This document shows positions 1 through 64,000 of a stretch of 64,000 nucleotides of DNA, one piece after another. The DNA lies in contig NZ_JAIGNU010000001.1 in assembly GCF_019711655.1 (NCBI RefSeq), positions 1,769,501 to 1,833,500 on the forward strand, read 5' to 3'. The notes beneath the pieces are model-generated. The model worked only from the letters and a program-made list of their open reading frames with translations, searched no databases and was not told the DNA's origin. Each line of letters opens with the position of its first letter. Position 1 is the stretch's first letter. The stretch comes from Qipengyuania mesophila. GTDB taxonomy: Bacteria > Pseudomonadota > Alphaproteobacteria > Sphingomonadales > Sphingomonadaceae. Position numbers and translations under genes: made by a program.

Positions 1-212
1 ACCATCGCATGATCGCGGTCGGTGTGGAGGATGCCGTATTTCGCCCGGCGCGAGAGGCCGGAGATCGTCGCTCCCGTAAGCGCCTGGACGAGGTCGGGCG
101 GGAAGGGGCGGCGCATGTCGGGCCGGTTGACCCGCACCGACACGATCCGCTCGCCTTCGAGAAACCGGGCGAGGCCACGCACGGTTGTCTCGACTTCGGG
201 AAGCTCTGGCAT
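1..212 (-). CDS. mutM: Formamidopyrimidine-DNA glycosylase (Fpg), N-terminal part, cut by window edge
   Basis: Only the first 70 residues lie in the window; the C-terminal H2TH and zinc-finger parts are off the left edge. The protein opens with MPELPEVETTVRGL, the Fpg signature. Pro2 is the Schiff-base nucleophile and Glu3 the general acid once the initiator Met is removed. A later SRRAKYGIL segment carries the conserved beta-hairpin lysine. It excises 8-oxoguanine and other oxidised purines. It is divergent from ubiE with a 56-bp shared upstream region, an arrangement common in sphingomonads. The start is fixed by the need for Pro at position 2. Confidence 0.93.
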   Translation of the reverse strand, partial: MPELPEVETTVRGLARFLEGERIVSVRVNRPDMRRPFPPDLVQALTGATISGLSRRAKYGILHTDRDHAM

Positions 213-268
213 GAAAACCCCTGTAACAGCCTTTGCGCCCGGCTCAATTCCCCCTAAGGCTCGCCGCC

Positions 269-1000
269 ATGAACGACACCGTTTCCTTCGGCTACGAAGA
301 CATCGACGCCTCCGAGAAGACCGGCCGCGTGGGCGAGGTTTTTTCGAGCGTTGCCGCCAAATACGACATCATGAACGATGCCATGTCGGGCGGCATGCAT
401 CGCTTGTGGAAGAACCGCTTCGTCAGCCGCGTCAAACCGCAACCGGGCGAGGCGATCCTCGACATGGCGGGTGGGACGGGCGACATCGCCTTCCGCATGG
501 CCGAGCGCGGCGCAAGCGTCACCGTCTCCGATATCAATCAGGACATGCTCGACGTCGGCATCGAACGCGCGATGGAGCGCGGGATCGACGGTCTGGTTTG
601 GTCGCGCCAGAATGCCGAGGAACTGACCTTCTCCAGCCGCATCTTCGATGCCTACACCATCGTCTTCGGCATCCGGAACGTGACCTTCATCGACAAGGCC
701 CTGCGCGAAGCGCACCGCGTGCTGAAGTTCGGCGGGCGCTTCTACTGCATGGAATTCAGCCAGACCGACTGGCCCGGCTTCAAGGAAGTCTACGACCTCT
801 ATTCGCACCGGCTCATGCCCAAGATCGGCAAGGCGATCGCTAATGACGAGGACAGCTATCGCTACCTTGCCGAATCGATCCGTCGCTTCCCCAAGCCGCC
901 CGAATTCGAAGCGATGATCCGCAAGGCGGGGTTCGAGAACACGCGCGTGGAATCGATCCTCGGCGGCGCGGTGAACATCCATTCGGGGTGGAAGGTCTAG
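269..1000 (+). CDS. ubiE: Ubiquinone/menaquinone biosynthesis C-methyltransferase UbiE
   Basis: This 243-residue SAM-dependent methyltransferase performs the C-methylation step on the benzoquinol ring in ubiquinone synthesis. The UbiE signature YDIMNDAMSGGMHRLWK is at about residues 32-48, the SAM motif I (ILDMAGGTGD) at about 63-72, and FGIRNV plus HRVLKFGG follow in the usual order. An in-frame codon at 233 would add 12 residues unlike the family, so the ATG at 269 is preferred. Length matches the family. The ubiB start lies 1 bp after its stop, so the two are almost certainly co-transcribed. Confidence 0.96.
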   Translation: MNDTVSFGYEDIDASEKTGRVGEVFSSVAAKYDIMNDAMSGGMHRLWKNRFVSRVKPQPGEAILDMAGGTGDIAFRMAERGASVTVSDINQDMLDVGIERAMERGIDGLVWSRQNAEELTFSSRIFDAYTIVFGIRNVTFIDKALREAHRVLKFGGRFYCMEFSQTDWPGFKEVYDLYSHRLMPKIGKAIANDEDSYRYLAESIRRFPKPPEFEAMIRKAGFENTRVESILGGAVNIHSGWKV

Positions 1001-1001
1001 G

Positions 1002-2564
1002 GTGGCACGACCCTCGACGCATATCTGGCGGCTTCTCAAATGGGGCCGCACGCTGGCGCGGCACGGCGCCTTGCGCGGGATCGAGCACGATCCCAACACC
1101 CCCCCGCCGGTCAAGCGACTCGCTCGCATCGCGCGCTTCGGTACTCGACAGCCGCTCACGCCCGACTATGCCGGTGCCTTCCGCGATATCGGGCCGGCGG
1201 CGATCAAGCTCGGCCAGACGCTGGCGACGCGGCCCGACCTGGTCGGCGAGGATGCGGCGCGCAATTTGCTGACGCTGCAGGACGATCTGCCGCCGGTGCC
1301 GTTCGAGCAGATAAAGGAGAGCATCGAGGCGAGCTTCGAGCAGCCGCTCGAAGCCCTTTATGCCGAATTCGACCCCGTGCCGATCGGTGCCGCCTCGATC
1401 GCGCAGGTTCACCGCGCGGTCACCACCGAAGGACGGCAGGTCGCGGTCAAGGTGCTGCGCCCCGGCGTGCGCGAGCAGTTCGCGCGCGACATCGACACCT
1501 ACGAATGGGCCGCCGCGCATGTCGAGGCAATGGGCGGCGAGGCCGCGCGCCTGCGCCCGCGGCTGGTCATCGCCAATTTCAAGCGCTGGACCAATCGCGA
1601 ACTCGACTTGCGCCGCGAGGCCGCGAGCGCGTCCGAACTGGCCGAGCACATGGTCGGCACCGAGGGCTACGAAATCCCCGGGATCGACTGGGACCGCACC
1701 AATGGCCGCGTAATGACGGTCGACTGGGTCGACGGGATCAAGATCAGCAATGTCGAGGAACTCAGGGCAGCGGGGCACGACACCGCCGAGATCGCGAACC
1801 GCCTCGTCCTGGCCTTCCTCAAGCAGGCGATCGCCGCGGGCTTCTTCCACGCCGACATGCATCAGGGGAACCTGTTCGTGAAACCGGACGGGACCATCGC
1901 GGCGATCGATTTCGGCATCATGGGCCGGATCGACCGGCGCGCCCGCATGTGGCTGGCGGAAATCCTCTACGGACTCACGACCGGCAATTACCGTCGCGTC
2001 GCCGAGATCCATTTCGAGGCACAATACGTGCCGAGTTATCACAATGTCGACGAGTTCGCGACCGCGCTGCGAGCGGTGGGCGAGCCGATGCGCGGCAAGC
2101 CGGTGAGCGAGCTGAGCGTCGGCCAGATGCTCGACGGCCTCTTCGCCATCACGCGTGATTTCGACATGCAGACGCAGCCGCATTTGCTGCTGCTGCAGAA
2201 GACCATGGTGATGGTCGAAGGCATCGCCACCCAGCTCAATCCCAAGATCAACATGTGGGACACCAGCGCGCCCTATGTCCGCAGCTGGATCCGCGACGAA
2301 CTCGGCCCCGAAGCCGCCATCGCCGATCGTATCCGCGAGGACACCGAAACGCTGCTGCGACTGCCCGAGCTGATCCGCCGGATCGAGGATCGCTTCCCGG
2401 CCAAGGGCGGCGCCCCCGAGCCGCCGCCGCTGCCCAGGATCGAATTGATGTGGGAAAGGCGCCGCCGCAGGGCGCGCAGCTCCGGACTGCTCGGCTATAT
2501 CGGTGCGGCAGTGGCAGGGGGGCTCGCGGCATGGGCAGCGTTGACGCAGGGGTGGATCGGCTAG
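1002..2564 (+). CDS. ubiB: Ubiquinone biosynthesis protein UbiB (ADCK/UbiB atypical kinase)
   Basis: This 520-residue member of the UbiB/ADCK atypical kinase family is needed for aerobic ubiquinone synthesis, acting at the membrane with the Ubi complex. The KxGQ motif appears as AAIKLGQTLATRP. The alanine-rich nucleotide loop is PIGAASIAQVHRA. The kinase catalytic segment FFHADMHQGNLFV and the metal-binding AIDFGIMG follow. Two hydrophobic helices at the extreme C-terminus (GLLGYIGAAVAGGLAAWAAL) are the usual membrane anchor. The start is a GTG one base past the ubiE stop. Confidence 0.95.
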   Translation: MARPSTHIWRLLKWGRTLARHGALRGIEHDPNTPPPVKRLARIARFGTRQPLTPDYAGAFRDIGPAAIKLGQTLATRPDLVGEDAARNLLTLQDDLPPVPFEQIKESIEASFEQPLEALYAEFDPVPIGAASIAQVHRAVTTEGRQVAVKVLRPGVREQFARDIDTYEWAAAHVEAMGGEAARLRPRLVIANFKRWTNRELDLRREAASASELAEHMVGTEGYEIPGIDWDRTNGRVMTVDWVDGIKISNVEELRAAGHDTAEIANRLVLAFLKQAIAAGFFHADMHQGNLFVKPDGTIAAIDFGIMGRIDRRARMWLAEILYGLTTGNYRRVAEIHFEAQYVPSYHNVDEFATALRAVGEPMRGKPVSELSVGQMLDGLFAITRDFDMQTQPHLLLLQKTMVMVEGIATQLNPKINMWDTSAPYVRSWIRDELGPEAAIADRIREDTETLLRLPELIRRIEDRFPAKGGAPEPPPLPRIELMWERRRRRARSSGLLGYIGAAVAGGLAAWAALTQGWIG

Positions 2565-3667
2565 CCGACCCCGCAGCGGCGCCCGCCTGGGACCGCTTCG
2601 CCCATTGGCGCCCATGGCCGGCGCGGGTGCTGCTGGCGGTCGTCGCGGCCTTGCTGGTGCTGGCTGCGCTCACGCCGCTCACCGCCAGCATGGATGGCAC
2701 GCCCTCCGAAGTGCCCGATCTCGTTGCCGAGGAAGCGGCGTCCGAACCCGAACGCGACGACGACCTCGCCTTCTACGATCGTGTCATCGAGCGCATCGCG
2801 GGTGGCGAGAACTATTACGACTTCATCGTCGAGGAACAGCGCGCGAGCGACTATCCCGTCCGCCCGGGCATCGCCGTCCGCCTGCCGACGCTCGCCTATC
2901 TCCATGCCTGGCTCGGCGAGCCGGGGATGCTGGTGCTGGCGGTGCTGCTGCTGGGCGCCTGCGTCTGGGCGTGGTGGAGGAGGCTGGGTGATGAACCCGG
3001 CGGCCCGCCGCGGCAGCGGATCGGCGCCGCGCTGATGCTCATGGGCGGATCGCTCGGCCTCAACCGCTACTATTTCGTGCTCCACGAGCTGTGGGCGGGA
3101 ATGCTGCTCGCGCTCGCCTTCGCGTTGCATCGACCGGGGCGCTGGGGAGCCTCGCTCGCGGTCGCCGCACTGGCGCTGGCGATCCGCGAGCATGCGCTGC
3201 CCTTCGTCCTGCTGATGGGCGCGATGGCTGCGTGGCGCCGCGACTGGCGGGAGACGGCGGCATGGGCCATGCTGGTGCTCGTCTTCCTCGCCGCGATGGC
3301 CTGGCATCTCTCGCTCATCGCGCCGCATGTCCTGCCCACCGATCCCGCAAGTCCCGACTGGCTGGTGATGCGCGGCCTCTCGGGCTGGCTCGGCAATGTC
3401 GTGCTGAGTTCGAACCTGCGCTTTCTCCCGCATGCGATTGCCGGGCCGCTGGTACTGCTCATGGTGCTCGGCTGGGCGGGTTGGAAGTCGCCCGCCGGAG
3501 CGACGGGCACGCTGCTCTATGTCGGCTATGGGCTCGCCTTCATGCTCGCCGGGCGGGCAAACAATTTCTACTGGGGCGCGGTGGTCGCGCCGGCGATGTT
3601 CGTCGGGATCGCCTTCGTGCCCATGGCGCTCGCCTCGCTGGTACGGTCCGCACGGGCGCGCGCATGA
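2531..3667 (+). CDS. Polytopic membrane protein, GT-C glycosyltransferase-like, paralogue of the next gene
   Basis: I do not recognise a named family. It has 378 residues, with an N-terminal helix at about 28-50, a soluble loop rich in Asp/Glu/Tyr (YDRVIERIAGGENYYDF), then eight or so hydrophobic helices. Shared landmarks with the next gene are GGENYYDF/AGEDYYHV, the LPHAIAGPL/LPHGIAGPL block, and ANNFYW/LENFYW near the end. A lumenal acidic loop after helix 1 followed by many helices recalls ArnT/PMT GT-C transferases, but this is an inference. The ATG lies inside the end of ubiB (34-bp overlap) and the stop overlaps the next start as ATGA, indicating translational coupling. Confidence 0.75.
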   Translation: MGSVDAGVDRLADPAAAPAWDRFAHWRPWPARVLLAVVAALLVLAALTPLTASMDGTPSEVPDLVAEEAASEPERDDDLAFYDRVIERIAGGENYYDFIVEEQRASDYPVRPGIAVRLPTLAYLHAWLGEPGMLVLAVLLLGACVWAWWRRLGDEPGGPPRQRIGAALMLMGGSLGLNRYYFVLHELWAGMLLALAFALHRPGRWGASLAVAALALAIREHALPFVLLMGAMAAWRRDWRETAAWAMLVLVFLAAMAWHLSLIAPHVLPTDPASPDWLVMRGLSGWLGNVVLSSNLRFLPHAIAGPLVLLMVLGWAGWKSPAGATGTLLYVGYGLAFMLAGRANNFYWGAVVAPAMFVGIAFVPMALASLVRSARARA

Positions 3668-4761
3668 CGCTGCCCGATCGCCCGCTGCGCCTGCTGCCGC
3701 GCTGGGCCGCGGCGCTGCTCCTCCTGCTGACGGCGCTGGCCTGCGTCTGGAGCGGGCCGGCGATCACCGCGCGCCATCTCGAGCACGATGCCGATATCGC
3801 GAAGCGCACCCAGCTCGGCGAGCGCCCCGACATGGACCTCTACAGCAGCATCGATACGCGTGTTGCGGCGGGCGAGGACTATTACCACGTCGCCGCCGAG
3901 CTGCAGCGCGAGCGGGGGTTTCCGACCTCGCCCTTCGTCACCATCCGGACGCCGGTCCTCGCCTGGACCACCGCGCTGTGGGGGGCGCAGGGCTGGCGGA
4001 TCATCGCGGTGTTGCTGTGGGCCGCCAATATTTTCGCCTGGTTCGCCGTGCTGGGCGGGCAGGCACGCAAGCCCGAACGCTATGCCGCCGCGCTGCTCGC
4101 GGGCTATTTCGGCATGCTCACCTTCTTCGAGAAGATCGCGCTCAGTCACGAGGCGCTCGCCGGGCTGATGCTGTCGCTCGCGCTGGCGCTGTCGTTCCGC
4201 AAGGCCTGGTGGGCGGCGCTGGCGCTGGCCAGTTTCGCCATCGCCCTGCGCGAACTGGCGCTGCCCTTCCTGCTGGCCTGGGGCGCGGTGGCGCTGCTGG
4301 CGGGGGAGAGGAGACGGCTTGTCGGGATCGCCGCCGCGATTGCCCTGCTCGCGGTCGGGCTGGCCTTCCATGCCGCGGCGGTCGCGGCGGTGTGCCTTCC
4401 GGGCGACCTCCATTCGGAAGGATGGCTCGGCATGTTCGGCCCCTCGCTGCCCTTCTACGGCATCGACGTGACCACGCTGCTGGTCCTGCTGCCGCATGGG
4501 ATCGCGGGCCCGCTGATCGTGCTCGCGCTGCTCGGCTGGCTCTCGCTCGGCGGGCGGCTGGGGGCCTTTGCGAGCCTGTGGTTCGCTGGCTTCATCGCCG
4601 CCACCGCGCTCTTCGCGCGGCTGGAGAACTTCTACTGGATGGGGCTGTTCGTCCCCGCCTACGGCGTCGGCCTCGCCTTCGCGCCGCGCGCGCTGGCCGA
4701 CCTCGTCGCAAGAGTCAGCCGGTCCGCGGGGACCAGCCCCAGGACCGCATCGCCAGGATGA
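3664..4761 (+). CDS. Polytopic membrane protein, paralogue of the preceding gene
   Basis: This 365-residue integral membrane protein starts at the ATG of an ATGA overlap with the upstream paralogue. Helix 1 is LPRWAAALLLLLTALACVW. It is followed by a periplasmic-type loop with YSSIDTRVAAGEDYYHV, then repeated hydrophobic helices. It keeps the same order of landmarks as its neighbour (AGEDYYHV, LPHGIAGPL, LENFYWMGLF), so the pair arose by tandem duplication and then diverged strongly. A role in lipid-linked sugar transfer is possible but unproven. Its last 47 bp overlap the 3' end of a convergent small membrane gene. Confidence 0.75.
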   Translation: MTLPDRPLRLLPRWAAALLLLLTALACVWSGPAITARHLEHDADIAKRTQLGERPDMDLYSSIDTRVAAGEDYYHVAAELQRERGFPTSPFVTIRTPVLAWTTALWGAQGWRIIAVLLWAANIFAWFAVLGGQARKPERYAAALLAGYFGMLTFFEKIALSHEALAGLMLSLALALSFRKAWWAALALASFAIALRELALPFLLAWGAVALLAGERRRLVGIAAAIALLAVGLAFHAAAVAAVCLPGDLHSEGWLGMFGPSLPFYGIDVTTLLVLLPHGIAGPLIVLALLGWLSLGGRLGAFASLWFAGFIAATALFARLENFYWMGLFVPAYGVGLAFAPRALADLVARVSRSAGTSPRTASPG

Positions 4762-5104
4762 TCGCCAGGCAATGGAAGGCCTCGACCCCCATCGGGACCA
4801 TCCAGCCCTCGTAAGGTCCTTGCACCACCAGGTTGATGAAGCGCCCGGTGAAGGCGATGGCAAAGAGGCCGAGCGCAGGCAGCAGCACGTCGCCGCGCCG
4901 CCTCCATGCCCCCCAGACGAGCGACAGCGACCCGATGTAGAAGAAGGCGGTCATGTCGCCGCGCAGCGTCGCTTCGCCGTGGCGCGAGACGATGGCGAGG
5001 CCGAAATCGCTCGCTCCGCCGGCCGGATCGACCAGGAAGCTGGTACCCAACACCAGGTCGAGGATCGCCAGCGCAAGCAGCACCGCGCTCAGGATCACAT
5101 GCAT
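4715..5104 (-). CDS. Small four-helix membrane protein of unknown function
   Basis: This is a 129-residue hydrophobic protein with four predicted membrane spans: an N-terminal helix from residue 3, FFYIGSLSLVWGAW, LLPALGLFAIAFTGRFI and VEAFHCLAIILAM. Size and topology resemble small DUF4345-type membrane proteins, but I cannot assign the family firmly. It is transcribed against the preceding gene with a 47-bp tail-to-tail overlap. About 185 bp separate its start from coaBC on the opposite strand, so both promoters should lie there. Confidence 0.7.
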   Translation of the reverse strand: MHVILSAVLLALAILDLVLGTSFLVDPAGGASDFGLAIVSRHGEATLRGDMTAFFYIGSLSLVWGAWRRRGDVLLPALGLFAIAFTGRFINLVVQGPYEGWMVPMGVEAFHCLAIILAMRSWGWSPRTG

Positions 5105-5289
5105 CGAATTTCCCCCGTTACCCCTTTATTCACCACGGAAGGGTAAGGCGTAACTGGAAAAACGCCAGCGCTCGATGCTGGCAATGCCACACGGGGGGCG
5201 CTAGCAAGCGCAGCAATGATCGGTTCGGAATGCATTTGCCGTTGCGCGCACATCTGCGCGGACCTGGCGCGCGCCCGCAGGGGTGCGGC

Positions 5290-6939
5290 GTGAGCGGCCC
5301 CAAGATCCTGCTCGTGATCGGCGGCGGCATCGCTGCCTACAAGTCGTGCGAGCTGGTCCGCCTGATCCGCCGGGCGGGTGGCGACGTGACCTGCGTGCTG
5401 ACCGATGGCGGACAGCAGTTCGTCACCCCGATGGCGCTCGCCGCCCTGTCCGAGAACAAGGTCTATACCTCGCTGTTCGATCTCAAGGACGAGGTCGAAA
5501 TGGGGCATATCCAGCTGAGCCGCGAGGCCGACCTCGTGGTCGTGTGTCCGGCGACGGCGGATTTGCTCGCCAAGATGGCTGCGGGCATTGCCGACGATCT
5601 CGCCACGACGCTGATCCTCGCCACCGACAAGCCGGTGCTGACCGTGCCGGCGATGAACGTGCGGATGTGGGAGCATTCGGCGACGCAGCGCAATGTCGAC
5701 TGGCTGCGCCAGGCGGGCGTGGCGGTGATGGAGCCTGACGAGGGACCGATGGCCTGCGGCGAGTTCGGCCCCGGCCGCCTGCCCGAACCGCCCGCGGTCC
5801 TGGGCCGGATCGCCGAGGAGCTCGATCTGGACCTCGACCTTCCCGAGCTTTCCGCTACCGCTCCGGCACAACTCGCCGCACCGGCGGATGAAGAGGAGCA
5901 CCTCGAGGCTCTCGAGCCCGAACCCGAGGAGGAAGTCGAGAAGAGCGGCGGCGGGCTTGGCGGGCTGCTGGCGATGATCATCCCGCGCTCGACCCCGCAG
6001 CGCAGCCACGAGGACATCGAGGCCGAGCTCGACGAACAGCCTGAACCCGATGTGGAAGCGTTTGACGCGGTGGAAGAACCCGTCCCGCCCGAAGCACTCG
6101 CCGATGCCGGCCCGATCCTCGCGACCAAGGGCAGGGCTTCCGCCGCACCGCCGACCGATCCCGGGGCGCTGGCCTATGACGCCGACGATGCGCAGGCGCG
6201 CGCCGTCGCCTTCGACGCCTCGCCGCTCGCCGGTCAGGCGGCGTTCGATCCCGATCCCGAGCATCGCCCGCTCTACGGCAAGCACGTGCTGGTCACCGCC
6301 GGGCCGACGCACGAGCCGATCGATCCGGTGCGCTATATCGCCAACCGGTCGAGCGGGAAGCAGGGCTTCGCCATCGCCGGCATGGCCGCCGCCGCCGGCG
6401 CGCGCGTGACGCTGGTTGCCGGCCCGGTCAACCTGCCGACTCCGGTCGGGGTCGATCGCGTGGACGTCGAGACCGCCGAGGACATGGCCGAGGAGGTGCG
6501 CAACGCCCTTCCCGCCGACGTCGCCTTCATGGTCGCCGCCGTCGCCGACTGGCGCAGTCGCCACGTCGCGGGCGAGAAGATGAAGAAGCGCGGCAGCGCA
6601 CCGCCTGCGCTGATCCTGGCGGAGAACCCCGACATCCTCGCCAGCACCGCGGCAGGGCGCAAGCGTCCGGCGTTGCTGATCGGCTTTGCCGCCGAGACCG
6701 AAAACGTGGTCGAGAACGCAAAGTCCAAGCGCAAGCGCAAGGGCGCCGACTGGATCATCGCCAACAACGTCTCCTCTGCCGAGGGAGACGGCGTGATGGG
6801 GGGGGACCTCAACCAGGTGCACATCGTCACTTCGGCGGGGATCGAGAGCCTGCCCGAAATGCCCAAGGAAGACGTTGCGCGCGAACTGGTGGCCCGTGCC
6901 GCCGCCGCGCTGCAATCGATAGAGGAAGAGCATGGCTGA
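5290..6939 (+). CDS. coaBC: Bifunctional phosphopantothenoylcysteine decarboxylase / phosphopantothenate-cysteine ligase (CoaBC) with long acidic linker
   Basis: It catalyses two successive steps of coenzyme A synthesis. Counting from the GTG at 5290 it has 549 residues. The CoaC flavoprotein domain (1-170) has the active-site His73 (MGHIQL), the PAMNVRMW motif at 120-127 and the Cys156 motif [16 protein letters not shown]. The CoaB synthetase domain starts near residue 330 ([20 protein letters not shown]). Most homologues are about 400 residues. Here residues about 180-328 form an extra Asp/Glu/Pro/Ala-rich stretch with no recognisable fold. An in-frame ATG at 5230 would add 20 residues and cannot be excluded. 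It overlaps dut by 8 bp. Confidence 0.94.
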
Positions 6940-7390
6940 CCGTATCGGCGTGCAGGTGAAGCGCCTGCCGCATGGAGAGGGGCTCGCGCTGCCCGCCTAT
7001 GCCACCGGCGGTGCGGCGGGGATGGACGTGCTTGCGGCGGAGGATGTCACGCTCGCCCCCGGCCAGCGGCACGCGGTCGCGACCGGCCTCGCGCTGGCGA
7101 TCCCGCAGGGTTACGAGATCCAGGTCCGGCCGCGCTCGGGCCTCGCGCTCAAGCACGGCATCACCGTGCCCAACACGCCGGGGACGATCGACAGCGACTA
7201 TCGCGGCGAGTTGAAGGTCATCCTGATCAACCACGGCGCGGGAGACTTCACCATCGCGCGCGGCGACCGTGTCGCGCAGCTGGTGCTGGCGCCGGTCACG
7301 CAGGCGGCATGGGACGAGGTCGACGAGCTCGACGAGACCACGCGCGGTGCGGGTGGCTTCGGTTCGACCGGGGGCCACGCCAAGCTGTGA
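6932..7390 (+). CDS. dut: Deoxyuridine 5'-triphosphate nucleotidohydrolase (dUTPase)
   Basis: This 152-residue trimeric dUTPase hydrolyses dUTP to dUMP, keeping uracil out of DNA and feeding dTMP synthesis. All five family motifs are visible in order: [32 protein letters not shown] (with the catalytic Asp), RGDRVAQLV and the C-terminal [10 protein letters not shown] that closes over the substrate. It begins inside the end of coaBC, a coupling (dfp-dut) seen in many proteobacteria. Confidence 0.97.
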
Positions 7391-7582
7391 GCGCTTGACG
7401 CCGCAACCTCGCCGACGCAGGATCGCGCCATCGCCTCCGCGATCCGAAGGAACTATGTCAGAGATTGCCATCCGCTGAGCCGCCCGCTCCGCAGTCCGCT
7501 GCGGGACCGGGCAGATGCGCGCGCCGTGCGGCCCATAGCCGTGCCTGCTGCGCGCCCGATGCCAGCAGATGGAATCCCGAAA

Positions 7583-7840
7583 TTGAATATCTCGAAATAC
7601 GAACAGCGCGTGTTGCACGCGCTGGCGCAGGGCGGGCGGATCGACTTCCTCCGCAATACGAACGGCCGGGTCGAAGTGGTCGATTGCTTCAACCGCGACG
7701 GCTTCCGCCTGAGCGACTGTACGCTTGGCGTGTTCGAACGCCTGCGCAAGCGGCGTTTGATCCGCAGCCAGGGCGGGGCGCCCTATCGCATCACCCGAGA
7801 GGGGCTGGCGGCCGTGCGCGCGCAGCTGGACAACCGCTAG
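7583..7840 (+). CDS. yjhX: YjhX-family (UPF0386) small protein, possible orphan toxin
   Basis: It has 85 residues if read from a TTG at 7583. That start matches the family N-terminus (MNLS-type) and gives the exact family length. An in-frame ATG at 7559 would add 8 residues. Family landmarks are HALAQGGRI near residue 11, [19 protein letters not shown] in the centre, and the C-terminal PYRIT...VRAQLDNR. E. coli YjhX is described as the toxin of a toxin-antitoxin pair with the acetyltransferase YjhQ. No GNAT gene is adjacent here, so this copy is an orphan and may have a different role. It is followed by a strong bidirectional terminator. Confidence 0.85.
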
Positions 7841-7856
7841 CGTAGCCCTGAAAGAG

Positions 7857-7886
7857 AAAGGGCGGCCCGATCCGGAGCCGCCCTTT
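7857..7886. terminator. Bidirectional intrinsic terminator between yjhX and the DUF4136 gene
   Basis: A perfect 10-bp stem, AAAGGGCGGC at 7857-7866 against GCCGCCCTTT at 7877-7886, with a 10-nt loop. It sits between two converging genes and has short A and T tracts at the stem base, suiting both directions. Confidence 0.85.
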
Positions 7887-7914
7887 CCGATTGTCCCGTC
7901 CGGGAAAAGTCCCT

Positions 7915-8619
7915 TCAGTCGATCTTGCGGACGGTGGTCTTTTCCGGCGCGATCGAGATGCGCAGCGTTTCACCCGAATTGCCGGGGAAGTCGGTGAACA
8001 TCGCTTCGACCAGGTTCGGTACCAGGTACTGCAGCCGGTTCGAGGTCGACATCGCCTGCGCCTTGCCTTCGAACAGGCGTTCGCCGGTCGCGGCACGGTC
8101 GATCTTCAGGTCGATCCCGCTGGTGTAGACGGTGTAGCTGCGCACGTCGGGCCCGTCGAACCAAGGGTCGTAGAAGCCGAAGCCCCAGCTGCTGCCGTAG
8201 TAGCGCGGACGGTAGAAACCCGGGCGGGTGCGGTAACCCCAATAGGAGCGATAGCCGTACCACGGATCGTAGAACGGATCGCGGAACCCGCTTGAGCGGA
8301 CGCGCTCGCGGCCCTTGTCGACGCCGTAGTCGAATCGCACCAGCAGGCTCGCCTGCTCCGGCGAGGCGGCCTCGGCATAGCCGAGCCGGCTCATCTGCGC
8401 CTCGACGAGATCGGCATATTGCGAGAACTCGAGCCCGCCAGCGAGCGCCGGATCGTCGGCGACGACGAAATAGCTTTCCCCCTGCGGCGCGGGCATCTGC
8501 GTCTGGAAACGCGAGACATCGGCCTTGAAGGGCGTGGCGCAGGCGGCGAGGCCGGCGAGGAGAAGGGGAATGGAGGCGAGCTTGAGTTTGCGCCCCCAAC
8601 CCAGTGGCAGGTCGGTCAT
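7915..8619 (-). CDS. DUF4136 domain lipoprotein
   Basis: This 234-residue predicted outer-membrane or periplasmic lipoprotein has a basic start (GRKLKLAS), a hydrophobic core and the lipobox LAGLAAC. The mature region follows the DUF4136 pattern: an early DVSRFQTQMP segment, then an aromatic Tyr/Arg/Gly-rich insert (RDPFYDPWYGYRSYWGYR) and a C-terminal LVEAMFTDFPG...LRISI region. The molecular function of the family is unknown. The ATG at 8619 is chosen because upstream in-frame codons would bury the signal peptide. Confidence 0.85.
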   Translation of the reverse strand: MTDLPLGWGRKLKLASIPLLLAGLAACATPFKADVSRFQTQMPAPQGESYFVVADDPALAGGLEFSQYADLVEAQMSRLGYAEAASPEQASLLVRFDYGVDKGRERVRSSGFRDPFYDPWYGYRSYWGYRTRPGFYRPRYYGSSWGFGFYDPWFDGPDVRSYTVYTSGIDLKIDRAATGERLFEGKAQAMSTSNRLQYLVPNLVEAMFTDFPGNSGETLRISIAPEKTTVRKID

Positions 8620-8738
8620 GCTCAGTCCCTTTCGAACGAGGGCGTATTCAACTGTGAAACGCCCGATTGCGCAGCCCGCCGCTTCCCCGAGGCACACTGC
8701 CAGTAACTGTGCATCTTCGTAGACGAATGGCCATGAAC

Positions 8739-8755
8739 CCGGATTGAATATCCGG
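8739..8755. terminator. Weak hairpin downstream of trpS
   Basis: CCGGAT (8739-8744) pairs with ATCCGG (8750-8755) around a 5-nt loop in the gap between trpS and the downstream lipoprotein gene. There is no long T tract, so a terminator role is tentative. Confidence 0.35.
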
Positions 8756-8784
8756 ATTCACATTTGTTTCAAAGGTCGAGACGG

Positions 8785-9837
8785 TTAGCGGACGAGGCCG
8801 AGCGCCCGATAGGTCGCATCTAGCGTGGGGCGGGCCAGTTCGCGTGCCTGCGCCGCGCCGCGCGCGAGAATCGCGTCGATGGCTTCGCGGTCGTCGAGCA
8901 GTTCGGTGAAGCGCGTGGAGATCGGCGAAAGCGTCTCGACCAGAAGTTCGCCCAGCGCGGGCTTGAACTTGCCGAAGCCCTCGCCGCCGAATTCGACGAG
9001 AATTTCGTCGACGCTGCGGCCGGATAGCGCGGCATAAATCGTCACGAGGTTGAGCGCCTCGGGCCGGCCGTCGAGACCCTCGGCCTCGCTTGGCAGCGGT
9101 TCGGGATCGGTCTTGGCCTTCTTGACCTTCTTCATGATCTCGTCGGCATCGTCGACCAGGTTGATCCGGCTCATGTCCGACGGGTCTGACTTGCTCATCT
9201 TGGCGCTGCCGTCGCGCAGCGACATGATCCGCGCGGCCTGCGGCGGCACGATCGGATCGGGCAGGGTGAAGACCGGCGCTTCTTCCGAGGCGAAGTCGTT
9301 GTTGAACTTCTGCGCGATGTCGCGCGCCAGCTCGAGATGCTGCTTCTGGTCCTCGCCCACCGGGACATGCGTCGCCTGGTAGAGCAGCACGTCGGCCGCC
9401 TGCAGCACGGGATAGGCGAACAGCGCGACCGACTGGCCCTCGCGGTTCTTGCCCGCCTTGTCCTTCCACTGCGTCATGCGATTGAGCCAGCCCATCCGCG
9501 CGGTGCCGTTGAGCAGCCATTGCAGTTCGGCATGCGCGGGGACCTGCGCCTGGTTGAACAGCACGCTGCGCTGCGGATCGATGCCGCAGGCGACCAGCGC
9601 CGCGGCCATCTCGAGCGTGCCCTTCTTTAGCTCGGCTGGGTCGTGCGGCTGCGAGATCGCGTGGAGGTCTGCGAGGAAGAACAGGCACTGGTTCCTGTCT
9701 GCGCTACCGCCTGCGGCTGCTTGAGCGCGGTTGCCCTCCTCCATCTCGTCCTGCATCCGCACCCAGTTGCGGATCGCCCCCAGGTAATTGCCGAGGTGGA
9801 GATTGCCGGTGGGCTGGATGCCGGAAACTACGCGCAT
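8785..9837 (-). CDS. trpS: Tryptophanyl-tRNA synthetase
   Basis: This 350-residue class I aminoacyl-tRNA synthetase charges tRNA-Trp. The HIGH-type motif is GNLHLGN near residue 12 and the KMSKS loop is SAKMSKSDPSD in the central part. The segment after the HIGH motif has a short Ala/Gly-rich insertion (NRAQAAAGGSADRNQ) not found in compact bacterial TrpS. Start ATG at 9837 gives MRVVSGIQPTG, the standard N-terminus. It lies 17 bp after murJ on the same strand, completing a secB-murJ-trpS run. Confidence 0.96.
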   Translation of the reverse strand: MRVVSGIQPTGNLHLGNYLGAIRNWVRMQDEMEEGNRAQAAAGGSADRNQCLFFLADLHAISQPHDPAELKKGTLEMAAALVACGIDPQRSVLFNQAQVPAHAELQWLLNGTARMGWLNRMTQWKDKAGKNREGQSVALFAYPVLQAADVLLYQATHVPVGEDQKQHLELARDIAQKFNNDFASEEAPVFTLPDPIVPPQAARIMSLRDGSAKMSKSDPSDMSRINLVDDADEIMKKVKKAKTDPEPLPSEAEGLDGRPEALNLVTIYAALSGRSVDEILVEFGGEGFGKFKPALGELLVETLSPISTRFTELLDDREAIDAILARGAAQARELARPTLDATYRALGLVR

Positions 9838-9854
9838 GGAAAGAAAGCTACCTG

Positions 9855-11453
9855 TCAGTTCGATGGGTCGGAAGCGGCGGCGGGCCGCTTGCGCCGTAGC
9901 TGCGCGACGAGGTCCTTGTCGAGGGCGCCCACGACATAGGCGGTGGCGAAGAACGCCGCCGCCCCTGCCGCGACGAGCGCGGCGAGCGACCAGATGCGGC
10001 TGAGCGCATCGCCGCGCCAGAAGGGTTCGAGTGCCGGTGTCAGCCACCAGAGCAGTGCGCCCATCACTGCCGTCGCGACCACTTGCCGGGCGATCCGGCC
10101 GGCGAGCTTGCCGGTAAGGTGGAACCAGCCGCGCACCTGCAGGATCGTGTAGAGCGAGAGGACGTTGAGCGTCGCGGTGATCGCGGTCGCCGCCGCGAGG
10201 CCGACGATGCCGTAGCGCGGCACGACGTAGAAATTGAGCGCGATGTTGATCAGCAGCGCGCCGGCGGCGACGAACACGGGCGTGCGCGTATCCTCGCGGC
10301 TGAAGAAGGCGGGCTGGAACACCTTGACCAGCACGTATGCCGGCAGGCCGCAGACCAGCGCGACGACGATATTGCCCATGATCTCGGTGTCGGCGGGAGT
10401 CATCTTGCCGCCTTGGAAGATCCCGGCGGTGAAGGCCTCGGCGCAGATCGACAGCGCGACCGCGCAGGGCAGGCACAGCAGCATGGCGATCTCGACCGCA
10501 TTGGCCTGGAGGCGCTGCGCTTCGCTCTTGTTGTCCGCCTGGATATGGCGCGCCAGCATCGGCAGGATGGCCGTGCCGAGCGCGATGCCGAAAACGCCGA
10601 GCGGCATCTGGTTGAGCCGGTCGGCGAGCTTGAGCAGCGTCAGCGAGCCCTGCGGCAGGCTGGTGGCGAAGAAAGTGTCGACCAGCTGGCTGATCTGGTA
10701 GATGCCCGCGCCGAAGGTTGCCGGCAGCATCAGCATCATCAGCCGCTTCACTTCGGGGGTGAAGGAGGGAACCTTGATCTTCAGGTGGACGCCCGCGCGC
10801 CGCGATGCCCACCACATATAGGCCAGCTGCGCCACGCCCGCGAGTGTCAGCGATATCGCCAGCGCCCAGGCGACGACCATGTCGTCATCGCTGTCGCCGC
10901 GCAAATACCAGCCGGTCACGATGCCGCCAATCATCACGATGTTCAGCAGCACCGGCACGAAGGCGCCGGGCGCGAACTTGGAGCGGGCGTTGAGCACCCC
11001 CGAGAACATCGCCACGAGGCTGACCAGCGCGAGATAGGGGAAGGTCACCCGGCTGAGCCAGACCGAGAGTTCGAACTTGCCCGGAATGTCCTGGTATTCG
11101 CGTGCCAGCAGCCAGACGATGCCCGGCATGGCGATCATGCACAGCGCGGAAAATCCGAGCAGCACCCAGACGAAGACCGACAGCACATCGGAGGCGAAAT
11201 GGTCGGCCGCTTCGTCGCCGCCACCCTCTTCGTCGTGCAGCCGGCGGGTGTACATCGGCACGAAGGCGACGCTGAAGGCGCCCTCGGCGAACAGCCGGCG
11301 AAAGGTGTTCGGCAGGGTGAAGGCCAGCTGCCAGGCATCCGCCGCCAGCCCCGCGCCAAGCACGCGCGCGAGCAGCATGTCGCGCGCAAAGCCGAACACG
11401 CGGCTGACCAGCGTCAGCCCGCCGATGGTGCCCACATTGCGGACGAGGCTCAT
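9855..11453 (-). CDS. murJ: Lipid II flippase MurJ (MviN)
   Basis: This 532-residue inner-membrane protein of the MOP superfamily flips lipid II for peptidoglycan synthesis. The N-terminus MSLVRNVGTIGGLTLVSRVFGF and the next segment RDMLLARVLGAG...AFTLPNTFRRLFAEGAF are the MurJ signature. They include the arginines that line the cavity and the conserved NxFRRLFAEGAF loop. About 14 membrane helices are visible. It lies between secB (30 bp upstream) and trpS (17 bp downstream), probably one transcript. Confidence 0.96.
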   Translation of the reverse strand: MSLVRNVGTIGGLTLVSRVFGFARDMLLARVLGAGLAADAWQLAFTLPNTFRRLFAEGAFSVAFVPMYTRRLHDEEGGGDEAADHFASDVLSVFVWVLLGFSALCMIAMPGIVWLLAREYQDIPGKFELSVWLSRVTFPYLALVSLVAMFSGVLNARSKFAPGAFVPVLLNIVMIGGIVTGWYLRGDSDDDMVVAWALAISLTLAGVAQLAYMWWASRRAGVHLKIKVPSFTPEVKRLMMLMLPATFGAGIYQISQLVDTFFATSLPQGSLTLLKLADRLNQMPLGVFGIALGTAILPMLARHIQADNKSEAQRLQANAVEIAMLLCLPCAVALSICAEAFTAGIFQGGKMTPADTEIMGNIVVALVCGLPAYVLVKVFQPAFFSREDTRTPVFVAAGALLINIALNFYVVPRYGIVGLAAATAITATLNVLSLYTILQVRGWFHLTGKLAGRIARQVVATAVMGALLWWLTPALEPFWRGDALSRIWSLAALVAAGAAAFFATAYVVGALDKDLVAQLRRKRPAAASDPSN

Positions 11454-11483
11454 TGGTCGAGCCCTGCCTGCGGCGTCAGTGCC

Positions 11484-12017
11484 TTACGCCTCGCCGACGG
11501 GCGGGGTGGCGCCCTGGCCCTGCATTTCCTGCGCGCGGGCGGCGAGCTGCTGCTGGTAGAGCGCGCCGAAATCCATCGGGTCGAGCATCAGCGGCGGGAA
11601 GCCGGCATCGCGGCTGGCGTCGGCGATGACGCGGCGCGCGAAGGGGAACAGAATGCGCGGAGCTTCGGCGAAGAGGAAAGCATGCGCCGCCTCGTCGGGC
11701 AGGTTGCGCATTCCCATCAGGCCGCAATACGCCAGGTCGATGAGGTACTGATTGCCCTGGCTGGTCTTGGCGGTGCAGGTGATCTTCAGCGTGACCTCAT
11801 GCACTTCCTCGGCGACCTTGTCGGCGGCGATGTTGAACTGCACATCGAGCTGCGGCTGCTCGGTCCACTGGAAGCACTGCGGCGCATTCGGATTCTCGAC
11901 CGAGAGGTCCTTGATGTACTGCGAGATCACGCCGGCGCTGGGCTGGTTGTCGGCGCCGTTGGCGCCCGCTGCGGGATCCGGGTTGAGGTCGGTGAGAACG
12001 TCGCCTTCGTCGGCCAT
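11484..12017 (-). CDS. secB: Protein-export chaperone SecB
   Basis: This 177-residue tetrameric cytosolic chaperone holds preproteins unfolded and hands them to SecA. The family core is visible as GVISQYIKDLSVENPNAP near residue 27, VTLKITCTAK in the middle, and the PRILFPFARRVIADASRDAGFPPL signature (shown in two parts in the protein) before LDPMDFGALY. The N-terminal 25 residues are an acidic leader typical of alphaproteobacterial SecB. It is divergent from the Tim44-like gene with a 254-bp gap in which I see no clear regulatory element. Confidence 0.95.
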   Translation of the reverse strand: MADEGDVLTDLNPDPAAGANGADNQPSAGVISQYIKDLSVENPNAPQCFQWTEQPQLDVQFNIAADKVAEEVHEVTLKITCTAKTSQGNQYLIDLAYCGLMGMRNLPDEAAHAFLFAEAPRILFPFARRVIADASRDAGFPPLMLDPMDFGALYQQQLAARAQEMQGQGATPPVGEA

Positions 12018-12271
12018 GTGAATTCGCTTTCCAGTTATCCGATTTTGCGCCCGGGCGTGCGGCAGCGGGCCGCGCCGGGGTTTCGGTGCGCGCGCCTAGC
12101 ACTGTCGGGCGCGCGTAGCAATGCGGTCTCCGCCGCCGGTCGCGGGCAGGGCCATCGTTCATCGCAGGAACATTGTCGGTTTGTAATTCGTCCCTATCTA
12201 GGGCAGGACATTCGTTGGACTGCCGGGGGCGTACCGCCTCCGCGTGTTGAATTGGGAAGCAGGTTATCTAC

Positions 12272-12925
12272 GTGATCACCGAGATCGTCATCCTCGCCAT
12301 GATCGCCGCCTTTCTCGGGCTGCGGCTCTATTCGGTGCTCGGCCGAAGGTCGGAGCACGAAGAGGAGGTGATCCCGCACCGGTTCGAGCGGAGCGAAACG
12401 CCGCCGCCGACCGATCATGCGCCGCGCGCGCTGCGCCAGCCGGTCGTCCGAATTGCCGGCGAGGGCAGCGCGCCGGTCAACGAGGCGGGGATCCGCGCGA
12501 TCGCCGCGGCCGACCCCGGCTTCGACCTGCTCGGCTTTCTCGAAGGCGCCAAGGGCGCCTATGGCATGATCCTCGAAGCCTTCTGGAAGGGCGACAAGGG
12601 CACGCTGCGCGAACTGACCGACGATGACGTATATGAGAGCTTCGCGCAGGCGATCGACGCACGCGAGGAAGCGGGCGAAACGCTCGACAACCGGCTCATC
12701 CGGATCGAGGACGCAACCGTTCGCTCGGCCGAGCTCGACGGGCGCACCGCGCGGATCAGCGTGCTGTTCGTCGCCGATATCGCCGCCGTCACCCGGGATG
12801 CAGACGGCAATGTCGTCGCTGGTTCGCTCGACGATGCGATCGAAAGCCGCGACGTGTGGACCTTCAGCCGCAATGTCGCTTCGGCCGATCCCAACTGGGT
12901 GCTCGACGAGACCGACGAGGGCTGA
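12272..12925 (+). CDS. Tim44/TimA-family membrane-anchored protein
   Basis: This 217-residue protein has a single N-terminal membrane helix (EIVILAMIAAFLGLRLYSVLG), a charged linker with EHEEEVIPHRF, and a C-terminal Tim44 domain from about residue 85. That domain starts FDLLGFLEGAKGAYGMILEAFWKGDKGTL, the conserved Tim44-like amphipathic start. Mitochondrial Tim44 tethers Hsp70 to the translocon; bacterial TimA homologues are inner-membrane proteins of less certain role. Its place beside secB and upstream of mltA-smr is a conserved alphaproteobacterial neighbourhood. The start codon is GTG. Confidence 0.88.
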   Translation: MITEIVILAMIAAFLGLRLYSVLGRRSEHEEEVIPHRFERSETPPPTDHAPRALRQPVVRIAGEGSAPVNEAGIRAIAAADPGFDLLGFLEGAKGAYGMILEAFWKGDKGTLRELTDDDVYESFAQAIDAREEAGETLDNRLIRIEDATVRSAELDGRTARISVLFVADIAAVTRDADGNVVAGSLDDAIESRDVWTFSRNVASADPNWVLDETDEG

Positions 12926-12947
12926 CGTCCCGCATCCTGGGGGAGGG

Positions 12948-14135
12948 ATGATGCGCAAGCTGCTGGTTATCGCCGCGACGCTGGCCTTGGGCGCCTGCGT
13001 GCGCGTGGTTCCCGATACCGCGCCCGTGCAGCCGACCCCGCTTCCGCCGGGCACGGTGAGCAGCGCCGCCTTCGCGAAGATCGCGCGCGGGGCGAAGATC
13101 GAGTCGCTCGGCATCGCTGCCGACGATGCCGGCACCGCACTCGTCTCCTTCCTCGAATCCTGCCCGGCAATCCTCAAGCGCGAGGATGCCAGCGGGCTGA
13201 CCTTCGCCGAAGACTGGCGTCCCGCCTGCGAGGCCGCGGCGAGCTGGCCGCTCTCGGAGGCGCGCCGCTTTTTCACCAGCTATTTCGAGACCGCGCGGAT
13301 CGGTGACGGGGCCGCCTTCGCCACCGGCTATTTCGAACCCGAGATCCGCGGCAGCCGCACTCGCGCACCGGGCTACAATGTTCCGGTCTACGGCCCGCCG
13401 CCCGAACTCACGCGCGCTTGGCCCGCAGACATGCCCGAAAGCGAGCGCAAAGGTCGCCCGCCGCTCGGCCGCTACGATGCGAGCGGCAAGTTCGTCCCCT
13501 ATTACGAACGCACCGAGATCGAGCTCGGCGCGCTCGCCAATCGCGGGCTCGAGATCGCCTGGGCGGCCGACCCGGTCGAATTCTTCTTCCTCCAGATCCA
13601 GGGCTCGGGCCTGCTGCGCCTGCCCGACGGGTCGGTGATGCGGATCGGCTATGCGGGCCAGAACGGGCGCGAATATGTCGGAGTCGGCAAGATCATGCGC
13701 GAGCGCGGCATGATCGGCGCGGGCACAAACTACGCCACCTCGATGCAGGGCATCATGGAATATTTCCGCGATCACCCGGCCGAGGGGCGCGACATCATGC
13801 GGCTCAACAAGAGCTGGGTGTTCTTCCGCGAGCTCGATACCGACGGCCCACTGGGATCGCTCGGCGTGCCGGTACGGCGCGAATCCTCGGTGGCGGTCGA
13901 TCCGGCCTTCGTCCCCTATGGCGCGCCGGTCTTCCTCGATCTCGACCGTGACGTCGCCGACGGCTTGTGGATCGCGCAGGATACCGGCGGCGCGATCAAG
14001 GGCGCCAACCGCTTCGACACCTTCTGGGGCAATGGCGGCGACGCACGCGAGGTCGCCGGGACGATGAGTGCGCGCGGTTCGGCGCTGGTGCTGCTGCCGC
14101 GCGGAACGCTCGACCGCCTCGACTCGCGCAAGTGA
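12948..14135 (+). CDS. mltA: Membrane-bound lytic murein transglycosylase A
   Basis: This 395-residue outer-membrane lipoprotein cleaves the glycan strands of peptidoglycan, leaving 1,6-anhydromuropeptides. The signal peptide ends in a lipobox (ALGAC). The MltA domain has ATGYFEPEIRGS and the 3D domain near the C-terminus with DTGGAIKGANRFDTFWG, whose Asp is the catalytic acid in E. coli MltA. FFLQIQGSG is also conserved. Two adjacent ATG codons (12948, 12951) follow a GGGGGAGGG ribosome-binding site. Its stop overlaps the smr start as GTGA. Confidence 0.93.
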   Translation: MMRKLLVIAATLALGACVRVVPDTAPVQPTPLPPGTVSSAAFAKIARGAKIESLGIAADDAGTALVSFLESCPAILKREDASGLTFAEDWRPACEAAASWPLSEARRFFTSYFETARIGDGAAFATGYFEPEIRGSRTRAPGYNVPVYGPPPELTRAWPADMPESERKGRPPLGRYDASGKFVPYYERTEIELGALANRGLEIAWAADPVEFFFLQIQGSGLLRLPDGSVMRIGYAGQNGREYVGVGKIMRERGMIGAGTNYATSMQGIMEYFRDHPAEGRDIMRLNKSWVFFRELDTDGPLGSLGVPVRRESSVAVDPAFVPYGAPVFLDLDRDVADGLWIAQDTGGAIKGANRFDTFWGNGGDAREVAGTMSARGSALVLLPRGTLDRLDSRK

Positions 14136-14701
14136 GCTTCCCGCGCGGATTGTCGGCGGAAGAGGCGGCGGCGTGGGAGAAACTCGCCGCGACGGTCGAA
14201 CCGATGCATCCGCTCCGGCCCGTCCAGCCGCAACCGGCACATCCGGCCACGCCGCCTCCGCAGCCGAAAGCGACACGCAAGCCGCCGACAGCGCCCAAGC
14301 CGCGCGCCATGGCAGCGCCACCTCCGGCTCCGCCCAAGAATATCGCTGCGCCCGATCGCGGGCTCGATTCGCACTGGGATCGGCGCCTCAAGTCGGGCTC
14401 GCTCCAGCCCGAGCTCACGCTCGACCTCCACGGGCACACTCTCGATTCGGCCTATGACCGGTTGATCAGCGGCGTCGCGCAGGCGCGGGCGATGGGGGTG
14501 AGGACGATCCTGCTGGTGACCGGCAAGCCGCGCCCGGCGGCGGCGGCGGATCGTGCCGACAGGCGCGGCGCGATCCGCGCCAAGGTGCTCGACTGGCTCG
14601 CCGCCTCGAACCACCATTCGGCCATCGCGGCCGTGCGCCGCGCGCACCAGCGGCACGGCGGCGAGGGAGCGCTCTACATCGTCCTCAGGCGCGAGCGCTG
14701 A
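14132..14701 (+). CDS. Smr domain protein
   Basis: A 189-residue protein with a Pro/Ala-rich disordered N-terminal half (about residues 30-75) and a C-terminal Smr domain from about residue 90. The domain has the LDLHGHTLDSA motif and ends HGGEGALYIVLRR. Smr domains derive from the C-terminus of MutS2 and act as endonucleases or RNA/DNA-binding modules. The usual central TGKG-type loop reads VTGKPRP. The GTG start overlaps the mltA stop. Its end overlaps a convergent membrane gene by 17 bp. Confidence 0.88.
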   Translation: MSFPRGLSAEEAAAWEKLAATVEPMHPLRPVQPQPAHPATPPPQPKATRKPPTAPKPRAMAAPPPAPPKNIAAPDRGLDSHWDRRLKSGSLQPELTLDLHGHTLDSAYDRLISGVAQARAMGVRTILLVTGKPRPAAAADRADRRGAIRAKVLDWLAASNHHSAIAAVRRAHQRHGGEGALYIVLRRER

Positions 14702-15299
14702 TCACGCGCTTGATCGCCATCAGCAGGGCGCCGACCAGCAGGAAAAACAGCGCCAGCCCCGCGATATTGAGCGCCAGCTGCCCCCAACCGAGCTTGTCCG
14801 CGTCGAGGAAGAAATAGGCGTAGAAGCCCGAGACCGCTCCATAGCCCAGCGCAAACATGGCATAGACCACCGGCGCGACCATCACCGAAGGCAGGGCGCT
14901 CCAGCCTGCACGCGGGCGTGGGGCGAAGGCGAACCACCACAGGATCGTGGCGGCAGGCACCAGCGTGTGGTGGAACTGGTTGGTCACCCGGTCGAGCCCG
15001 ACGGGCTTGTGATCGACAGCGAGCAGCGCCCAATAGACGGCGGCGACGATGGCCAGCGCGGTGGCCAAGGCGTGCAGGATCGCCGGGGTGACCTTCCGTT
15101 CCAGCGCGACCATCATCATGACGACGCCCGCGGCAAGATTGCTCCAGATCGTGAAGAATCGCATCAGCAGGCCCGCGGCAACCAGTGGCGATCCGTCGCG
15201 ATCAAGGTTCAGCACCGTCTGCAGCGCCAGCGCACCAAGCGCGGCAATGGCGATGATGGCGGCAATTGCTCGCGCCGGTTTCGAATATGTCACGTCCAT
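14685..15299 (-). CDS. Pr6Pr-family integral membrane protein
   Basis: This 204-residue protein has six predicted membrane helices. Landmarks are LLMRFFTIWSNLAAG in helix 2, TNQFHHTLVPAATILWWF in the middle, and YAMFALGYGAVSGFYAYFFLD. These fit the Pr6Pr/FAR-17a-like family, bacterial relatives of AIG1/androgen-induced hydrolases. Conserved Asn and His residues within membrane spans (TIWSN, FHH) fit that family, whose eukaryotic members are hydrolases of fatty-acid esters. Activity of the bacterial members is not established. Confidence 0.8.
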   Translation of the reverse strand: MDVTYSKPARAIAAIIAIAALGALALQTVLNLDRDGSPLVAAGLLMRFFTIWSNLAAGVVMMMVALERKVTPAILHALATALAIVAAVYWALLAVDHKPVGLDRVTNQFHHTLVPAATILWWFAFAPRPRAGWSALPSVMVAPVVYAMFALGYGAVSGFYAYFFLDADKLGWGQLALNIAGLALFFLLVGALLMAIKRVISARA

Positions 15300-15352
15300 G
15301 CCCTCGATTCTCGAACAGAGCTGCGCGTAAAGTTCGATTGCATAAGAAAAAA

Positions 15353-15375
15353 GCCCCCGACGCTAGGTCGGGGGC
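15353..15375 (-). terminator. Intrinsic terminator of katG
   Basis: GCCCCCGAC (15353-15361) pairs perfectly with GTCGGGGGC (15367-15375) around a 5-nt loop. The six A residues at 15347-15352 become a U tract on the minus-strand transcript, directly downstream of katG. Confidence 0.9.
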
Positions 15376-15408
15376 CCTCGGTGGACGACCAGCCAGGCCG
15401 TCTGACCA

Positions 15409-17625
15409 TCACTTATGGTATTTCTGATAGCCAATGTCAAAGCGATCTGCATCCATGACCTTGATCCAGGCCTTGACGAAGTCCTCGGCGAACTTCTGTT
15501 CGTTGCCGTTCTCGGCATAGACCTCGGCCACGGCGCGCAGCTGCGAGTTGGAGCCGAACACCAGATCGGTGCGCGTGGCGTGCCATTTGACGTCGCCCTT
15601 GAGGCGGCATTTGCCGACGAATTCCTCGTCGCCACTCTCTTCGACCACTTCCCAAACCGTGCCCATCTCGAGCAGGTTGACGAAGAAGTCGTTCGACAGG
15701 ACGCCGGGGCGATCGGTGAGGACGCCGATCGAATTGCCATGCTGCGTATGCTTCGACACCGCGCCGAGCGCGCGCATGCCGCCCAGTAGCACGGTCATTT
15801 CGGGCATCGACAGACCCAGCAGGTGCGCCCGGTCGACGAGCATGTCCTCGGTCTTCACCTCGGCCTTGGTCTTCAGGTAATTGCGGAAGCCGTCGGCGAA
15901 GGGTTCGAGCGGCTCCCAGCTCTCGGCATCGAACTGGTCCTCGGTCGCATCGCCGCGCCCGGTCGTGACATCGACCTTGATGTCGAAGCCGCCGTCCCTG
16001 GCCGCCTTCTCGACCGCTGCCGCGCCGCCGAGCACGATGGCGTCTGCCATTGACATGTCACCGCGGAGTTCGTCGAGCTTGGCGAGCACCCTGCCCAGTT
16101 CCTCGGGATCGTTGACCTTCCAGTTGCGGATCGCATCGAAGCGGATATGCGCGCCATTGGCGCCGCCGCGATGGTCGGAATTGCGATAGGTCGAGGCCGA
16201 GGCCCAGGCCGCCTTGACCAGTTCACTGACCGAAAGGCCGCTATCGAGCACCTTCTGCTTGAACTCGGAGACCGCGCTGTCGGAAGGCTTGGTGCCGGCG
16301 GGGATTGGGTCCTGCCAGATCAGGTCTTCCGACGGCACTTCGGGGCCGAGGTACCGCACTTTGGGCCCCATGTCGCGGTGGGTCAGCTTGAACCATGCAC
16401 GGGCGAAGGCATCGTCGAGCGCGGTCTGGTCGTTGAGGAAGCGCTCCGAGATCTTGCGATATTCGGGGTCGCGCTTCAGCGCCATGTCGGCGGTGGTCAT
16501 GATGGTCGGGACCTTCTTGTTCGGGTCGCGTGCATCGGGGGCCATGTCCTCCGGATCGGGATTGACCGGGGTCCACTGGTTGGCGCCTGCCGGGCTCTGG
16601 ACGAGCTCGTAGTCGTATTTGAACAGCAGGCGGAAATAGTCGTTGCCCCACTGCGTCGGGTTGGGCGTCCAGGCGCCCTCGATCCCGCTGGTGGTGATGT
16701 GGCCCTTGCCGATTTCCTCGGGGTCGGTCAGCCAGCCGAAGCCCATCCGGTGCAGGCCCTCGCCTTCGGGTGCGCTGCCGAAAGTGTCGGAGGGCGCGGC
16801 GCCGTGACACTTGCCGAAGGCGTGGCCCCCAGCGGTCAGCGCGACCGTTTCCTCATCGTTCATCGCCATCCGGGCGAAGGTCTCGCGCATGTCGCGCGCC
16901 ATGCCCTCGGCATCGTGCGGATTGCCGCCCGGGCCTTCGGGATTGACGTAGATGAGGCCCATCTGGATTGCGGCGAGCGGGTTTTCGAGCGCCTTGCCCT
17001 CATCGGGGATGATGCGCGTCGCGACGCCTTCGTTGACCCATTTCTCTTCCGAGCCCCAATAGACCAGTTCTGGTTCGAACACGTCCTTGCGACCGCCGCC
17101 GAAGCCGAACACCGGGCCGCCCATCGATTCGATCGCGACATTGCCGGTGAGGATGAAGAGGTCGGCCCAGCTGATGTGCTTGCCGTATTTCTGCTTGATC
17201 GGCCACAGCAGGCGGCGTGCCTTGTCGAGATTGCCGTTGTCGGGCCAGCTGTTGAGCGGCGCGAAGCGCTGCTGACCGCTGCTGGCACCGCCGCGGCCGT
17301 CGCCAGTGCGATAGGTGCCCGCGGCGTGCCACGCCATGCGGATGAAGAACGGCCCGTAGTGGCCGTAGTCTGCCGGCCACCATTCCTGGCTGTCGGTCAT
17401 CAGCGCCGTCAGATCGTCCTTGAGCGCCTTGTAGTCGAGCGCGTTGAAGGCCTCGCAATAGTCGAAATCGGGGCCCATCGGGTCGGGGTTGCGGCCTTCG
17501 GTCTGGAGGATGTCGACCTGCAGCTGGTCGGGCCACCAGTCGCGATTGGTGCGGCCGAGCAGGTGGCGCGTCCCGCCATCGCCATGGAAGGGGCAGCCGC
17601 TCATTTCACCGGTTTTGGCGTCCAT
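15409..17625 (-). CDS. katG: Catalase-peroxidase KatG
   Basis: This 738-residue haem enzyme removes hydrogen peroxide by catalase and peroxidase reactions. The distal triad is Arg96, Trp99 and His100 (RMAWH). The haem-ligand His is His268 in [12 protein letters not shown]. The Trp-Tyr-Met adduct needed for catalase activity is predicted as Trp99-Tyr226-Met253. It has the full two-domain length. The ATG at 17625 ([13 protein letters not shown]) is the normal family start. It sits next to ahpF and ahpC, forming a peroxide-defence block. A LysR-type dyad like the one near ahpC lies 70-85 bp upstream of the start. Confidence 0.97.
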
Positions 17626-17693
17626 TGTCGTATCTCTCCACTCTTTGAGACTCGAAGGTAGTTCGTGGGAGAAGGATTGCGCATTTGCCGGTG

Positions 17694-17708
17694 ATCCGTC
17701 CAATCGAT
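17694..17708. promoter_or_regulatory. LysR-type (OxyR-like) dyad upstream of katG
   Basis: ATC-N9-GAT (ATC 17694-17696, GAT 17706-17708), which also satisfies the T-N11-A rule of LysR-family regulators. A second, weaker half (ATT-N9-GAT) lies at 17725-17739. The core AATCGATTAA is nearly the same as AATCGATCAA upstream of ahpC. OxyR is the natural candidate, but no oxyR gene is in this window. Confidence 0.45.
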
Positions 17709-17767
17709 TAATTGCGTCGGTTTGATTGCCTATGCCGATTATAACGCAAAGCGCGCGCAAAATACGA

Positions 17768-17802
17768 AAAGCGCCGCCATCCGCTTGGAATGACGACGCT
17801 TT
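17768..17802 (-). terminator. Hairpin terminator downstream of ahpF
   Basis: AAAGCGCCGCCAT (17768-17780) pairs with ATGACGACGCTTT (17790-17802), with two mismatches. On the minus strand it is followed by TTTTCGTATTTTG-like sequence. It separates ahpF from the katG promoter. Confidence 0.65.
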
Positions 17803-17823
17803 CGTGACTGATCTGAGTCTAAT

Positions 17824-19413
17824 TCAGGCGGCTTGCGCGATATCCTCGGCCGGCTCGGTGCGGATGAGGTAGTCGAAGGCTGACAGCCCGGCTTTCGATC
17901 CTTCGCCCATCGCGACGACGATTTGCTTGTAGGGCACATCGGTCACGTCGCCCGCGCCGAAGACGCCCGGCACATTGGTGCGGCCTTCCTCGTCGGTGAC
18001 GATCTCGCCGAACTCGGTCAGTTCGAGCCCCGAGTCATGCAGCCATTCGGTGTTGGGCACGAGGCCGATCTGGACGAAGACGCCTTCGAGTTCGATGCGG
18101 CGCTCGTCCCCGGTCTTGCGGTCCTTGAACACGAGGCCGTTGACCTTGCCGTCTGCGCCGGTGATCTCGGTCGTCTGACCGCTGGTGACGATCTCGACAT
18201 TGGCCATGCTGCGGAGCTTCTTCTGCAGCACATCGTCGGCGCGCAGTCTGTCGTCATATTCGATCAGCGTTACGTGGCCGACGATCTTGGCGAGGTCGAT
18301 CGCCGCCTCGACGCCCGAATTCCCGCCGCCGATCACGGCGATGCGCTTGCCCTTGAACAGGGGGCCGTCGCAGTGCGGACAATAGGCGACGCCCTTGTTG
18401 CGGTATTCGGCCTCGCCGGGGACGCCGAGATTGCGCCAGCGCGCGCCGGTGGCGAGGATGAGCGACCGCGCCTTGAGACTGCCGCCATTGCCGAGTTCGA
18501 CGGTGTGGAGCCCGCCCTCTTCCGTGGCCGGAACCAGCTTCACGGCCTTGGCGAGATCCATCAGGTCGATCTCGTATTCGCCGACATGGCGCTTGAGCTC
18601 GCCCGCCAGCTTCGGGCCCTCGGTATAGGGCGTGCCGGGCAGATTCTCGATGCCGAGCGTGTCGTGCAACTGGCCGCCGAAGCGTTCGGCCGCCATGCCG
18701 GTGCTAAAGCCCTTGCGCGCGGTGTAGATCGCACTTGCCGCGCCAGCCGGGCCGCCGCCGATCACCAGCACTTCGAACGGCTCCCTCGCCGAGAGCTTCG
18801 CGGCAGCCTTTTCCTCGCTGCCGGTGTCGAGCCGCGCGAGGATCTCGGCCAGCTCCATCTTGCCGTTGTAGAAGGGTTCGCCGTTGAGGAAGGTCGCGGG
18901 CACCGCCATGATCTCGCGCGCATCGACCTCGTCCTGGAAGGTGCCGCCCTCGATCAGCGTGGCGGTGATGCGCGGGTTCTCGAGCGCCATCAGGGTCAGG
19001 GCCTGCACCACGTCGGGGCAGTTGTGGCAGCTCAGCGAGAAATACATCTCGAAGTTGAAATCGCCCTCCAGCCCGCGAACCTGTTCGATCAGGTCGGCAT
19101 CGACCTTGGGCGGGTGGCCGCCGGCCCACAGCAGTGCGAGCACGAGGCTGGTGAATTCGTGCCCCATCGGCAGGCCGGCGAAGCGCACCCACTTTTCCGC
19201 ATCGCTCGCGCGGCGGATGACGAAGCTCGGCTTGCGCGCATCGATCCCGTCGAAGCTGGCGCTGACGAAATCGTGCAGCGCGGCAATCTCTTCGAGCAGC
19301 TCGCGCGTCTGCGCGCTCTTCGCGTCCTCGCCGAGTGAGGCGACGAGTTCGACCGGCTCGCGCAGGTTCGCGAGATAGGTTTTGAGCTGCTGGGTCATCG
19401 TTGCGTCGAGCAT
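17824..19413 (-). CDS. ahpF: Alkyl hydroperoxide reductase subunit F
   Basis: This 529-residue flavoprotein disulfide reductase transfers electrons from NAD(P)H to AhpC. The N-terminal double-thioredoxin-fold domain has Cys129-His-Asn-Cys132. The FAD-binding GGGPAGAAS lies at about 219-227. The redox-active CPHC is Cys345-Cys348. The second dinucleotide site is [12 protein letters not shown]. The start [11 protein letters not shown] matches E. coli AhpF MLDTNMKTQLK position by position. It is transcribed after ahpC with a 174-bp gap holding a strong hairpin, so its level is probably set below that of ahpC. Confidence 0.97.
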
Positions 19414-19467
19414 AGGGGGACTCCGGGCGTCGGGTGGAACGAGGCTTCGAAAATGTGGGGGAAGGAA

Positions 19468-19509
19468 AAGACCCGGGGCTTGGGGGGGAGGGGGATGGCC
19501 CCGGGTCTT
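19468..19509 (-). terminator. Strong hairpin between ahpC and ahpF, possible partial terminator
   Basis: AAGACCCGGGGC (19468-19479) pairs perfectly over 12 bp with GCCCCGGGTCTT (19498-19509), with an 18-nt loop. On the minus strand the stem is followed by TTTTCC, a short U tract. Its position inside the ahpC-ahpF interval suggests attenuation or mRNA-end stabilisation of ahpC. Confidence 0.7.
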
Positions 19510-19587
19510 CCAGCGACCCGAGTCTTAGGGCTCGGGCTGTTGTACGGGCGCCGCTAGGCGTCCCGATCTTTCGCTTGCCTTAACGGC

Positions 19588-20154
19588 TCAGATCTTGCCG
19601 ACGAGATCGAGCGAGGGAGCCAGCGTCTCGCTGCCTTCTTCCCACGCGGCCGGGCAGACCTGGCCGGGGTTGGCGCGGACGTACTGGGCCGCCTTGATCT
19701 TGCGCGCGAGTTCGTTGGCATTGCGGCCGACGCCTTCGCAGGTCTGTTCCATGATCTGGATCACGCCGTCGGGATCGACCACGAAGGTCGCGCGGTCGGC
19801 GAGGCCGACGCCTTCGCGCAGCACGTCGAAATTGCGCGCGAGGACGTGGTTCTGGTCACCGAGGAAGGGGAACTTGAGCTTGCCGATCTTTTCCGACGTG
19901 TCGTGCCAGGCCTTGTGGCTGAAGTGCGTGTCGGTCGACACGCCGTAGACTTCGACGTCCATCTTCTGGAGCATGGCATACTGCTCGCCGAGGTCTTCGA
20001 GCTCGGTCGGGCAGACGAAGGTGAAGTCGGCGGGGTAGAAGAAGAACACGGCCCACTTGCCCTTCACGTCCTCGTCGGTGACTTCGAAGAAGTCCTTGCC
20101 GGCCTGGAAGGCGGTGGCGGTGAACGGTTTGATCTGCGATCCGATGATACCCAT
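19588..20154 (-). CDS. ahpC: Alkyl hydroperoxide reductase subunit C (2-Cys peroxiredoxin)
   Basis: This 188-residue typical 2-Cys peroxiredoxin reduces H2O2 and organic hydroperoxides and is recycled by AhpF. The peroxidatic cysteine is Cys48 in DFTFVCPTE and the resolving cysteine is Cys167 in GQVCPAAW. The GGLG/YF structural elements are modified here ([14 protein letters not shown]). The 303-bp upstream region holds two overlapping LysR-type dyads and a 17-bp palindrome. Confidence 0.97.
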
Positions 20155-20241
20155 GGTTTTCTCCGTTGTTCGGGTTGAAACTCGTGGGTGTCAGATAGGC
20201 CCTGTTGCGATGCACAAAAGCGATATGTTGCGATTGCGAGC

Positions 20242-20265
20242 ATCGGAATAATCGATCAAATCGAT
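20242..20265. promoter_or_regulatory. Overlapping LysR-type (OxyR-like) dyads upstream of ahpC
   Basis: Two ATC-N9-GAT elements overlap: 20242-20256 and 20251-20265. The second reads ATCGAT-CAA-ATCGAT. Both fit T-N11-A. The shared AATCGATYAA core recurs upstream of katG, which argues for one regulator acting on both genes. Confidence 0.5.
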
Positions 20266-20266
20266 G

Positions 20267-20283
20267 GAACTTTCGAAAAGTTC
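20267..20283. promoter_or_regulatory. Perfect 17-bp palindrome between ahpC and the lipoprotein gene
   Basis: GAACTTT (20267-20273), a CGA spacer, then AAAGTTC (20277-20283): seven perfectly inverted bases on each side. It abuts the OxyR-like dyads and may be an operator for a second regulator. The regulator is unknown. Confidence 0.35.
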
Positions 20284-20457
20284 AACATACCGGGGATTGT
20301 GTTGCCATAATTGCAACGAAATGGCGCCCGGCATTCTTCGTCTCTCTGAAAGCCGGTTTGGGCGATTGCGATGCCGTAGTGGCGGTCTCGTCTCATACCG
20401 AATGCTCCTGGAGCGGCATTTGGGCAGTGTTCCTGAAACGCAAAAGGGAACCCTAGC

Positions 20458-21174
20458 ATGCGCAAATTCCTGTCTGGCGCCATACTGCTCGCCCTCACCT
20501 CGGCATGTTCTGCCTTTCACCCTGCTGAAATGCGGCTTCCACAAAACCTTGCCGATCGCTCTGCCCGCCTCCCTGTGGAAGGGTTCACCGGCTGGACGCA
20601 CGGTCGCTTCCGGACCGGAGACTGGTATGGCGGCTACAAGCGTTCCGAAGAGCGGCTGGAATTCTTCGACACCTTCGTCCGCAATTCTGGACACAGCGAG
20701 TTCACGATCGAAGGGCCGGGTGTCTCTTCGAGCATCGAGGCCTACTGCCGCATGCGCGAAAGAGTGCTCGATTTCGGGTTCGCCGAATTCAAGCCGAAGC
20801 GCATGTCCTACAGGTGCGAATTCACCGCCGAGGGACGCGATATTCCGGCCCGGTTTGAGCTGCAGGAAGTGCGCAACGGATTGGGAGGCGTGTTGAATCG
20901 CAGCGCGCGACGCGGAGAGATTGCGCTGGGCGGAAATACGGTGCAAATCCGATCGGTTCACAAACTTGCCGGATCGCCGATAGAAATGGCCGTTCCCATC
21001 GGATATGTTTTCGAAAGGCATGGCCGCGCGATTGGCGCCGTGGAGCTCAATGGTTCGCCTGTTCTCTACATCGAGGACCTGACCGACGAGGGCCTCTCCC
21101 GCACGATCACGGTCGGCGCCATCGCCCTCGCGGCATTCTGGGATCCGGCGAACAGTGCGCTTGGCGAAGATTGA
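20458..21174 (+). CDS. Hypothetical lipoprotein
   Basis: This 238-residue protein is not recognised as a named family. It has a lipoprotein signal peptide (MRKFLSGAILLALTSAC, lipobox LTSAC). The mature part is soluble, with Gly/Trp/Tyr turns (GWTHGRFRTGDWYGGYKRSEERLEFFD) and two well-spaced cysteines (EAYCRMRERV, SYRCEFTAE) that may form a periplasmic disulfide. A C-terminal LSRTITVGAIALAAFW segment is hydrophobic. The histidine-kinase gene starts within its last 20 bp, so the lipoprotein may feed that two-component system. Confidence 0.75.
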   Translation: MRKFLSGAILLALTSACSAFHPAEMRLPQNLADRSARLPVEGFTGWTHGRFRTGDWYGGYKRSEERLEFFDTFVRNSGHSEFTIEGPGVSSSIEAYCRMRERVLDFGFAEFKPKRMSYRCEFTAEGRDIPARFELQEVRNGLGGVLNRSARRGEIALGGNTVQIRSVHKLAGSPIEMAVPIGYVFERHGRAIGAVELNGSPVLYIEDLTDEGLSRTITVGAIALAAFWDPANSALGED

Positions 21175-22333
21175 TCCGCATTCGGCGGTAGATGCGCTGC
21201 TGCACGAGGTCGTCGCGCAGGCCGACGATCTCCACGGGACGCTTTATGAACTGACCCGCGCGCGGCGCCGCGTCCTGTGGCTGCTGGCGCTGGTCTGGCT
21301 GGTCTGCGCGGGGCTGTTCATGCTCCCCTCGCTGGTCCATCTGCACAACGATCTCGACGCCCCCACGATCATTTCGCACCTGGTCATCGCGGTCACCGGA
21401 ATGGTCTTCAGCATCCTTCTGCTCCTCGTGATCGTGCAACTGCGCAAGCTGCCGAAACGCCAGGCGTTTATAGGTTCGGTTGCCGGGGTGGTGGCGGCAG
21501 CAGCGGCAGTGGCGACCTCCGACATTGCCCTGTTCGACGTGATTCACGCGTTCTTCGCGCGAGAGCACGCACCACACATCTCCTACATGGTGAAGTGGAC
21601 GAGCAATTTTGCGATCTTCACGTCGCAGTTCTCGGTCATAGCCGTAACCTTCTGGATGCTCGAGACGCTCGAAACCAACCGGATCCATCAGCTTGAGATC
21701 GAGCAGGTTCGAAGGATCGCCGCCGAAGCCCAGGGAACCGCGAACCGGGCAAAGCTCTCGGCCCTCCGCTATCAGCTCAACCCGCACTTCCTGTTCAACA
21801 CGCTCAACTCGATTTCTTCGCTGGTCATGACGCGGCGCAGCCGCGACGCGGAAGAGATGCTGGCCAAGCTGTCCGATTTCCTGCGCACGACCTTGTCGGG
21901 CGATCCCGACGCGGCGCAGACGCTGGAGGGCGAGCTCGAAACGATCGATGCCTACCTCGGGATCGAGAGGATCAGGTTCGGCGACCGGCTGGCCGTGGCG
22001 ATCGACTGCCCGGCCGAGTTGCGCGACGCCCGCTTGCCGCATTTCCTGCTCCAGCCGCTGGTCGAGAACGCGGTCAAGCATGGCGTCGCCCCTTGCGACC
22101 GACCGGTCATGATCAGCATCTCGGCGCGGGCAAAGCACGGACAACTCATCGTATCGGTCGAAAACGACTGCCCCACGGTGGATGCCGAAGCGCAAGGGAC
22201 AGGCGTGGGCCTGCGCAACGTCCGCGAACGCCTTGCCGCGGTCTATGGTAGGGCCGGGAACCTCGAAACGATCGAGCGTGAAGCGGGCTTCATCGCCCTG
22301 GTCAGGCTGCCGCTGGAGTTTGGCGAAGTATGA
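21155..22333 (+). CDS. LytS/YehU-like membrane sensor histidine kinase
   Basis: This 392-residue kinase has four predicted membrane helices in the N-terminal 180 residues, a short coiled linker (LEIEQVRRIAAEAQGTANRAKL) and the His_kinase domain of the LytS/YehU type. The phospho-accepting histidine is in the RYQLNPHFLFNTLNSIS motif. The ATP-binding part has PLVENAVKHGV (N box) and GTGVGLRNVRERL (G box). The GTG start overlaps the lipoprotein end and the stop overlaps the response regulator as ATGA. The signal sensed is unknown. Confidence 0.92.
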   Translation: MRLAKIDPHSAVDALLHEVVAQADDLHGTLYELTRARRRVLWLLALVWLVCAGLFMLPSLVHLHNDLDAPTIISHLVIAVTGMVFSILLLLVIVQLRKLPKRQAFIGSVAGVVAAAAAVATSDIALFDVIHAFFAREHAPHISYMVKWTSNFAIFTSQFSVIAVTFWMLETLETNRIHQLEIEQVRRIAAEAQGTANRAKLSALRYQLNPHFLFNTLNSISSLVMTRRSRDAEEMLAKLSDFLRTTLSGDPDAAQTLEGELETIDAYLGIERIRFGDRLAVAIDCPAELRDARLPHFLLQPLVENAVKHGVAPCDRPVMISISARAKHGQLIVSVENDCPTVDAEAQGTGVGLRNVRERLAAVYGRAGNLETIEREAGFIALVRLPLEFGEV

Positions 22334-23085
22334 CGCTGCGCGTGGCCATCGTCGACGACGAAGCGTTGGCGATCGACCGCCTGAGGGAGTTGCTCGGCGA
22401 TATCGAGGGAGTAGAGGTGGTCGCAACGGCCCATACCGCCGACCAGGCATGCGAGAAGATTGCCGAGGTGCGCCCCGATCTCGTCTTGCTCGATATCCAG
22501 ATGCCGGGACGCAGCGGCATGGCGCTGGCTGCGGACTTGCCTGTCGAGGAGCGACCGGAGATCATCTTCGTAACCGCCTTCGAGCACTTCGCACCCGACG
22601 CCTTCGCGGTCGATGCTGCCGACTATCTGCTCAAGCCCGTGCGTTTCGATCGGCTACGGCAGGCGATCATTCGGGCGCGGCGCCGGATCGATCTCATGGC
22701 GGCGGCCGAACACGGCAAGGCCGTGGCCGAAGAGACGGGACGCTATGCCCGCGAGCTGTGGGTGTCGGTACGCGACGGGCAAGTCAGGCTCGACGTCGAC
22801 CTGATCGACTGGATCGAGGCGGCGAAGGACTACGTGCTGCTTCACACGTCGACACGCAGCTATCTTCACCGGATCTCGATGAATGCGCTCGAGGAGAAGC
22901 TCGATCCCAAGGCGCTGCTTAGGGTTCATCGCTCGGCCTTCGTCCGCCCCTCGCTGGTCGAAAAACTGGAACGACCGGGCCGGGGCAGCCTCAACCTCAT
23001 CCTCCGCGACGGCGTCATAGTGCAGGTCGGACCGAGCTATGTGAAGGATGTGCTCCGCGTGGTCGGGCCCAACACCCAGGATTGA
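22330..23085 (+). CDS. LytTR-family response regulator
   Basis: A 251-residue partner of the preceding kinase. The receiver domain (1-120) has the acidic pocket VDDE near residue 8, phospho-acceptor Asp55 (LVLLDIQMPG) and conserved Lys in LLKPV. The LytTR DNA-binding domain (about 145-245) has WIEAAKDYVLLHT, YLHRISMNALEEKL and LRVHRSAFVRPS. LytTR proteins bind paired direct repeats upstream of targets. The convergent outer-membrane barrel next door is a possible target but nothing proves it. A strong terminator follows. Confidence 0.93.
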   Translation: MTLRVAIVDDEALAIDRLRELLGDIEGVEVVATAHTADQACEKIAEVRPDLVLLDIQMPGRSGMALAADLPVEERPEIIFVTAFEHFAPDAFAVDAADYLLKPVRFDRLRQAIIRARRRIDLMAAAEHGKAVAEETGRYARELWVSVRDGQVRLDVDLIDWIEAAKDYVLLHTSTRSYLHRISMNALEEKLDPKALLRVHRSAFVRPSLVEKLERPGRGSLNLILRDGVIVQVGPSYVKDVLRVVGPNTQD

Positions 23086-23132
23086 ACCTTCTGCGGAGGC
23101 TTGGCGCTCGCCATCGCCCCAGAGATACGAAA

Positions 23133-23160
23133 AGCCCGCCCGGAATGATCCGGGCGGGCT
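23133..23160. terminator. Bidirectional terminator between the LytTR regulator and the outer-membrane barrel gene
   Basis: AGCCCGCCCGG (23133-23143) pairs perfectly over 11 bp with CCGGGCGGGCT (23150-23160), with a 6-nt loop (AATGAT). It lies between converging genes. Confidence 0.88.
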
Positions 23161-23197
23161 CGCTTCTGAATTCCGGGGGGCTTGGGACGAGAGAGAC

Positions 23198-23809
23198 TCA
23201 GAAGCGCATACCGGCAGTCAGCATGATCTGGTGACGGCTGGTTTCCAGATCGGTGTCCGAAAAGGAACCGTAATCCGAATAGCGATATTCGAGGCGGCCG
23301 AAGCCCTGACCGAAAGCGAACTCGGCGCCGGCGCCCAAGCGGAAGCCCCCGATGTTGTCGCCATCGCTCTCGGTCTCGTCGTCGAGCGTATATGCGAGAT
23401 TGAAGCGCTGGTTGGTGTAGCCGCCCTTCGCGTAGATCATGAGCGTGTCATTCACCGGCACCCCGAGGCGGATACCAGCGTAGAGATCGCGGCCGGCCTT
23501 CAGGATCAGCTCGTCGCCATCCTCGAAGACGTCCGTATCCGAGGCGCTGACTGAACTGTCGCCGATCTCGCCTTCGACACCGAGGACGAAATTACCGAGG
23601 TTGTAGTCGTAGCCCAGCGCGACACCGTATGCGAAGCCGTCTTCCGAGCCGCCCTCGTCTTCGCCTTCGCCATCGCCGGCATCGAACACATCGTAGCCGG
23701 CAGTCGCGCCCACCCAAGGGCCGTGGAACGGCTTGCTGTCCTGCGCAAAGGCAGGCGAAGCCACAGTGGAAACGACGACGATCGCCGCCATGGTGATCAG
23801 TTTCTTCAT
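23198..23809 (-). CDS. Outer-membrane beta-barrel protein
   Basis: This 203-residue protein has a clear Sec signal peptide (MKKLITMAAIVVVSTVASPAFAQ). Alternating hydrophobic/polar strands follow with glycine-rich turns (GPWVGATAGYDVF, GVALGYDYNLGNFVLGVEGEIG). The C-terminus is the barrel-assembly type, ending in Phe (HQIMLTAGMRF). An acidic loop (DAGDGEGEDEGGSEDG) near residue 45 could bind cations. It fits the OMP_b-brl/opacity-type porin family. Its 302-bp upstream region carries a 15-bp palindrome. Confidence 0.87.
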   Translation of the reverse strand: MKKLITMAAIVVVSTVASPAFAQDSKPFHGPWVGATAGYDVFDAGDGEGEDEGGSEDGFAYGVALGYDYNLGNFVLGVEGEIGDSSVSASDTDVFEDGDELILKAGRDLYAGIRLGVPVNDTLMIYAKGGYTNQRFNLAYTLDDETESDGDNIGGFRLGAGAEFAFGQGFGRLEYRYSDYGSFSDTDLETSRHQIMLTAGMRF

Positions 23810-24111
23810 TACGTATTCCCTCGTTCGATGGCTCGATTGCCACCTTTGTCGGAAGCACCGGCCATCCGGTGTTCTGGAGCGGGAATAGGTCGGGCCGTCC
23901 GCGCGGTCGTTCGGTCAGCGTCTGACCTCATCAAGCCGTCGCTGAAGTCGGCCGGATGCGATCAACGATGATTTCCGAGCGACGAAGACCGGCGTTTGCC
24001 GGATCTCATTGCCGCGATTTGCAGTCGGTCAGCAGGTCGGTTTGCGAGGTATTCCGAACCGTGCGGTGGTTCGGGATTGATGCCCTTACGGGGAGCGCAC
24101 CGTGCGATCCG
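23810..24111. other. Intergenic region upstream of the outer-membrane barrel gene
   Basis: A 302-bp gap with no convincing gene. The main visible element is the perfect palindrome GGTCAG-CGT-CTGACC at 23913-23927, about 105 bp upstream of the barrel gene start, which could be an operator. No terminator or RNA gene was recognised. Confidence 0.5.
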
Positions 24112-25194
24112 CTAGCCGCACTGCGCCCGGTGGAGCAGCTTGTGGTCGGCGAGCACCAGCGCCATCATCGCTTCGACCACCGGCGTGCCTCGGATGCCGA
24201 CGCAGGGGTCGTGGCGGCCCTTTGTGCGGACCTCGGTCGCCTCGCCGTCGCGCGTCACGCTCTCGACGGGGGTGAGGATCGAGCTCGTCGGCTTGAACGC
24301 CACACGGCAGGTGACCGGCTGGCCGGTCGAGATTCCCCCAGCGATGCCTCCCGCGTGGTTCGCCTCGAAGCGCGGGCCGTCGTTTCCCCCCTCATTCAAG
24401 GATGGCCGCATCGGGTCGGCATTCTGCTCGCCCGTCAGCCGCGCGGCGCCGAAACCGTCGCCGATCTCGACGCCCTTGACCGCATTGATGCTCATCATGC
24501 CTGCGGCGAGGTCGGCGTCGAGCTTGGCATAGACCGGCGCTCCCCAGCCGGCAGGCACGCCGGTGGCGACGCATTCGACCACCGCGCCGAGCGAGGATCC
24601 CGCCTTGCGTGCCTCGTCGACCAGCGCCTCCCAGCGCTTGGCGGCTGCCGCGTCGGGGCACCAGAAGGGATTGCGCGCGATTTCCCCGGCGTCGAAATTC
24701 GCCGGGTCGACAGCGTCGCCGCCGATCTCGGCGACATAGGCGAGGATCGACACCTCGCCGATCACCTTCCGCGCCACCGCGCCCGCCGCCACGCGCATCG
24801 CGGTCTCCCGCGCGCTGCTGCGCCCGCCGCCGCGATAGTCGCGAAAGCCGTATTTCGCGTCATAGGCATAGTCGGCATGGCCGGGGCGATAGGTGTTGGC
24901 GATCTCCGAATAATCCTTCGATCGCTGGTCGGTGTTCTCGATCAGCAGGCTGATCGGCGTGCCCGTCGTCTTCCCCTCAAACACGCCCGAAAGAATCCGC
25001 ACCGCATCGGGCTCCTGCCGCTGGGTGGTGAACTTGTTCTGCCCGGGCCTGCGCGCATCGAGGTAGGGCTGGATGTCGCCCTCGGACAGCGCGATTCCCG
25101 GCGGGCACCCGTCGACCACCGCGCCGATCGCGGGGCCGTGGCTTTCGCCCCAAGTGGTGAAGCGCAGCGTCCGTCCGAAGGTATTCCAGCTCAT
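24112..25194 (-). CDS. aroC: Chorismate synthase
   Basis: This 360-residue FMN-dependent enzyme makes chorismate from EPSP at the end of the shikimate pathway. N-terminal signature: [19 protein letters not shown] segment ([13 protein letters not shown]) near residue 12. [13 protein letters not shown] and [15 protein letters not shown] are the conserved FMN and substrate loops. [10 protein letters not shown] is signature 2, and the C-terminal [14 protein letters not shown] is signature 3. Full family length. pheA, another aromatic-acid gene, lies far off at 54 kb, so there is no aro operon here. Confidence 0.97.
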
Positions 25195-25274
25195 GGCAGC
25201 AACTCATGCCCGCAACTGTGGGCGCCTGTCCATTCTCGCTGGACCAAATCCTTCTTGAGGCCCAAGAACAAACC

Positions 25275-25874
25275 ATGATTGCGAAGCTGAAGGGCGTGCT
25301 CGACGAGACCGGCGTGGACTGGGCGGTGATCGACGTCGCGGGCGTCGGCTACCTCGTCCATTGCTCGACCAAGACGCTCGCCACGCTGGGCGCCATCGGC
25401 GAAGCCTGCGTGCTCTATACCGACCTGCAGGTGTCGGAGAACGACATGCGCCTGCTGGGTTTTGCGGACGGTGCCGAGCGCGAATGGTTCCGCCTGCTCA
25501 CCCATGTCCAGGGCGTGGGGTCGAAGGTGGCGCTGGCGATCCTCTCGGCGCTGTCGACGGGTGAGCTGCAGCAGGCCTGCGCCGGGGGCGATGCGGCGAT
25601 GGTCGCGCGCGCCAATGGCGTCGGGCCCAAGCTCGCCGGGCGGATCGTCAACGAGCTGAAGGACAAGGCCGGCGCGCTGCCGGGCGGGGCCATGCCGGGC
25701 GTCGTCGCGACACCGGCGGGCGGGGCCGGCGCCGATGCGGTGAGTGCGCTCGAGAACCTCGGCTTCAAGCCCGCGGTCGCCGCGCGCGCGGTCGCCGCGG
25801 CGCAGGGCGAACTCGGCGAAGGGGCGAGCGAGGGCGACCTTATCCGCGTGGCGCTGAAAAAGGCGGCGGGATGA
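25275..25874 (+). CDS. ruvA: Holliday junction branch migration protein RuvA
   Basis: This 199-residue protein tetramerises on four-way DNA junctions and guides RuvB. The OB-fold domain opens [16 protein letters not shown] with VGYLVHCS. The helix-hairpin-helix segments are [16 protein letters not shown] and [16 protein letters not shown]. The C-terminal UBA-like domain III ([20 protein letters not shown]) contacts RuvB. In many proteobacteria ruvB follows directly; here it is almost 3 kb downstream. Confidence 0.95.
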
Positions 25875-26245
25875 TCCCGAAGTGGGTGGATTGGCGTATC
25901 GCGATCTTGGCAGCGTACGCTGCGCTGACCTTCATTGCGATGGCCGAAATGGGGTCGCCACAGGCCGCATCCTGGTACGCGCTAAGTGTTCCATTTCTTG
26001 TTTTGGCGATCCTGCCAGTGGCCCTGTTCTGTCTTGGATCAAGCCATGTCGTGCCCAAGGGCTTGGGTGCTTTGGTGATCGCTCTCTCGGGTGCCCTGAT
26101 CTATCTCCACACAGCTTGGTTCGCTGCGCCTGATGCGCAGGCGGGGCTAGTTTTCCTTCTCGTCCCGCTTCTCCAATTCGCGGCGGCTGTGATCTGGCTG
26201 GGTCTGGTGCATGTCACCGGCAAACTGACAAATCAGGATCGGTGA
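25871..26245 (+). CDS. Small four-helix membrane protein of unknown function
   Basis: This 124-residue hydrophobic protein has four predicted helices ([55 protein letters not shown], and [16 protein letters not shown]). It starts within the ruvA stop (ATGA overlap) and so is translationally coupled. Codon use is somewhat less GC-biased than ruvA, hinting at recent acquisition. I do not recognise a family. Confidence 0.7.
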
Positions 26246-26283
26246 CAAATGAAGCATCGAATAACGCTGAAGCGGGCGGTGGG

Positions 26284-26682
26284 ATGAGCGCGCGCCGCGC
26301 AAGCTGCATGTGCGGGGGGTTGTCGCTGACCTGCGAGGGCGAGCCCTTCCGCATCTCGGTGTGCCACTGCCTCGACTGCCAGCGCCGCAGCGGTTCCTCT
26401 TTCGCGGCGCAGGTGCGCTATCCGGCGGAGCAGGTCACCGTGACGGGCGAGGCCAGGGTCTTCACCCGCACGGCCGAGAGCGGCCATGCGAGCGAGCACC
26501 ATTTCTGCCCGAACTGCGGCTGCGAGATGTGGTACGTCGCGCGCCCGTTCCGCGAGATGATGGCGATCCCCATCGGGCGCTTCGCCGAGCCGGGTTTCCC
26601 GGCGCCCGAATATTCGGTCTACGAAAGCCGCAAGCACGCCTGGGTCGCGATCGCCGGCGAGGCCACCGAGCATTACGACTGA
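26284..26682 (+). CDS. GFA (CENP-V/Gfa) domain protein
   Basis: This 132-residue zinc-binding protein of the glutathione-dependent formaldehyde-activating fold. The zinc-ligand cysteines occur as CMCGGL near the start, SVCHCLDCQRRSGSSFA, and HFCPNCGCEMW. The family catalyses or assists S-hydroxymethylglutathione formation in a few members; most are of unknown function. A GTG at 26242, overlapping the previous stop, is an alternative start that would add 14 polar residues. Confidence 0.85.
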   Translation: MSARRASCMCGGLSLTCEGEPFRISVCHCLDCQRRSGSSFAAQVRYPAEQVTVTGEARVFTRTAESGHASEHHFCPNCGCEMWYVARPFREMMAIPIGRFAEPGFPAPEYSVYESRKHAWVAIAGEATEHYD

Positions 26683-26692
26683 CGCGGGGGCT

Positions 26693-27823
26693 TCAGCCCT
26701 CCCAGGCCTCGCCGTAGACGCGCAGGAAATTGAGCCCGAGCAGCTTCTCGATCTGCCGCTGGCTCCACCCGCGCCGCGCGAGCGCATCGGCGAACCTTTC
26801 GAGCCGGTCGATCGAATTGTAGTCCTGGACGATGGGGTAGAAGCCGATCTTCTCGCCCGGGGCCGCTATTCCTTCGTCGATCCGGCGCTGCTGCTCGGTG
26901 TCCCACGCCTTGCGGGTTTCGGCCGTCATTTCGGGCGGGACCGGGCCGTTGTCGGTCCCGATTCCGATATGATCCTCGCCCAGCACGCCGAGCATGTGGT
27001 CGGCGTGGTCGAGCAGGACCTCGCCCGAGGGCGCCATGTCGGCCGAAAGATAAGGCATGAAATACAGCCCCACGACGCCGCCCTTGTCGGCGACCGCGCG
27101 CATCGTTTCGTCGGAGGTGTTGCGCGGGTGGTCGTTGAGCGCGCGTGCGCCGGTGTGGCTGATCACGAGCGGGCGGGCCGAGGCCTCGACCGCCTCGGCC
27201 ATGGTCCGCGCGCCGCCGTGCGACAGGTCGAGCAGCAGGCGCTCGCTCTCGATCCGCTCGATCGTTGCGCGGCCGAGCTTCGAGAGGCCGGCGTTGTCGG
27301 GCTCGATCGACCCGTCGCCGGCGAGGTTGCGGTTGTTGTAGGTCAGCTGGATCGAGCGCAGGCCGCGCTCCTTCATCGTCGCGATCCGGTCGAGCGCGGG
27401 GCCGATCATCGCGGTGTCCTGCGTGCCGTAGATGATCCCCATCCGGCCGGTTTCCTTGGCCGTGCGGATGTCGGCCGCCTGCCGGACCACGAGGAAGCGG
27501 TCGGGATTGGCGCCGACGAAGCTTTCGAAATAGTCCATGAAGTCTTCGTATTGCTCCCAGGCGTCGACCTGGTTGCCCACCGGCATGGCGGTGATGCGCG
27601 TCGCGGTGACGCCGCTTGCGCGGATCTCCGCCCAGCCCTTCGCGGACAGACGCGTGACGCCGTCCTCGCCATAGGGATCGCCGATCCCGCCGAGACCATC
27701 GATCACGATGGCGTCCTTGAGGAAGCTTCTGGCGGGGCGCGCGAAAACGGGGCTGGGGCCGACGAGAACGGCAGCGGCGCCTGCCCCCATCCCGGCAAGC
27801 CACTGGCGTCTGTTGATATGCAT
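26693..27823 (-). CDS. M19 membrane-dipeptidase-like protein, TAT-exported, missing several canonical zinc ligands
   Basis: This 376-residue TIM-barrel protein of the renal-dipeptidase family. The N-terminus HINRRQWLAGMGAGAAAVLVG is a twin-arginine signal, so it acts in the periplasm. The segment that normally reads DGHND here reads IDGLGGIGDPYG, so the HxD metal pair is absent. The bridging Glu position lies in IIYGTQDTA, without an obvious Glu. The two barrel histidines remain (LDLSHGG and VISHTGARAL). It may use another metal set-up or be a non-hydrolytic relative. It is divergent from the DsrE-like gene. Confidence 0.8.
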   Translation of the reverse strand: MHINRRQWLAGMGAGAAAVLVGPSPVFARPARSFLKDAIVIDGLGGIGDPYGEDGVTRLSAKGWAEIRASGVTATRITAMPVGNQVDAWEQYEDFMDYFESFVGANPDRFLVVRQAADIRTAKETGRMGIIYGTQDTAMIGPALDRIATMKERGLRSIQLTYNNRNLAGDGSIEPDNAGLSKLGRATIERIESERLLLDLSHGGARTMAEAVEASARPLVISHTGARALNDHPRNTSDETMRAVADKGGVVGLYFMPYLSADMAPSGEVLLDHADHMLGVLGEDHIGIGTDNGPVPPEMTAETRKAWDTEQQRRIDEGIAAPGEKIGFYPIVQDYNSIDRLERFADALARRGWSQRQIEKLLGLNFLRVYGEAWEG

Positions 27824-27887
27824 GGCGCAAGGGCTACAAGCGGTTGGCAGGAGTGGCAAGCGCGCCGCGCGAGAGAGGATACAGGTC

Positions 27888-28427
27888 ATGCGGGCAATGT
27901 GGTTGGTTCTGGCGGTGGCAGGGCTTTCGGTGCCGGCGGCGGCGCAGGACATGAGCGCCTTCAAGACCGGCCCGGTGTTCGAGGATTTCGGCCCGCATGC
28001 CGCGGTCGAAGGGATCGGCGAGGTGCCGGCGGACACCGAATTCGCTGTCGCCTTCGACGCCACCGAGCCGGCCAAGGACGGCGAGCGCAACAAGGGCGTG
28101 GAAAGCGCCGCGCGCTTCATCAACATGCATGTCGCCGCCGGCGTGCCCGAGGACAATATCCGTGTCGCGGTGGTGGTCCACGGCAAGGCGGTGCTCGACC
28201 TGCTCAATCCCGAAGGCCGGACCGCGCATGACCTGGGCGACAATGCCAGCGCAGCGATGATCCGCGCCATGCTCGACGAAGGCGTGCGCCTGATCGTCTG
28301 CGGCCAGAGCGCCACCGCGCAAGGTGTGAGCCAGGAGGAGCTGATCCCCGGCGTCGAAATGGCGCTCTCCGCCATGACCGCCTTCGCGCTGCTGCAGCAG
28401 GCGGGCTATACGGTGAACCCGTTTTGA
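27888..28427 (+). CDS. Periplasmic DsrE/DsrF-like protein
   Basis: This 179-residue protein has a Sec signal peptide (MRAMWLVLAVAGLSVPAAAQ). The body fits the DsrE-like Rossmann-type fold: FAVAFD near residue 50, VAVVVHGKAVLDLL in the middle, and VRLIVCGQSATAQGVS near the end. The Cys in LIVCGQSA sits at the position of the sulfur-carrying cysteine of DsrE/TusD. Extracytoplasmic DsrE-like proteins are common in proteobacteria and poorly characterised. The start has a GAGAGAGGA ribosome-binding site. Confidence 0.82.
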   Translation: MRAMWLVLAVAGLSVPAAAQDMSAFKTGPVFEDFGPHAAVEGIGEVPADTEFAVAFDATEPAKDGERNKGVESAARFINMHVAAGVPEDNIRVAVVVHGKAVLDLLNPEGRTAHDLGDNASAAMIRAMLDEGVRLIVCGQSATAQGVSQEELIPGVEMALSAMTAFALLQQAGYTVNPF

Positions 28428-28445
28428 GCGGCTATTTCCGTAGAT

Positions 28446-28480
28446 CCGTCATCCTGAACTCGTTTCAGGATCCATCTGGC
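28446..28480 (+). repeat. REP-like palindromic element, left copy
   Basis: A 35-bp element containing the perfect 8-bp stem ATCCTGAA/TTCAGGAT. It is 30/35 identical to the inverted copy at 28816-28850. It overlaps the 3' end of the GIY-YIG gene. Confidence 0.8.
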
Positions 28481-28800
28481 CGCTCGTATCGAGCAAGCGG
28501 GTCGAACCCCAATCCGACAGCCAGGTCGATCCATTGCGGGTTATCGCTCTCGATGAGATTGATCTTCCATTGACGATGCCAGCGCTTCAGCTGCTTCTCG
28601 CGCAGGATCGCGGCTTCCATCTCGTCGAACATCTCGAAGCGGGCGAGGCGGTAGACCCTGTAACGCGCGACGAAGCCACCGGTCATGCCTTCGCGATGTT
28701 GCCACAGTCGTTGTTCGAGGTCGGAGGTGACCCCGATATACAGCGTGCCGCGTGGTTGGCTCGCAAGGATATAGACGCAAGGGTTGCGCTCGAAAGACAT
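28465..28800 (-). CDS. GIY-YIG nuclease-domain protein
   Basis: This 111-residue single-domain protein. The GIY-YIG core is read as VYILAS followed by TLYIGVTSDLEQRLWQHR, the standard beta-strand pair and Arg helix. The acidic residue comes from MEAAILREKQLKRWHR (Glu of the EKQLK motif), giving the UvrC/YhbQ-like single-domain type. It may nick DNA. Upstream in-frame codons exist, but they would translate the right palindrome, so the ATG at 28800 is preferred. The gene is bracketed by inverted 35-bp repeats, suggesting a small mobile cassette placed just before ruvB. Confidence 0.88.
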   Translation of the reverse strand: MSFERNPCVYILASQPRGTLYIGVTSDLEQRLWQHREGMTGGFVARYRVYRLARFEMFDEMEAAILREKQLKRWHRQWKINLIESDNPQWIDLAVGLGFDPLARYERPDGS

Positions 28801-28815
28801 GCGCCGGTGATTGCT

Positions 28816-28850
28816 GGCAGATGGATGCTGAAACAAGTTCGGCATGACGG
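28816..28850 (-). repeat. REP-like palindromic element, right inverted copy
   Basis: An inverted copy of the left element. The stem change is compensatory: the C-G pair of the left copy is a G-C pair here (ATG...CAT). It lies between the GIY-YIG start and ruvB. Confidence 0.8.
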
Positions 28851-28862
28851 TATGGGGAAGGT

Positions 28863-29888
28863 GTGACCGAACCCGTCCCCCTCCATTCGCCAGACCGGCA
28901 ACCCGAAGACCCCGACGCCGCACTGCGCCCGAAATCGCTAGGCGAATTCGTCGGGCAGAAGGCGGCGCGCGAGAATCTGCGCGTCTTCATCGAGGCGGCG
29001 CGTGGGCGCGGTGAGGCGATGGACCATGTGCTGTTCTTCGGCCCGCCGGGGCTCGGCAAGACCACGCTGGCGCAGATCGTCGCCAAGGAACTCGGCGTCG
29101 GTTTCCGTGCCACTTCCGGCCCGGTGATCGCCAAGGCGGGCGACCTTGCCGCGCTGCTCACCAATCTCGAGCCCAACGACGTGCTCTTCATCGACGAGAT
29201 CCACCGGCTCAATCCGGTGGTCGAGGAAGTGCTTTATCCCGCGATGGAAGACCGCGCGCTCGACATCATCATCGGCGAGGGGCCGAGCGCGCGCAGCGTG
29301 CGGATCGACCTGCCGCCCTTCACCCTGGTCGGTGCCACGACACGGCAGGGGCTGCTGACCACGCCGCTGCGCGATCGTTTCGGCATTCCGGTGCGGCTGA
29401 ATTTCTACACCGAGGACGAGTTGCTCCGCGTCGTCACCCGCGGGGCGGGGCTGCTCGGCATGGGCATCGACGAGGGCGGCGCGCGCGAGATCGCCCGCCG
29501 CAGCCGCGGGACGCCGCGCGTCGCCGGGCGGCTGATGCGCCGCGTGCGCGATTTCGCGCATGTGCTGGGCGAAGCCATCGTCACCACCCGGGTTGCCGAC
29601 GAGGCGCTGACGCGGCTGGAGGTCGATTCGCTCGGTCTCGATGCGATGGACCGGCGTTATCTCACCATGATCGCGACGACGTACAAGGGCGGGCCGGTCG
29701 GCGTCGAAACGCTCGCGGCGGGCCTCAGCGAGCCGCGCGACACGGTCGAGGAGGTGATCGAGCCCTACCTCATCCAGCTCGGCCTGATCGCGCGAACTGC
29801 GCGCGGGCGCATGCTCAACGACGGCGGGTGGAACCATCTCGGCCTTGCGCCGCCCTCGAGACCGCAGGGCGACATGTTCGACAAATGA
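28863..29888 (+). CDS. ruvB: Holliday junction branch migration helicase RuvB
   Basis: This 341-residue AAA+ motor drives branch migration with RuvA. Walker A is GPPGLGKTT at about residues 60-68, Walker B is LFIDEIH, sensor 1 is GATTRQG and the arginine-finger region is LRDRFGIP. The C-terminal winged helix ends with the [12 protein letters not shown] motif. The start codon is GTG with a GGGGAAGG site close by. The palindrome-flanked GIY-YIG gene lies directly upstream, so part of its leader comes from that element. Confidence 0.96.
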
Positions 29889-29922
29889 GGTTTCCGGCGC
29901 GGTAACACCAGGGCGGAAATCG

Positions 29923-29937
29923 GTCCCGAAACGGGAC
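29923..29937 (+). terminator. Small hairpin after ruvB
   Basis: GTCCCG (29923-29928) pairs with CGGGAC (29932-29937) around AAA, 35 bp past the ruvB stop, without a T tract. A weak terminator or stabiliser is possible. Confidence 0.35.
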
Positions 29938-30106
29938 GGGGCTTGCGCAACCCTCGCATTTCCGCGAAAAATTTACTTTCTGAGGGTACTAGCGATCGAT
30001 AACCATAGGCGAGTCCCACGGGAGGGATAAGCGACAGGATACGCAGGATCGCGATAAACGGCGGAAATCCCCCGCTTTTGCGCGGTCGCAACAGGAAGTC
30101 AGAACG

Positions 30107-31132
30107 ATGTCGGTTAAGTCAGCTCTTGCCAAACTCTCGGCCACTGCGGCGGGTGGCGCGTTGCTTGCAGGCGGCGCGGTGCATGTCGCCGAGAAGCCGA
30201 TCACCGACAATCCGCAGTACAAGGCCAAGGCGGTCAAGCAGGTAAAATACGTCAAGCAGGCCAAGCCCCGCGCCGTGCCGCGGCCGACCGTGCCGCGCGC
30301 CCGCTCGATCCCGCGCCCGGTCGAATGCGTCCCCGCCGACTCGCCCGAAGCGGTCAACAATCCGAACAACATCTGCCCGCCGGTCTATCGCCAGGCGATG
30401 GCCGCCGTTCCGGTTCCCCCGCTGCCCGCAGCGGCGCCCGTCGGCGGCGGCGGCTCGGCCCGCTCGATCCCGAGCGGCGGCGGTGGCGGCTATGGCGGCG
30501 GCTTCGGCGGCGGCTTCTTCGGCGGTTTCTTCACCGGTTCGAGCGGCGGTGGCAGCGTGGTGGTCAATTCGACCACGACCACCGGCGGAGAGCCCGGCGA
30601 TGTGATCGTCGACGTGTCGACCACCACCTCCACCGGCGGTTCGTCGACCTCGACCTCCTCGGGCGGATCGTCGACTTCGACCTCGACCGGCGAAGTGTCG
30701 ACCACCACCAGCTCGAGCAGCAGCACCGGCGAGGTGTCGACCTCCACGGGTGAGGTTTCGACCACCACGACCACGGGTTCGGTTTCGACTTCGACCGGCG
30801 AGGTTTCGACGTCCACCGGTGAGGTCTCGACCTCGACCGGCGAAGTCTCGACGTCCACTGGCGAGGTCTCCACCTCGACCGGCGAAGTGTCGACCACCAG
30901 CGGCAACATCACTTCGAGCACCAGCTCGTCGTCCTCGACCAGCACCTCGAGCTCGACTTCGTCCTCGACCTCGACGTCCAGCTCGACCTCGAGTTCGAGC
31001 AGCACCTCGAGCTCGACCTCGGGCAGCAGCAGCGGCACCGATGTCCCTGCCCCGCCGATGATGGCGCTGTTCGGCATGGCTGCCGCGGCAGTTCTCGGCC
31101 GCCGCAAGTTCCGCATCAAGCGGGGTGCGTGA
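30107..31132 (+). CDS. Ser/Thr-rich surface protein with STSTGEV repeats and a PEP-CTERM-like C-terminus
   Basis: This 341-residue protein is not a known enzyme. Layout: a hydrophobic N-terminal segment (about 10-28), a basic/Pro region with two Cys (VECVP, NNICPP), a Gly-rich block (GGGGGYGGGFGGGFFGG), then about 170 residues almost wholly Ser, Thr and Gly. That part includes five perfect STSTGEV heptads. The C-terminus has a short Pro motif (VPAPP), one membrane helix (MMALFGMAAAAVLG) and a basic tail (RRKFRIKR). That tripartite tail resembles PEP-CTERM sorting signals handled by exosortase, with PAP replacing PEP. A heavily glycosylated surface protein is the likely form. ATG follows an AGGAAG site. 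Confidence 0.75.
   Translation: MSVKSALAKLSATAAGGALLAGGAVHVAEKPITDNPQYKAKAVKQVKYVKQAKPRAVPRPTVPRARSIPRPVECVPADSPEAVNNPNNICPPVYRQAMAAVPVPPLPAAAPVGGGGSARSIPSGGGGGYGGGFGGGFFGGFFTGSSGGGSVVVNSTTTTGGEPGDVIVDVSTTTSTGGSSTSTSSGGSSTSTSTGEVSTTTSSSSSTGEVSTSTGEVSTTTTTGSVSTSTGEVSTSTGEVSTSTGEVSTSTGEVSTSTGEVSTTSGNITSSTSSSSSTSTSSSTSSSTSTSSSTSSSSSTSSSTSGSSSGTDVPAPPMMALFGMAAAAVLGRRKFRIKRGA
30785..30889 (+). repeat. Tandem 21-bp array encoding five STSTGEV heptads
   Basis: Five consecutive in-frame 21-bp units. Synonymous differences alternate between units (TCG/TCC, GGC/GGT, GAG/GAA) while the heptad stays unchanged, so selection acts on the protein. Further, interrupted copies lie upstream in the same gene. 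Confidence 0.85.
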
Positions 31133-31147
31133 GGACGCTCGGGCGCG

Positions 31148-31867
31148 TTAGCCGCGCTGCCTGAGGCTCCATTCGCCCTGGCGATACCACTGCGTCACGA
31201 CATATTTCTCGCCCGCGAGCACGGGTAATGCCGCGTGCCTGGTGGCACGGTTGGGCTGTCCCTTGCGGTCCATATTGTCCCACAGCACCAGCATGCCCGG
31301 TTCGGGCACGATCCGCAGGTCGAGTTCGGGAAACTCGGTCTCGCCCCCCTCCCCGACCTCATTGAGATAGACCATCGCGGTCCAGCTGCGCTGGCCACCG
31401 CGATTGCGCTCGACCTGCCAGTGCGGGCGGTCGAGGCGGAAGTGGTCGCGGTGATGGCGATATTCCTCACCGACGAAATAGCGCTGGCCCTGCAGCGGTT
31501 CGGCATGGACGCGGTCGATCCCGGTCATCGCGGCGATCCTGTCCGCCAGCGCGCGTGTTTCGGGCATCTCTTCGGAGAAGAAGTGGGTCGAGCTGGTCCG
31601 TCCGCGCGGCGACGATCGCTCCGAGAACAATACCGAGGGCTGGATCCGGCTGTCGATGATCGCGATCAGCTTGCGGCATTGCTGCGCGCTCAGCAGGCCG
31701 CGCACCAGGAACAGATCGGCCTTGCCCCCGCCGCGCGGCTCGGCGTCGGGATGGGCCAGCAGCCGCTCGCGCACCGCCTGGCCGATTCCGCGCAATATGG
31801 CGGGATCGGCCTCGGGGTCGGCTGGCGTGCTACCCAGCAGCTGCGACAGGCGGCCGCGTAGGGACAT
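31148..31867 (-). CDS. 2-oxoglutarate/Fe(II)-dependent oxygenase, prolyl 4-hydroxylase type
   Basis: This 239-residue protein has the double-stranded beta-helix dioxygenase fold. The iron ligands are His139 and Asp141 (HHRD) and His211 (ATRHAAL). Lys221 (AGEKYV) would bind 2-oxoglutarate. GGETEFPEL is the conserved loop of prolyl-4-hydroxylase alpha-like proteins. The substrate is unknown; P4H-type enzymes hydroxylate proline in proteins. The neighbouring Pro-containing surface protein is convergent with it. It lies 28 bp after acnA on the same strand and may be co-transcribed. Confidence 0.88.
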   Translation of the reverse strand: MSLRGRLSQLLGSTPADPEADPAILRGIGQAVRERLLAHPDAEPRGGGKADLFLVRGLLSAQQCRKLIAIIDSRIQPSVLFSERSSPRGRTSSTHFFSEEMPETRALADRIAAMTGIDRVHAEPLQGQRYFVGEEYRHHRDHFRLDRPHWQVERNRGGQRSWTAMVYLNEVGEGGETEFPELDLRIVPEPGMLVLWDNMDRKGQPNRATRHAALPVLAGEKYVVTQWYRQGEWSLRQRG

Positions 31868-31895
31868 GCCAGCCGGCGTTACCGCTCGCCCCAGA

Positions 31896-34571
<2,676 letters not shown>

Positions 34572-34698
34572 GCGCGCATCTGTCCTTTCGTTTGAGAGCC
34601 GTCACCAGTCCAATGGGCAGGACGGCTGAATGTGCCGCGCACCTGCGCCGGAACGTCGCAAAAATCAAGTCTGCCGCGGTGCAGCATGGCAGGGCGCG

Positions 34699-34724
34699 GG
34701 AACCCGTGCCGGGGGTGTGCGGTT
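34699..34724 (+). promoter_or_regulatory. Possible EcfG (general stress response) promoter
   Basis: GGAAC (34699-34703), a 17-nt spacer, then GGTT (34721-34724), close to the alphaproteobacterial EcfG consensus GGAAC-N16/17-CGTT. It lies about 60 bp upstream of the 49-residue gene, the right distance for a short leader. One mismatch in the -10 makes this tentative. Confidence 0.4.
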
Positions 34725-34786
34725 GATTCGGTAACAAGAGGGCTGGCGCGCCGGACGGGTTGCGCAGTCTCAAGGAGGAAATTGCA

Positions 34787-34936
34787 ATGGTTTCGCGCAA
34801 GGCGCGCACGCGCTCGCACCAATCGCTTCGTCTCGCCGTTCTCGCGGCCGCACTCGGTGTGGCCGGATGTTTCACCGCCGCCTTCACTTTCGCCGACCAG
34901 CCGGTACAGGCCGCCGAAGTGGTGCAGCAGCGCTAG
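34787..34936 (+). CDS. 49-residue lipoprotein-like or membrane-anchored peptide
   Basis: A small gene with an excellent ribosome-binding site (AAGGAGG at 34772-34778, 8 bp before ATG). The product has a basic N-terminus (MVSRKARTRSHQSLR), a hydrophobic stretch (LAVLAAALGVAG) and a Cys in GVAGCF that fits a lipobox, then a short polar tail ending VQAAEVVQQR. It is not recognised as a known family. Only a 29-residue tail would remain after lipidation. An EcfG-like promoter lies upstream, so induction by general stress is possible. Its last 4 bp overlap the convergent DMT transporter gene. Confidence 0.6.
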   Translation: MVSRKARTRSHQSLRLAVLAAALGVAGCFTAAFTFADQPVQAAEVVQQR

Positions 34937-35856
34937 AGCGCGCTTTGTTCGGTGTGCCTGCCGGTCGTCGCGATCCAGCAGCCGAACACGATCAGCGCCG
35001 CGCCCGCCACGGCAGTCCAGGTCACCGCCTCGGCGAGTAACAGCCAGCCGAAGAGCGAGGCCCAGACGAACCCCGAATATTCGAGCGGGACCAGCACCTG
35101 CGCCTCCGCCCGGGCATAGGCCCAGGCCATCGTCAGCGCGCCCGCGACCGTGAGTGCGGCGCCGATCGCCACGCTGCGGAGCCCGGCCACATCCGGGAAT
35201 TCGAACAGGAACGGCGCGGCGAGGCAGTAGGTCAGCCCGGCGATCCCCATATAGAAGGTCGCCACCTCGGTCGGTTTGGCGACGAGCGCCTGCTGGCGCT
35301 GGAGCACCAGGTTCCAGGCATAGAGCAGTGCCGAGGTCACGATCGCCGCGAGGCCGAACAGCGTGTCCTCGTTGAGATTGCCGCGCCCGAACTTGCCCCC
35401 CACGATCACCAGCACGCCCGCCAGCCCCAGCACCGCGCCCCACACCGCGCGCGGGCGCACCGTCTCGCCCAGCAGGATCGCGGCGAGGTAGAGCGAGATG
35501 ATCGGCGCGACGAAGCTGATCGCGATGGTCTCCGCGAGCGGCAGCTTGGTCAGCGCGTAGAAGAAGGTCAGGGCCATCCCCGCGCCGACCACGCCGCGGA
35601 TGGCGTGGATCTTCATCACCGTGCGCGCCGGCCACGACGGGCGACCGGCGAGCCACAGCGGGGCCACGATCGCGAAGGCGATCCCCGCGCGCAGCAATGC
35701 CGCCATATAGGCGCCGAGCGCGAGCGAGGCGGTCTTCATGACCGCGTCCATCGCCGAGAGGATCGCGATGCCACCGGCCGTCGCAAGAATCGGACCGATT
35801 GAGGAAGGGGGCTTGCTCACCCGACTGCGCATATCGAGGGTCGGGCGCCGCGTCAT
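34933..35856 (-). CDS. EamA/DMT-superfamily permease
   Basis: This 307-residue inner-membrane transporter has ten predicted helices in two EamA repeats. Repeat 1 starts about residue 20 (GPILATAGGIAILSAMDAVMKT) and repeat 2 about residue 160 (LFGLAAIVTSALLYAWNLVLQR). PLAETIAISFVAPI is a typical EamA loop. Members export amino acids, purines or other small metabolites; the substrate here is unknown. ATG at 35856 is preferred; a downstream in-frame ATG at 35832 is also possible. Confidence 0.87.
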   Translation of the reverse strand: MTRRPTLDMRSRVSKPPSSIGPILATAGGIAILSAMDAVMKTASLALGAYMAALLRAGIAFAIVAPLWLAGRPSWPARTVMKIHAIRGVVGAGMALTFFYALTKLPLAETIAISFVAPIISLYLAAILLGETVRPRAVWGAVLGLAGVLVIVGGKFGRGNLNEDTLFGLAAIVTSALLYAWNLVLQRQQALVAKPTEVATFYMGIAGLTYCLAAPFLFEFPDVAGLRSVAIGAALTVAGALTMAWAYARAEAQVLVPLEYSGFVWASLFGWLLLAEAVTWTAVAGAALIVFGCWIATTGRHTEQSAL

Positions 35857-35959
35857 CAATTCAGCCTCGCGAAAGCAGGGATATTGGAAAGCCTTGACGC
35901 ATTGGGCTAATATACGGCCCGACGCGCCGCTTCGGCGCGGGGCGCTTCTGGTAGGACTT

Positions 35960-37381
35960 ATGACACGCTTTCGTCTGATTCTCGGTTCCGCAATGGGTGC
36001 GGCGCTGTGTGCAACCTCGGTCATGGCGCAGGACAAGGCGCCCGAAGACCTGCTGCCGCCCGAACCGGCGAAGGTCACCGAGAAGCTGCCCGACTACACT
36101 GCCGACACGCCGAAGCCGCAGCCGAGCGTGGACGACAGTTTCGACGATATTCGCATGAGTTCGGGTGAGGTGGTTCAGCAGCTCCCCGTGCTGGTGCGCG
36201 CATGGAGCGTGCCGCAGGCGAAGAAGCTGCTCGCCTTCATCCCCACGGTCGAGGCCGAGGGACTGGTGCCGGCCGACTATCGCGCCGCCGACCTGTCCGC
36301 CGCGATCGCCCGGGGCGAAGGCACGGCGCTCAACGAGCTTGCGAGCCAGATTTTCGTCTGGCTGGTCGAGGACCTGCGCGACGGGCGCACCCCGATGGAT
36401 GCGCGGCGCCAGTGGTTCGTGGTCGATCCCGACCCCGATGTGCTCCCTTCGGATCGCCTGCTCGAACAGGCCGTGACCACCGGCGATATCGCCGGGATCC
36501 TGGCGGCGCTCAATCCGGTCTCGCCCGACTACGCGCGCCTGAAAGAGAAGCTGGCGACCACCACCAATCCCGCGGAGCGCAAGCTGATCCGCGCCAATAT
36601 GGACCGCTGGCGCTGGCTCGGCCGCGATCTCGGCAAGCAGTATCTGCTGACCAACGTGCCCGAATACCAGCTGCGGCTGACGGTCAACGACCGGATCATC
36701 AAGAACTACCGCGTGGTGGTGGGCAAACCCGGCCGCACCGCGACGCCGCAGCTCGCCGAAATGGTCGAGGCGGTGATCTTCAATCCGACTTGGACGGTGC
36801 CGCAGTCGATCGTGAAGGGCGAGGGGCTCGGCGCCAAGGTGCTCAACAATCCGGCCTGGGCGCGCGCCGCCGGCTACAAGGCGACCAAGGGCGCCAATGG
36901 CTGGATCAGCGTGGTGCAGCAGCCGGGTCCGGGCAATTCGCTCGGCCTGATGAAGCTCGACATGCCCAACGAACACGCGATCTTCCTCCACGACACGCCC
37001 GCCAAGGCGCTGTTCAACCAGGATAACCGCGCGCTCAGCCACGGCTGCATCCGCGTGCAGGGCGCGCGCGAACTGGCGATGACCATGTCGATGCTGGGCA
37101 ATGCCAAGAGCCGCGAAGACCTGCCGGCGATCCAGCAGGAGGTCTCCGAAATCACCGCCAGCCGCGAATACACGCGCTATCCGATGGCCAAGCAGTGGCC
37201 GGTCTACATCACCTATTTCACCTACGGCGTCGATGTGGACGGCAATCTGCGCAAGTTCGCCGACATCTACGACCGCGACGCGCCGGTGCTCGCCGCGCTC
37301 GACGCGCCGCGCCAGCGCGACCGTGCGCGGGAAACCAGCGAGGAAGTGATCGAGATCGTCGACGATCTCCAGACCAGCTGA
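35960..37381 (+). CDS. L,D-transpeptidase of the YcbB/LdtD type
   Basis: This 473-residue periplasmic enzyme forms 3-3 crosslinks in peptidoglycan. A Sec signal peptide ends in SVMAQ. The middle helical part (WFVVDPDPD) replaces the usual scaffold. The YkuD catalytic domain (about 260-400) has YQLRLTVNDRIIKNYRVVVGKPGR, the ATPQ loop, FNPTWTVPQSIV, the upstream HDTPAK and the catalytic SHGCIRVQGARELA with the nucleophilic Cys. A coiled, charged tail ends the protein. It is divergent from the DMT gene and convergent with a second, unrelated-type L,D-transpeptidase. Confidence 0.92.
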   Translation: MTRFRLILGSAMGAALCATSVMAQDKAPEDLLPPEPAKVTEKLPDYTADTPKPQPSVDDSFDDIRMSSGEVVQQLPVLVRAWSVPQAKKLLAFIPTVEAEGLVPADYRAADLSAAIARGEGTALNELASQIFVWLVEDLRDGRTPMDARRQWFVVDPDPDVLPSDRLLEQAVTTGDIAGILAALNPVSPDYARLKEKLATTTNPAERKLIRANMDRWRWLGRDLGKQYLLTNVPEYQLRLTVNDRIIKNYRVVVGKPGRTATPQLAEMVEAVIFNPTWTVPQSIVKGEGLGAKVLNNPAWARAAGYKATKGANGWISVVQQPGPGNSLGLMKLDMPNEHAIFLHDTPAKALFNQDNRALSHGCIRVQGARELAMTMSMLGNAKSREDLPAIQQEVSEITASREYTRYPMAKQWPVYITYFTYGVDVDGNLRKFADIYDRDAPVLAALDAPRQRDRARETSEEVIEIVDDLQTS

Positions 37382-37391
37382 GGAATCGGGC

Positions 37392-38108
37392 CTAGACCGG
37401 CGGCGGGCTCGCCCGCTCCACGGTGGCGCCGTGGGCATTGCGCAGCAGGTCGTATTGCGCGACTGGCGGCGCGATGCGGCTGCCGCCTTCGGCGATGCCA
37501 TAGCTGCCCGCGAGCAGCAGGCGTCCGCCCGACAGGTCGATCAGCGCACGGTCGAACTGCTCGGGACCCATGGCGAAACAGCCGTTCGAGCGACCGAGGC
37601 GCCCGAAGCGAGCGACATGTTCGGGCGTGGCGTAATTCGCCTGGTGCATCACGATCGCGCGCGGCAGGGCGTTCGAATTGGTCGGGTCGAGCCCGTCCAG
37701 GCGGATCGAAGTGCCGTATTTCCCCTTGTACCAACTGCGCGTCATATAGGCGCCGCGGCTCGAGGCTTCGCTACCCTCGATGTTCGAATAGCGCTTGAGC
37801 CAGCCGTCGTGCTCGCTGTCCGAGCCCGATCCGTGGCTGACGTGGTAGCTCGCCACGCGCTCGTTCTCGAGATCGACGAAATGGAAGCGTCGCTCGGCCG
37901 AATGCAGTCCGAAATCGGCGATGCCGACGATGTCGCGCCGCCAGATATGCGAACCGACCCGCGCCAGTTCGTCGCGAGCGATGGCCATCAGCTTGGCATC
38001 GCGCGTAGCGGTCGGATTGACTTGCGCAAAGAGGCGCGCTGGAATGGCCATCGCCGCACCAGCGGCGAGCGTGCCCTTGAGGAGATCGCGACGCTTCATC
38101 CCGTGCAT
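37392..38108 (-). CDS. TAT-exported murein L,D-transpeptidase-like protein (YkuD_2 type)
   Basis: This 238-residue protein starts MHGMKRRDLLKGTLAAGAAMA, a twin-arginine signal with KRRDLLK. The body fits the YkuD_2 murein L,D-transpeptidase family: FHFVDLENERVASYHVSHGSGSD, SSRGAYMTRSWYKGKYG, and the catalytic GRSNGCFAMGPEQFD with a Cys in the NGC motif instead of HGC. It would act on peptidoglycan in the periplasm after folding in the cytoplasm. It follows the aspartic protease gene by 51 bp on the same strand. Confidence 0.87.
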   Translation of the reverse strand: MHGMKRRDLLKGTLAAGAAMAIPARLFAQVNPTATRDAKLMAIARDELARVGSHIWRRDIVGIADFGLHSAERRFHFVDLENERVASYHVSHGSGSDSEHDGWLKRYSNIEGSEASSRGAYMTRSWYKGKYGTSIRLDGLDPTNSNALPRAIVMHQANYATPEHVARFGRLGRSNGCFAMGPEQFDRALIDLSGGRLLLAGSYGIAEGGSRIAPPVAQYDLLRNAHGATVERASPPPV

Positions 38109-38159
38109 TTAACATGCTCTGCGCGGGCTTGCCACGAGGTTTGCGGTGGGACGGGCACG

Positions 38160-38696
38160 CTATTCGCCCAGCACCATGCGATCCTGCTCGATCCGGACCG
38201 GCTGGATGGTGGACAGGAAGCTCTGGCCCAGTAGCGAGATGGGCAGGCCTTCGGGGACGATCACCGCCGCCACATCGCGCGCCTCGTGACCGCCGAGCGT
38301 GACGCTGTCGAGCGTGACGGCGACGCCCGAGACCGGGCCCGAGGCTCCCTGTGCCACCGGCCGCACGTCGGCACTCGACCAGATCAGACCGGCCGCACGA
38401 GCATCGGCGCCGGTCAGCGCGACCACGCTGGCGCCCGTGTCGACGAGGAAACCGACGCGCGATCCGTTGATCTCGGCATCGGCATAGAAGTGGCCGTCTG
38501 CCGCCCGCGGCAGTTCGGTCGTGCCCGCGACCCAGGTGGCGTAGCTGTCGCGTCTCGCATCGGCTTGCTTGGCAGCGACTTTGTCCGCCGCGAGGGTTTG
38601 GGCGCCGTCGGCCAACCGATCGGGCGCATCGTCGGGCATGGCGGTGATGCCGACGAATACCGCGACGACAAGGGCAAGAAGGACAGCCTCGCGCAT
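38160..38696 (-). CDS. Retropepsin-like aspartic protease, membrane-anchored (TIGR02281/clan AA type)
   Basis: This 178-residue protein has an N-terminal hydrophobic anchor (AVLLALVVAVFVGITAM) and a single retropepsin-like domain. The catalytic motif is DTGAS with Asp86, preceded by GSRVGFLV, and the second conserved glycine segment is SLLGQSFLSTIQPV. Such single-domain proteins act as homodimers. Members occur widely in alphaproteobacteria (SpoIVB/RC1339-like relatives) with largely unknown substrates. It lies between ispG and the YkuD_2 gene on the same strand. Confidence 0.88.
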   Translation of the reverse strand: MREAVLLALVVAVFVGITAMPDDAPDRLADGAQTLAADKVAAKQADARRDSYATWVAGTTELPRAADGHFYADAEINGSRVGFLVDTGASVVALTGADARAAGLIWSSADVRPVAQGASGPVSGVAVTLDSVTLGGHEARDVAAVIVPEGLPISLLGQSFLSTIQPVRIEQDRMVLGE

Positions 38697-38738
38697 GGGT
38701 GAATAATGCTCGCAGCCGCCTTAATGCGCGGTAAATGG

Positions 38739-39887
38739 CTACTCCGCCGCTTCCGCAGTGCGCGCATGCGGATCGAAGGCGACCGCTTCGCCGGCCTCGA
38801 TCTGCGCCGCCTTGGCCTCGACCAGCGCCACGATATGGTCGAGCATGTCGTCGCTCTTCACATGGTGGTCGGTCACGCCCGACAGATAGACCATGTGCTT
38901 GCCGTTGCCGCCGCCGGTGATGCCGATGTCGGTCTCGCGCGCTTCGCCGGGTCCGTTGACCACGCAGCCGAGCACCGAGAGGCTCATCGGCGTCTTGATA
39001 TGCTCGAGCCGCTTCTCGAGCGTTTTCACCGTGCGGATCACGTCGAAGCCCTGGCGCGAACAGCTGGGGCAGGAGACGACGCGCACGCCGCGCGTCCTCA
39101 GGCCGAGAGCCTTGAGAATTTCGTAGCCGACCTTCACTTCCTGCTCGGGCTCGGCCGAAAGACTGACCCGGATCGTGTCGCCGATCCCCGCCCACAGCAG
39201 GCTGCCGATGCCGATCGAGCTCTTGACCGTCCCGCCGACCAGCCCGCCCGCCTCGGTGATGCCGAGGTGCAGCGGGCAGTCCACCGCCTCGGCCAGCCCG
39301 TGATAGGCGGCCACCGCGAGGAACACGTCGCTGGCCTTCACCGCGACCTTGTATTCGTGGAAGTCGTGGTCCTGCAGCAGCTTGATATGGTCGAGCGCGC
39401 TCTCGATCAGCGCCTCGGGGCAGGGCTCGCCGTATTTCTCGAGCAGGTCCTTCTCGAGGCTTCCGGCGTTGACGCCAATACGGATCGCGCAGCCGTTCGC
39501 CTTGGCCGCGCGCACCACTTCCGCCACGCGCTCGCTGCTCCCGATATTGCCCGGATTGATCCGCAGGCAGGCCGCGCCCTTGTCCGCCGCCTCGAGCGCG
39601 CGCTTGTAGTGGAAGTGGATGTCCGCGACGATCGGCACGTTCGCGGCCCTGGTGATGCGGTCGAAATGCTCGGTTGCCTCCGCGGTCGGACACGAGACGC
39701 GGATGATGTCCGCGCCTGCGTCCTCACAGCGGCGAATCTGGTCGATCGTCGCGCCCACGTCCTCGGTCGGCGTGTTGGTCATGGTCTGCACACTGATCGG
39801 CGCATCGCCCCCGACGGGGACGTTGCCGACCATGATCTGGCGGGACTGACGGCGCTCGATATCGCGCCACGGGCGTACGGAAGACAT
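38739..39887 (-). CDS. ispG: 4-hydroxy-3-methylbut-2-en-1-yl diphosphate synthase IspG
   Basis: This 382-residue [4Fe-4S] enzyme converts MEcPP to HMBPP in the MEP isoprenoid pathway, supplying the ubiquinone side chain. The barrel start is [17 protein letters not shown], and [13 protein letters not shown] and [10 protein letters not shown] are conserved. Cluster ligands are in [11 protein letters not shown] and [11 protein letters not shown]. The ATG at 39887 gives the usual start; a further 12 residues could be added from 39923. Confidence 0.96.
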
Positions 39888-39943
39888 GGCCTGCGATATA
39901 GTCCCCTCGATATGAAGGGGCAATGACGGCTAGGGAATCGCGG

Positions 39944-41251
39944 TCAGAAACGGGCCCCTATTGCCAGTGCCAGCACATCGGCATTGCCCGTGCTGTTCGA
40001 GCGGATGCGCGTATCGATCGCGGCGGGCGTGCCTGCGAAGAAGGTGTCGGTCCGGTCTATCGGCTCGCTCTTCACGAAGACATGCGCGTAGGACAGGCTG
40101 GCCGAGAAGGTGTCGCTGATGTTCCAGGTCGCCCCGGCGGACAGCCAGGTGCGGTCGCCATCGGGCACGCGCGTGGTGCGATAGCGATCGGTGATGGGCG
40201 ATTCGTCGAACATCGTCCCCGCGCGCAGCGTCAGCCGGTCGCTGACGTCGTATTCGCCGCCCAGCGCCATCGAAAAGGTATCGCGGTAATTCTGTTCGCT
40301 GACCTGCGGCGGGAGGCCATCGGGCTGGACGCGGATTTCCTCGAACTTGCTCCAGTTGTACCACCGCCAGGTGCCGTAGATCCGCCACGGCGTAACGGTG
40401 CCGAATAGCACGCTGAGCGTGGCGATGTCGGGGGTGGAGAGCGGCGCGGTGGCCGCGGTGGTGACATTGCTCCCGGCGAGCGGGCCGGTCAGACCCGACA
40501 GCGCGAATTCGCCGTCGAGCGTGTGATCGACCGAGGAGCGGTAATGCGCGCCGATGCGCACCGGGTCGAAGGTGGCGGTGATTCCCGCATTCCAGCCGAC
40601 CGAGATGTCGTCGCCGGTGATCCTGAGCGCACCGTCGGGATCGGCCGGGTTGAGGTTGGGCACCGCGTTTGCCAATTCGACATCGATATACTGGATATCG
40701 AGCCCGGCGCCGACCGAGACATGCTCGGACAGCTTGTAGGCCACGCTCGGCTGGACGTTGAGCGTGAAGACGTCCGAGGTCTGCGAATCGTAGCGCCCGA
40801 AGAAACCGTCGTCGTAGTCGACCACAACGCCGAAGGGGCTGTTGACTCCGAGGCCGACCCACAGGCGATCGCTCACCTGCGCGCTGGCATAGATGGAGGG
40901 CACGAGCAGCGGTTGCGAGAACGGATTGCCGCCGTCATTGCCGCTCACCGGCAGCGTGACCGGCAGGCCCGGCACGCTGCGCGTGGTGCCGGTGTTCGAC
41001 TGGCGCGCATCGACGAACAGCGCCTGCGCATTGGCTTCCATCTGGACGCCGTCGAGCTCGGTCATGCCGGCCGGGTTGAAGAAGATGGTTGCCGGGCTGT
41101 CGGCGGCGGCGGCGTCACCCGAATAGGCGCGGCCCGCCTCCTTGGTCGACTGCTCCTGGATGTAGAAACCGCCCGCCTGCGCCGGGACGGCAATGGCCAG
41201 GCCGAGCCCGAGGGCCACAAGGGACGAAGCGGTTCTGATCGAGGCGTTCAT
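39944..41251 (-). CDS. FadL/OmpP1/TodX-family outer-membrane transport protein
   Basis: This 435-residue outer-membrane porin for hydrophobic substrates such as long-chain fatty acids. A signal peptide ends VPAQA, followed by GGFYIQEQSTKEAGRAYSGDAA, the FadL N-terminal plug with the NPAGMT motif (IFFNPAGMTELDG). Later strand motifs include WVGLGVNSPFGVVVDYDDGFFGRY and the C-terminal ALAIGARF ending in Phe. It may feed the acyl-CoA pathway found at 58-62 kb, but the two are not linked genetically. Confidence 0.9.
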   Translation of the reverse strand: MNASIRTASSLVALGLGLAIAVPAQAGGFYIQEQSTKEAGRAYSGDAAAADSPATIFFNPAGMTELDGVQMEANAQALFVDARQSNTGTTRSVPGLPVTLPVSGNDGGNPFSQPLLVPSIYASAQVSDRLWVGLGVNSPFGVVVDYDDGFFGRYDSQTSDVFTLNVQPSVAYKLSEHVSVGAGLDIQYIDVELANAVPNLNPADPDGALRITGDDISVGWNAGITATFDPVRIGAHYRSSVDHTLDGEFALSGLTGPLAGSNVTTAATAPLSTPDIATLSVLFGTVTPWRIYGTWRWYNWSKFEEIRVQPDGLPPQVSEQNYRDTFSMALGGEYDVSDRLTLRAGTMFDESPITDRYRTTRVPDGDRTWLSAGATWNISDTFSASLSYAHVFVKSEPIDRTDTFFAGTPAAIDTRIRSNSTGNADVLALAIGARF

Positions 41252-41353
41252 GTGGGGCGAACGATTGAACTTCGGCAATGGTTTCTCGTATTCGGTTTCG
41301 GGAAGGGGTAGCGGCGTGCCGCTGTGGGGCGGCCCTTTCGCCGTCTGACCCGC

Positions 41354-42208
41354 TCAATGCAAGCCGTTGCGATATCGCCTGCTGCCGCGCGTCTCGCTGC
41401 CGTCCTCCAGCTTCACGACGAAATCGCCGCTCGGGAGCGTACGAATTTCGCGCACCGCCTCGCGGCGGAGGAGGCGGCTGCGGTGAATGCGGACGAAGCT
41501 CTCGCCGAGCTCGCTCTCGAGTGCGGCCAGCGTCGCGCGGTGGAGATGGACCGTGCCGCCCGCATGGAGCTCGACATAATTGCCCGCCGCCTCGACGCGG
41601 TCGATCTGCGCATGGGGAAGGCGGATGCGGCGCGTGCCGTCCTGGATGGTCAGTACCGGCGTGCGGCTTTCGGTCGGGTCGGGGCGCGTCGTCCACTGGA
41701 TACCGGCAAAGGCGGCGGCGAGAAGGAAATAGGACGGCGCGTCCTTGCGATATTCGTAGAGGATTTCGTCCAGCAGCTGGCCATTGGCGAAATCGTAGTC
41801 CACGCCGCCGAGCGCATAGGCGCCCTCGCGCAGCATCACCATCAATCCGATGTGGAGCAGCGAGAGGGGCACGGTGGCGAGGAGGTGCAACGCGGCAACC
41901 GCGGGCCAGCCGAAGCGTGGCGGACGCAGCAAGCCGACCAACCGCCAGATCACGACCATGCATACCAGCCAGGCGAAGAAGCTGCTCGTCTCATCGACAG
42001 CGATCGTCCAGCCAAGCACGTCGGAACCTGCGCCGCGCAGATCGGAAAAGCGGCTGACGCCATTCACCGCGCCCTGGATCGCCGCGAAGACGACGATGAT
42101 GCCCAGCATCACTCCTCGGCGGGCCCAGACGGGGATTCCGCTCGTCACGCGCGCTCCACCGCTCGTCAAACCGGCCTCACCGTTCGTCCCTGCCGCATCG
42201 CGATCCAT
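41354..42208 (-). CDS. Membrane-integrated LytTR transcriptional regulator
   Basis: This 284-residue one-component regulator has four predicted membrane helices in the N-terminal half (GVMLGIIVVFAAIQGAVNGV, FFAWLVCMVVIWRLVGLL, ALHLLATVPLSLLHIGLMVML, YFLLAAAFAGIQW). The C-terminal LytTR DNA-binding domain (about 185-280) has DRVEAAGNYVELHAGG, RATLAALESELG and FVRIHRSRLLRREAV. There is no receiver domain and no adjacent kinase. It is divergent from the acyltransferase gene, which could be its target. Confidence 0.85.
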   Translation of the reverse strand: MDRDAAGTNGEAGLTSGGARVTSGIPVWARRGVMLGIIVVFAAIQGAVNGVSRFSDLRGAGSDVLGWTIAVDETSSFFAWLVCMVVIWRLVGLLRPPRFGWPAVAALHLLATVPLSLLHIGLMVMLREGAYALGGVDYDFANGQLLDEILYEYRKDAPSYFLLAAAFAGIQWTTRPDPTESRTPVLTIQDGTRRIRLPHAQIDRVEAAGNYVELHAGGTVHLHRATLAALESELGESFVRIHRSRLLRREAVREIRTLPSGDFVVKLEDGSETRGSRRYRNGLH

Positions 42209-42255
42209 GTCCTGCCGCTAGCAGACTGCGCCGCCCCTCGCCTAGCGCCGCAGGC

Positions 42256-43473
42256 ATGGAAACGCACACTCTACTCGGCACCGAGATCGACCGTCATTAT
42301 GGCATGGACTGGCTGCGCATCGGCGCCTTCGCGCTGCTCATCCTCTATCACATCGGCATGTTCTTCGTGCCGTGGGGGTGGCACGTGAAGGCCGACCCGA
42401 TCGTCGAATGGGCGACGATCCCGATGCTGTTCACCAACGGCTGGCGGCTGTCGCTGCTGTTCCTCGTCTCGGGCTATGCCAGCGCGGCGATGCTCGCCAA
42501 GCGCCCCGCACTGGGCGCCTTCGTTCGCGGTCGGACCGCGCGCCAGCTGATCCCGCTGGTCTTCGGCATGATCGTGGTCGTTCCGGCGCAGCCGTGGATC
42601 GAGCTGATGGGCAAGTACGGCTATCCGCACGGCTTCCTCCATTTCTGGCGCGAGGATTACTTCCGCTTCGGATCGCTTCACGACATCATCCTGCCGACCT
42701 GGCAGCACCTGTGGTTCGTCGCCTATCTCTGGCCCTACACGCTGGCGCTCGCGCTGCTGCTATGCCTCCCGTCGCGCCTGCGCGGCGCGATCGGCGCGCT
42801 GTTCGACCGCGGCTTCGGCCAGGCACCGGTGCTGCTGCTGGTGCCCATCGGCTGGATCATGCTGCGCATATTCTGGCTGTGGCCGGGTATGGAAGATACG
42901 CACGCCCTGTTCGACGATGCGCCGGCGCACTGGATCTACTTCCCCGCCTTTCTGTTCGGTTTCGCCCTGCTGCGCGCCAGGCGGACCTGGAGCGCGATCG
43001 GAGGGAACTGGGGCCTGGCGCTGGCGCTGGCAGTGATCGCCTATGCGGTCGTCGCCGCGCTCGAATGGCGCTATCCGGGCGATACAGTTGCGCCTGCACT
43101 GGCCATGAAAGCCTTCGTCGCCGCGCGTGCGGTCAATGCCTGGGCGATGATCGTCGCACTGCTCGGCATCGCCGATCGGTTCTGGAACCGCGACCACCGC
43201 TGGCGCGCCACGCTCAACGAGGGTGTCTTCCCCTTCTACATCGTCCACCAGACGATCATCGTGGTCGTCGCCTGGTATTGCCTGCGCGCCGGGCTGGGCA
43301 ATGGCGCGAGTTTCCTCGTCCTGGTCGCCGCCACCACGCTCGGCTGCTGGCTCTTCTATCGGATCGGTCGCGAGATACCGGTGCTGCGCCTGCTGATCGG
43401 GCTCAAGGGCTGGCACATTGCCTCTTCCCCGAGGCGCGGCGATGCGGCATCCATGCCGGCATGCCAGAACTGA
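42256..43473 (+). CDS. Acyltransferase-3 family membrane protein
   Basis: This 405-residue multi-helix inner-membrane protein of the Acyl_transf_3/OafB-OpgC superfamily, which O-acylates envelope glycans. It opens with the family pattern RHYGMDWLRIGAFALLILYHIGMF. RLSLLFLVSGYAS includes the RxxxPxxxFF-type segment. HLWFVAYLWPY and FYIVHQTIIVVVAWY are the other two signature helices. The conserved His in LYHIGMF and in YIVHQT match the proposed catalytic residues. The acceptor is unknown. Its end overlaps the ZntB-like gene by 13 bp. Confidence 0.88.
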   Translation: METHTLLGTEIDRHYGMDWLRIGAFALLILYHIGMFFVPWGWHVKADPIVEWATIPMLFTNGWRLSLLFLVSGYASAAMLAKRPALGAFVRGRTARQLIPLVFGMIVVVPAQPWIELMGKYGYPHGFLHFWREDYFRFGSLHDIILPTWQHLWFVAYLWPYTLALALLLCLPSRLRGAIGALFDRGFGQAPVLLLVPIGWIMLRIFWLWPGMEDTHALFDDAPAHWIYFPAFLFGFALLRARRTWSAIGGNWGLALALAVIAYAVVAALEWRYPGDTVAPALAMKAFVAARAVNAWAMIVALLGIADRFWNRDHRWRATLNEGVFPFYIVHQTIIVVVAWYCLRAGLGNGASFLVLVAATTLGCWLFYRIGREIPVLRLLIGLKGWHIASSPRRGDAASMPACQN

Positions 43474-44468
43474 CCGATGCCGCCGACACCGACGCCGAAA
43501 CGCCGCTCCTGTTCGGCCGCGTGCTCGACGGGAAGGGCGGCGCGCGGCCGATCGGCTGGTACGAGGCGCAAGGCTGGCGGCCTTCCGCCGAGGGCGAGGT
43601 GCTGTGGCTCCATATCTGCCGCAGCCTCCCGGGCGTCCAGGAATGGCTCGAGGAAGACCTGGGCATTCCCGAGCCTACCGCCGAACTGCTGACCAGCGAC
43701 CAGACCCGCCCGCGCGCCTTTCGCGAGGGGGCGACGCTGGTCGGGACGCTGCGCGGGATAAATTTCAATCCCGGGGCCGAACCCGAAGACATGATCTCGA
43801 TGCAGTTCTGGTGCGACGGGCAGCGGCTGGTGACCTTGCGGCGGCACCCGCTGCAGACTCCGCGCACCGTGCTTGCGCAGCTCGACCAGGGGCAAGGGCC
43901 GCTCGACGCCGGCGCGACGATCACGCTGCTGGCCGAATACATGATTGCGCGGATGAGCCAGTCGATCGTCGACATGAACGATGTGCTCGACGAGCTCGAG
44001 GACGACGATCCCGACGAACACGCCGAAAGCATGCTCAAGCGGATTTCCACGATCCGCCGCAACTGCCTAGCGCTGAAGCGGCACATGGCCCCGCAGCACG
44101 AGGCGCTCGAACAGATCAGCCGCGACGCGCCCGTCTGGTTCGACGAGAGCGACCGCCGCGAGATCGCCGAGAGCATTGCGCGGCTGCGCCGCTATCTCGA
44201 CGATATCGACATCAGCAAGGAGAGCGCGCTGGTGCTGCAGGACGAGATCCGCGCCCGCAGCCTCGCCAGCAGCGAGCAGGCTACCTACATGCTGACCATC
44301 GTCGCTGGGATCTTCCTGCCGCTGTCCTTCCTCACCGGCCTGCTCGGCATCAATGTCGGCGGGATGCCCGGCATGGACGATCCCGACGCCTTCTGGGCCG
44401 TGGTCGCGCTCTGCGGGCTGCTGTTCATCGGCCTGATCGTCGCCTTCCGCCGGCTGCGCTGGCTCTAG
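43461..44468 (+). CDS. zntB: CorA/ZntB-family metal ion transporter
   Basis: This 335-residue pentameric channel-type transporter. A large soluble N-terminal domain with a long acidic helix (VLDELEDDDPDEHAES) leads into two C-terminal membrane helices. The pore motif is GINVGGMPGMDDPD, where the CorA GMN is replaced by GIN, as in ZntB. TYMLTIVAGIFLPLSFLTGLLG is helix 1. ZntB was first taken as a zinc exporter, later shown in E. coli to import zinc with protons; direction here is unknown. Confidence 0.87.
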   Translation: MPELTDAADTDAETPLLFGRVLDGKGGARPIGWYEAQGWRPSAEGEVLWLHICRSLPGVQEWLEEDLGIPEPTAELLTSDQTRPRAFREGATLVGTLRGINFNPGAEPEDMISMQFWCDGQRLVTLRRHPLQTPRTVLAQLDQGQGPLDAGATITLLAEYMIARMSQSIVDMNDVLDELEDDDPDEHAESMLKRISTIRRNCLALKRHMAPQHEALEQISRDAPVWFDESDRREIAESIARLRRYLDDIDISKESALVLQDEIRARSLASSEQATYMLTIVAGIFLPLSFLTGLLGINVGGMPGMDDPDAFWAVVALCGLLFIGLIVAFRRLRWL

Positions 44469-44480
44469 CGCTGCGGCAGG

Positions 44481-46247
44481 TCAGCGCTGCGAGGGAATGA
44501 ACTCCTCGCGCACCGCCTTGGCCATCAGCTCGAGCGGGATGATCCCCTGGCCGAGGAGGAAGTCGTTGAACGCCTTCTCGTCGAACTTCGCGCCCAGCGC
44601 GACCTCGGCCTCGACCCGCAGGTCGATGAGCTTGCGATAGCCGTAGTAATAGCTGCCCGCCTGGCCGGGCATGCGATACTGGTAGCGGTCGAGTTCCTGC
44701 TTCACCATGCCGGGCGAGAACAGCGCCTCTTCGCGCAGCACCCGTTCGGCCTCTTCCCGGCTGATCATCCCGAGGTTGAGCATCGGGTCGAGGAAGGCGC
44801 GGGCGGTGCGCAGCAGGCGGAACTGCTGGGCGATGAACTGGCCCTCGATCGGCTCGTAGGGCAGCATTTCGGCTTCGGCATAGAGCGCCCAGCCTTCGAC
44901 GTTGACGCTGTTGAAGGCATAAAGCAGCCGTGCGAGGCTGACCCCCTGCTTGACCAGCGCGGCGAATTGCATCTCGTGCCCCGGACGCGCTTCGTGCGCG
45001 CTCAGCGTCCAGCTGGCCGCGGGGAAGTTGAAGTCGTCATAGGCCTCGCCCTCGGCGGCGGTCGGGTTCGACACGGTCAGCACGAAGGTGCCCTGTTCGC
45101 CGGTGTTGCCGATGAGTCGCGGCGGGCGCATGTGCGGCGCGGGCTGGGCGGCGCTTTCGGCGGCTGAGGCCACCCGCATGGCGAGCGGATAGTCGGGCAG
45201 GCTGACGACGTCGTGCTCGCGGATTTTCCCTTCGATCTCGGCATTCACGCCGCGATAGAATTCCTCGATCTCGTCATTGGGGATCGTGCTTTGCTTGAGC
45301 TTGCGCATGACCGAGGCGTAGTCGGTCTCGGCCCAGCCGTTCTTCTCGGCGATCTGCGGGGCGAGCGCTTCCATCTGTGCGCGGATTTCGTAGAAACCGC
45401 GCCGCGCCTGGCTCATCGCCTCGCGCGGGTCGGCATCGATACCCCAGTTCCTCAGCGCGAGGGCATAAAGCTCCTCGGGCAGGCGGGGATTGTCGCGCGC
45501 GGCGGGCAGGACCACCTCTTCGGTCCATTTCGCATAGTCGGCGAATTGCGCATCCATCGCGTCGAGTGCCTCGTCGGCACCCTCGATCTCGTATTTCTCA
45601 ACCAGCTCGCGAATGCCCGTCGCGAAGGTCGGAATATTGTCGATCGATTCGCGCACCTCGACCGCATAGGGGCCCATCTTGCCCTCGCCGCGGCTCGCCT
45701 CGAAGCGACGCTTGGCCAGTTCGGTCATCGGCTCGGTGTCGGGCCAGGTGCCGGTAAAGCGCTGGAGCAGCTCGAGCGCCTTGCCGCGACGGCTGGCTGC
45801 TGTCTGTTCGGACAGCAGCGTCCCGATGGTCTGGAACATGTCCTCGGGCACTTCGGCGAATTCGAGCATGTAGCGGCGCTGGAGTTCGATGCCCTCGATG
45901 TTGTGGTCGAGCGCGTCGATCAGGATCTGCAGGTCCTGCTTGACGTAGGGGTTGGTCTCGGTCGCCATGGCGGCGGCGAATTCGGCGCGCAGCTCGCGGG
46001 CTCCGGCGAGGTAGCGCTCGTCGCGGTCGAGCGCCATGTCGTTCACCAGGCCATCGTACTGCTCGTAGCCGGCAAAGCTCGCACCGGTAGGGAAGATGCT
46101 CGCCTCGAAGGTGATGAGCTTTTGCGTGTAGGCATTGCTCGTCTCGACCCATTGCGGGCTGGCGGGCGCCGTGGTTTCTTCCTGCGCGGCGAGCGGGACG
46201 GCGGGCAGCGCCACGGCGAGCGCGACGGCGGCGGTAAAGGTCTTCAT
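44481..46247 (-). CDS. DUF885 family predicted metal-dependent hydrolase, secreted
   Basis: This 588-residue protein has a signal peptide (MKTFTAAVALAVALPAVPLAAQ) and an all-helical DUF885 body. The family HExxPGH motif is present as SAHEARPGHEMQF, consistent with a gluzincin-type metal site. The second ligand region is NVEGWALYAEAEMLPY and the C-terminal YYYGYRKLIDLRVEAE is conserved. Function is presumed peptidase; substrate unknown. The start has a strong AGAGGGGA site. It is not close enough to nrsF to be clearly in that operon (80-bp gap). Confidence 0.88.
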   Translation of the reverse strand: MKTFTAAVALAVALPAVPLAAQEETTAPASPQWVETSNAYTQKLITFEASIFPTGASFAGYEQYDGLVNDMALDRDERYLAGARELRAEFAAAMATETNPYVKQDLQILIDALDHNIEGIELQRRYMLEFAEVPEDMFQTIGTLLSEQTAASRRGKALELLQRFTGTWPDTEPMTELAKRRFEASRGEGKMGPYAVEVRESIDNIPTFATGIRELVEKYEIEGADEALDAMDAQFADYAKWTEEVVLPAARDNPRLPEELYALALRNWGIDADPREAMSQARRGFYEIRAQMEALAPQIAEKNGWAETDYASVMRKLKQSTIPNDEIEEFYRGVNAEIEGKIREHDVVSLPDYPLAMRVASAAESAAQPAPHMRPPRLIGNTGEQGTFVLTVSNPTAAEGEAYDDFNFPAASWTLSAHEARPGHEMQFAALVKQGVSLARLLYAFNSVNVEGWALYAEAEMLPYEPIEGQFIAQQFRLLRTARAFLDPMLNLGMISREEAERVLREEALFSPGMVKQELDRYQYRMPGQAGSYYYGYRKLIDLRVEAEVALGAKFDEKAFNDFLLGQGIIPLELMAKAVREEFIPSQR

Positions 46248-46326
46248 CTGGCTTCCCCTCTGGATATCGCTTGCTGGGGTGCCGCCTGCCGTACCGCTTG
46301 GCAAGCGCGGGCCGGACGAACGTCGC

Positions 46327-46968
46327 TTACCAGCGGACGAGCGGCGGGACCGTAATCCGGCCGATTACGCCGCCAAGGACGACCGGCAGGACATGCCAGC
46401 TGCCGAGATGCGCCAGCGTGTCGACCGGGCAAGCAAGGCCATGTGCGAAGGTGCCCAGCGATCCGGCCGCGATCCCTGTCAGGGTGCCCGCCAGCGGCGG
46501 CGACACCGGCGCGCCGCGGCGCAGCCAGACGATCAGCGCGACGAAGGTCAGCCCGCCGAACTCGATCCCGGCAATGAGACATCCAAAGCCGTAGGGATCG
46601 TGTGCGACCTGCCCCAGGTCGCCTTGCAGGCCGAGCACGACCAGCGCGGCGACGGGCAGCAGCGCGGCCATAGCCAGCGCCCAGCGCGTGCCTTCGTGGC
46701 TGTTGCCCACTTGCGGGGAAGCCATGCGGATCGCCGCCAGGGCTGCGGCGGTGCCGAGCATGGCGAACATGCCGTTGGCGATGAAGAACAGGGGCGAGGC
46801 CTGGCCCGTCGCGATGCCGCGCCAGAATCCGTCGATGACTTCGACCAGCACCACGGCCACGAGCGTCGCGGTAGCGACCAGCGCGATGCCGCGCGCGCGT
46901 CTGAGCGGCCGGACGGGCGCGAGGTCCGCGGCGAGCTCGTCGATCAGCGAATGGGGCACGCGATTCAT
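46327..46968 (-). CDS. nrsF: NrsF anti-sigma-F factor (DUF1109), six-helix membrane protein
   Basis: This 213-residue polytopic inner-membrane protein matches the Caulobacter NrsF family that sequesters sigma-F and releases it on heavy-metal stress. Six helices are visible after a short cytoplasmic N-terminus. Two cysteines only: Cys130 (YGFGCLIAG) and Cys180 (HGLACPVDT), almost at the positions of the two conserved sensory cysteines in Caulobacter NrsF. It starts 1 bp past the sigF stop, so both are translated from one message. Confidence 0.9.
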   Translation of the reverse strand: MNRVPHSLIDELAADLAPVRPLRRARGIALVATATLVAVVLVEVIDGFWRGIATGQASPLFFIANGMFAMLGTAAALAAIRMASPQVGNSHEGTRWALAMAALLPVAALVVLGLQGDLGQVAHDPYGFGCLIAGIEFGGLTFVALIVWLRRGAPVSPPLAGTLTGIAAGSLGTFAHGLACPVDTLAHLGSWHVLPVVLGGVIGRITVPPLVRW

Positions 46969-46969
46969 G

Positions 46970-47500
46970 TCAGTCTGCTTTCTCTACGAGCGCGGACAGC
47001 TTCTTCAATCCGCGATGGATATTCACCTTGACCAGGCTCTCGCTCTGGCCCGTTCGCGCCGAGGCTTCGGCAATCGACAGTCCCTCGATCTTGACCAGTT
47101 CGATGGCCTCGCACTGCCCTGCCGAGAGGTGCACGAACAACCGCTCGAGACTCATCCGCGCCATGACCGCCTCCTCGTCGCTGTCCTCGATCGCATCGTG
47201 ATCGCCCAGCTCGTCCTCGGCCTTGCGATAGACCCGGCGCAAATGATCGACCCAGCGATAGCGCGCGATCGCCGCGAGCCAGGGCAGGAAGGCACGCCCG
47301 GGGTCCCAGCTCGCGCGCTTGGCATGGACCGCCAGCAGCACTTCCTGGACCAGGTCGTCGAGCTGCGCAGGCGCGACGCGGCGGCGGAAATAGCGTTCGA
47401 GCCACAGCCGGATTTCGGCCAGCAGCACGCGATAGGCCGCGGCATCGCCCTTCTGCGAAGCGGCCATCAGCCGGGCCAGGCTGGCTTCGTCGGCGATCAT
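46970..47500 (-). CDS. sigF: ECF sigma factor SigF
   Basis: This 176-residue extracytoplasmic-function sigma factor has region 2 (LDDLVQEVLLAVHAKRASWDPGR and IARYRWVDHLRRVYRK) and region 4 (LFVHLSAGQCEAIELVKIEGLSIAEAS, with the helix-turn-helix QSESLVKVNIHRGL). It directs RNA polymerase to metal-stress promoters. Genes upstream on the same strand, DoxX and bufA1, sit behind a sigma-F-type promoter, which predicts autoregulation. ATG at 47500 is preferred; an upstream in-frame start would overlap the DoxX gene. Confidence 0.92.
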   Translation of the reverse strand: MIADEASLARLMAASQKGDAAAYRVLLAEIRLWLERYFRRRVAPAQLDDLVQEVLLAVHAKRASWDPGRAFLPWLAAIARYRWVDHLRRVYRKAEDELGDHDAIEDSDEEAVMARMSLERLFVHLSAGQCEAIELVKIEGLSIAEASARTGQSESLVKVNIHRGLKKLSALVEKAD

Positions 47501-47522
47501 CGCAGGCCTCCCATGCGCCAGC

Positions 47523-47984
47523 CTACCACCCGGCGCGGGCACGCGCGAGCAGCACATCCGCCGCCAGAGGCCCGCCGCCGCGCGAGACGAGCACCGCCGC
47601 CATCGCGACCCACGCCATATGCGTCTGCCACCACGCCTCGGGATAGACGAAGACCTGGATCACCAGCGTCATCGCCAGCAGCGCCAGCGCCGATATGCGG
47701 GTGAACAGGCCCAACACCAGCAGGATCGGGAAGAGGTGTTCGGCATAGGTCGTCAGCGGGGCGGCGATGGCCGGGGGTAGCGGGACACGGGTATACTCGT
47801 ATTCGAACAGGAAGCGCGCCTGCTCGCCGATCGTCAGCAGCGTGCCCTCGGCCACCTTGGTGCGTCCCGAGCGCCAGAATACGCCCGCCAGCGCCAAGCG
47901 CGAGAGCAGCAGCGCCAGTCCCTCGGGCCATCGCGAGGCGAGCCATGCGGCGAGATTGTCGTAACGGGCGAGCAGCGTCTGCAT
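47523..47984 (-). CDS. DoxX-family membrane protein of the bufferin locus (BufD-like)
   Basis: This 153-residue protein has four membrane helices typical of DoxX: LALLLSRLALAGVFWRSGRTKV, PLTTYAEHLFPILLVLGLF, ISALALLAMTLVIQVFVYPEAWW and WVAMAAVLV. DoxX proteins accompany bufferin precursor genes, and are thought to act in the membrane redox step of the metal response. It lies between bufA1 (21 bp upstream) and sigF (22 bp downstream), so the four minus-strand genes make one operon. Confidence 0.88.
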   Translation of the reverse strand: MQTLLARYDNLAAWLASRWPEGLALLLSRLALAGVFWRSGRTKVAEGTLLTIGEQARFLFEYEYTRVPLPPAIAAPLTTYAEHLFPILLVLGLFTRISALALLAMTLVIQVFVYPEAWWQTHMAWVAMAAVLVSRGGGPLAADVLLARARAGW

Positions 47985-48005
47985 CGGGCTGGACCTCGGT
48001 GCCGC

Positions 48006-48293
48006 TCAGCGCGTGACCGGGGTCAGCGATCCCTTGCCCTTGGGTGTCGCGGTTTTCTCGCAGGTGCCCTTGGGCACGAGCTTCCAGGCATTGCCCTGGT
48101 AGTCGCGGGTCGAGGTGCCCGCGCAGCTGGTGCCGGGGCCCGCCGCGCAATCGTTCTCGCCCGCCTTGGCGACGCCATAGCATTTCTCCATGGCGGGCTT
48201 CTTCTGTGCCGCGGCGGGGCTGGCGGCGAGGCCGGCAGCCGCACCGGCGGCCAGGGCGATACGGGCAAGGCGGGTCAGGGGCTGTGCGATCAT
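48006..48293 (-). CDS. bufA1: Bufferin precursor, BufA1/DUF2282 type
   Basis: This 95-residue protein has a signal peptide (about 1-30, ending AAAQ), so it is exported. The mature core has four cysteines: Cys38 ([11 protein letters not shown]), Cys49 (ENDCAAG), Cys57 (TSCAGT) and Cys78 (KGTCEK). This is the DUF2282 pattern, the ribosomally made, post-translationally modified precursor whose cysteines are converted by the DUF692 oxidase to thiooxazoles that bind copper. It is the first gene of the minus-strand operon, behind a sigma-F-type promoter. Confidence 0.9.
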
Positions 48294-48354
48294 GGGGTCT
48301 CTCTCGAATGAGGTTTGACAATGTGATCCGGCGTCGGGCCAGGTCGAGCGGACA

Positions 48355-48380
48355 TTCGCCGGGTCGGGACACCGCGTTAC
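48355..48380 (-). promoter_or_regulatory. Sigma-F promoter of the bufA1-doxX-sigF-nrsF operon
   Basis: On the minus strand: GTAACG (48380-48375), 16 nt, then CGAA (48358-48355). This matches the Caulobacter sigma-F consensus GTAACC-N16-CGAA with one -35 change. The -10 lies about 60 bp from the bufA1 start. Confidence 0.8.
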
Positions 48381-48404
48381 AGCACAGGTGAATTTTCCGG
48401 CCGT

Positions 48405-48430
48405 GTAACCGGCACGGCGGGGCGGGCGAA
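48405..48430 (+). promoter_or_regulatory. Sigma-F promoter of the bufA2-bufB-bufC operon
   Basis: GTAACC (48405-48410), 16 nt, then CGAA (48427-48430): an exact match to the Caulobacter sigma-F consensus. The -35 elements of the two divergent promoters are 24 bp apart. The -10 lies about 50 bp from the bufA2 start. Confidence 0.85.
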
Positions 48431-48481
48431 GAAGGCCGTGTGCGCATTTCCGCGCAGGACGACAGGAGAGGATCCGACCCG

Positions 48482-48766
48482 ATGACCGCCATCCGCAAAC
48501 CCGCAAGTGCCGCCGCCGCAGCTGCCTTCGCGCTTTCCTCCATGGCCGCATTCGCCGCCGAACCGCCCGCCGGAAGCAGTGGCCGGGCGCTCGGCGCCGA
48601 GGACACCGTCCATTGCTACGGCGTCAACAGCTGCAAGGGCACTGCCGACTGCGCGACCACGCAGCACGAGTGCAAGGGCCAGAACGAATGCAAAGGCCAC
48701 GGTTTCAAGGCGTTGAAGGCGGGCGACTGTCTCGCCAAGGGCGGCATGATCGGCGACCTTGGCTGA
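48482..48766 (+). CDS. bufA2: Bufferin precursor, BufA2 type
   Basis: This 94-residue protein has a signal peptide ending near Ala26 (AAFAAEPP), then a Cys-rich core with six cysteines at 45, 51, 57, 64, 70 and 83. The spacing is a regular CxnC ladder ([34 protein letters not shown]). CYGVNSCKG...CKGQNECKG is the BufA2 pattern, distinct from the DUF2282 precursor on the other strand. It is presumably matured by BufB/BufC encoded downstream and sequesters copper in the periplasm. Confidence 0.88.
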
Positions 48767-48839
48767 GCGCCCGGCGGCCCGGCAGCCTCATCAGCCCCCG
48801 ATCGGGCATGCCGGGTCGCCACCCATCGCACGCACTTCC

Positions 48840-49676
48840 ATGAACGACATCGCCCCATTCCACGGCTTCGGCCTCGGCCTCCGCCGGGCGCACTACGCCG
48901 ATTTCCTCGGCGGTGCGGTGCCGGTCGATTTCGTCGAGGTCATTTCCGAGAACTACATGGTCGTGGGCGGCAAGCCGCTGCGCGTGCTCGAACAGGTGCG
49001 GCAGGAGCATCCGGTGATCCTTCACGGCGTGTCGCTCTCGGTCGGCTCGGCGCATGGACTAGAGCCGGACTATCTCGCACGCCTGCGCAAGCTCGCCGAG
49101 CGGATCGAGCCGCTGTGGGTTTCCGATCACCTGTGCTGGACCCGTACCAGCGCGCATAACAGCCACGACCTCCTGCCGCTGCCGCTGACCCGCGAAGCGC
49201 TCGATGTCGTCTGCGCCAATATCGACCGCGCGCAGGAGGCGCTCGGCCGGGCCATGCTGTTCGAAAATCCCTCGAGCTATCTGACCTTTCCCGAGGACGA
49301 GATGACCGAATGGAAATTCCTTGCCGAGATGGCGCGGCGTACGGGCTGCTATCTGCTGCTCGACGTGAACAATGTCCATGTGAGCGCGCGGAACCACGAT
49401 TTTTCCGCCGCCGACTATCTTGCCGGGCTACCGCTCGATCGCGTCCGGCAGATTCATCTCGCCGGGCACCAGCCGGGCGAGCTCGTGGTCGATACGCATG
49501 ATCGCGCGGTGTGCGAGGACGTCTGGGCGCTCTACGCACAGGTCATCGCCCGGACCGGTCCCGTCGCGACGATGATCGAGCGCGACGACAATATTCCGCC
49601 GCTCGTCGAGCTGCTGCGCGAACTCGACCATGCCCGCGCAATCGCGGGCGCGCGCCAGAGGAGCGTGGCGGCGTGA
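48840..49676 (+). CDS. bufB: Bufferin maturase, multinuclear non-haem iron oxidase (BufB, DUF692)
   Basis: This 278-residue TIM-barrel protein of the DUF692/MNIO family installs thiooxazole on precursor cysteines, using iron. It opens with HGFGLGLRRAHYADF, and conserved metal-ligand segments include VDFVEVISENYM, HGVSLSVGS, WVSDHLCWT, LFENPSSYLTF, LLDVNNVHVSARNH and IHLAGHQ. These supply the His/Asp/Glu ligands for the iron sites. ATG at 48840 is preferred; a TTG at 48759 inside bufA2 is less likely. The stop overlaps bufC as GTGA. Confidence 0.92.
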   Translation: MNDIAPFHGFGLGLRRAHYADFLGGAVPVDFVEVISENYMVVGGKPLRVLEQVRQEHPVILHGVSLSVGSAHGLEPDYLARLRKLAERIEPLWVSDHLCWTRTSAHNSHDLLPLPLTREALDVVCANIDRAQEALGRAMLFENPSSYLTFPEDEMTEWKFLAEMARRTGCYLLLDVNNVHVSARNHDFSAADYLAGLPLDRVRQIHLAGHQPGELVVDTHDRAVCEDVWALYAQVIARTGPVATMIERDDNIPPLVELLRELDHARAIAGARQRSVAA

Positions 49677-50443
49677 GCGGGCTGGCGCAGCGGCAGGCGG
49701 CGGTTCTCGGTGCGATCCTCGACGAGGAGGCGGCGCTGCCCGAAGGCTGGGGCGAGCGGCAGGCGCGCGGGCTGGCGATCTATCGCAACAATTACCGCAG
49801 CGCGCTGGTCGAGGCGCTGCGAGCTACCTTCGAGCGAACCGAACGGCTGGTCGGCGCCGATGCCTTCGCCCGCGCCGCCGCGCATCACTGCATCATGCAC
49901 CCGCCGAGCGGCTGGACGCTCGACCTGGTCGGCGACGGCTTTGCCGAGACCTGCGCCGCGCTTTTCGCCGGCGATCCCGACGTCGCCGAACTCGCCGCGC
50001 TCGAATGGGCGATGCACCTTGCCTTTACCGCGCGCGATGCCGTGGTGCTGAGCCCCGAAGGCTTCGCCGCGGCGACTGCAGATTTCGGCGAGCGCGAGTG
50101 GGACCGGCTCTCGCTCGCCCTCGTTCCCTCGCTCCGCTGCGTTGCCGCGACACGCGACCTCGTGCGCCTGTGGTCATCGCTCGCCAGGGATGGCGACGCG
50201 GACCTAGCGCCACTCGATGCCCTGCATGTCGCGGTCGTCTGGCGCGAGGACGAGCGCCCGGTCTTCGTGCTGCGCCCCGAATGGGAGGGCAGCGCGATCG
50301 ATGCCTTCCACGCGGGCGCCAGCTGGGGCGATGTCTGCGCAGCCATGTTCGCGTCGCTGGGCGAGGACAGGGCCATTGCCGAAGCCGGTGCGATGCTCGC
50401 GCGCTGGGTGGCCGAAGGGTGGATCGAAGCGATCGCTCAATAG
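49673..50443 (+). CDS. bufC: Bufferin maturation partner BufC (DUF2063/HvfC-type)
   Basis: This 256-residue protein with an N-terminal DUF2063 domain: AIYRNNYRSALVEALRATFERTERLVG is the signature, followed by AAHHCIMHPPSGWTLDLVGDGFAE. It binds the precursor leader and presents it to BufB. It starts within the bufB stop, which couples the pair in stoichiometry. A winged C-terminal part (VVWREDERPVFVLRPEWEG) completes the protein. The last 7 bp overlap the convergent SDR gene. Confidence 0.9.
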   Translation: MSGLAQRQAAVLGAILDEEAALPEGWGERQARGLAIYRNNYRSALVEALRATFERTERLVGADAFARAAAHHCIMHPPSGWTLDLVGDGFAETCAALFAGDPDVAELAALEWAMHLAFTARDAVVLSPEGFAAATADFGEREWDRLSLALVPSLRCVAATRDLVRLWSSLARDGDADLAPLDALHVAVVWREDERPVFVLRPEWEGSAIDAFHAGASWGDVCAAMFASLGEDRAIAEAGAMLARWVAEGWIEAIAQ

Positions 50444-51399
50444 GCGAAGGTTTCGCCCACCAGTTCCTCGCTCAACGCCCACAGCTTCTCGGCATTGCCC
50501 TCGTCGATCGCATAGCCGCGCACACCGCCCATCGGGTCCTCGTCGTCGCGCTCGGCGACATGGCAGTCTTCGCAATAGACCCCGCCCTTGCCGGCCAGCT
50601 CGTCGGTGGTGGCAACCCAGCAGGTGGTCGCCGCGCCCTGCGGAATGGACTTGAAGCCCTGGCTCTGCTGGCCGCTTTCCTCGGCCACCTTGCGCATCCG
50701 CTCCATCATCCACTGGCGGTCTTCCTCGGTCATGTGACGCCCGAGATTGGTCATGATCCCGCCGGGATGCAGCGCATAGGCGTGGATGCCCTTGTCGGCG
50801 AGGCGCTTCTCCAGCCCGACCGCGAACAGGATGTTGGCGGTCTTCGACTGGCCGTAGGCCTGCCACTTGTCGTAATCGCGGCTCTCGTAATTGGGATCGT
50901 CGAAATGCATCTGGTCGATGTGGTGACCACGGCTCGACAGGTTGACGATGCGCGGCTCGCTGCCCTTCTCGACCAGCGGCATCAGCAAATTGGTGAGCAG
51001 GAAATGCCCTAGATGGTTGGTGCCGAACTGCATCTCGAAATCGTCCGCCGTGCGGCCGAGCGGGCAGGCCATGACTCCGGCGTTGTTGATCAGCAGGTCG
51101 ATATTCTCGAAGCGCTCGTTCGCTTCCTTCGCCGCGGCGCGCACGCTGTCGAGCGAGGCGAGGTCGCAGACCAGCGTATCGACCTTGGCGCCGGTCGTCT
51201 CGGCAATCTCGTCCGCCGCGGCGGCCAGCTTGGTGGTGTCGCGGCCCGAAAGGATCACATGCGCGCCCTTTGCGGCCAGCGCCCGCGCGGTTTCCATTCC
51301 GAGGCCCGAATAGCCGCCGGTGACGAAGGCGGTCCGTCCACTGAGATCCTTGCCCTCGAGGACTTCGTCGGCGGTGCTCTCGAATCCGAAATTGCTCAT
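50437..51399 (-). CDS. Short-chain dehydrogenase/reductase
   Basis: This 320-residue NAD(P)-dependent SDR has the cofactor loop TGGYSGLGMETA near residue 27, the structural NNAG motif (INNAGVMA) and the catalytic YxxxK as YGQSK, with Ser in VNLSSRGHH. The C-terminal extension with CEDCHVAERDDED is longer than in the classical family and fits retinol-dehydrogenase/WWOX-like 'oxidoreductase' annotations. The substrate is unknown. It is convergent with bufC. Confidence 0.88.
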   Translation of the reverse strand: MSNFGFESTADEVLEGKDLSGRTAFVTGGYSGLGMETARALAAKGAHVILSGRDTTKLAAAADEIAETTGAKVDTLVCDLASLDSVRAAAKEANERFENIDLLINNAGVMACPLGRTADDFEMQFGTNHLGHFLLTNLLMPLVEKGSEPRIVNLSSRGHHIDQMHFDDPNYESRDYDKWQAYGQSKTANILFAVGLEKRLADKGIHAYALHPGGIMTNLGRHMTEEDRQWMMERMRKVAEESGQQSQGFKSIPQGAATTCWVATTDELAGKGGVYCEDCHVAERDDEDPMGGVRGYAIDEGNAEKLWALSEELVGETFAY

Positions 51400-51439
51400 G
51401 CGCTGTCTCCCTTCGGGGCGGGGGACTAGCACAGAAAAA

Positions 51440-51468
51440 GGGGCGCGGGAGGGTTATTCCCGCGCCCC
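51440..51468 (-). terminator. Intrinsic terminator downstream of the CmpX-like channel gene
   Basis: GGGGCGCGGGA (51440-51450) pairs perfectly over 11 bp with TCCCGCGCCCC (51458-51468), with a 7-nt loop. The AAAAA before it gives a U tract on the minus-strand transcript. Confidence 0.88.
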
Positions 51469-51495
51469 GATGTGCGTTTCCCGGAGGGCTTTGTG

Positions 51496-52740
51496 TCAGC
51501 TGCCCGGCGGCAGCGGGGCGTCGGATGTCGGTGCTGCCTTGGGCTTGGGCCGGGGCGTCGGCGCGCTCGCGGCCCCGCCCAGGTCGTTGTCCATCTCCTC
51601 CAGCTTGCGCGCCGCCCAGTCGCGCCCGCCGAGGCCGAAGGCGAGCGCGCCGGCCACCGCGATGCCCGCGATCAGGATCGTCAGCGCATTGGCCGGGATC
51701 ATCCCGCCGATGCCGGTGAACTGCAGGCCCATGAAGACGAACAGGATGATCGTCGCCCAGCGGACGATGGTAGCTGCCGTGGTTCCCCCGGCATCCCCGG
51801 CGATGAGCCGCGCGAGCAGGTTGGCGATGAGGAAGCCGAAGGCGATCACCACTGCGCCGAAGATCACCCGACCGCCCAATTCGAGCAGCTGGTCGAGGAT
51901 CGCGGTCAGCTCCGGAAAGCCGAGCAGCCGTGTCGCGGCGATGGCGAAGAACAGGATGATTGCCACCTGAGTCACCCTGGCGATGATTCCCGAGGCGGTC
52001 GTTCCCTCCGTTACCAGCCCGCTTTCCTCGAGCGCCCGATCGACACCGAGCCCCGGAAGGATTTCCTTCACGATCTGCACCACGAACTTGCTGATCAGGT
52101 AACCGATGCCGAGCAGCACCGCGGCGGCGATGATGTTCGGGATGGCGGCGAAGATCATCTCCAGCATGCGCGAGGCCGGCCCGCTTATCGAATCGATCCC
52201 GAGCTGTTCGAGCGCTGCGATCGCCACCGGTATCGCGATCAGCACATAGACGATCGTGCCGATCGTCCGGCTGATCGCGGTGTTGCCGGTGACATTATCG
52301 ACCCCGCCGCGATTGGCCCATTTGTCGAGATCGACCGTCTGCAGCGTGGTGACCACCAGGTCGCGCGCGATCCGCGCCACCATCATGCCGATGAAGAAGA
52401 TCAGCCCCGCCCACAGCAGGTTGGGCAGGAAGCCGACGACGTTTTCGAGCAGGCTGTCGATCGGCCCCGCGACCCCGCCCAGTTCGAGAATGTTGAGCAC
52501 GATCAGCAGGCCGAACAGCCAGATCAGCAAGGACACGATCTTGCCGAGGGATTCCCCCAGCGACTGGCCGCTACCGGTCCCGCGCTTGAAGAAATCGACG
52601 GTGTCGACGAGTTTGGCGAAGGCCCATTTGGCGGCCTTCGCCGCGAGCCAGGTGACGACCAGCGCGACGACGGCAAAGAGGATCTTCTCCCCCAGGTCCA
52701 TCGCCAGCTGTTCGTCGAAACGATAGCGGTCGAAAATCAT
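51496..52740 (-). CDS. CmpX-like mechanosensitive channel-family membrane protein
   Basis: This 414-residue protein carries repeated TM-helix units: LPNLLWAGLIFFIGMMVARIARDLV, IPNIIAAAVLLGIGYLISKFVVQIVKE and a third near GRVIFGAVVIAFGFLIANLLARLI. It ends with a GxxxG-type helix (ILIAGIAVAGALAFGLGGRDWA) and a Pro-rich tail. These are the TM_helix/CmpX-family hallmarks of MscS relatives in pseudomonads. A soluble beta domain of canonical MscS is missing, so it may be a regulatory membrane protein rather than an ion channel. The start follows GGGGAGAGG. Confidence 0.85.
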   Translation of the reverse strand: MIFDRYRFDEQLAMDLGEKILFAVVALVVTWLAAKAAKWAFAKLVDTVDFFKRGTGSGQSLGESLGKIVSLLIWLFGLLIVLNILELGGVAGPIDSLLENVVGFLPNLLWAGLIFFIGMMVARIARDLVVTTLQTVDLDKWANRGGVDNVTGNTAISRTIGTIVYVLIAIPVAIAALEQLGIDSISGPASRMLEMIFAAIPNIIAAAVLLGIGYLISKFVVQIVKEILPGLGVDRALEESGLVTEGTTASGIIARVTQVAIILFFAIAATRLLGFPELTAILDQLLELGGRVIFGAVVIAFGFLIANLLARLIAGDAGGTTAATIVRWATIILFVFMGLQFTGIGGMIPANALTILIAGIAVAGALAFGLGGRDWAARKLEEMDNDLGGAASAPTPRPKPKAAPTSDAPLPPGS

Positions 52741-52849
52741 GAAACCTCTCCCCATTGGTTTCCGTAGCGTCAGGGCTATCACGCGTGTCGGAAATCTACA
52801 AAATGCATTCGCGCGTGAAGTGGATAAGTCTGTGTGCTATCGCCTTCGA

Positions 52850-53941
52850 ATGAGAGGATTTTCAGTACCCATCGTTCGCGCGCTGGCCGCGCTTTGCGTC
52901 GCATTTGCAGTGCCTGCCGCGGCACAGGAGGCCGAGCCGCGCTGGTCGATCGCCATCCATGGCGGTGCCGGCACGATCGCGCGCGAGAACATGACGCCCG
53001 AGCAGGACGCGGCCTATCGCGCCGCGCTGCAGGCGGCGCTCGATGCGAGCGCCAAGGTCCTGCGCGAGGGCGGCAGCGCGATGGATGCGGTCGCGGCGGC
53101 TATCATGCCGATGGAAGACGATCCGCTGTTCAATGCGGGCCGCGGTGCGGTGCTCACTTGGGACGGCGATATCGAGCTCGATGCGTCGATCATGGATGGC
53201 AGCACGCGCGATGCGGGTGCGGTCGCAGGGGTCACCGGCATCCGCCACCCGATTGTGCTGGCGCGCAGGGTGATGACCGACAGTCCGCATGTCATGCTGG
53301 CGGGCGACGGCGCGGAGGCATTCGCCGCCGAGCAGGGGCTCGAACGCATGCTGCCCGAATGGTTCGAGACCGAGCGTCGCCGCGATTCGCTCGAACGGAT
53401 GAAGGCCGAGAAGCTCTCCGCCATCGATGTCGACGTGAAGTTCGGCACGGTCGGCGCGGTCGCGCTAGACAGCCACGGCAACATGGCCGCGGGTACCTCG
53501 ACCGGGGGAATGACCGGCAAGCGCTGGGGCCGGATCGGCGATGCACCGATCATCGGCGCGGGCACCTATGCCGACAACCGCGCCTGTGCGGTTTCGGCGA
53601 CGGGCTGGGGCGAGTATTTCATCCGCGTCGGCGTCGCTCAGGAGATCTGCACGCGGCTGCGATTGGGGATGACCGTCTCCCAATTGCTGGAAGCGGCAGA
53701 AGATGGAGTGGGGTTGATCTCCAACTCCGCCAGCTTGGTTTCTGCGGCGAGCACTTTCGAGGAAGCACAACAGACAGCCGACGATGTGATGGGCGAGGTC
53801 AAGGAACTCGGCGGCGACGGCGGGGTCATCCTCGTCACCCCGGAAGGCCACGCGCTCTTCAGCTTCAACACCTCGGGCATGTATCGCGGCCGCGCGACCA
53901 GCGATGGCGTCAACGAGGTGGCTATCTATGCCGACGAATAG
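52850..53941 (+). CDS. Isoaspartyl peptidase / L-asparaginase (Ntn hydrolase), exported
   Basis: This 363-residue precursor has a Sec signal peptide (ending VPAAAQ) and a plant-type asparaginase fold. Autocleavage is predicted before the nucleophilic Thr200 (DVKFGTVGAVALD). Other family motifs are IAIHGGAGTI near residue 36, FNAGRGAVLTWDG, ASIMDG, GRIGDAPIIGAGTYAD and GDGGVILVTPEGH. It removes isoaspartyl residues from peptides and deaminates asparagine. The linker before Thr200 (ERRRDSLERMKAEKLSAIDVDV) is typical. Periplasmic location is inferred from the signal peptide. Confidence 0.92.
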   Translation: MRGFSVPIVRALAALCVAFAVPAAAQEAEPRWSIAIHGGAGTIARENMTPEQDAAYRAALQAALDASAKVLREGGSAMDAVAAAIMPMEDDPLFNAGRGAVLTWDGDIELDASIMDGSTRDAGAVAGVTGIRHPIVLARRVMTDSPHVMLAGDGAEAFAAEQGLERMLPEWFETERRRDSLERMKAEKLSAIDVDVKFGTVGAVALDSHGNMAAGTSTGGMTGKRWGRIGDAPIIGAGTYADNRACAVSATGWGEYFIRVGVAQEICTRLRLGMTVSQLLEAAEDGVGLISNSASLVSAASTFEEAQQTADDVMGEVKELGGDGGVILVTPEGHALFSFNTSGMYRGRATSDGVNEVAIYADE

Positions 53942-53965
53942 GCCTCGCCTCTAGTCGACAGATGA

Positions 53966-54859
53966 TCAGCCGCGCTTGCGCGCCTGCGCGTAGCTGCCGA
54001 GCAGGCGGACGCCATTGGTCTGGAAGGCGAGCTCCTCGAGCGCAGCGTCGACACGCGGCTCGCCGGGTGCGCCCTCGATATCGGCGAAGAACTGCGTCGC
54101 CGCGAAGCTGGCGCCCTTCTGATAGCTTTCGAGCTTGGTCATGTTGACGCCGTTGGTCGCGAAGCAGCCCAGCGCCTTGTAGAGCGCGGCGGGGATGTTC
54201 TTCACCTCGAAGATGAAGGTGGTCATCGCCTGCGCCCCTTCGAGCGCCGCGAGGTCGAGCGCCTCTCTCGCAAGCACCACGAAACGGGTGGTGTTGTCAT
54301 GCGCGTCCTCGACCTCGCGCTCGACGATCTCGAGCCCGTAGAGATCGGCGGCGAGCGCGGGGGCGATGGCGGCGACGTCCAGCTTGCCCATTTCCGCGAC
54401 ATAGGCTGCCGCGCCCGCCGTATCGGCGTGACTCAGCCCGACGATGCCGCGCTCGGAGAGGAATTTGTGCGACTGGCCGAGCGCCTGCGGGTGGCTGTAG
54501 GCGGCCTCGAACGGGCCCTGCCCCAGCGCCATCAGGCAGTGCGTGATGCGCATGAAATGCTCGGCGACGATGAACAGCCCGCTTTCGGGAAGCAGGAAAT
54601 GGATATCCGCCACGCGCCCGTGCTGCGAGTTCTCGATCGGGATCATCGCGCAGCCTGCCATCCCGCTCTCGACCGCCTCGAGCGCATCCTCGAAGCTGAA
54701 GCAGGGCAGCGGCAGCGCATCCGGCGCGAACTGCATCGCCGCCTGGTGCGAGTTCGATCCCGGAGCGCCGCCAAAGGCGATCGCACGCGGCGGATCTTCG
54801 GCGGCTGCTGCGCGCATCGAGTCGACGAGGGCGAGGGCGGGCTTGGCAAACTGGCGCAT
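53966..54859 (-). CDS. pheA: Prephenate dehydratase
   Basis: This 297-residue enzyme converts prephenate to phenylpyruvate in phenylalanine synthesis. The catalytic PDT domain has IAFGGAPGSNSHQAA, IPIENSQHGRVAD and the catalytic Thr motif HDNTTRFVVL. The C-terminal ACT domain binds Phe for feedback; its ligand motif reads KLESYQKG rather than ESRP, as is usual in alphaproteobacteria. The chorismate mutase part of E. coli PheA is absent. ATG at 54859 is preferred; an upstream ATG at 54898 would add 13 residues. Confidence 0.93.
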   Translation of the reverse strand: MRQFAKPALALVDSMRAAAAEDPPRAIAFGGAPGSNSHQAAMQFAPDALPLPCFSFEDALEAVESGMAGCAMIPIENSQHGRVADIHFLLPESGLFIVAEHFMRITHCLMALGQGPFEAAYSHPQALGQSHKFLSERGIVGLSHADTAGAAAYVAEMGKLDVAAIAPALAADLYGLEIVEREVEDAHDNTTRFVVLAREALDLAALEGAQAMTTFIFEVKNIPAALYKALGCFATNGVNMTKLESYQKGASFAATQFFADIEGAPGEPRVDAALEELAFQTNGVRLLGSYAQARKRG

Positions 54860-54995
54860 GGTGGAATGCGCGTTACGGGGGCCGTCCCCCGCCATCAAGC
54901 GCTATTGCCGCCTGCACTCTTGCGAAAGCCCGCCGTGCGCACTAGAGCGGCGCCCAACCATCCGACCAACCGAATTTCGCCGGGTATTTTACGCA

Positions 54996-55700
54996 ATGGA
55001 CGATCGTTTCAACACCGCTGCAGGCTGGGTCCTCTTCGCCGGGATCGTGGCGCTGGGCGGCTCCATCGTTTCGGGCATGTATTTTGCTGCCGACAAGCAC
55101 GCGCATATCGAAGAGCCGGGCTTCTTCATCCAGGGCGAAGCCGAAGAGGGCGGCGCCGATGCAGGCCCCGATCTCGGCACGCTGCTGGCTGCGGCCGATC
55201 CTGCGGCTGGCGAGAAGGTCTTCGCCAAGTGTACCGCCTGCCACACCGTCAATCAGGGCGGCGCCAACGGCATCGGTCCCAACCTTTACGGCATCATCGG
55301 GAAGCCGATCGGCAAGCACGCCGCGGGCTTCGCCTACAGCTCGGCGCTGTCGGACCATGGCGGCGACTGGTCCTATGAAAACCTCGACCACTGGCTCGCC
55401 AACCCGCGCGGTTTCGCCAATGGTACGAAGATGAGCTTCGCCGGCCTGTCGAAGCCGGAAGACCGTGCCAATGTGATCGCTTTCCTCAAGGCCAATGGCG
55501 GCGGGCCCGACTATCCGGCACCGGCCGTACCGGAAGCCGATGCCGCAGAAGGCGCGGATGCGCCGGGCGCGGGGCCGGGTCCGGTGGAAGGTGCCGAAGC
55601 CGGTGCAGCCGAGGCGGCGGGTGCCATGGGTGCCGACCAGCCGGTGGCCGGAGATGGGGCGGCGGCCAGCAACGACGGCGGAGCCAAGACCGGCGCCTGA
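54996..55700 (+). CDS. Membrane-anchored class I cytochrome c
   Basis: This 234-residue protein has an N-terminal anchor helix (AAGWVLFAGIVALGGSIVSGMYF), a linker with acidic residues, and one haem domain. The haem motif is CTACH (Cys79, Cys82, His83) with Met146 in GTKMSFAG as the sixth ligand. PNLYGIIGKPIGKHAAGFAYS is typical of mitochondrial-type cytochrome c. An Ala/Gly/Pro/Glu-rich tail of about 65 residues follows. It fits the CycM/cytochrome c552 group that carries electrons from the bc1 complex to terminal oxidase. Confidence 0.92.
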   Translation: MDDRFNTAAGWVLFAGIVALGGSIVSGMYFAADKHAHIEEPGFFIQGEAEEGGADAGPDLGTLLAAADPAAGEKVFAKCTACHTVNQGGANGIGPNLYGIIGKPIGKHAAGFAYSSALSDHGGDWSYENLDHWLANPRGFANGTKMSFAGLSKPEDRANVIAFLKANGGGPDYPAPAVPEADAAEGADAPGAGPGPVEGAEAGAAEAAGAMGADQPVAGDGAAASNDGGAKTGA

Positions 55701-55724
55701 CGCTCACTCTATCCGGAAAGTTCG

Positions 55725-55752
55725 AAGGGCTCCGCTGCGGCGGGGCCCTTTT
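55725..55752 (+). terminator. Terminator after the cytochrome c gene
   Basis: AAGGGC (55725-55730) pairs with GCCCTT (55745-55750), with an inner CCGC/GCGG stem, followed by TTTT. It ends the cytochrome c transcript and also faces the convergent rlmE gene. Confidence 0.75.
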
Positions 55753-55769
55753 CGTATGAGCGCGGAGAA

Positions 55770-56429
55770 CTACCCCTTGAAGCCCTGCGCGATGACGTAC
55801 CACTCGCTCGAGCCCTTGCGGCTCGCGGGCGGCTTGGCGTGCTTGACCGTCTTGAAGTGCTTCTTCAGCAGCGCGAGCAGGTCGCTGTCGGTTCCGCCGG
55901 CGAGAACCTTGGCGAGGAAGGTGCCGCCGGGCGCGAGATTCTCGACTGCGAACCAGGCACCGGCCTCGACCAGCCCCATGGTGCGCAGATGGTCGGTCTG
56001 CTTGTGGCCGACGGTGTTGGCGGCCATGTCGCTCATCACCAGATCGGCCTTGCCGCCGAGCGCCTCTTCGAGAATGCGCGGCGCATCGTCGTCCATAAAG
56101 TCCATCTGGAAGATGGTCACGCCTTCGATCGGCTCGACCTCGAGCAGGTCGATGCCGACGACATGCGCCTTGGGCTTGAGCTTGCGCACCACCTGGCTCC
56201 AGCCGCCTGGCGCGATGCCGAGATCGACCACGCGGGTCACCCCTCTCAACAGGCCGAACTTCTCGTCGAGCTCGATCAGCTTGTAGGCCGCGCGGCTGCG
56301 ATAGCCTTCGGCCTTGGCCTGCTTGACGTAGGGATCGTTGAGTTGGCGCTGCAGCCAGCGGGTCGAACTCGCCGTGCGCTTCTTCGCGGTGCGCACCCGC
56401 GTATCGCGATCCTTGCCCGAGCGTGACAT
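55770..56429 (-). CDS. rlmE: 23S rRNA (uridine2552-2'-O)-methyltransferase RlmE (FtsJ)
   Basis: This 219-residue RrmJ/FtsJ-type SAM methyltransferase methylates U2552 in the 23S rRNA A loop and helps assemble the large subunit. The K-D-K-E tetrad is present: Lys in SRAAYKLIELDEKF, Asp in LVMSDMAANTVG, Lys in FLAKVLAGG and Glu in SSEWYVIAQGFKG. The SAM motif is VVDLGIAPGGWSQV. It lies downstream of ppx on the same strand, a conserved alphaproteobacterial pairing, separated by a long hairpin region. Confidence 0.95.
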   Translation of the reverse strand: MSRSGKDRDTRVRTAKKRTASSTRWLQRQLNDPYVKQAKAEGYRSRAAYKLIELDEKFGLLRGVTRVVDLGIAPGGWSQVVRKLKPKAHVVGIDLLEVEPIEGVTIFQMDFMDDDAPRILEEALGGKADLVMSDMAANTVGHKQTDHLRTMGLVEAGAWFAVENLAPGGTFLAKVLAGGTDSDLLALLKKHFKTVKHAKPPASRKGSSEWYVIAQGFKG

Positions 56430-56483
56430 TATCTGTTCCTCGTTTCGTGCGTGAAGCGCGTCCGCGCTTCCCTTGCTGCTGCT

Positions 56484-56584
56484 CCGGCCCACGCCCCCAC
56501 CCCGCCACCCACGGCACGGTATCTTATGGGCGGTCGGGTGGGGGTGTGGGCCGGTGCCGGAAGGTCGGGACCGACGTCCCGACC
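56484..56584. repeat. Two inverted-repeat hairpins between ppx and rlmE
   Basis: A 19-nt arm (56484-56502) pairs with 56536-56554 with one G-U position, enclosing a 33-nt loop. Immediately beside it, GGTCGGGAC (56563-56571) pairs perfectly with GTCCCGACC (56576-56584). No U tract follows, so they may be mRNA-stability or processing elements rather than plain terminators. Confidence 0.6.
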
Positions 56585-56603
56585 GCACCCCACAAGCAAA
56601 ACC

Positions 56604-57821
56604 TCAGACATCCTGCTCTCGCATGCGCTGGAGCGCCGCGCGGCTGCGTTCGCCCTCGGCGTCGGCCGCGATCAGGCTGCGCAATATGCCCTCGCGAATC
56701 CCGCGATCGGCCACGCCGAGCTGCTGCGACGGCCAGATGTCGAGGATCGATTCGAGGATCGCGCAGCCCGCGATGACGAGGTTCGCGCGGTCGTCGCCGA
56801 TGCAGGGCAGGCGCTTTCGGTCGGGCGCGCTCATCCGCGACAGCCGGCGCGAGATGTCGCGCATCGATTGCGAGGGAACGATGAGCCCGTCGACCGCGCG
56901 GCGGTCGTATTGCGGCAGTTCGAGATGGAGGCTGGCGAGCGTCGTCACCGTGCCGCTGGTGCCGAGCAGGCGGATTGGTTCGGGCGAGCGCGTATGTTCG
57001 CGGATGCGCTCTGCGAATTCGGCGAAGCTGCGCCCTACCGTCCGGCGCATCGCGACATAACGGTCGAGCCGCGTCTCCTCGCTCTCGTCCGATCCCTGGA
57101 CCGTGTCGGTCAGAGAGACCACGCCCCAGGGAACGCTGAGCCAGTCGACGATGCGCGGGACCTTGTCGGCGGGTTCGACCAGCACCAGCTCGGTCGAACC
57201 GCCGCCGATATCGAAGATGATCGCCGGTCCCGCGCCATCTTCGAGCAGGATGTGGCAGCCGAGCACGGCCAGCCGCGCCTCTTCCTGAGCCGAGATGATA
57301 TCGAGCATGATCCCGGTCTCGCGCCGCACCCGCTCGATGAAAGCCGGGCCATTGGCCGCCCGCCGGCAGGCCTCGGTCGCCACCGAGCGCGCGAGGCGCA
57401 CGTTCCTGCGGCGTAGCTTCTCGGCGCAGACGTGGAGCGCGGCGAGCGTGCGCTCCATCGCTTCGTCGGACAGCTTGCCGCTCGCTGCCAGGCCCTCGCC
57501 CAGCCGGACCACACGACTGAAGGCGTCGATGACGGTGAAGTTTTCGCCCGAGGGCCGGGCGATCAGCAGGCGACAGTTGTTGGTGCCGAGATCGAGTGCG
57601 GCATAGGCCTGCCGCCTCGGCGGCGGGCCGCCCTGCGGAGTCGAGACGGAATTCGACGGAGGTGCAATCACGCTGTCGCGAGGCGACGCCTTGCGCCGTT
57701 CGCTGCGCTTGCCATCGGGCCGGGAGGGGCGCTTGTAGCGGAAATCGGCTACCTTGCCGGACTTGCCGCCCCGTTGTGTCCCGTGCCCCCTTTTCGTGTC
57801 CGGCGGAGGATGGTCCGCCAT
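56604..57821 (-). CDS. ppx: Exopolyphosphatase / GppA-type phosphatase
   Basis: This 405-residue ASKHA-fold enzyme hydrolyses polyphosphate or pppGpp. After an N-terminal 70-residue basic, disordered leader (RKASPRDSVIAPPSNS) the fold starts at YAALDLGTNNCRLLIA. The second phosphate-binding motif is IFDIGGGSTELVLVEP and the third is LLGTSGTVTTLASL. The catalytic Glu is in ISAQEEARLAV. Whether polyphosphate or pppGpp is preferred cannot be told. It precedes rlmE on the same strand. Confidence 0.93.
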   Translation of the reverse strand: MADHPPPDTKRGHGTQRGGKSGKVADFRYKRPSRPDGKRSERRKASPRDSVIAPPSNSVSTPQGGPPPRRQAYAALDLGTNNCRLLIARPSGENFTVIDAFSRVVRLGEGLAASGKLSDEAMERTLAALHVCAEKLRRRNVRLARSVATEACRRAANGPAFIERVRRETGIMLDIISAQEEARLAVLGCHILLEDGAGPAIIFDIGGGSTELVLVEPADKVPRIVDWLSVPWGVVSLTDTVQGSDESEETRLDRYVAMRRTVGRSFAEFAERIREHTRSPEPIRLLGTSGTVTTLASLHLELPQYDRRAVDGLIVPSQSMRDISRRLSRMSAPDRKRLPCIGDDRANLVIAGCAILESILDIWPSQQLGVADRGIREGILRSLIAADAEGERSRAALQRMREQDV

Positions 57822-58011
57822 GTGCGAGAGCTTTCTTGTTCCTCCCGCGCAAACCATTGTGCGCGGGGACTTGTCGGCGACGCTAGCCGCGAAGCGGGGG
57901 CGGGGCAAGAGGCGCGCGCAGACACGGGGTTGACCTCGCGCGGCGACGAAACTAGATGCGCGGCCTCCAATCCGGAGCGGTCACGCGATTCTCGCCCGCC
58001 CGGTCGGCTGA

Positions 58012-58085
58012 TGCCCCGTCGTCTAATGGTAAGACTACGGACTCTGACTCCGTCAATTGAGGTTCGAATCCTCACGGGGCATCCA
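58012..58085 (+). tRNA. tRNA-Gln (anticodon CTG)
   Basis: Complete cloverleaf: acceptor TGCCCCG pairs with CGGGGCA (58075-58081); the D loop has TAATGGTA; the anticodon arm is ACGGA-CTCTGAC-TCCGT with anticodon CTG; the T arm carries GGTTCGAATCC. The CCA end is genomically encoded (58083-58085). It reads CAG. Confidence 0.95.
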
Positions 58086-58137
58086 TTCTCCTTCGCACCC
58101 GTTGCCAAAGCCGTTTTCCCGCGCCAGACAGGTTGCA

Positions 58138-59304
58138 ATGGGAGACGGACATTTGAGCGAGACCTTTCCGGAAATCCGCGAGGCGGTGCGGCGGCTGTGC
58201 GCGCGCTTTCCGGGCGAATACTGGCGGAAGCTCGATCGCGAGCGCGCCTATCCGAGCGAGTTCGTCGCGGCGCTGACCGAGGCGGGCTTCCTGTCGGTGC
58301 TGATCCCGGAAGAATACGACGGTTCGGGGCTCGGGCTCGAGGCGGCCTGCGCCGTGCTCGAGGAGATTCATCGCTCGGGCTCGAACGGCGGCGCCTGCCA
58401 TGCGCAGATGTACACCATGGGTACGCTGCTGAAGCACGGGTCGGAGGAGCAGAAGCGCCACTATCTGCCCAAGATCGCGAGCGGCGAACTGCGGCTGCAG
58501 GCCTTCGGCGTGACCGAGCCGGGGGCAGGCACCGACACTACACGCATTTCCACCTTCGCCCGCCGCGATGGCGACGATTACGTGGTCAACGGGCAGAAGA
58601 TCTGGATCAGCCGTGCCGAGCATTCCGACCTCATGGTCCTGCTTTGTCGCACGAGGCCTCGCGAGGACTGCTCCAAGCCGTCCGACGGGATGAGCGTCCT
58701 GCTGGTCGACATGCGCGAGGCGATCGGCAAGGGGCTCACCGTGCGCCCCGTGCGGACCATGCTCAACCATGCCACGACAGAACTGTTCTTCGACGATCTC
58801 CGCGTGCCCGCCAGCGCGCTGATCGGTGAGGAGGGCAAGGGCTTCCGCTACATCCTCTCGGGCATGAATGCCGAACGCATCCTGATCGCGAGCGAATGCA
58901 TCGGCGACGGGCGCTTCTTCATCGACCGCGCATCGGCCTACGCCAAGGATCGCTCCGTTTTCGGCCGCGCGATCGGTGAGAACCAGGGAGTCCAGTTCCC
59001 GATTGCCCGCGCTTATGTCCAGCTTTCGGCCGCAGCCGAAATGGTCACCAAGGCGGCGCGCATGTTCGACGCGGGCGAGACCGCCGGGACCGAGGCGAAC
59101 ATGGCCAAGATGCTGGCGAGCGAGGCGAGCTGGTTCGCCGCCGACATGTGCATCCAGACGCATGGCGGCTTCGGCTTTGCCGAGGAATACGACGTGGAGC
59201 GCAAGTTCCGCGAAACGCGATTGTACCAGGTCGCGCCGATCAGCACGAACCTGATCCTCAGCCATGTGGCGACGCATGTGCTGGGCCTGCCGAAGAGTTT
59301 CTAG
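58138..59304 (+). CDS. Acyl-CoA dehydrogenase family protein
   Basis: This 388-residue FAD enzyme oxidises acyl-CoA at the alpha-beta bond. Conserved parts: VLIPEEYDGSGLGLEAACAVLEE in the N-domain, LQAFGVTEPGAGTDTTRIS (FAD-contact loop) and THGGFGFAEEYDVERKFRETRLYQVAP near the end. The usual YEGT catalytic Glu block is replaced by LYQVAPISTNL, so the base must be at another position, as in some subfamilies. A preceding TTG/ATG choice exists; ATG at 58138 is taken. It begins a four-gene run with AMACR, ALDH and MaoC. Confidence 0.9.
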   Translation: MGDGHLSETFPEIREAVRRLCARFPGEYWRKLDRERAYPSEFVAALTEAGFLSVLIPEEYDGSGLGLEAACAVLEEIHRSGSNGGACHAQMYTMGTLLKHGSEEQKRHYLPKIASGELRLQAFGVTEPGAGTDTTRISTFARRDGDDYVVNGQKIWISRAEHSDLMVLLCRTRPREDCSKPSDGMSVLLVDMREAIGKGLTVRPVRTMLNHATTELFFDDLRVPASALIGEEGKGFRYILSGMNAERILIASECIGDGRFFIDRASAYAKDRSVFGRAIGENQGVQFPIARAYVQLSAAAEMVTKAARMFDAGETAGTEANMAKMLASEASWFAADMCIQTHGGFGFAEEYDVERKFRETRLYQVAPISTNLILSHVATHVLGLPKSF

Positions 59305-59316
59305 GGAGAGAGAAAT

Positions 59317-60396
59317 ATGCCGAGCAACGGTCCGCTGACCGGCCTCAAGGTCGTCGAATTCCAGGGCATCGGCCCCGGTCCTCACGTGGCGATGATGCTC
59401 GCCGACATGGGCGCCGAGGTGGTGCGGATCGAGCGCGCGGGACACCAGCCGATGAATGCGGTGGTCGAACGCGCCCGGCACCGGGTGGCGGTCGACCTGA
59501 AGAGCGAGGACGGGCAGGCCTTCGTCAGGACCGCGCTTAAGCATGCCGACGTGCTGGTCGAAGGGTTTCGTCCGGGCGTGATGGAGCGGCTCGGACTGGG
59601 GCCAGAGGAGATGCTCGCCGCCAATCCGCGGCTCGTCTATGCGCGGATGACCGGCTGGGGGCAGGAAGGTCCGCTGGCGCAGGCTGCCGGGCACGATCTC
59701 AACTACATCGCGATCACCGGCGCGCTCGACGCGATCGGCAAGCGCGGCGAACTGCCGGTACCGCCGCAGAACCTCGTCGGCGATTTCGGCGGCGGCTCGA
59801 TGTATTGCGCGATGGGCATCCTCGCAGCGCTGTTCGAGCGCCAGACGAGCGGCAAGGGGCAGGTAGTCGACGCGGCGATCGTCGATGGCGTCACCAGCCT
59901 GATGAGTTTCTTCTACGGCCAGCCGCACAGCGCGCTGCGCACGGTCGAACGCGGTGCCGGCCTGCTTGGCGGCGCGGCGCATTTCTACCGCTGCTACACC
60001 TGCAAGGACGGCAAGGAAGTCAGCGTCGGGGCGATCGAACCGCAGTTCTACGCCGAACTGCTCCAGCGCGCCGATGCACCCGAGCACCTGCGCGAAGCGC
60101 AGATGGATCCCTCGAAATGGGACAGCTATGCCGAGGATCTCGCCGCGCTGTTCGCGACGAAAACGCAGGCCGAATGGTGCGACCTGCTCGAAGGCACCGA
60201 CGCCTGCTTCGCGCCCGTCGTCCCGCTCGATCATGCCAAGGATCACCCGCACATGAAGGCGCGCGGCGCCTTCGTCGAAAAGGGCGGGCGCTGGCACACC
60301 GCGCCGGCACCGCGCTTCGACCGCACGCCGAACACAATTCGCGACAGCGCTCAGGACGGCGAAGAGGTGGTGGCGCGCTGGCGGCAAGAGGGCTAG
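59317..60396 (+). CDS. Alpha-methylacyl-CoA racemase-like CoA-transferase family III enzyme
   Basis: This 359-residue CaiB/BaiF-family protein. The active-site pair is expected in GHDLNYIAITGALDAIG (His-Asp) and VGDFGGGSMYCAMGI (Asp), which is the AMACR pattern rather than formyl-CoA transferase. The start PLTGLKVVEFQGIGPGPHVAMMLADMGAEVV is the family signature. It inverts the methyl-branched 2-methylacyl-CoA centre so that the upstream dehydrogenase can act. It lies 12 bp past the dehydrogenase, with a GGGAGAGA ribosome site. Confidence 0.9.
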   Translation: MPSNGPLTGLKVVEFQGIGPGPHVAMMLADMGAEVVRIERAGHQPMNAVVERARHRVAVDLKSEDGQAFVRTALKHADVLVEGFRPGVMERLGLGPEEMLAANPRLVYARMTGWGQEGPLAQAAGHDLNYIAITGALDAIGKRGELPVPPQNLVGDFGGGSMYCAMGILAALFERQTSGKGQVVDAAIVDGVTSLMSFFYGQPHSALRTVERGAGLLGGAAHFYRCYTCKDGKEVSVGAIEPQFYAELLQRADAPEHLREAQMDPSKWDSYAEDLAALFATKTQAEWCDLLEGTDACFAPVVPLDHAKDHPHMKARGAFVEKGGRWHTAPAPRFDRTPNTIRDSAQDGEEVVARWRQEG

Positions 60397-60421
60397 GGCT
60401 GCGCGCAAAGGAGAGATTGAG

Positions 60422-61840
60422 ATGCGCGATTGCACCAAGTTCTACATCGACGGCCGGTGGGTCGACCCGGTTACCGCCAACACCCAGCCGGTCGAGAACC
60501 CGGCGACCGAGGAAACCATCGGCCACATCAGCTTCGGCACAAAGGCCGATGTCGACAAGGCGGTGGCCGCCGCGCGCCGCGCCTTCGAGAGCTTCAGCCA
60601 GACGAGCAAGCAGGAACGGCTCACGCTGCTGCGCGCGATCCAGGCCGAGATCGAGAACCGCAAGGACGACCTCGCCACCGCGGTCAGCGACGAGATGGGC
60701 GCCCCGATGAGCCTTGCGAACGGTCCGCATGTCGGCCTGCTCGCCGGGCACTGCCAGAAGGCGATCGAAGTGCTCGAAGGCTTCGACTTCGAACGCCAGG
60801 ACGGCCCGACGCTGCATGTGTGGGAGCCGATCGGCGTGGTCGGCATGATCACCCCGTGGAACTGGCCATTGAACCAGATCGCCTGCAAGGTCTTCCCCGC
60901 GCTCGCGACGGGCTGCACCATGGTGCTCAAGCCTTCCGAAATCGCGCCCTTCGACGCCTATATTTTCGCCGAGATCATGGATGCAGCGGGCGTTCCGGCG
61001 GGCGTCTTCAACCTCGTCAACGGTGACGGACCGGGCGTGGGTGAGGCGATCTCGGGCCATCCCGACATCGACATGGTCAGCTTCACCGGCTCGACCCGCG
61101 CGGGCATCCTCATCGCCAAGAACGCCGCCGACACGGTCAAGCGCGTGGCGCAGGAACTGGGCGGCAAGAGCCCCAACATCGTGCTCGACGACAGCGTCTT
61201 CGCGCAGTCGGTCGCCAAGGGCACCGTCGGGATGATGGGCAATTCGGGCCAGACCTGCACCGCGCCGAGCCGCATGCTCGTGCCACACAAGCGGATGGAG
61301 GAAGCCAAGGCCGCGGCCAAGGAAGCCGCCGAAGGCGTCATCCCCGGCGATCCCAAGGGTAACGCCACCATCGGCCCGGTCGTCAGCCGCGCGCAGTGGG
61401 AAAAGATCCAGGGTCTGATCGAGAAGGGCATCGAGGAAGGCGCGACGCTGGTCGCGGGCGGACCGGGCAAGCCCGAGGGGCTCGAAACCGGCCACTACGT
61501 CAAACCGACCGTTTTCGCCGATGTCACCAACGACATGACCATCGCGCGCGAGGAAATCTTCGGGCCCGTGCTCTGCATCCTCGGCTACGAGGATTACGAC
61601 GACGCGATCCGCATCGCCAACGACACCGAATACGGCCTCGCCAGCGCTGTCACGGGCGAGGACATGGACCTCGCCCGCAGCCTCGCCAAGCGCATCCGTG
61701 CGGGCCGCGTCGCGATCAACGGCGGCTACGACCTGAATGCAGCCTTCGGCGGCTACAAAAAGTCGGGTAACGGCCGCGAATGGGGCGAGTGGGGCTTCCA
61801 CGACTTCCTCGAGGTGAAAGCGGTCATGGGCCACGGCTGA
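60422..61840 (+). CDS. Aldehyde dehydrogenase family protein
   Basis: This 472-residue NAD(P)-dependent enzyme oxidises aldehydes to acids. The catalytic Cys lies in [15 protein letters not shown] and the general base Glu in [12 protein letters not shown]. The cofactor motif is [10 protein letters not shown] and [14 protein letters not shown] is the entrance loop. [12 protein letters not shown] is conserved near the end. ATG follows an AAAGGAGAG site. Within the run it may clear aldehydes made during branched-chain or side-chain degradation. The stop overlaps the next start as TGATG. Confidence 0.93.
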
Positions 61841-62292
61841 TGGCGGGCAAGTTCTTCGACCAATGGCAGATCGGCGACAAGCTGACGCATGACATCCGCC
61901 GCACGGTGACCGAGACCGACAATCTCCTCTTCACCACGATGACGCACAACCCGCAGCCGCTCCACCTCGATGTGGAAGCGGCCAGGGAGAGCGAGTTCGG
62001 GCAGATCCTGGTCAACGGGACCTTTACCTTCTCGCTGATGGTGGGGCTCAGCGTCGGCGACACCACGCTCGGCACGCTTGTCGCCAATCTGGGCTACGAC
62101 AAGCTGGTCATGCCCAAGCCGGTGTTCCTCGGCGACACGCTGCACGCAACGAGCGAGGTGATCGCCCTGCGCGAGAGCAAGTCGCGACCCGATGCGGGGA
62201 TCGTCACCTTCCTCCACGAAGCGGTCAACCAGCGTGGCGAGGTGGTGTGCCGCTGCGAGCGCTCGGCGCTGCTCAGGAAGACGCCCGACTGA
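61840..62292 (+). CDS. MaoC-family hot-dog dehydratase
   Basis: This 150-residue hot-dog fold protein, R-hydratase type. The catalytic Asp/His pair is seen as [12 protein letters not shown], with [22 protein letters not shown] as the hot-dog helix. [17 protein letters not shown] is the conserved strand. It hydrates enoyl-CoA. The start overlaps the ALDH stop, so this is the last gene of the acyl-CoA operon. Confidence 0.9.
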
Positions 62293-62346
62293 GGCAAAGG
62301 TAGCCTTTTTGCTGCAACAAGCGTTCGGTGGCAAAGGGAGACAGGC

Positions 62347-62976
62347 GTGCCGCATAACGAACCGACCAGCGTCAGCGATGTGCTGTGCGAGCTCGACGAG
62401 CTCGCCACGCATGGCGACACCGTCTGCGTCGCCGACGTGCTCGACGATTTCGGCGGTCGCAGCTTCGGCCCCTTCATCATGATCCCGGCGCTGCTCGAGA
62501 TCACGCCCGTCGGCGGCATCCCGGGCGTGCCCACCGCCCTCGCGCTGTTCATCGCGCTGATCGCCGTCCAGCTGCTTCTCGGACGCGAGCACGTGTGGAT
62601 GCCGCAATTCGTCCAACAGCGCGCGGTGGGATCGAAGAAACTTCACAAATCGGTGCGCAAGCTGCGCAGGCTGGGGGACTTTCTCGATCGCCATAGCGAG
62701 GGGCGGCTCGAGGGCCTGACGCAGGGGCCGGCGATCAAGATAACCGCGCTGGCGATCCTGGCCCTGTGCTGCACCGTTCCGCCGCTCGAACTCCTGCCCT
62801 TCGCCAGCTCGATCCCGATGCTCGCGATCGCCATCCTCGGTCTGGCGCTGACAGTCCGCGACGGGGCGCTGGTGTTGGGAGCGCTGATCTTCACCGCACT
62901 CGCCACGGCGATCGGAGTCGCCATGTATGTCAATTCCTCGGGTGGCGGCGATGGGGGCGGCCTGGCCTTCTTCTAG
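62347..62976 (+). CDS. exoD: ExoD-family membrane protein
   Basis: This 209-residue protein of the ExoD family, named for exopolysaccharide synthesis and alkaline tolerance in rhizobia. It has a cytoplasmic N-terminus with VADVLDDFGGRSFGPFIMIPALLEITPVGGIPGVP, the family signature, and four to five membrane helices. SVRKLRRLGDFLDRH and ELLPFASSIPMLAIAILGLAL are also conserved. The start is GTG behind AAAGGGAGA. Its precise role is unknown. Confidence 0.88.
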   Translation: MPHNEPTSVSDVLCELDELATHGDTVCVADVLDDFGGRSFGPFIMIPALLEITPVGGIPGVPTALALFIALIAVQLLLGREHVWMPQFVQQRAVGSKKLHKSVRKLRRLGDFLDRHSEGRLEGLTQGPAIKITALAILALCCTVPPLELLPFASSIPMLAIAILGLALTVRDGALVLGALIFTALATAIGVAMYVNSSGGGDGGGLAFF

Positions 62977-63047
62977 GGCCGCTCTTGACCTCGTCGCGTG
63001 GTGTGGCGCACATTCGGTTGCAAAAGGCAATCGGGAGGGGAGTGCCG

Positions 63048-64000
63048 GTGAAGAGGATCACAAGGAGCTGGGTCGTGCTGGCGGTTGTGGCGCTGGCGGG
63101 CTGCGATCTCGCGGGCGAAGGCGAACCGACCGAGGCGCAGCAAGGCGATGGCAGCGACACCATCGAACTCGCCGAATTCCCCGACCGCCCCTATTGGGGC
63201 GACACCCACCTCCACACCGACATCTCGGTCGATGCCTTCGGCTTCGGCGTCCGGCTGGGCCCGGAAGACGCGCTGAAATTCGCGCGCGGCGACAAGATCA
63301 CCTCGACCACCGGGGTCGAGGCTCAGCTCGATCGCCCGCTCGATTTCCTCGTCATTTCGGACCACTCGGATGCGATGGGCGCGACCAAGCGGCTCTACGA
63401 TGCGCCGCGCATGCTGGTGCGCGATCCGACGCTGCGGCGCTGGTACGACATGATGCACGAGAGCCCCGAGCAGTCGACCCGCGCGGTGGCCGAACTCATC
63501 ACCGCCGCTGCGAACAACAAGATTCCCGCCGCCCTGCGCGATCCGGAGCGTCAGGCGAAGGCGACCCGCGAATTGTGGGACGACCATCTCGCGATCCTCG
63601 ACCGTTACAATCGTCCAGGCGAATTCACCGCCTTTGCCGGCTTCGAATGGACGCTGATGCCCGATGGCAACAACCTCCACCGCGTGGTCATGTTCAGGGA
63701 CGGCAGCGCAAAGACGGGACAGATCGTGCCCTTCCCAGGGCTCGACACCGAAACCGAGCAATTGTGGGACTATATGAAGGCCTATGAGGCCAACACCGGC
63801 GGGCGCGTGCTCGCCATCCCGCACAATTCCAACCTCTCGAATGGGTTGATGTTCGACCTCGTCGGGCCCGACGGCGGACCGATGAGTGCCGACTATGCCC
63901 GCCGCCGCGCGCGCTGGGAGCCGGTGGTCGAGGCGACGCAGATCAAGGGCGACAGCGAGACGCATCCCTTCCTTTCGCCCAATGACGAATTCGCCGCCTT
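63048..64000 (+). CDS. DUF3604 domain lipoprotein, cut by window edge
   Basis: An open frame without a stop runs to the right edge (317 codons). A GTG start gives a lipoprotein signal peptide (WVVLAVVALAGC lipobox). The mature part follows DUF3604: YWGDTHLHTDISVDAFGFG (PHP-like metal motif), LDFLVISDHSDAMGATKRLYD, AGFEWTLMPDGNNLHRVVMF and VLAIPHNSNLSNGLMF. His and Asp residues in these blocks match metal-binding phosphoesterase-like sites. DUF3604 proteins are secreted and of unknown function. A stop-containing shadow frame covers part of it on the plus strand. Confidence 0.87.
   Translation, partial: MKRITRSWVVLAVVALAGCDLAGEGEPTEAQQGDGSDTIELAEFPDRPYWGDTHLHTDISVDAFGFGVRLGPEDALKFARGDKITSTTGVEAQLDRPLDFLVISDHSDAMGATKRLYDAPRMLVRDPTLRRWYDMMHESPEQSTRAVAELITAAANNKIPAALRDPERQAKATRELWDDHLAILDRYNRPGEFTAFAGFEWTLMPDGNNLHRVVMFRDGSAKTGQIVPFPGLDTETEQLWDYMKAYEANTGGRVLAIPHNSNLSNGLMFDLVGPDGGPMSADYARRRARWEPVVEATQIKGDSETHPFLSPNDEFAA

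What the first reader, a model, noticed from the sequence alone, without database searches (positions are those of the whole stretch)
46327..50443. Compact two-precursor bufferin (copper RiPP) locus under one sigma-F/NrsF switch
Both precursor types (a DUF2282 BufA1 with 4 Cys and a BufA2 with 6 Cys), one MNIO oxidase (BufB), one BufC partner, a DoxX protein and the sigF-nrsF pair lie within 4.1 kb, split into two divergent operons. I know the Caulobacter case as having separate buf operons controlled by sigma-F. Here a single maturase pair would have to serve two different substrates, and the sigma factor sits in the operon it controls. This makes a self-contained metal-response module that could be transferred as a unit.
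Basis: partly seen in the sequence, partly recalled or inferred. Interest (0 to 1): 0.85.

Follow-up and report, generated by a model that had tools for sequence, protein, structure and literature searches.

The report
One enzyme pair, two copper peptides
A 4.1-kb gene cluster encodes two different precursors of predicted copper-binding peptides but only one predicted modifying enzyme pair, beside a regulatory switch that likely controls both; related bacteria that lack one precursor yet have this enzyme pair and the other precursor indicate that the pair likely modifies both kinds.

Summary
bufA1 (DUF2282, 4 Cys), doxX, sigF and nrsF lie on the minus strand; bufA2 (6 Cys), bufB (MNIO) and bufC (DUF2063) on the plus strand. 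The genome has one MNIO and one DUF2282 gene. Two back-to-back SigF-type promoters (GTAAC[C/G]-N16-CGAA) fill the 188-bp gap and are conserved in relatives. The arrangement is common in the family, and a complete copy sits on a Sphingobium plasmid. Of 199 family genomes, 39 have both precursors; 26 of those have exactly one MNIO, always of the Buf2-linked ("type-2") clade. In a nested clade of 19 loci bufA2 is absent, yet bufA1 with all four Cys faces the same type-2 bufBC, the only MNIO found in those genomes. In the only two Buf1 genomes of that draw without MNIO, Buf1 lacks exactly the two central Cys. So the type-2 pair most likely matures both precursors. The question whether one pair serves several precursors is already in print; the handover series is what this adds. 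Copper induction and Cys modification are untested. New variant of a known kind.

The parts
46327..46968 (-). nrsF, membrane anti-sigma factor; its only two Cys are residues 130 and 180, next to the positions of the two Caulobacter NrsF cysteines (C131, C181)
   Evidence: Pfam NrsF 1.1e-37; Cys positions; C131/C181 from PMC3511200; equivalence by position, not by alignment
46970..47500 (-). sigF, ECF sigma factor (176 aa from ATG 47500; the longer frame opens at 47557)
   Evidence: Pfam Sigma70_r2 and r4_2; sequence
47523..47984 (-). doxX, DoxX-family membrane protein
   Evidence: Pfam DoxX 8.7e-16
48006..48293 (-). bufA1, Buf1 (DUF2282) precursor, 95 aa, N-terminal signal-peptide-like stretch, 4 Cys
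   Evidence: Pfam DUF2282 3.5e-26; only DUF2282 in genome
48355..48380 (-). SigF-type promoter for bufA1-doxX-sigF-nrsF: GTAACG-N16-CGAA
   Evidence: Caulobacter consensus GTAACC-N16-CGAA
48405..48430 (+). SigF-type promoter for bufA2-bufB-bufC: GTAACC-N16-CGAA
48482..48766 (+). bufA2, Buf2 precursor, 94 aa, N-terminal signal-peptide-like stretch, 6 Cys
   Evidence: alignment A1 with 17 relatives; single match in own genome
48840..49676 (+). bufB, MNIO (DUF692) oxidase, type-2 (Buf2-linked) clade; predicted catalytic base Asp249, followed by Asp250
   Evidence: Pfam 2.7e-108; only MNIO in genome; trees; PDB 3bww 2.4e-35; residue numbers
49673..50443 (+). bufC, DUF2063 partner protein (PME type 1), GTG start overlapping bufB
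   Evidence: Pfam 2.2e-17

Best explanation
The locus encodes two bufferin-family precursors (Buf1/DUF2282 and Buf2), the genome's only MNIO with its partner BufC, and a SigF-NrsF pair with two back-to-back SigF-type promoters, and is predicted to work as a metal-induced module in which the single type-2 BufB-BufC pair likely converts cysteines of both precursors to copper-binding groups. Inferred mechanism: metal stress would act on the two NrsF cysteines and free SigF, which would fire both promoters at once, raising precursors, maturase and SigF-NrsF itself; BufBC would modify both precursors in the cytoplasm and Sec would export them to sequester metal in the periplasm. Inferred history: the maturase began as the Buf2 enzyme, a Buf1-dedicated pair (B1C1) was lost, and the Buf2 enzyme took over Buf1; in an Erythrobacter-like clade bufA2 was then lost, leaving a Buf2-type enzyme with Buf1 as its only bufferin partner found. 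Shown: gene content, single MNIO, promoter conservation, tree positions, no bufA2 found in that clade. Not shown: induction, modification, metal binding.
For: One MNIO and one DUF2282 in the genome. Both precursors with exactly one MNIO in 26 of 39 two-precursor genomes among 199 family genomes; all 26 MNIOs are type-2. Type-1 (Buf1-operon) and type-2 BufBs separate at 100/99 support; the bufA2-less BufBs form one clade (99/95) inside the window-type group; joining them with type-1 is rejected, p-AU 0.0003 (48 of 174 rows used, and the groups were named after a first tree). In the 16 named bufA2-less genomes there is exactly one MNIO each (16 of 16) and no Buf2 match above 29.7 bits; the three unnamed ones agree. 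Buf1 keeps 4 core Cys in 46 of 46 window-type and 19 of 19 bufA2-less copies, with median core pN/pS 0.13 and 0.11. In the only 2 of 66 Buf1 genomes without MNIO, Buf1 lacks exactly the two central Cys, the ones said to be modified. Divergent SigF-type promoters: both in 39 of 44 distinct Buf1|Buf2 gaps and 18 of 19 Buf1|BufB gaps, at the N16 spacing. The Caulobacter SigF regulon is copper-induced and sigF disruption makes cells copper-sensitive (PMC8224329, passages).
Against: No modification or induction data exist for this organism. Leaders of window-type and bufA2-less Buf1 are not more like Buf2 leaders than are leaders of type-1-served Buf1; they score lower, although the signal peptide is reported to act as leader in bufferin and oxazolin synthesis, so how one BufC reads both is open. 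13 of 39 two-precursor genomes keep two or more MNIO matches. The main bufA2-less clade is one event; the MNIO-less control is two genomes of one genus, and their Buf1 is of the stand-alone lipoprotein kind, not the cluster kind. The Asp after the catalytic Asp, linked in print to Cys-Lys (Buf2) substrates, is still kept in 11 of 19 bufA2-less enzymes.
Confidence: 0.75

Rival explanations
1. Only BufA2 is modified; BufA1 lost its maturase and now works unmodified (for example as a plain thiol or disulfide protein), the alternative named in PMC12452194.
For: BufB is of the Buf2-linked clade and carries the Asp linked in print to Buf2-type substrates; Buf1 and Buf2 leaders show no convergence.
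Against: Type-2 BufBC is kept in 19 loci where Buf1 is the only bufferin family found; all four Buf1 core Cys are kept in 65 of 65 window-type and bufA2-less copies; in the two genomes without MNIO the two central Cys are gone; a second lineage (G192 and a Sphingorhabdus MAG) has Buf1 directly in the operon of a type-2 BufBC.
Confidence: 0.15
2. The bufA2-less type-2 enzymes modify some unrelated substrate, and their Buf1 is a bystander kept for its promoter or its doxX-sigF operon.
For: MNIOs can take non-bufferin substrates (PMC12452194); no direct assay here.
Against: No Buf2-like ORF was recognised in the gap by eye or by profile; the Buf1 core is under strong purifying selection; Buf1 and BufBC keep the shared pair of SigF-type promoters in 18 of 19 loci.
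Confidence: 0.06
3. The module answers mainly to another stress (chromate, cadmium, gold) and copper chelation is secondary.
For: Caulobacter SigF targets are induced by chromate and cadmium (PMC3511200); the C. metallidurans homologues are gold-, silver- and copper-induced (PMC8224329).
Against: Caulobacter sigF mutants are copper-sensitive but not chromate- or cadmium-sensitive.
Confidence: 0.2
4. A second maturase set exists in the cell but was missed.
For: None found.
Against: Genome 100% complete by the tool's estimate, one MNIO by profile over the whole assembly.
Confidence: 0.02

Closest known systems
Caulobacter vibrioides SigF regulon with its two bufferin operons (CC3254-CC3257 and CC2907-CC2905)
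   Same: Same protein families, same SigF promoter consensus GTAACC-N16-CGAA, NrsF with two functional cysteines, both operons under SigF (PMC3511200, PMC8224329, passages).
   Different: Caulobacter has an MNIO and a DUF2063 gene in each of two operons; here one type-2 pair stands for both precursors, in two divergent operons sharing one 188-bp gap, with sigF-nrsF downstream of bufA1-doxX.
Bufferin gene clusters as surveyed in Antoine et al. 2025 (PMC12452194)
   Same: Core of precursor, MNIO, DUF2063, DoxX, SigF, NrsF; the paper notes genomes with several precursors and a single MNIO-PME1 pair and leaves open whether one pair serves all (sections read).
   Different: [quoted passage not shown] here they sit beside Buf2 genes, and in 16 variant loci sigF-nrsF are directly upstream of bufA2-bufB-bufC.
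Captophorins / fontiphorin FonABC (PMC13097082)
   Same: MNIO plus PME1 install thiooxazole; Cys-Lys (Buf2) MNIOs carry Asp after the catalytic Asp, as here (Asp249-Asp250).
   Different: FonBC acts on EGKCG repeats; no use of two natural precursor families by one pair is reported in the parts read (sections 13, 14 and passages).

Membership tests
Buf1 bufferin | DUF2282 domain with four conserved Cys | tested here: met
   PF10048 3.5e-26; 4 Cys in sequence
Buf1 bufferin | N-terminal Sec signal peptide | tested here: inconclusive
   hydrophobic N-terminus with ...SPAAAQ seen by eye; no signal-peptide predictor was available
Buf1 bufferin | two central Cys converted to thiooxazole, Cu binding | not testable with these tools
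   needs MS
Buf2 bufferin | six (or twelve) conserved Cys, next to MNIO | tested here: met
   6 Cys invariant over 18 rows; ends 73 bp upstream of bufB
MNIO (bufferin type) | PF05114 family with catalytic Asp and near-invariant polar residues | tested here: met
   (125 type-2 sequences); PDB relatives 3bww, 8hci, MbnB; metal ligands not checked one by one
MNIO Cys-Lys (Buf2) subtype | Asp after the catalytic Asp; clade with Buf2-linked enzymes | tested here: met
   Asp250; trees
PME type 1 partner | DUF2063 domain plus RRE-type domain | tested here: inconclusive
   DUF2063 met; no PDB sequence match; RRE part not tested
SigF-NrsF switch | NrsF with two conserved Cys; targets with GTAACC-N16-CGAA | tested here: met
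   the bufA1 side reads GTAACG
SigF-NrsF switch | metal-induced release of SigF | not testable with these tools
   needs expression data
Two-set bufferin system (one BufBC per precursor) | a dedicated BufB-BufC for each precursor | tested here: not met
   one MNIO only

The most novel reading that the evidence does not exclude
A natural substrate-handover series: the Buf2 maturase pair became a true dual-substrate RiPP enzyme acting on two precursor families with unlike leaders and Cys patterns, made the Buf1-dedicated pair dispensable, and in one clade, after bufA2 was lost, became a Buf1 enzyme, all inside one SigF-wired divergent cassette that also travels on plasmids.
Probability: 0.6. Interest if true: 0.75.

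Novelty: new variant of a known kind. Interest (0 to 1): 0.62.

Why it matters
The 2025 survey of this enzyme class left open whether one MNIO-partner pair serves several bufferin precursors or whether some precursors stay unmodified. The loci here give ready-made test strains: two-precursor/one-pair genomes, bufA2-less genomes with the same pair, and MNIO-less genomes whose Buf1 lacks the central Cys. They also pose a recognition question, since signal peptides act as leaders yet the two leaders do not look alike, and they give a 4.1-kb cassette holding precursors, maturase and switch.

Tried and rejected
Leader convergence: a profile of window-type Buf2 leaders was scored against Buf1 leaders. 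Window-type and bufA2-less Buf1 leaders scored lower (medians 10.5 and 7.1) than those of Buf1 in its own operon (16.7), the opposite of the idea; variant-type Buf1 leaders scored 20.1, not significantly different (three rows of the comparison set are Buf1 operons with a type-2 enzyme). Rejected.

A wider SigF regulon in this genome: GTAACN-N15..17-CGAA gives 34 sites, fewer than the reversed control's 55. The strict TGTAAC[C/G]-N16-CGAA form leaves four sites besides the two here, among the 30 of 34 sites that had loci, about what base composition predicts (my estimate, near 3). Not pursued as targets.

Recent transfer into this genome was not tested by composition; the locus recurs in the family, so it is treated as resident.

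The Buf1 and DoxX trees have few columns and were not used for branching claims.

What was dropped or not collapsed: of the 58 genomes with a match, only the 44 matches of 106 bits or more (42 genomes) were counted as Buf2; the rest have 43.6 bits or less and lie mostly at Buf1 places. 13 BufB rows without a clear precursor neighbour were left out of class comparisons, three far MNIOs and short rows out of the trees, loci of mixed class and odd-length leaders out. The same species occurs in both the named and unnamed sets (for example L036 and L209); rows were collapsed only where sequences are identical, and the Cys counts were not collapsed. 16 of the 19 bufA2-less loci are named records, 3 unnamed.
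Full report
What is there. The seven genes are present as described: minus strand bufA1 (48006-48293), doxX, sigF, nrsF; plus strand bufA2 (48482-48766), bufB, bufC. bufC's GTG start overlaps the bufB stop by 4 nt, and sigF and nrsF are 1 nt apart. The genome (3.13 Mb, 100% complete by the tool's estimate) holds one MNIO, one DUF2282, one Buf2 match and one NrsF. The nearest named BufB is that of Qipengyuania vesicularis, 82%.

Promoters. The published Caulobacter SigF element is GTAACC-N16-CGAA (PMC3511200, passages). The gap between bufA1 and bufA2 holds GTAACC-N16-CGAA facing bufA2 (48405-48430) and GTAACG-N16-CGAA facing bufA1 (48355-48380). In 83 distinct divergent gaps (window included), GTAA-N18-CGAA on both strands occurs in 39 of 44 Buf1|Buf2 gaps (one strand in 4, none in 1), 18 of 19 Buf1|BufB gaps (one strand in 1), 11 of 18 Buf1|SigF gaps (one strand in 2, none in 5), and 1 of 2 others. 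With the spacer changed to any of 12-17 or 19-24, at most 3 of 83 gaps match; the reversed pattern matches 0 of 83. Mononucleotide shuffles gave near zero. Genome-wide the element alone is not specific.

How common the arrangement is. 46 loci are of the window type, 40 of them with the exact order <NrsF <SigF <DoxX <Buf1 | Buf2> BufB> BufC>; 16 are a variant with sigF-nrsF directly upstream of bufA2-bufB-bufC, in 15 of them with bufA1-doxX divergent (L073 is a two-set locus). In 199 family genomes (tabulated): 70 have an MNIO, 66 Buf1, 42 Buf2, 39 both. Of those 39, 26 have exactly one MNIO and 13 have two or more; one of the 13, G018, probably counts one gene split over two contig ends. All 26 single MNIOs are type-2; in G031 and G152 Buf1 and BufB lie on different contigs. 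Of the 24 single-MNIO genomes with Buf1 but no Buf2, 19 MNIOs are type-1, 4 type-2 and 1 (G022, a fragment) was not typed. So in this draw, wherever one enzyme is left beside both precursors, it is the Buf2-linked one.

The maturase. Type-1 and type-2 are the two sides of the BufB tree: a clade of 39 rows with 36 of the 39 Buf1-operon enzymes, against the rest. A careful tree of 48 chosen rows (of 174; 10 of 19 bufA2-less, 12 of 40 distinct window-type, 11 of 36 type-1) puts type-1 on one side of a branch at 100/99, and the bufA2-less enzymes in one clade (99/95) whose sister rows (L048, L234) are window-type enzymes with bufA2. Holding type-1 and bufA2-less rows together is rejected (p-AU 0.0003; the groups were named after a first tree was seen, and the tool warns of long branches). 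A quick tree of 164 rows gives the same picture: support 87 for the 19-row clade and 97 for the enclosing set of 23 window-type and 19 bufA2-less rows. The root is for drawing only, so direction (loss rather than gain of bufA2) is inferred from the nesting.

The bufA2-less clade. In these 19 loci bufA1 faces bufB directly; no Buf2-like ORF was recognised by eye in the gap (whose output was cut), and the Buf2 profile found none. The 16 named genomes each have exactly one MNIO and no Buf2 match above 29.7 bits, against 113-120 bits in the seven control genomes with bufA2; the weak matches were not inspected and completeness of these records was not told. The three unnamed ones (G041, G121, G180) agree: one MNIO each, and no Buf2 match but one of 21 bits. 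A second, separate case is G192 and a Sphingorhabdus MAG, where Buf1 stands in the operon of a type-2 BufBC.

Cysteine control. Buf1 keeps four core Cys in 46 of 46 window-type, 19 of 19 bufA2-less and 15 of 15 counted variant copies, and in 37 of 38 copies in Buf1 operons (one has 2). In the family draw only G051 and G128 (one genus) have DUF2282 without MNIO, and their proteins lack precisely the two central Cys while keeping the first and last. These two are of the stand-alone lipoprotein kind; of the other 24 stand-alone hits, from genomes with an MNIO, 23 keep all four by my reading and one (L221) lacks the fourth. PMC12452194 says that the central pair is modified and the outer pair forms a disulfide (section read). 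In a class-wide draw, 133 of 135 Buf1 genomes have an MNIO; the two without (G421, G589) are fragmented assemblies and were not looked into. Purifying selection on the Buf1 core is strong: median pN/pS 0.11 (bufA2-less), 0.13 (window-type), 0.21 (Buf1 operons), uncorrected, with pS near saturation.

A specificity residue. PMC13097082 (section 14 read) links Asp right after the catalytic Asp to Buf2-type substrates. By motif position, Asp stands there in 92 of 97 distinct type-2 enzymes linked to bufA2 (37 of 40 in the window type), in 11 of 19 bufA2-less ones (7 Glu, 1 Ala) and in 1 of 36 type-1 enzymes. Window-type versus bufA2-less: Fisher p 0.003, not corrected for kinship, and Asp to Glu is mild. 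It is a hint of relaxation, no more.

Against the reading. Leaders do not converge. There are no wet data. The bufA2-less clade and the MNIO-less control are few events.

Regulator lineage. In the NrsF tree the window-type, bufA2-less and Buf1-operon NrsFs fall together (81 rows, support 91, with 1 variant row), apart from 15 of 16 variant rows (94) (quick method, long branches flagged). This fits, without proving, that the window's operon is the operon A1-B1-C1-doxX-sigF-nrsF minus B1C1, and that the variant was assembled separately. Two-set divergent loci of the supposed ancestral kind exist in Caulobacter sp. S45 (L080), Asticcacaulis (L089) and G020 (L158).

Transfer. tblastn of BufB against plasmids: 360 of 72,556 records match, 15 at 60-80% identity. 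The best, pBSY17_1 of Sphingobium sp. RAC03 (892,708 bp, typed non-mobilizable), carries all seven genes in the same order within 4.1 kb between unrelated genes; pR1a of Sphingomonas sp. R1 (also typed non-mobilizable) carries the variant. These were the two plasmid hits opened. Luteimonas kalidii (L062, a gammaproteobacterium by my knowledge of the genus) has a similar cluster with 71% BufB identity.

Literature. PMC12452194: abstract, sections 4, 14, 19, 20, 21 and passages; it already proposes that one MNIO-PME1 pair may modify several precursors, or that some stay unmodified. PMC3511200, PMC8224329 and PMC13419390: passages. PMC13097082: sections 13, 14 and passages. The original bufferin paper and Junger et al. 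2026 on the leader role of the signal peptide were not read; the latter is known from a citation. The listings of searches showed no title on the bufA2-less series (search 5 drew off-topic papers); only open-licence papers are covered.

Verdict.

Noticed in passing
L196, L198, L219, L244-L253 (stand-alone Buf1 genes): Many relatives carry a second Buf1 gene far from the cluster that looks like a lipoprotein (lipobox, acidic linker, then Buf1 core); L197, L212 and L213 are alike with a weaker lipobox. In L196-L198, L212, L213 and L250 a SigF-type promoter lies upstream, so a membrane-anchored bufferin may be matured in trans. The window genome has none.
   Followed up: partly
L254 (G051) and L255 (G128): DUF2282 lipoproteins in the two genomes of the draw without MNIO lack the two central Cys and keep the outer two.
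   Followed up: partly
L064, L075, L143, L206, L223, L240 and others (16 loci): Variant loci with sigF-nrsF directly upstream of bufA2-bufB-bufC, contrary to the published statement that sigma and NrsF genes are not found in Buf2 clusters.
   Followed up: partly
L159, L161, L238: A further MNIO lies next to a long Cys-rich protein (about 240 aa in L159 and L238) with a MGLNSCK motif and no obvious signal peptide; a different kind of possible substrate.
   Followed up: no
L062 (Luteimonas kalidii): Window-like cluster outside the family, with sigF placed after bufC instead of beside nrsF and nrsF matched in two overlapping frames; its genome has two MNIOs.
   Followed up: no
L021 and L026 (window genome C1:1542779 and C1:1892138): SigF-type sites upstream of an msrA-like gene and of a small membrane protein gene (my reading of the ORFs); the number of such sites in the genome is about chance level.
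   Followed up: no
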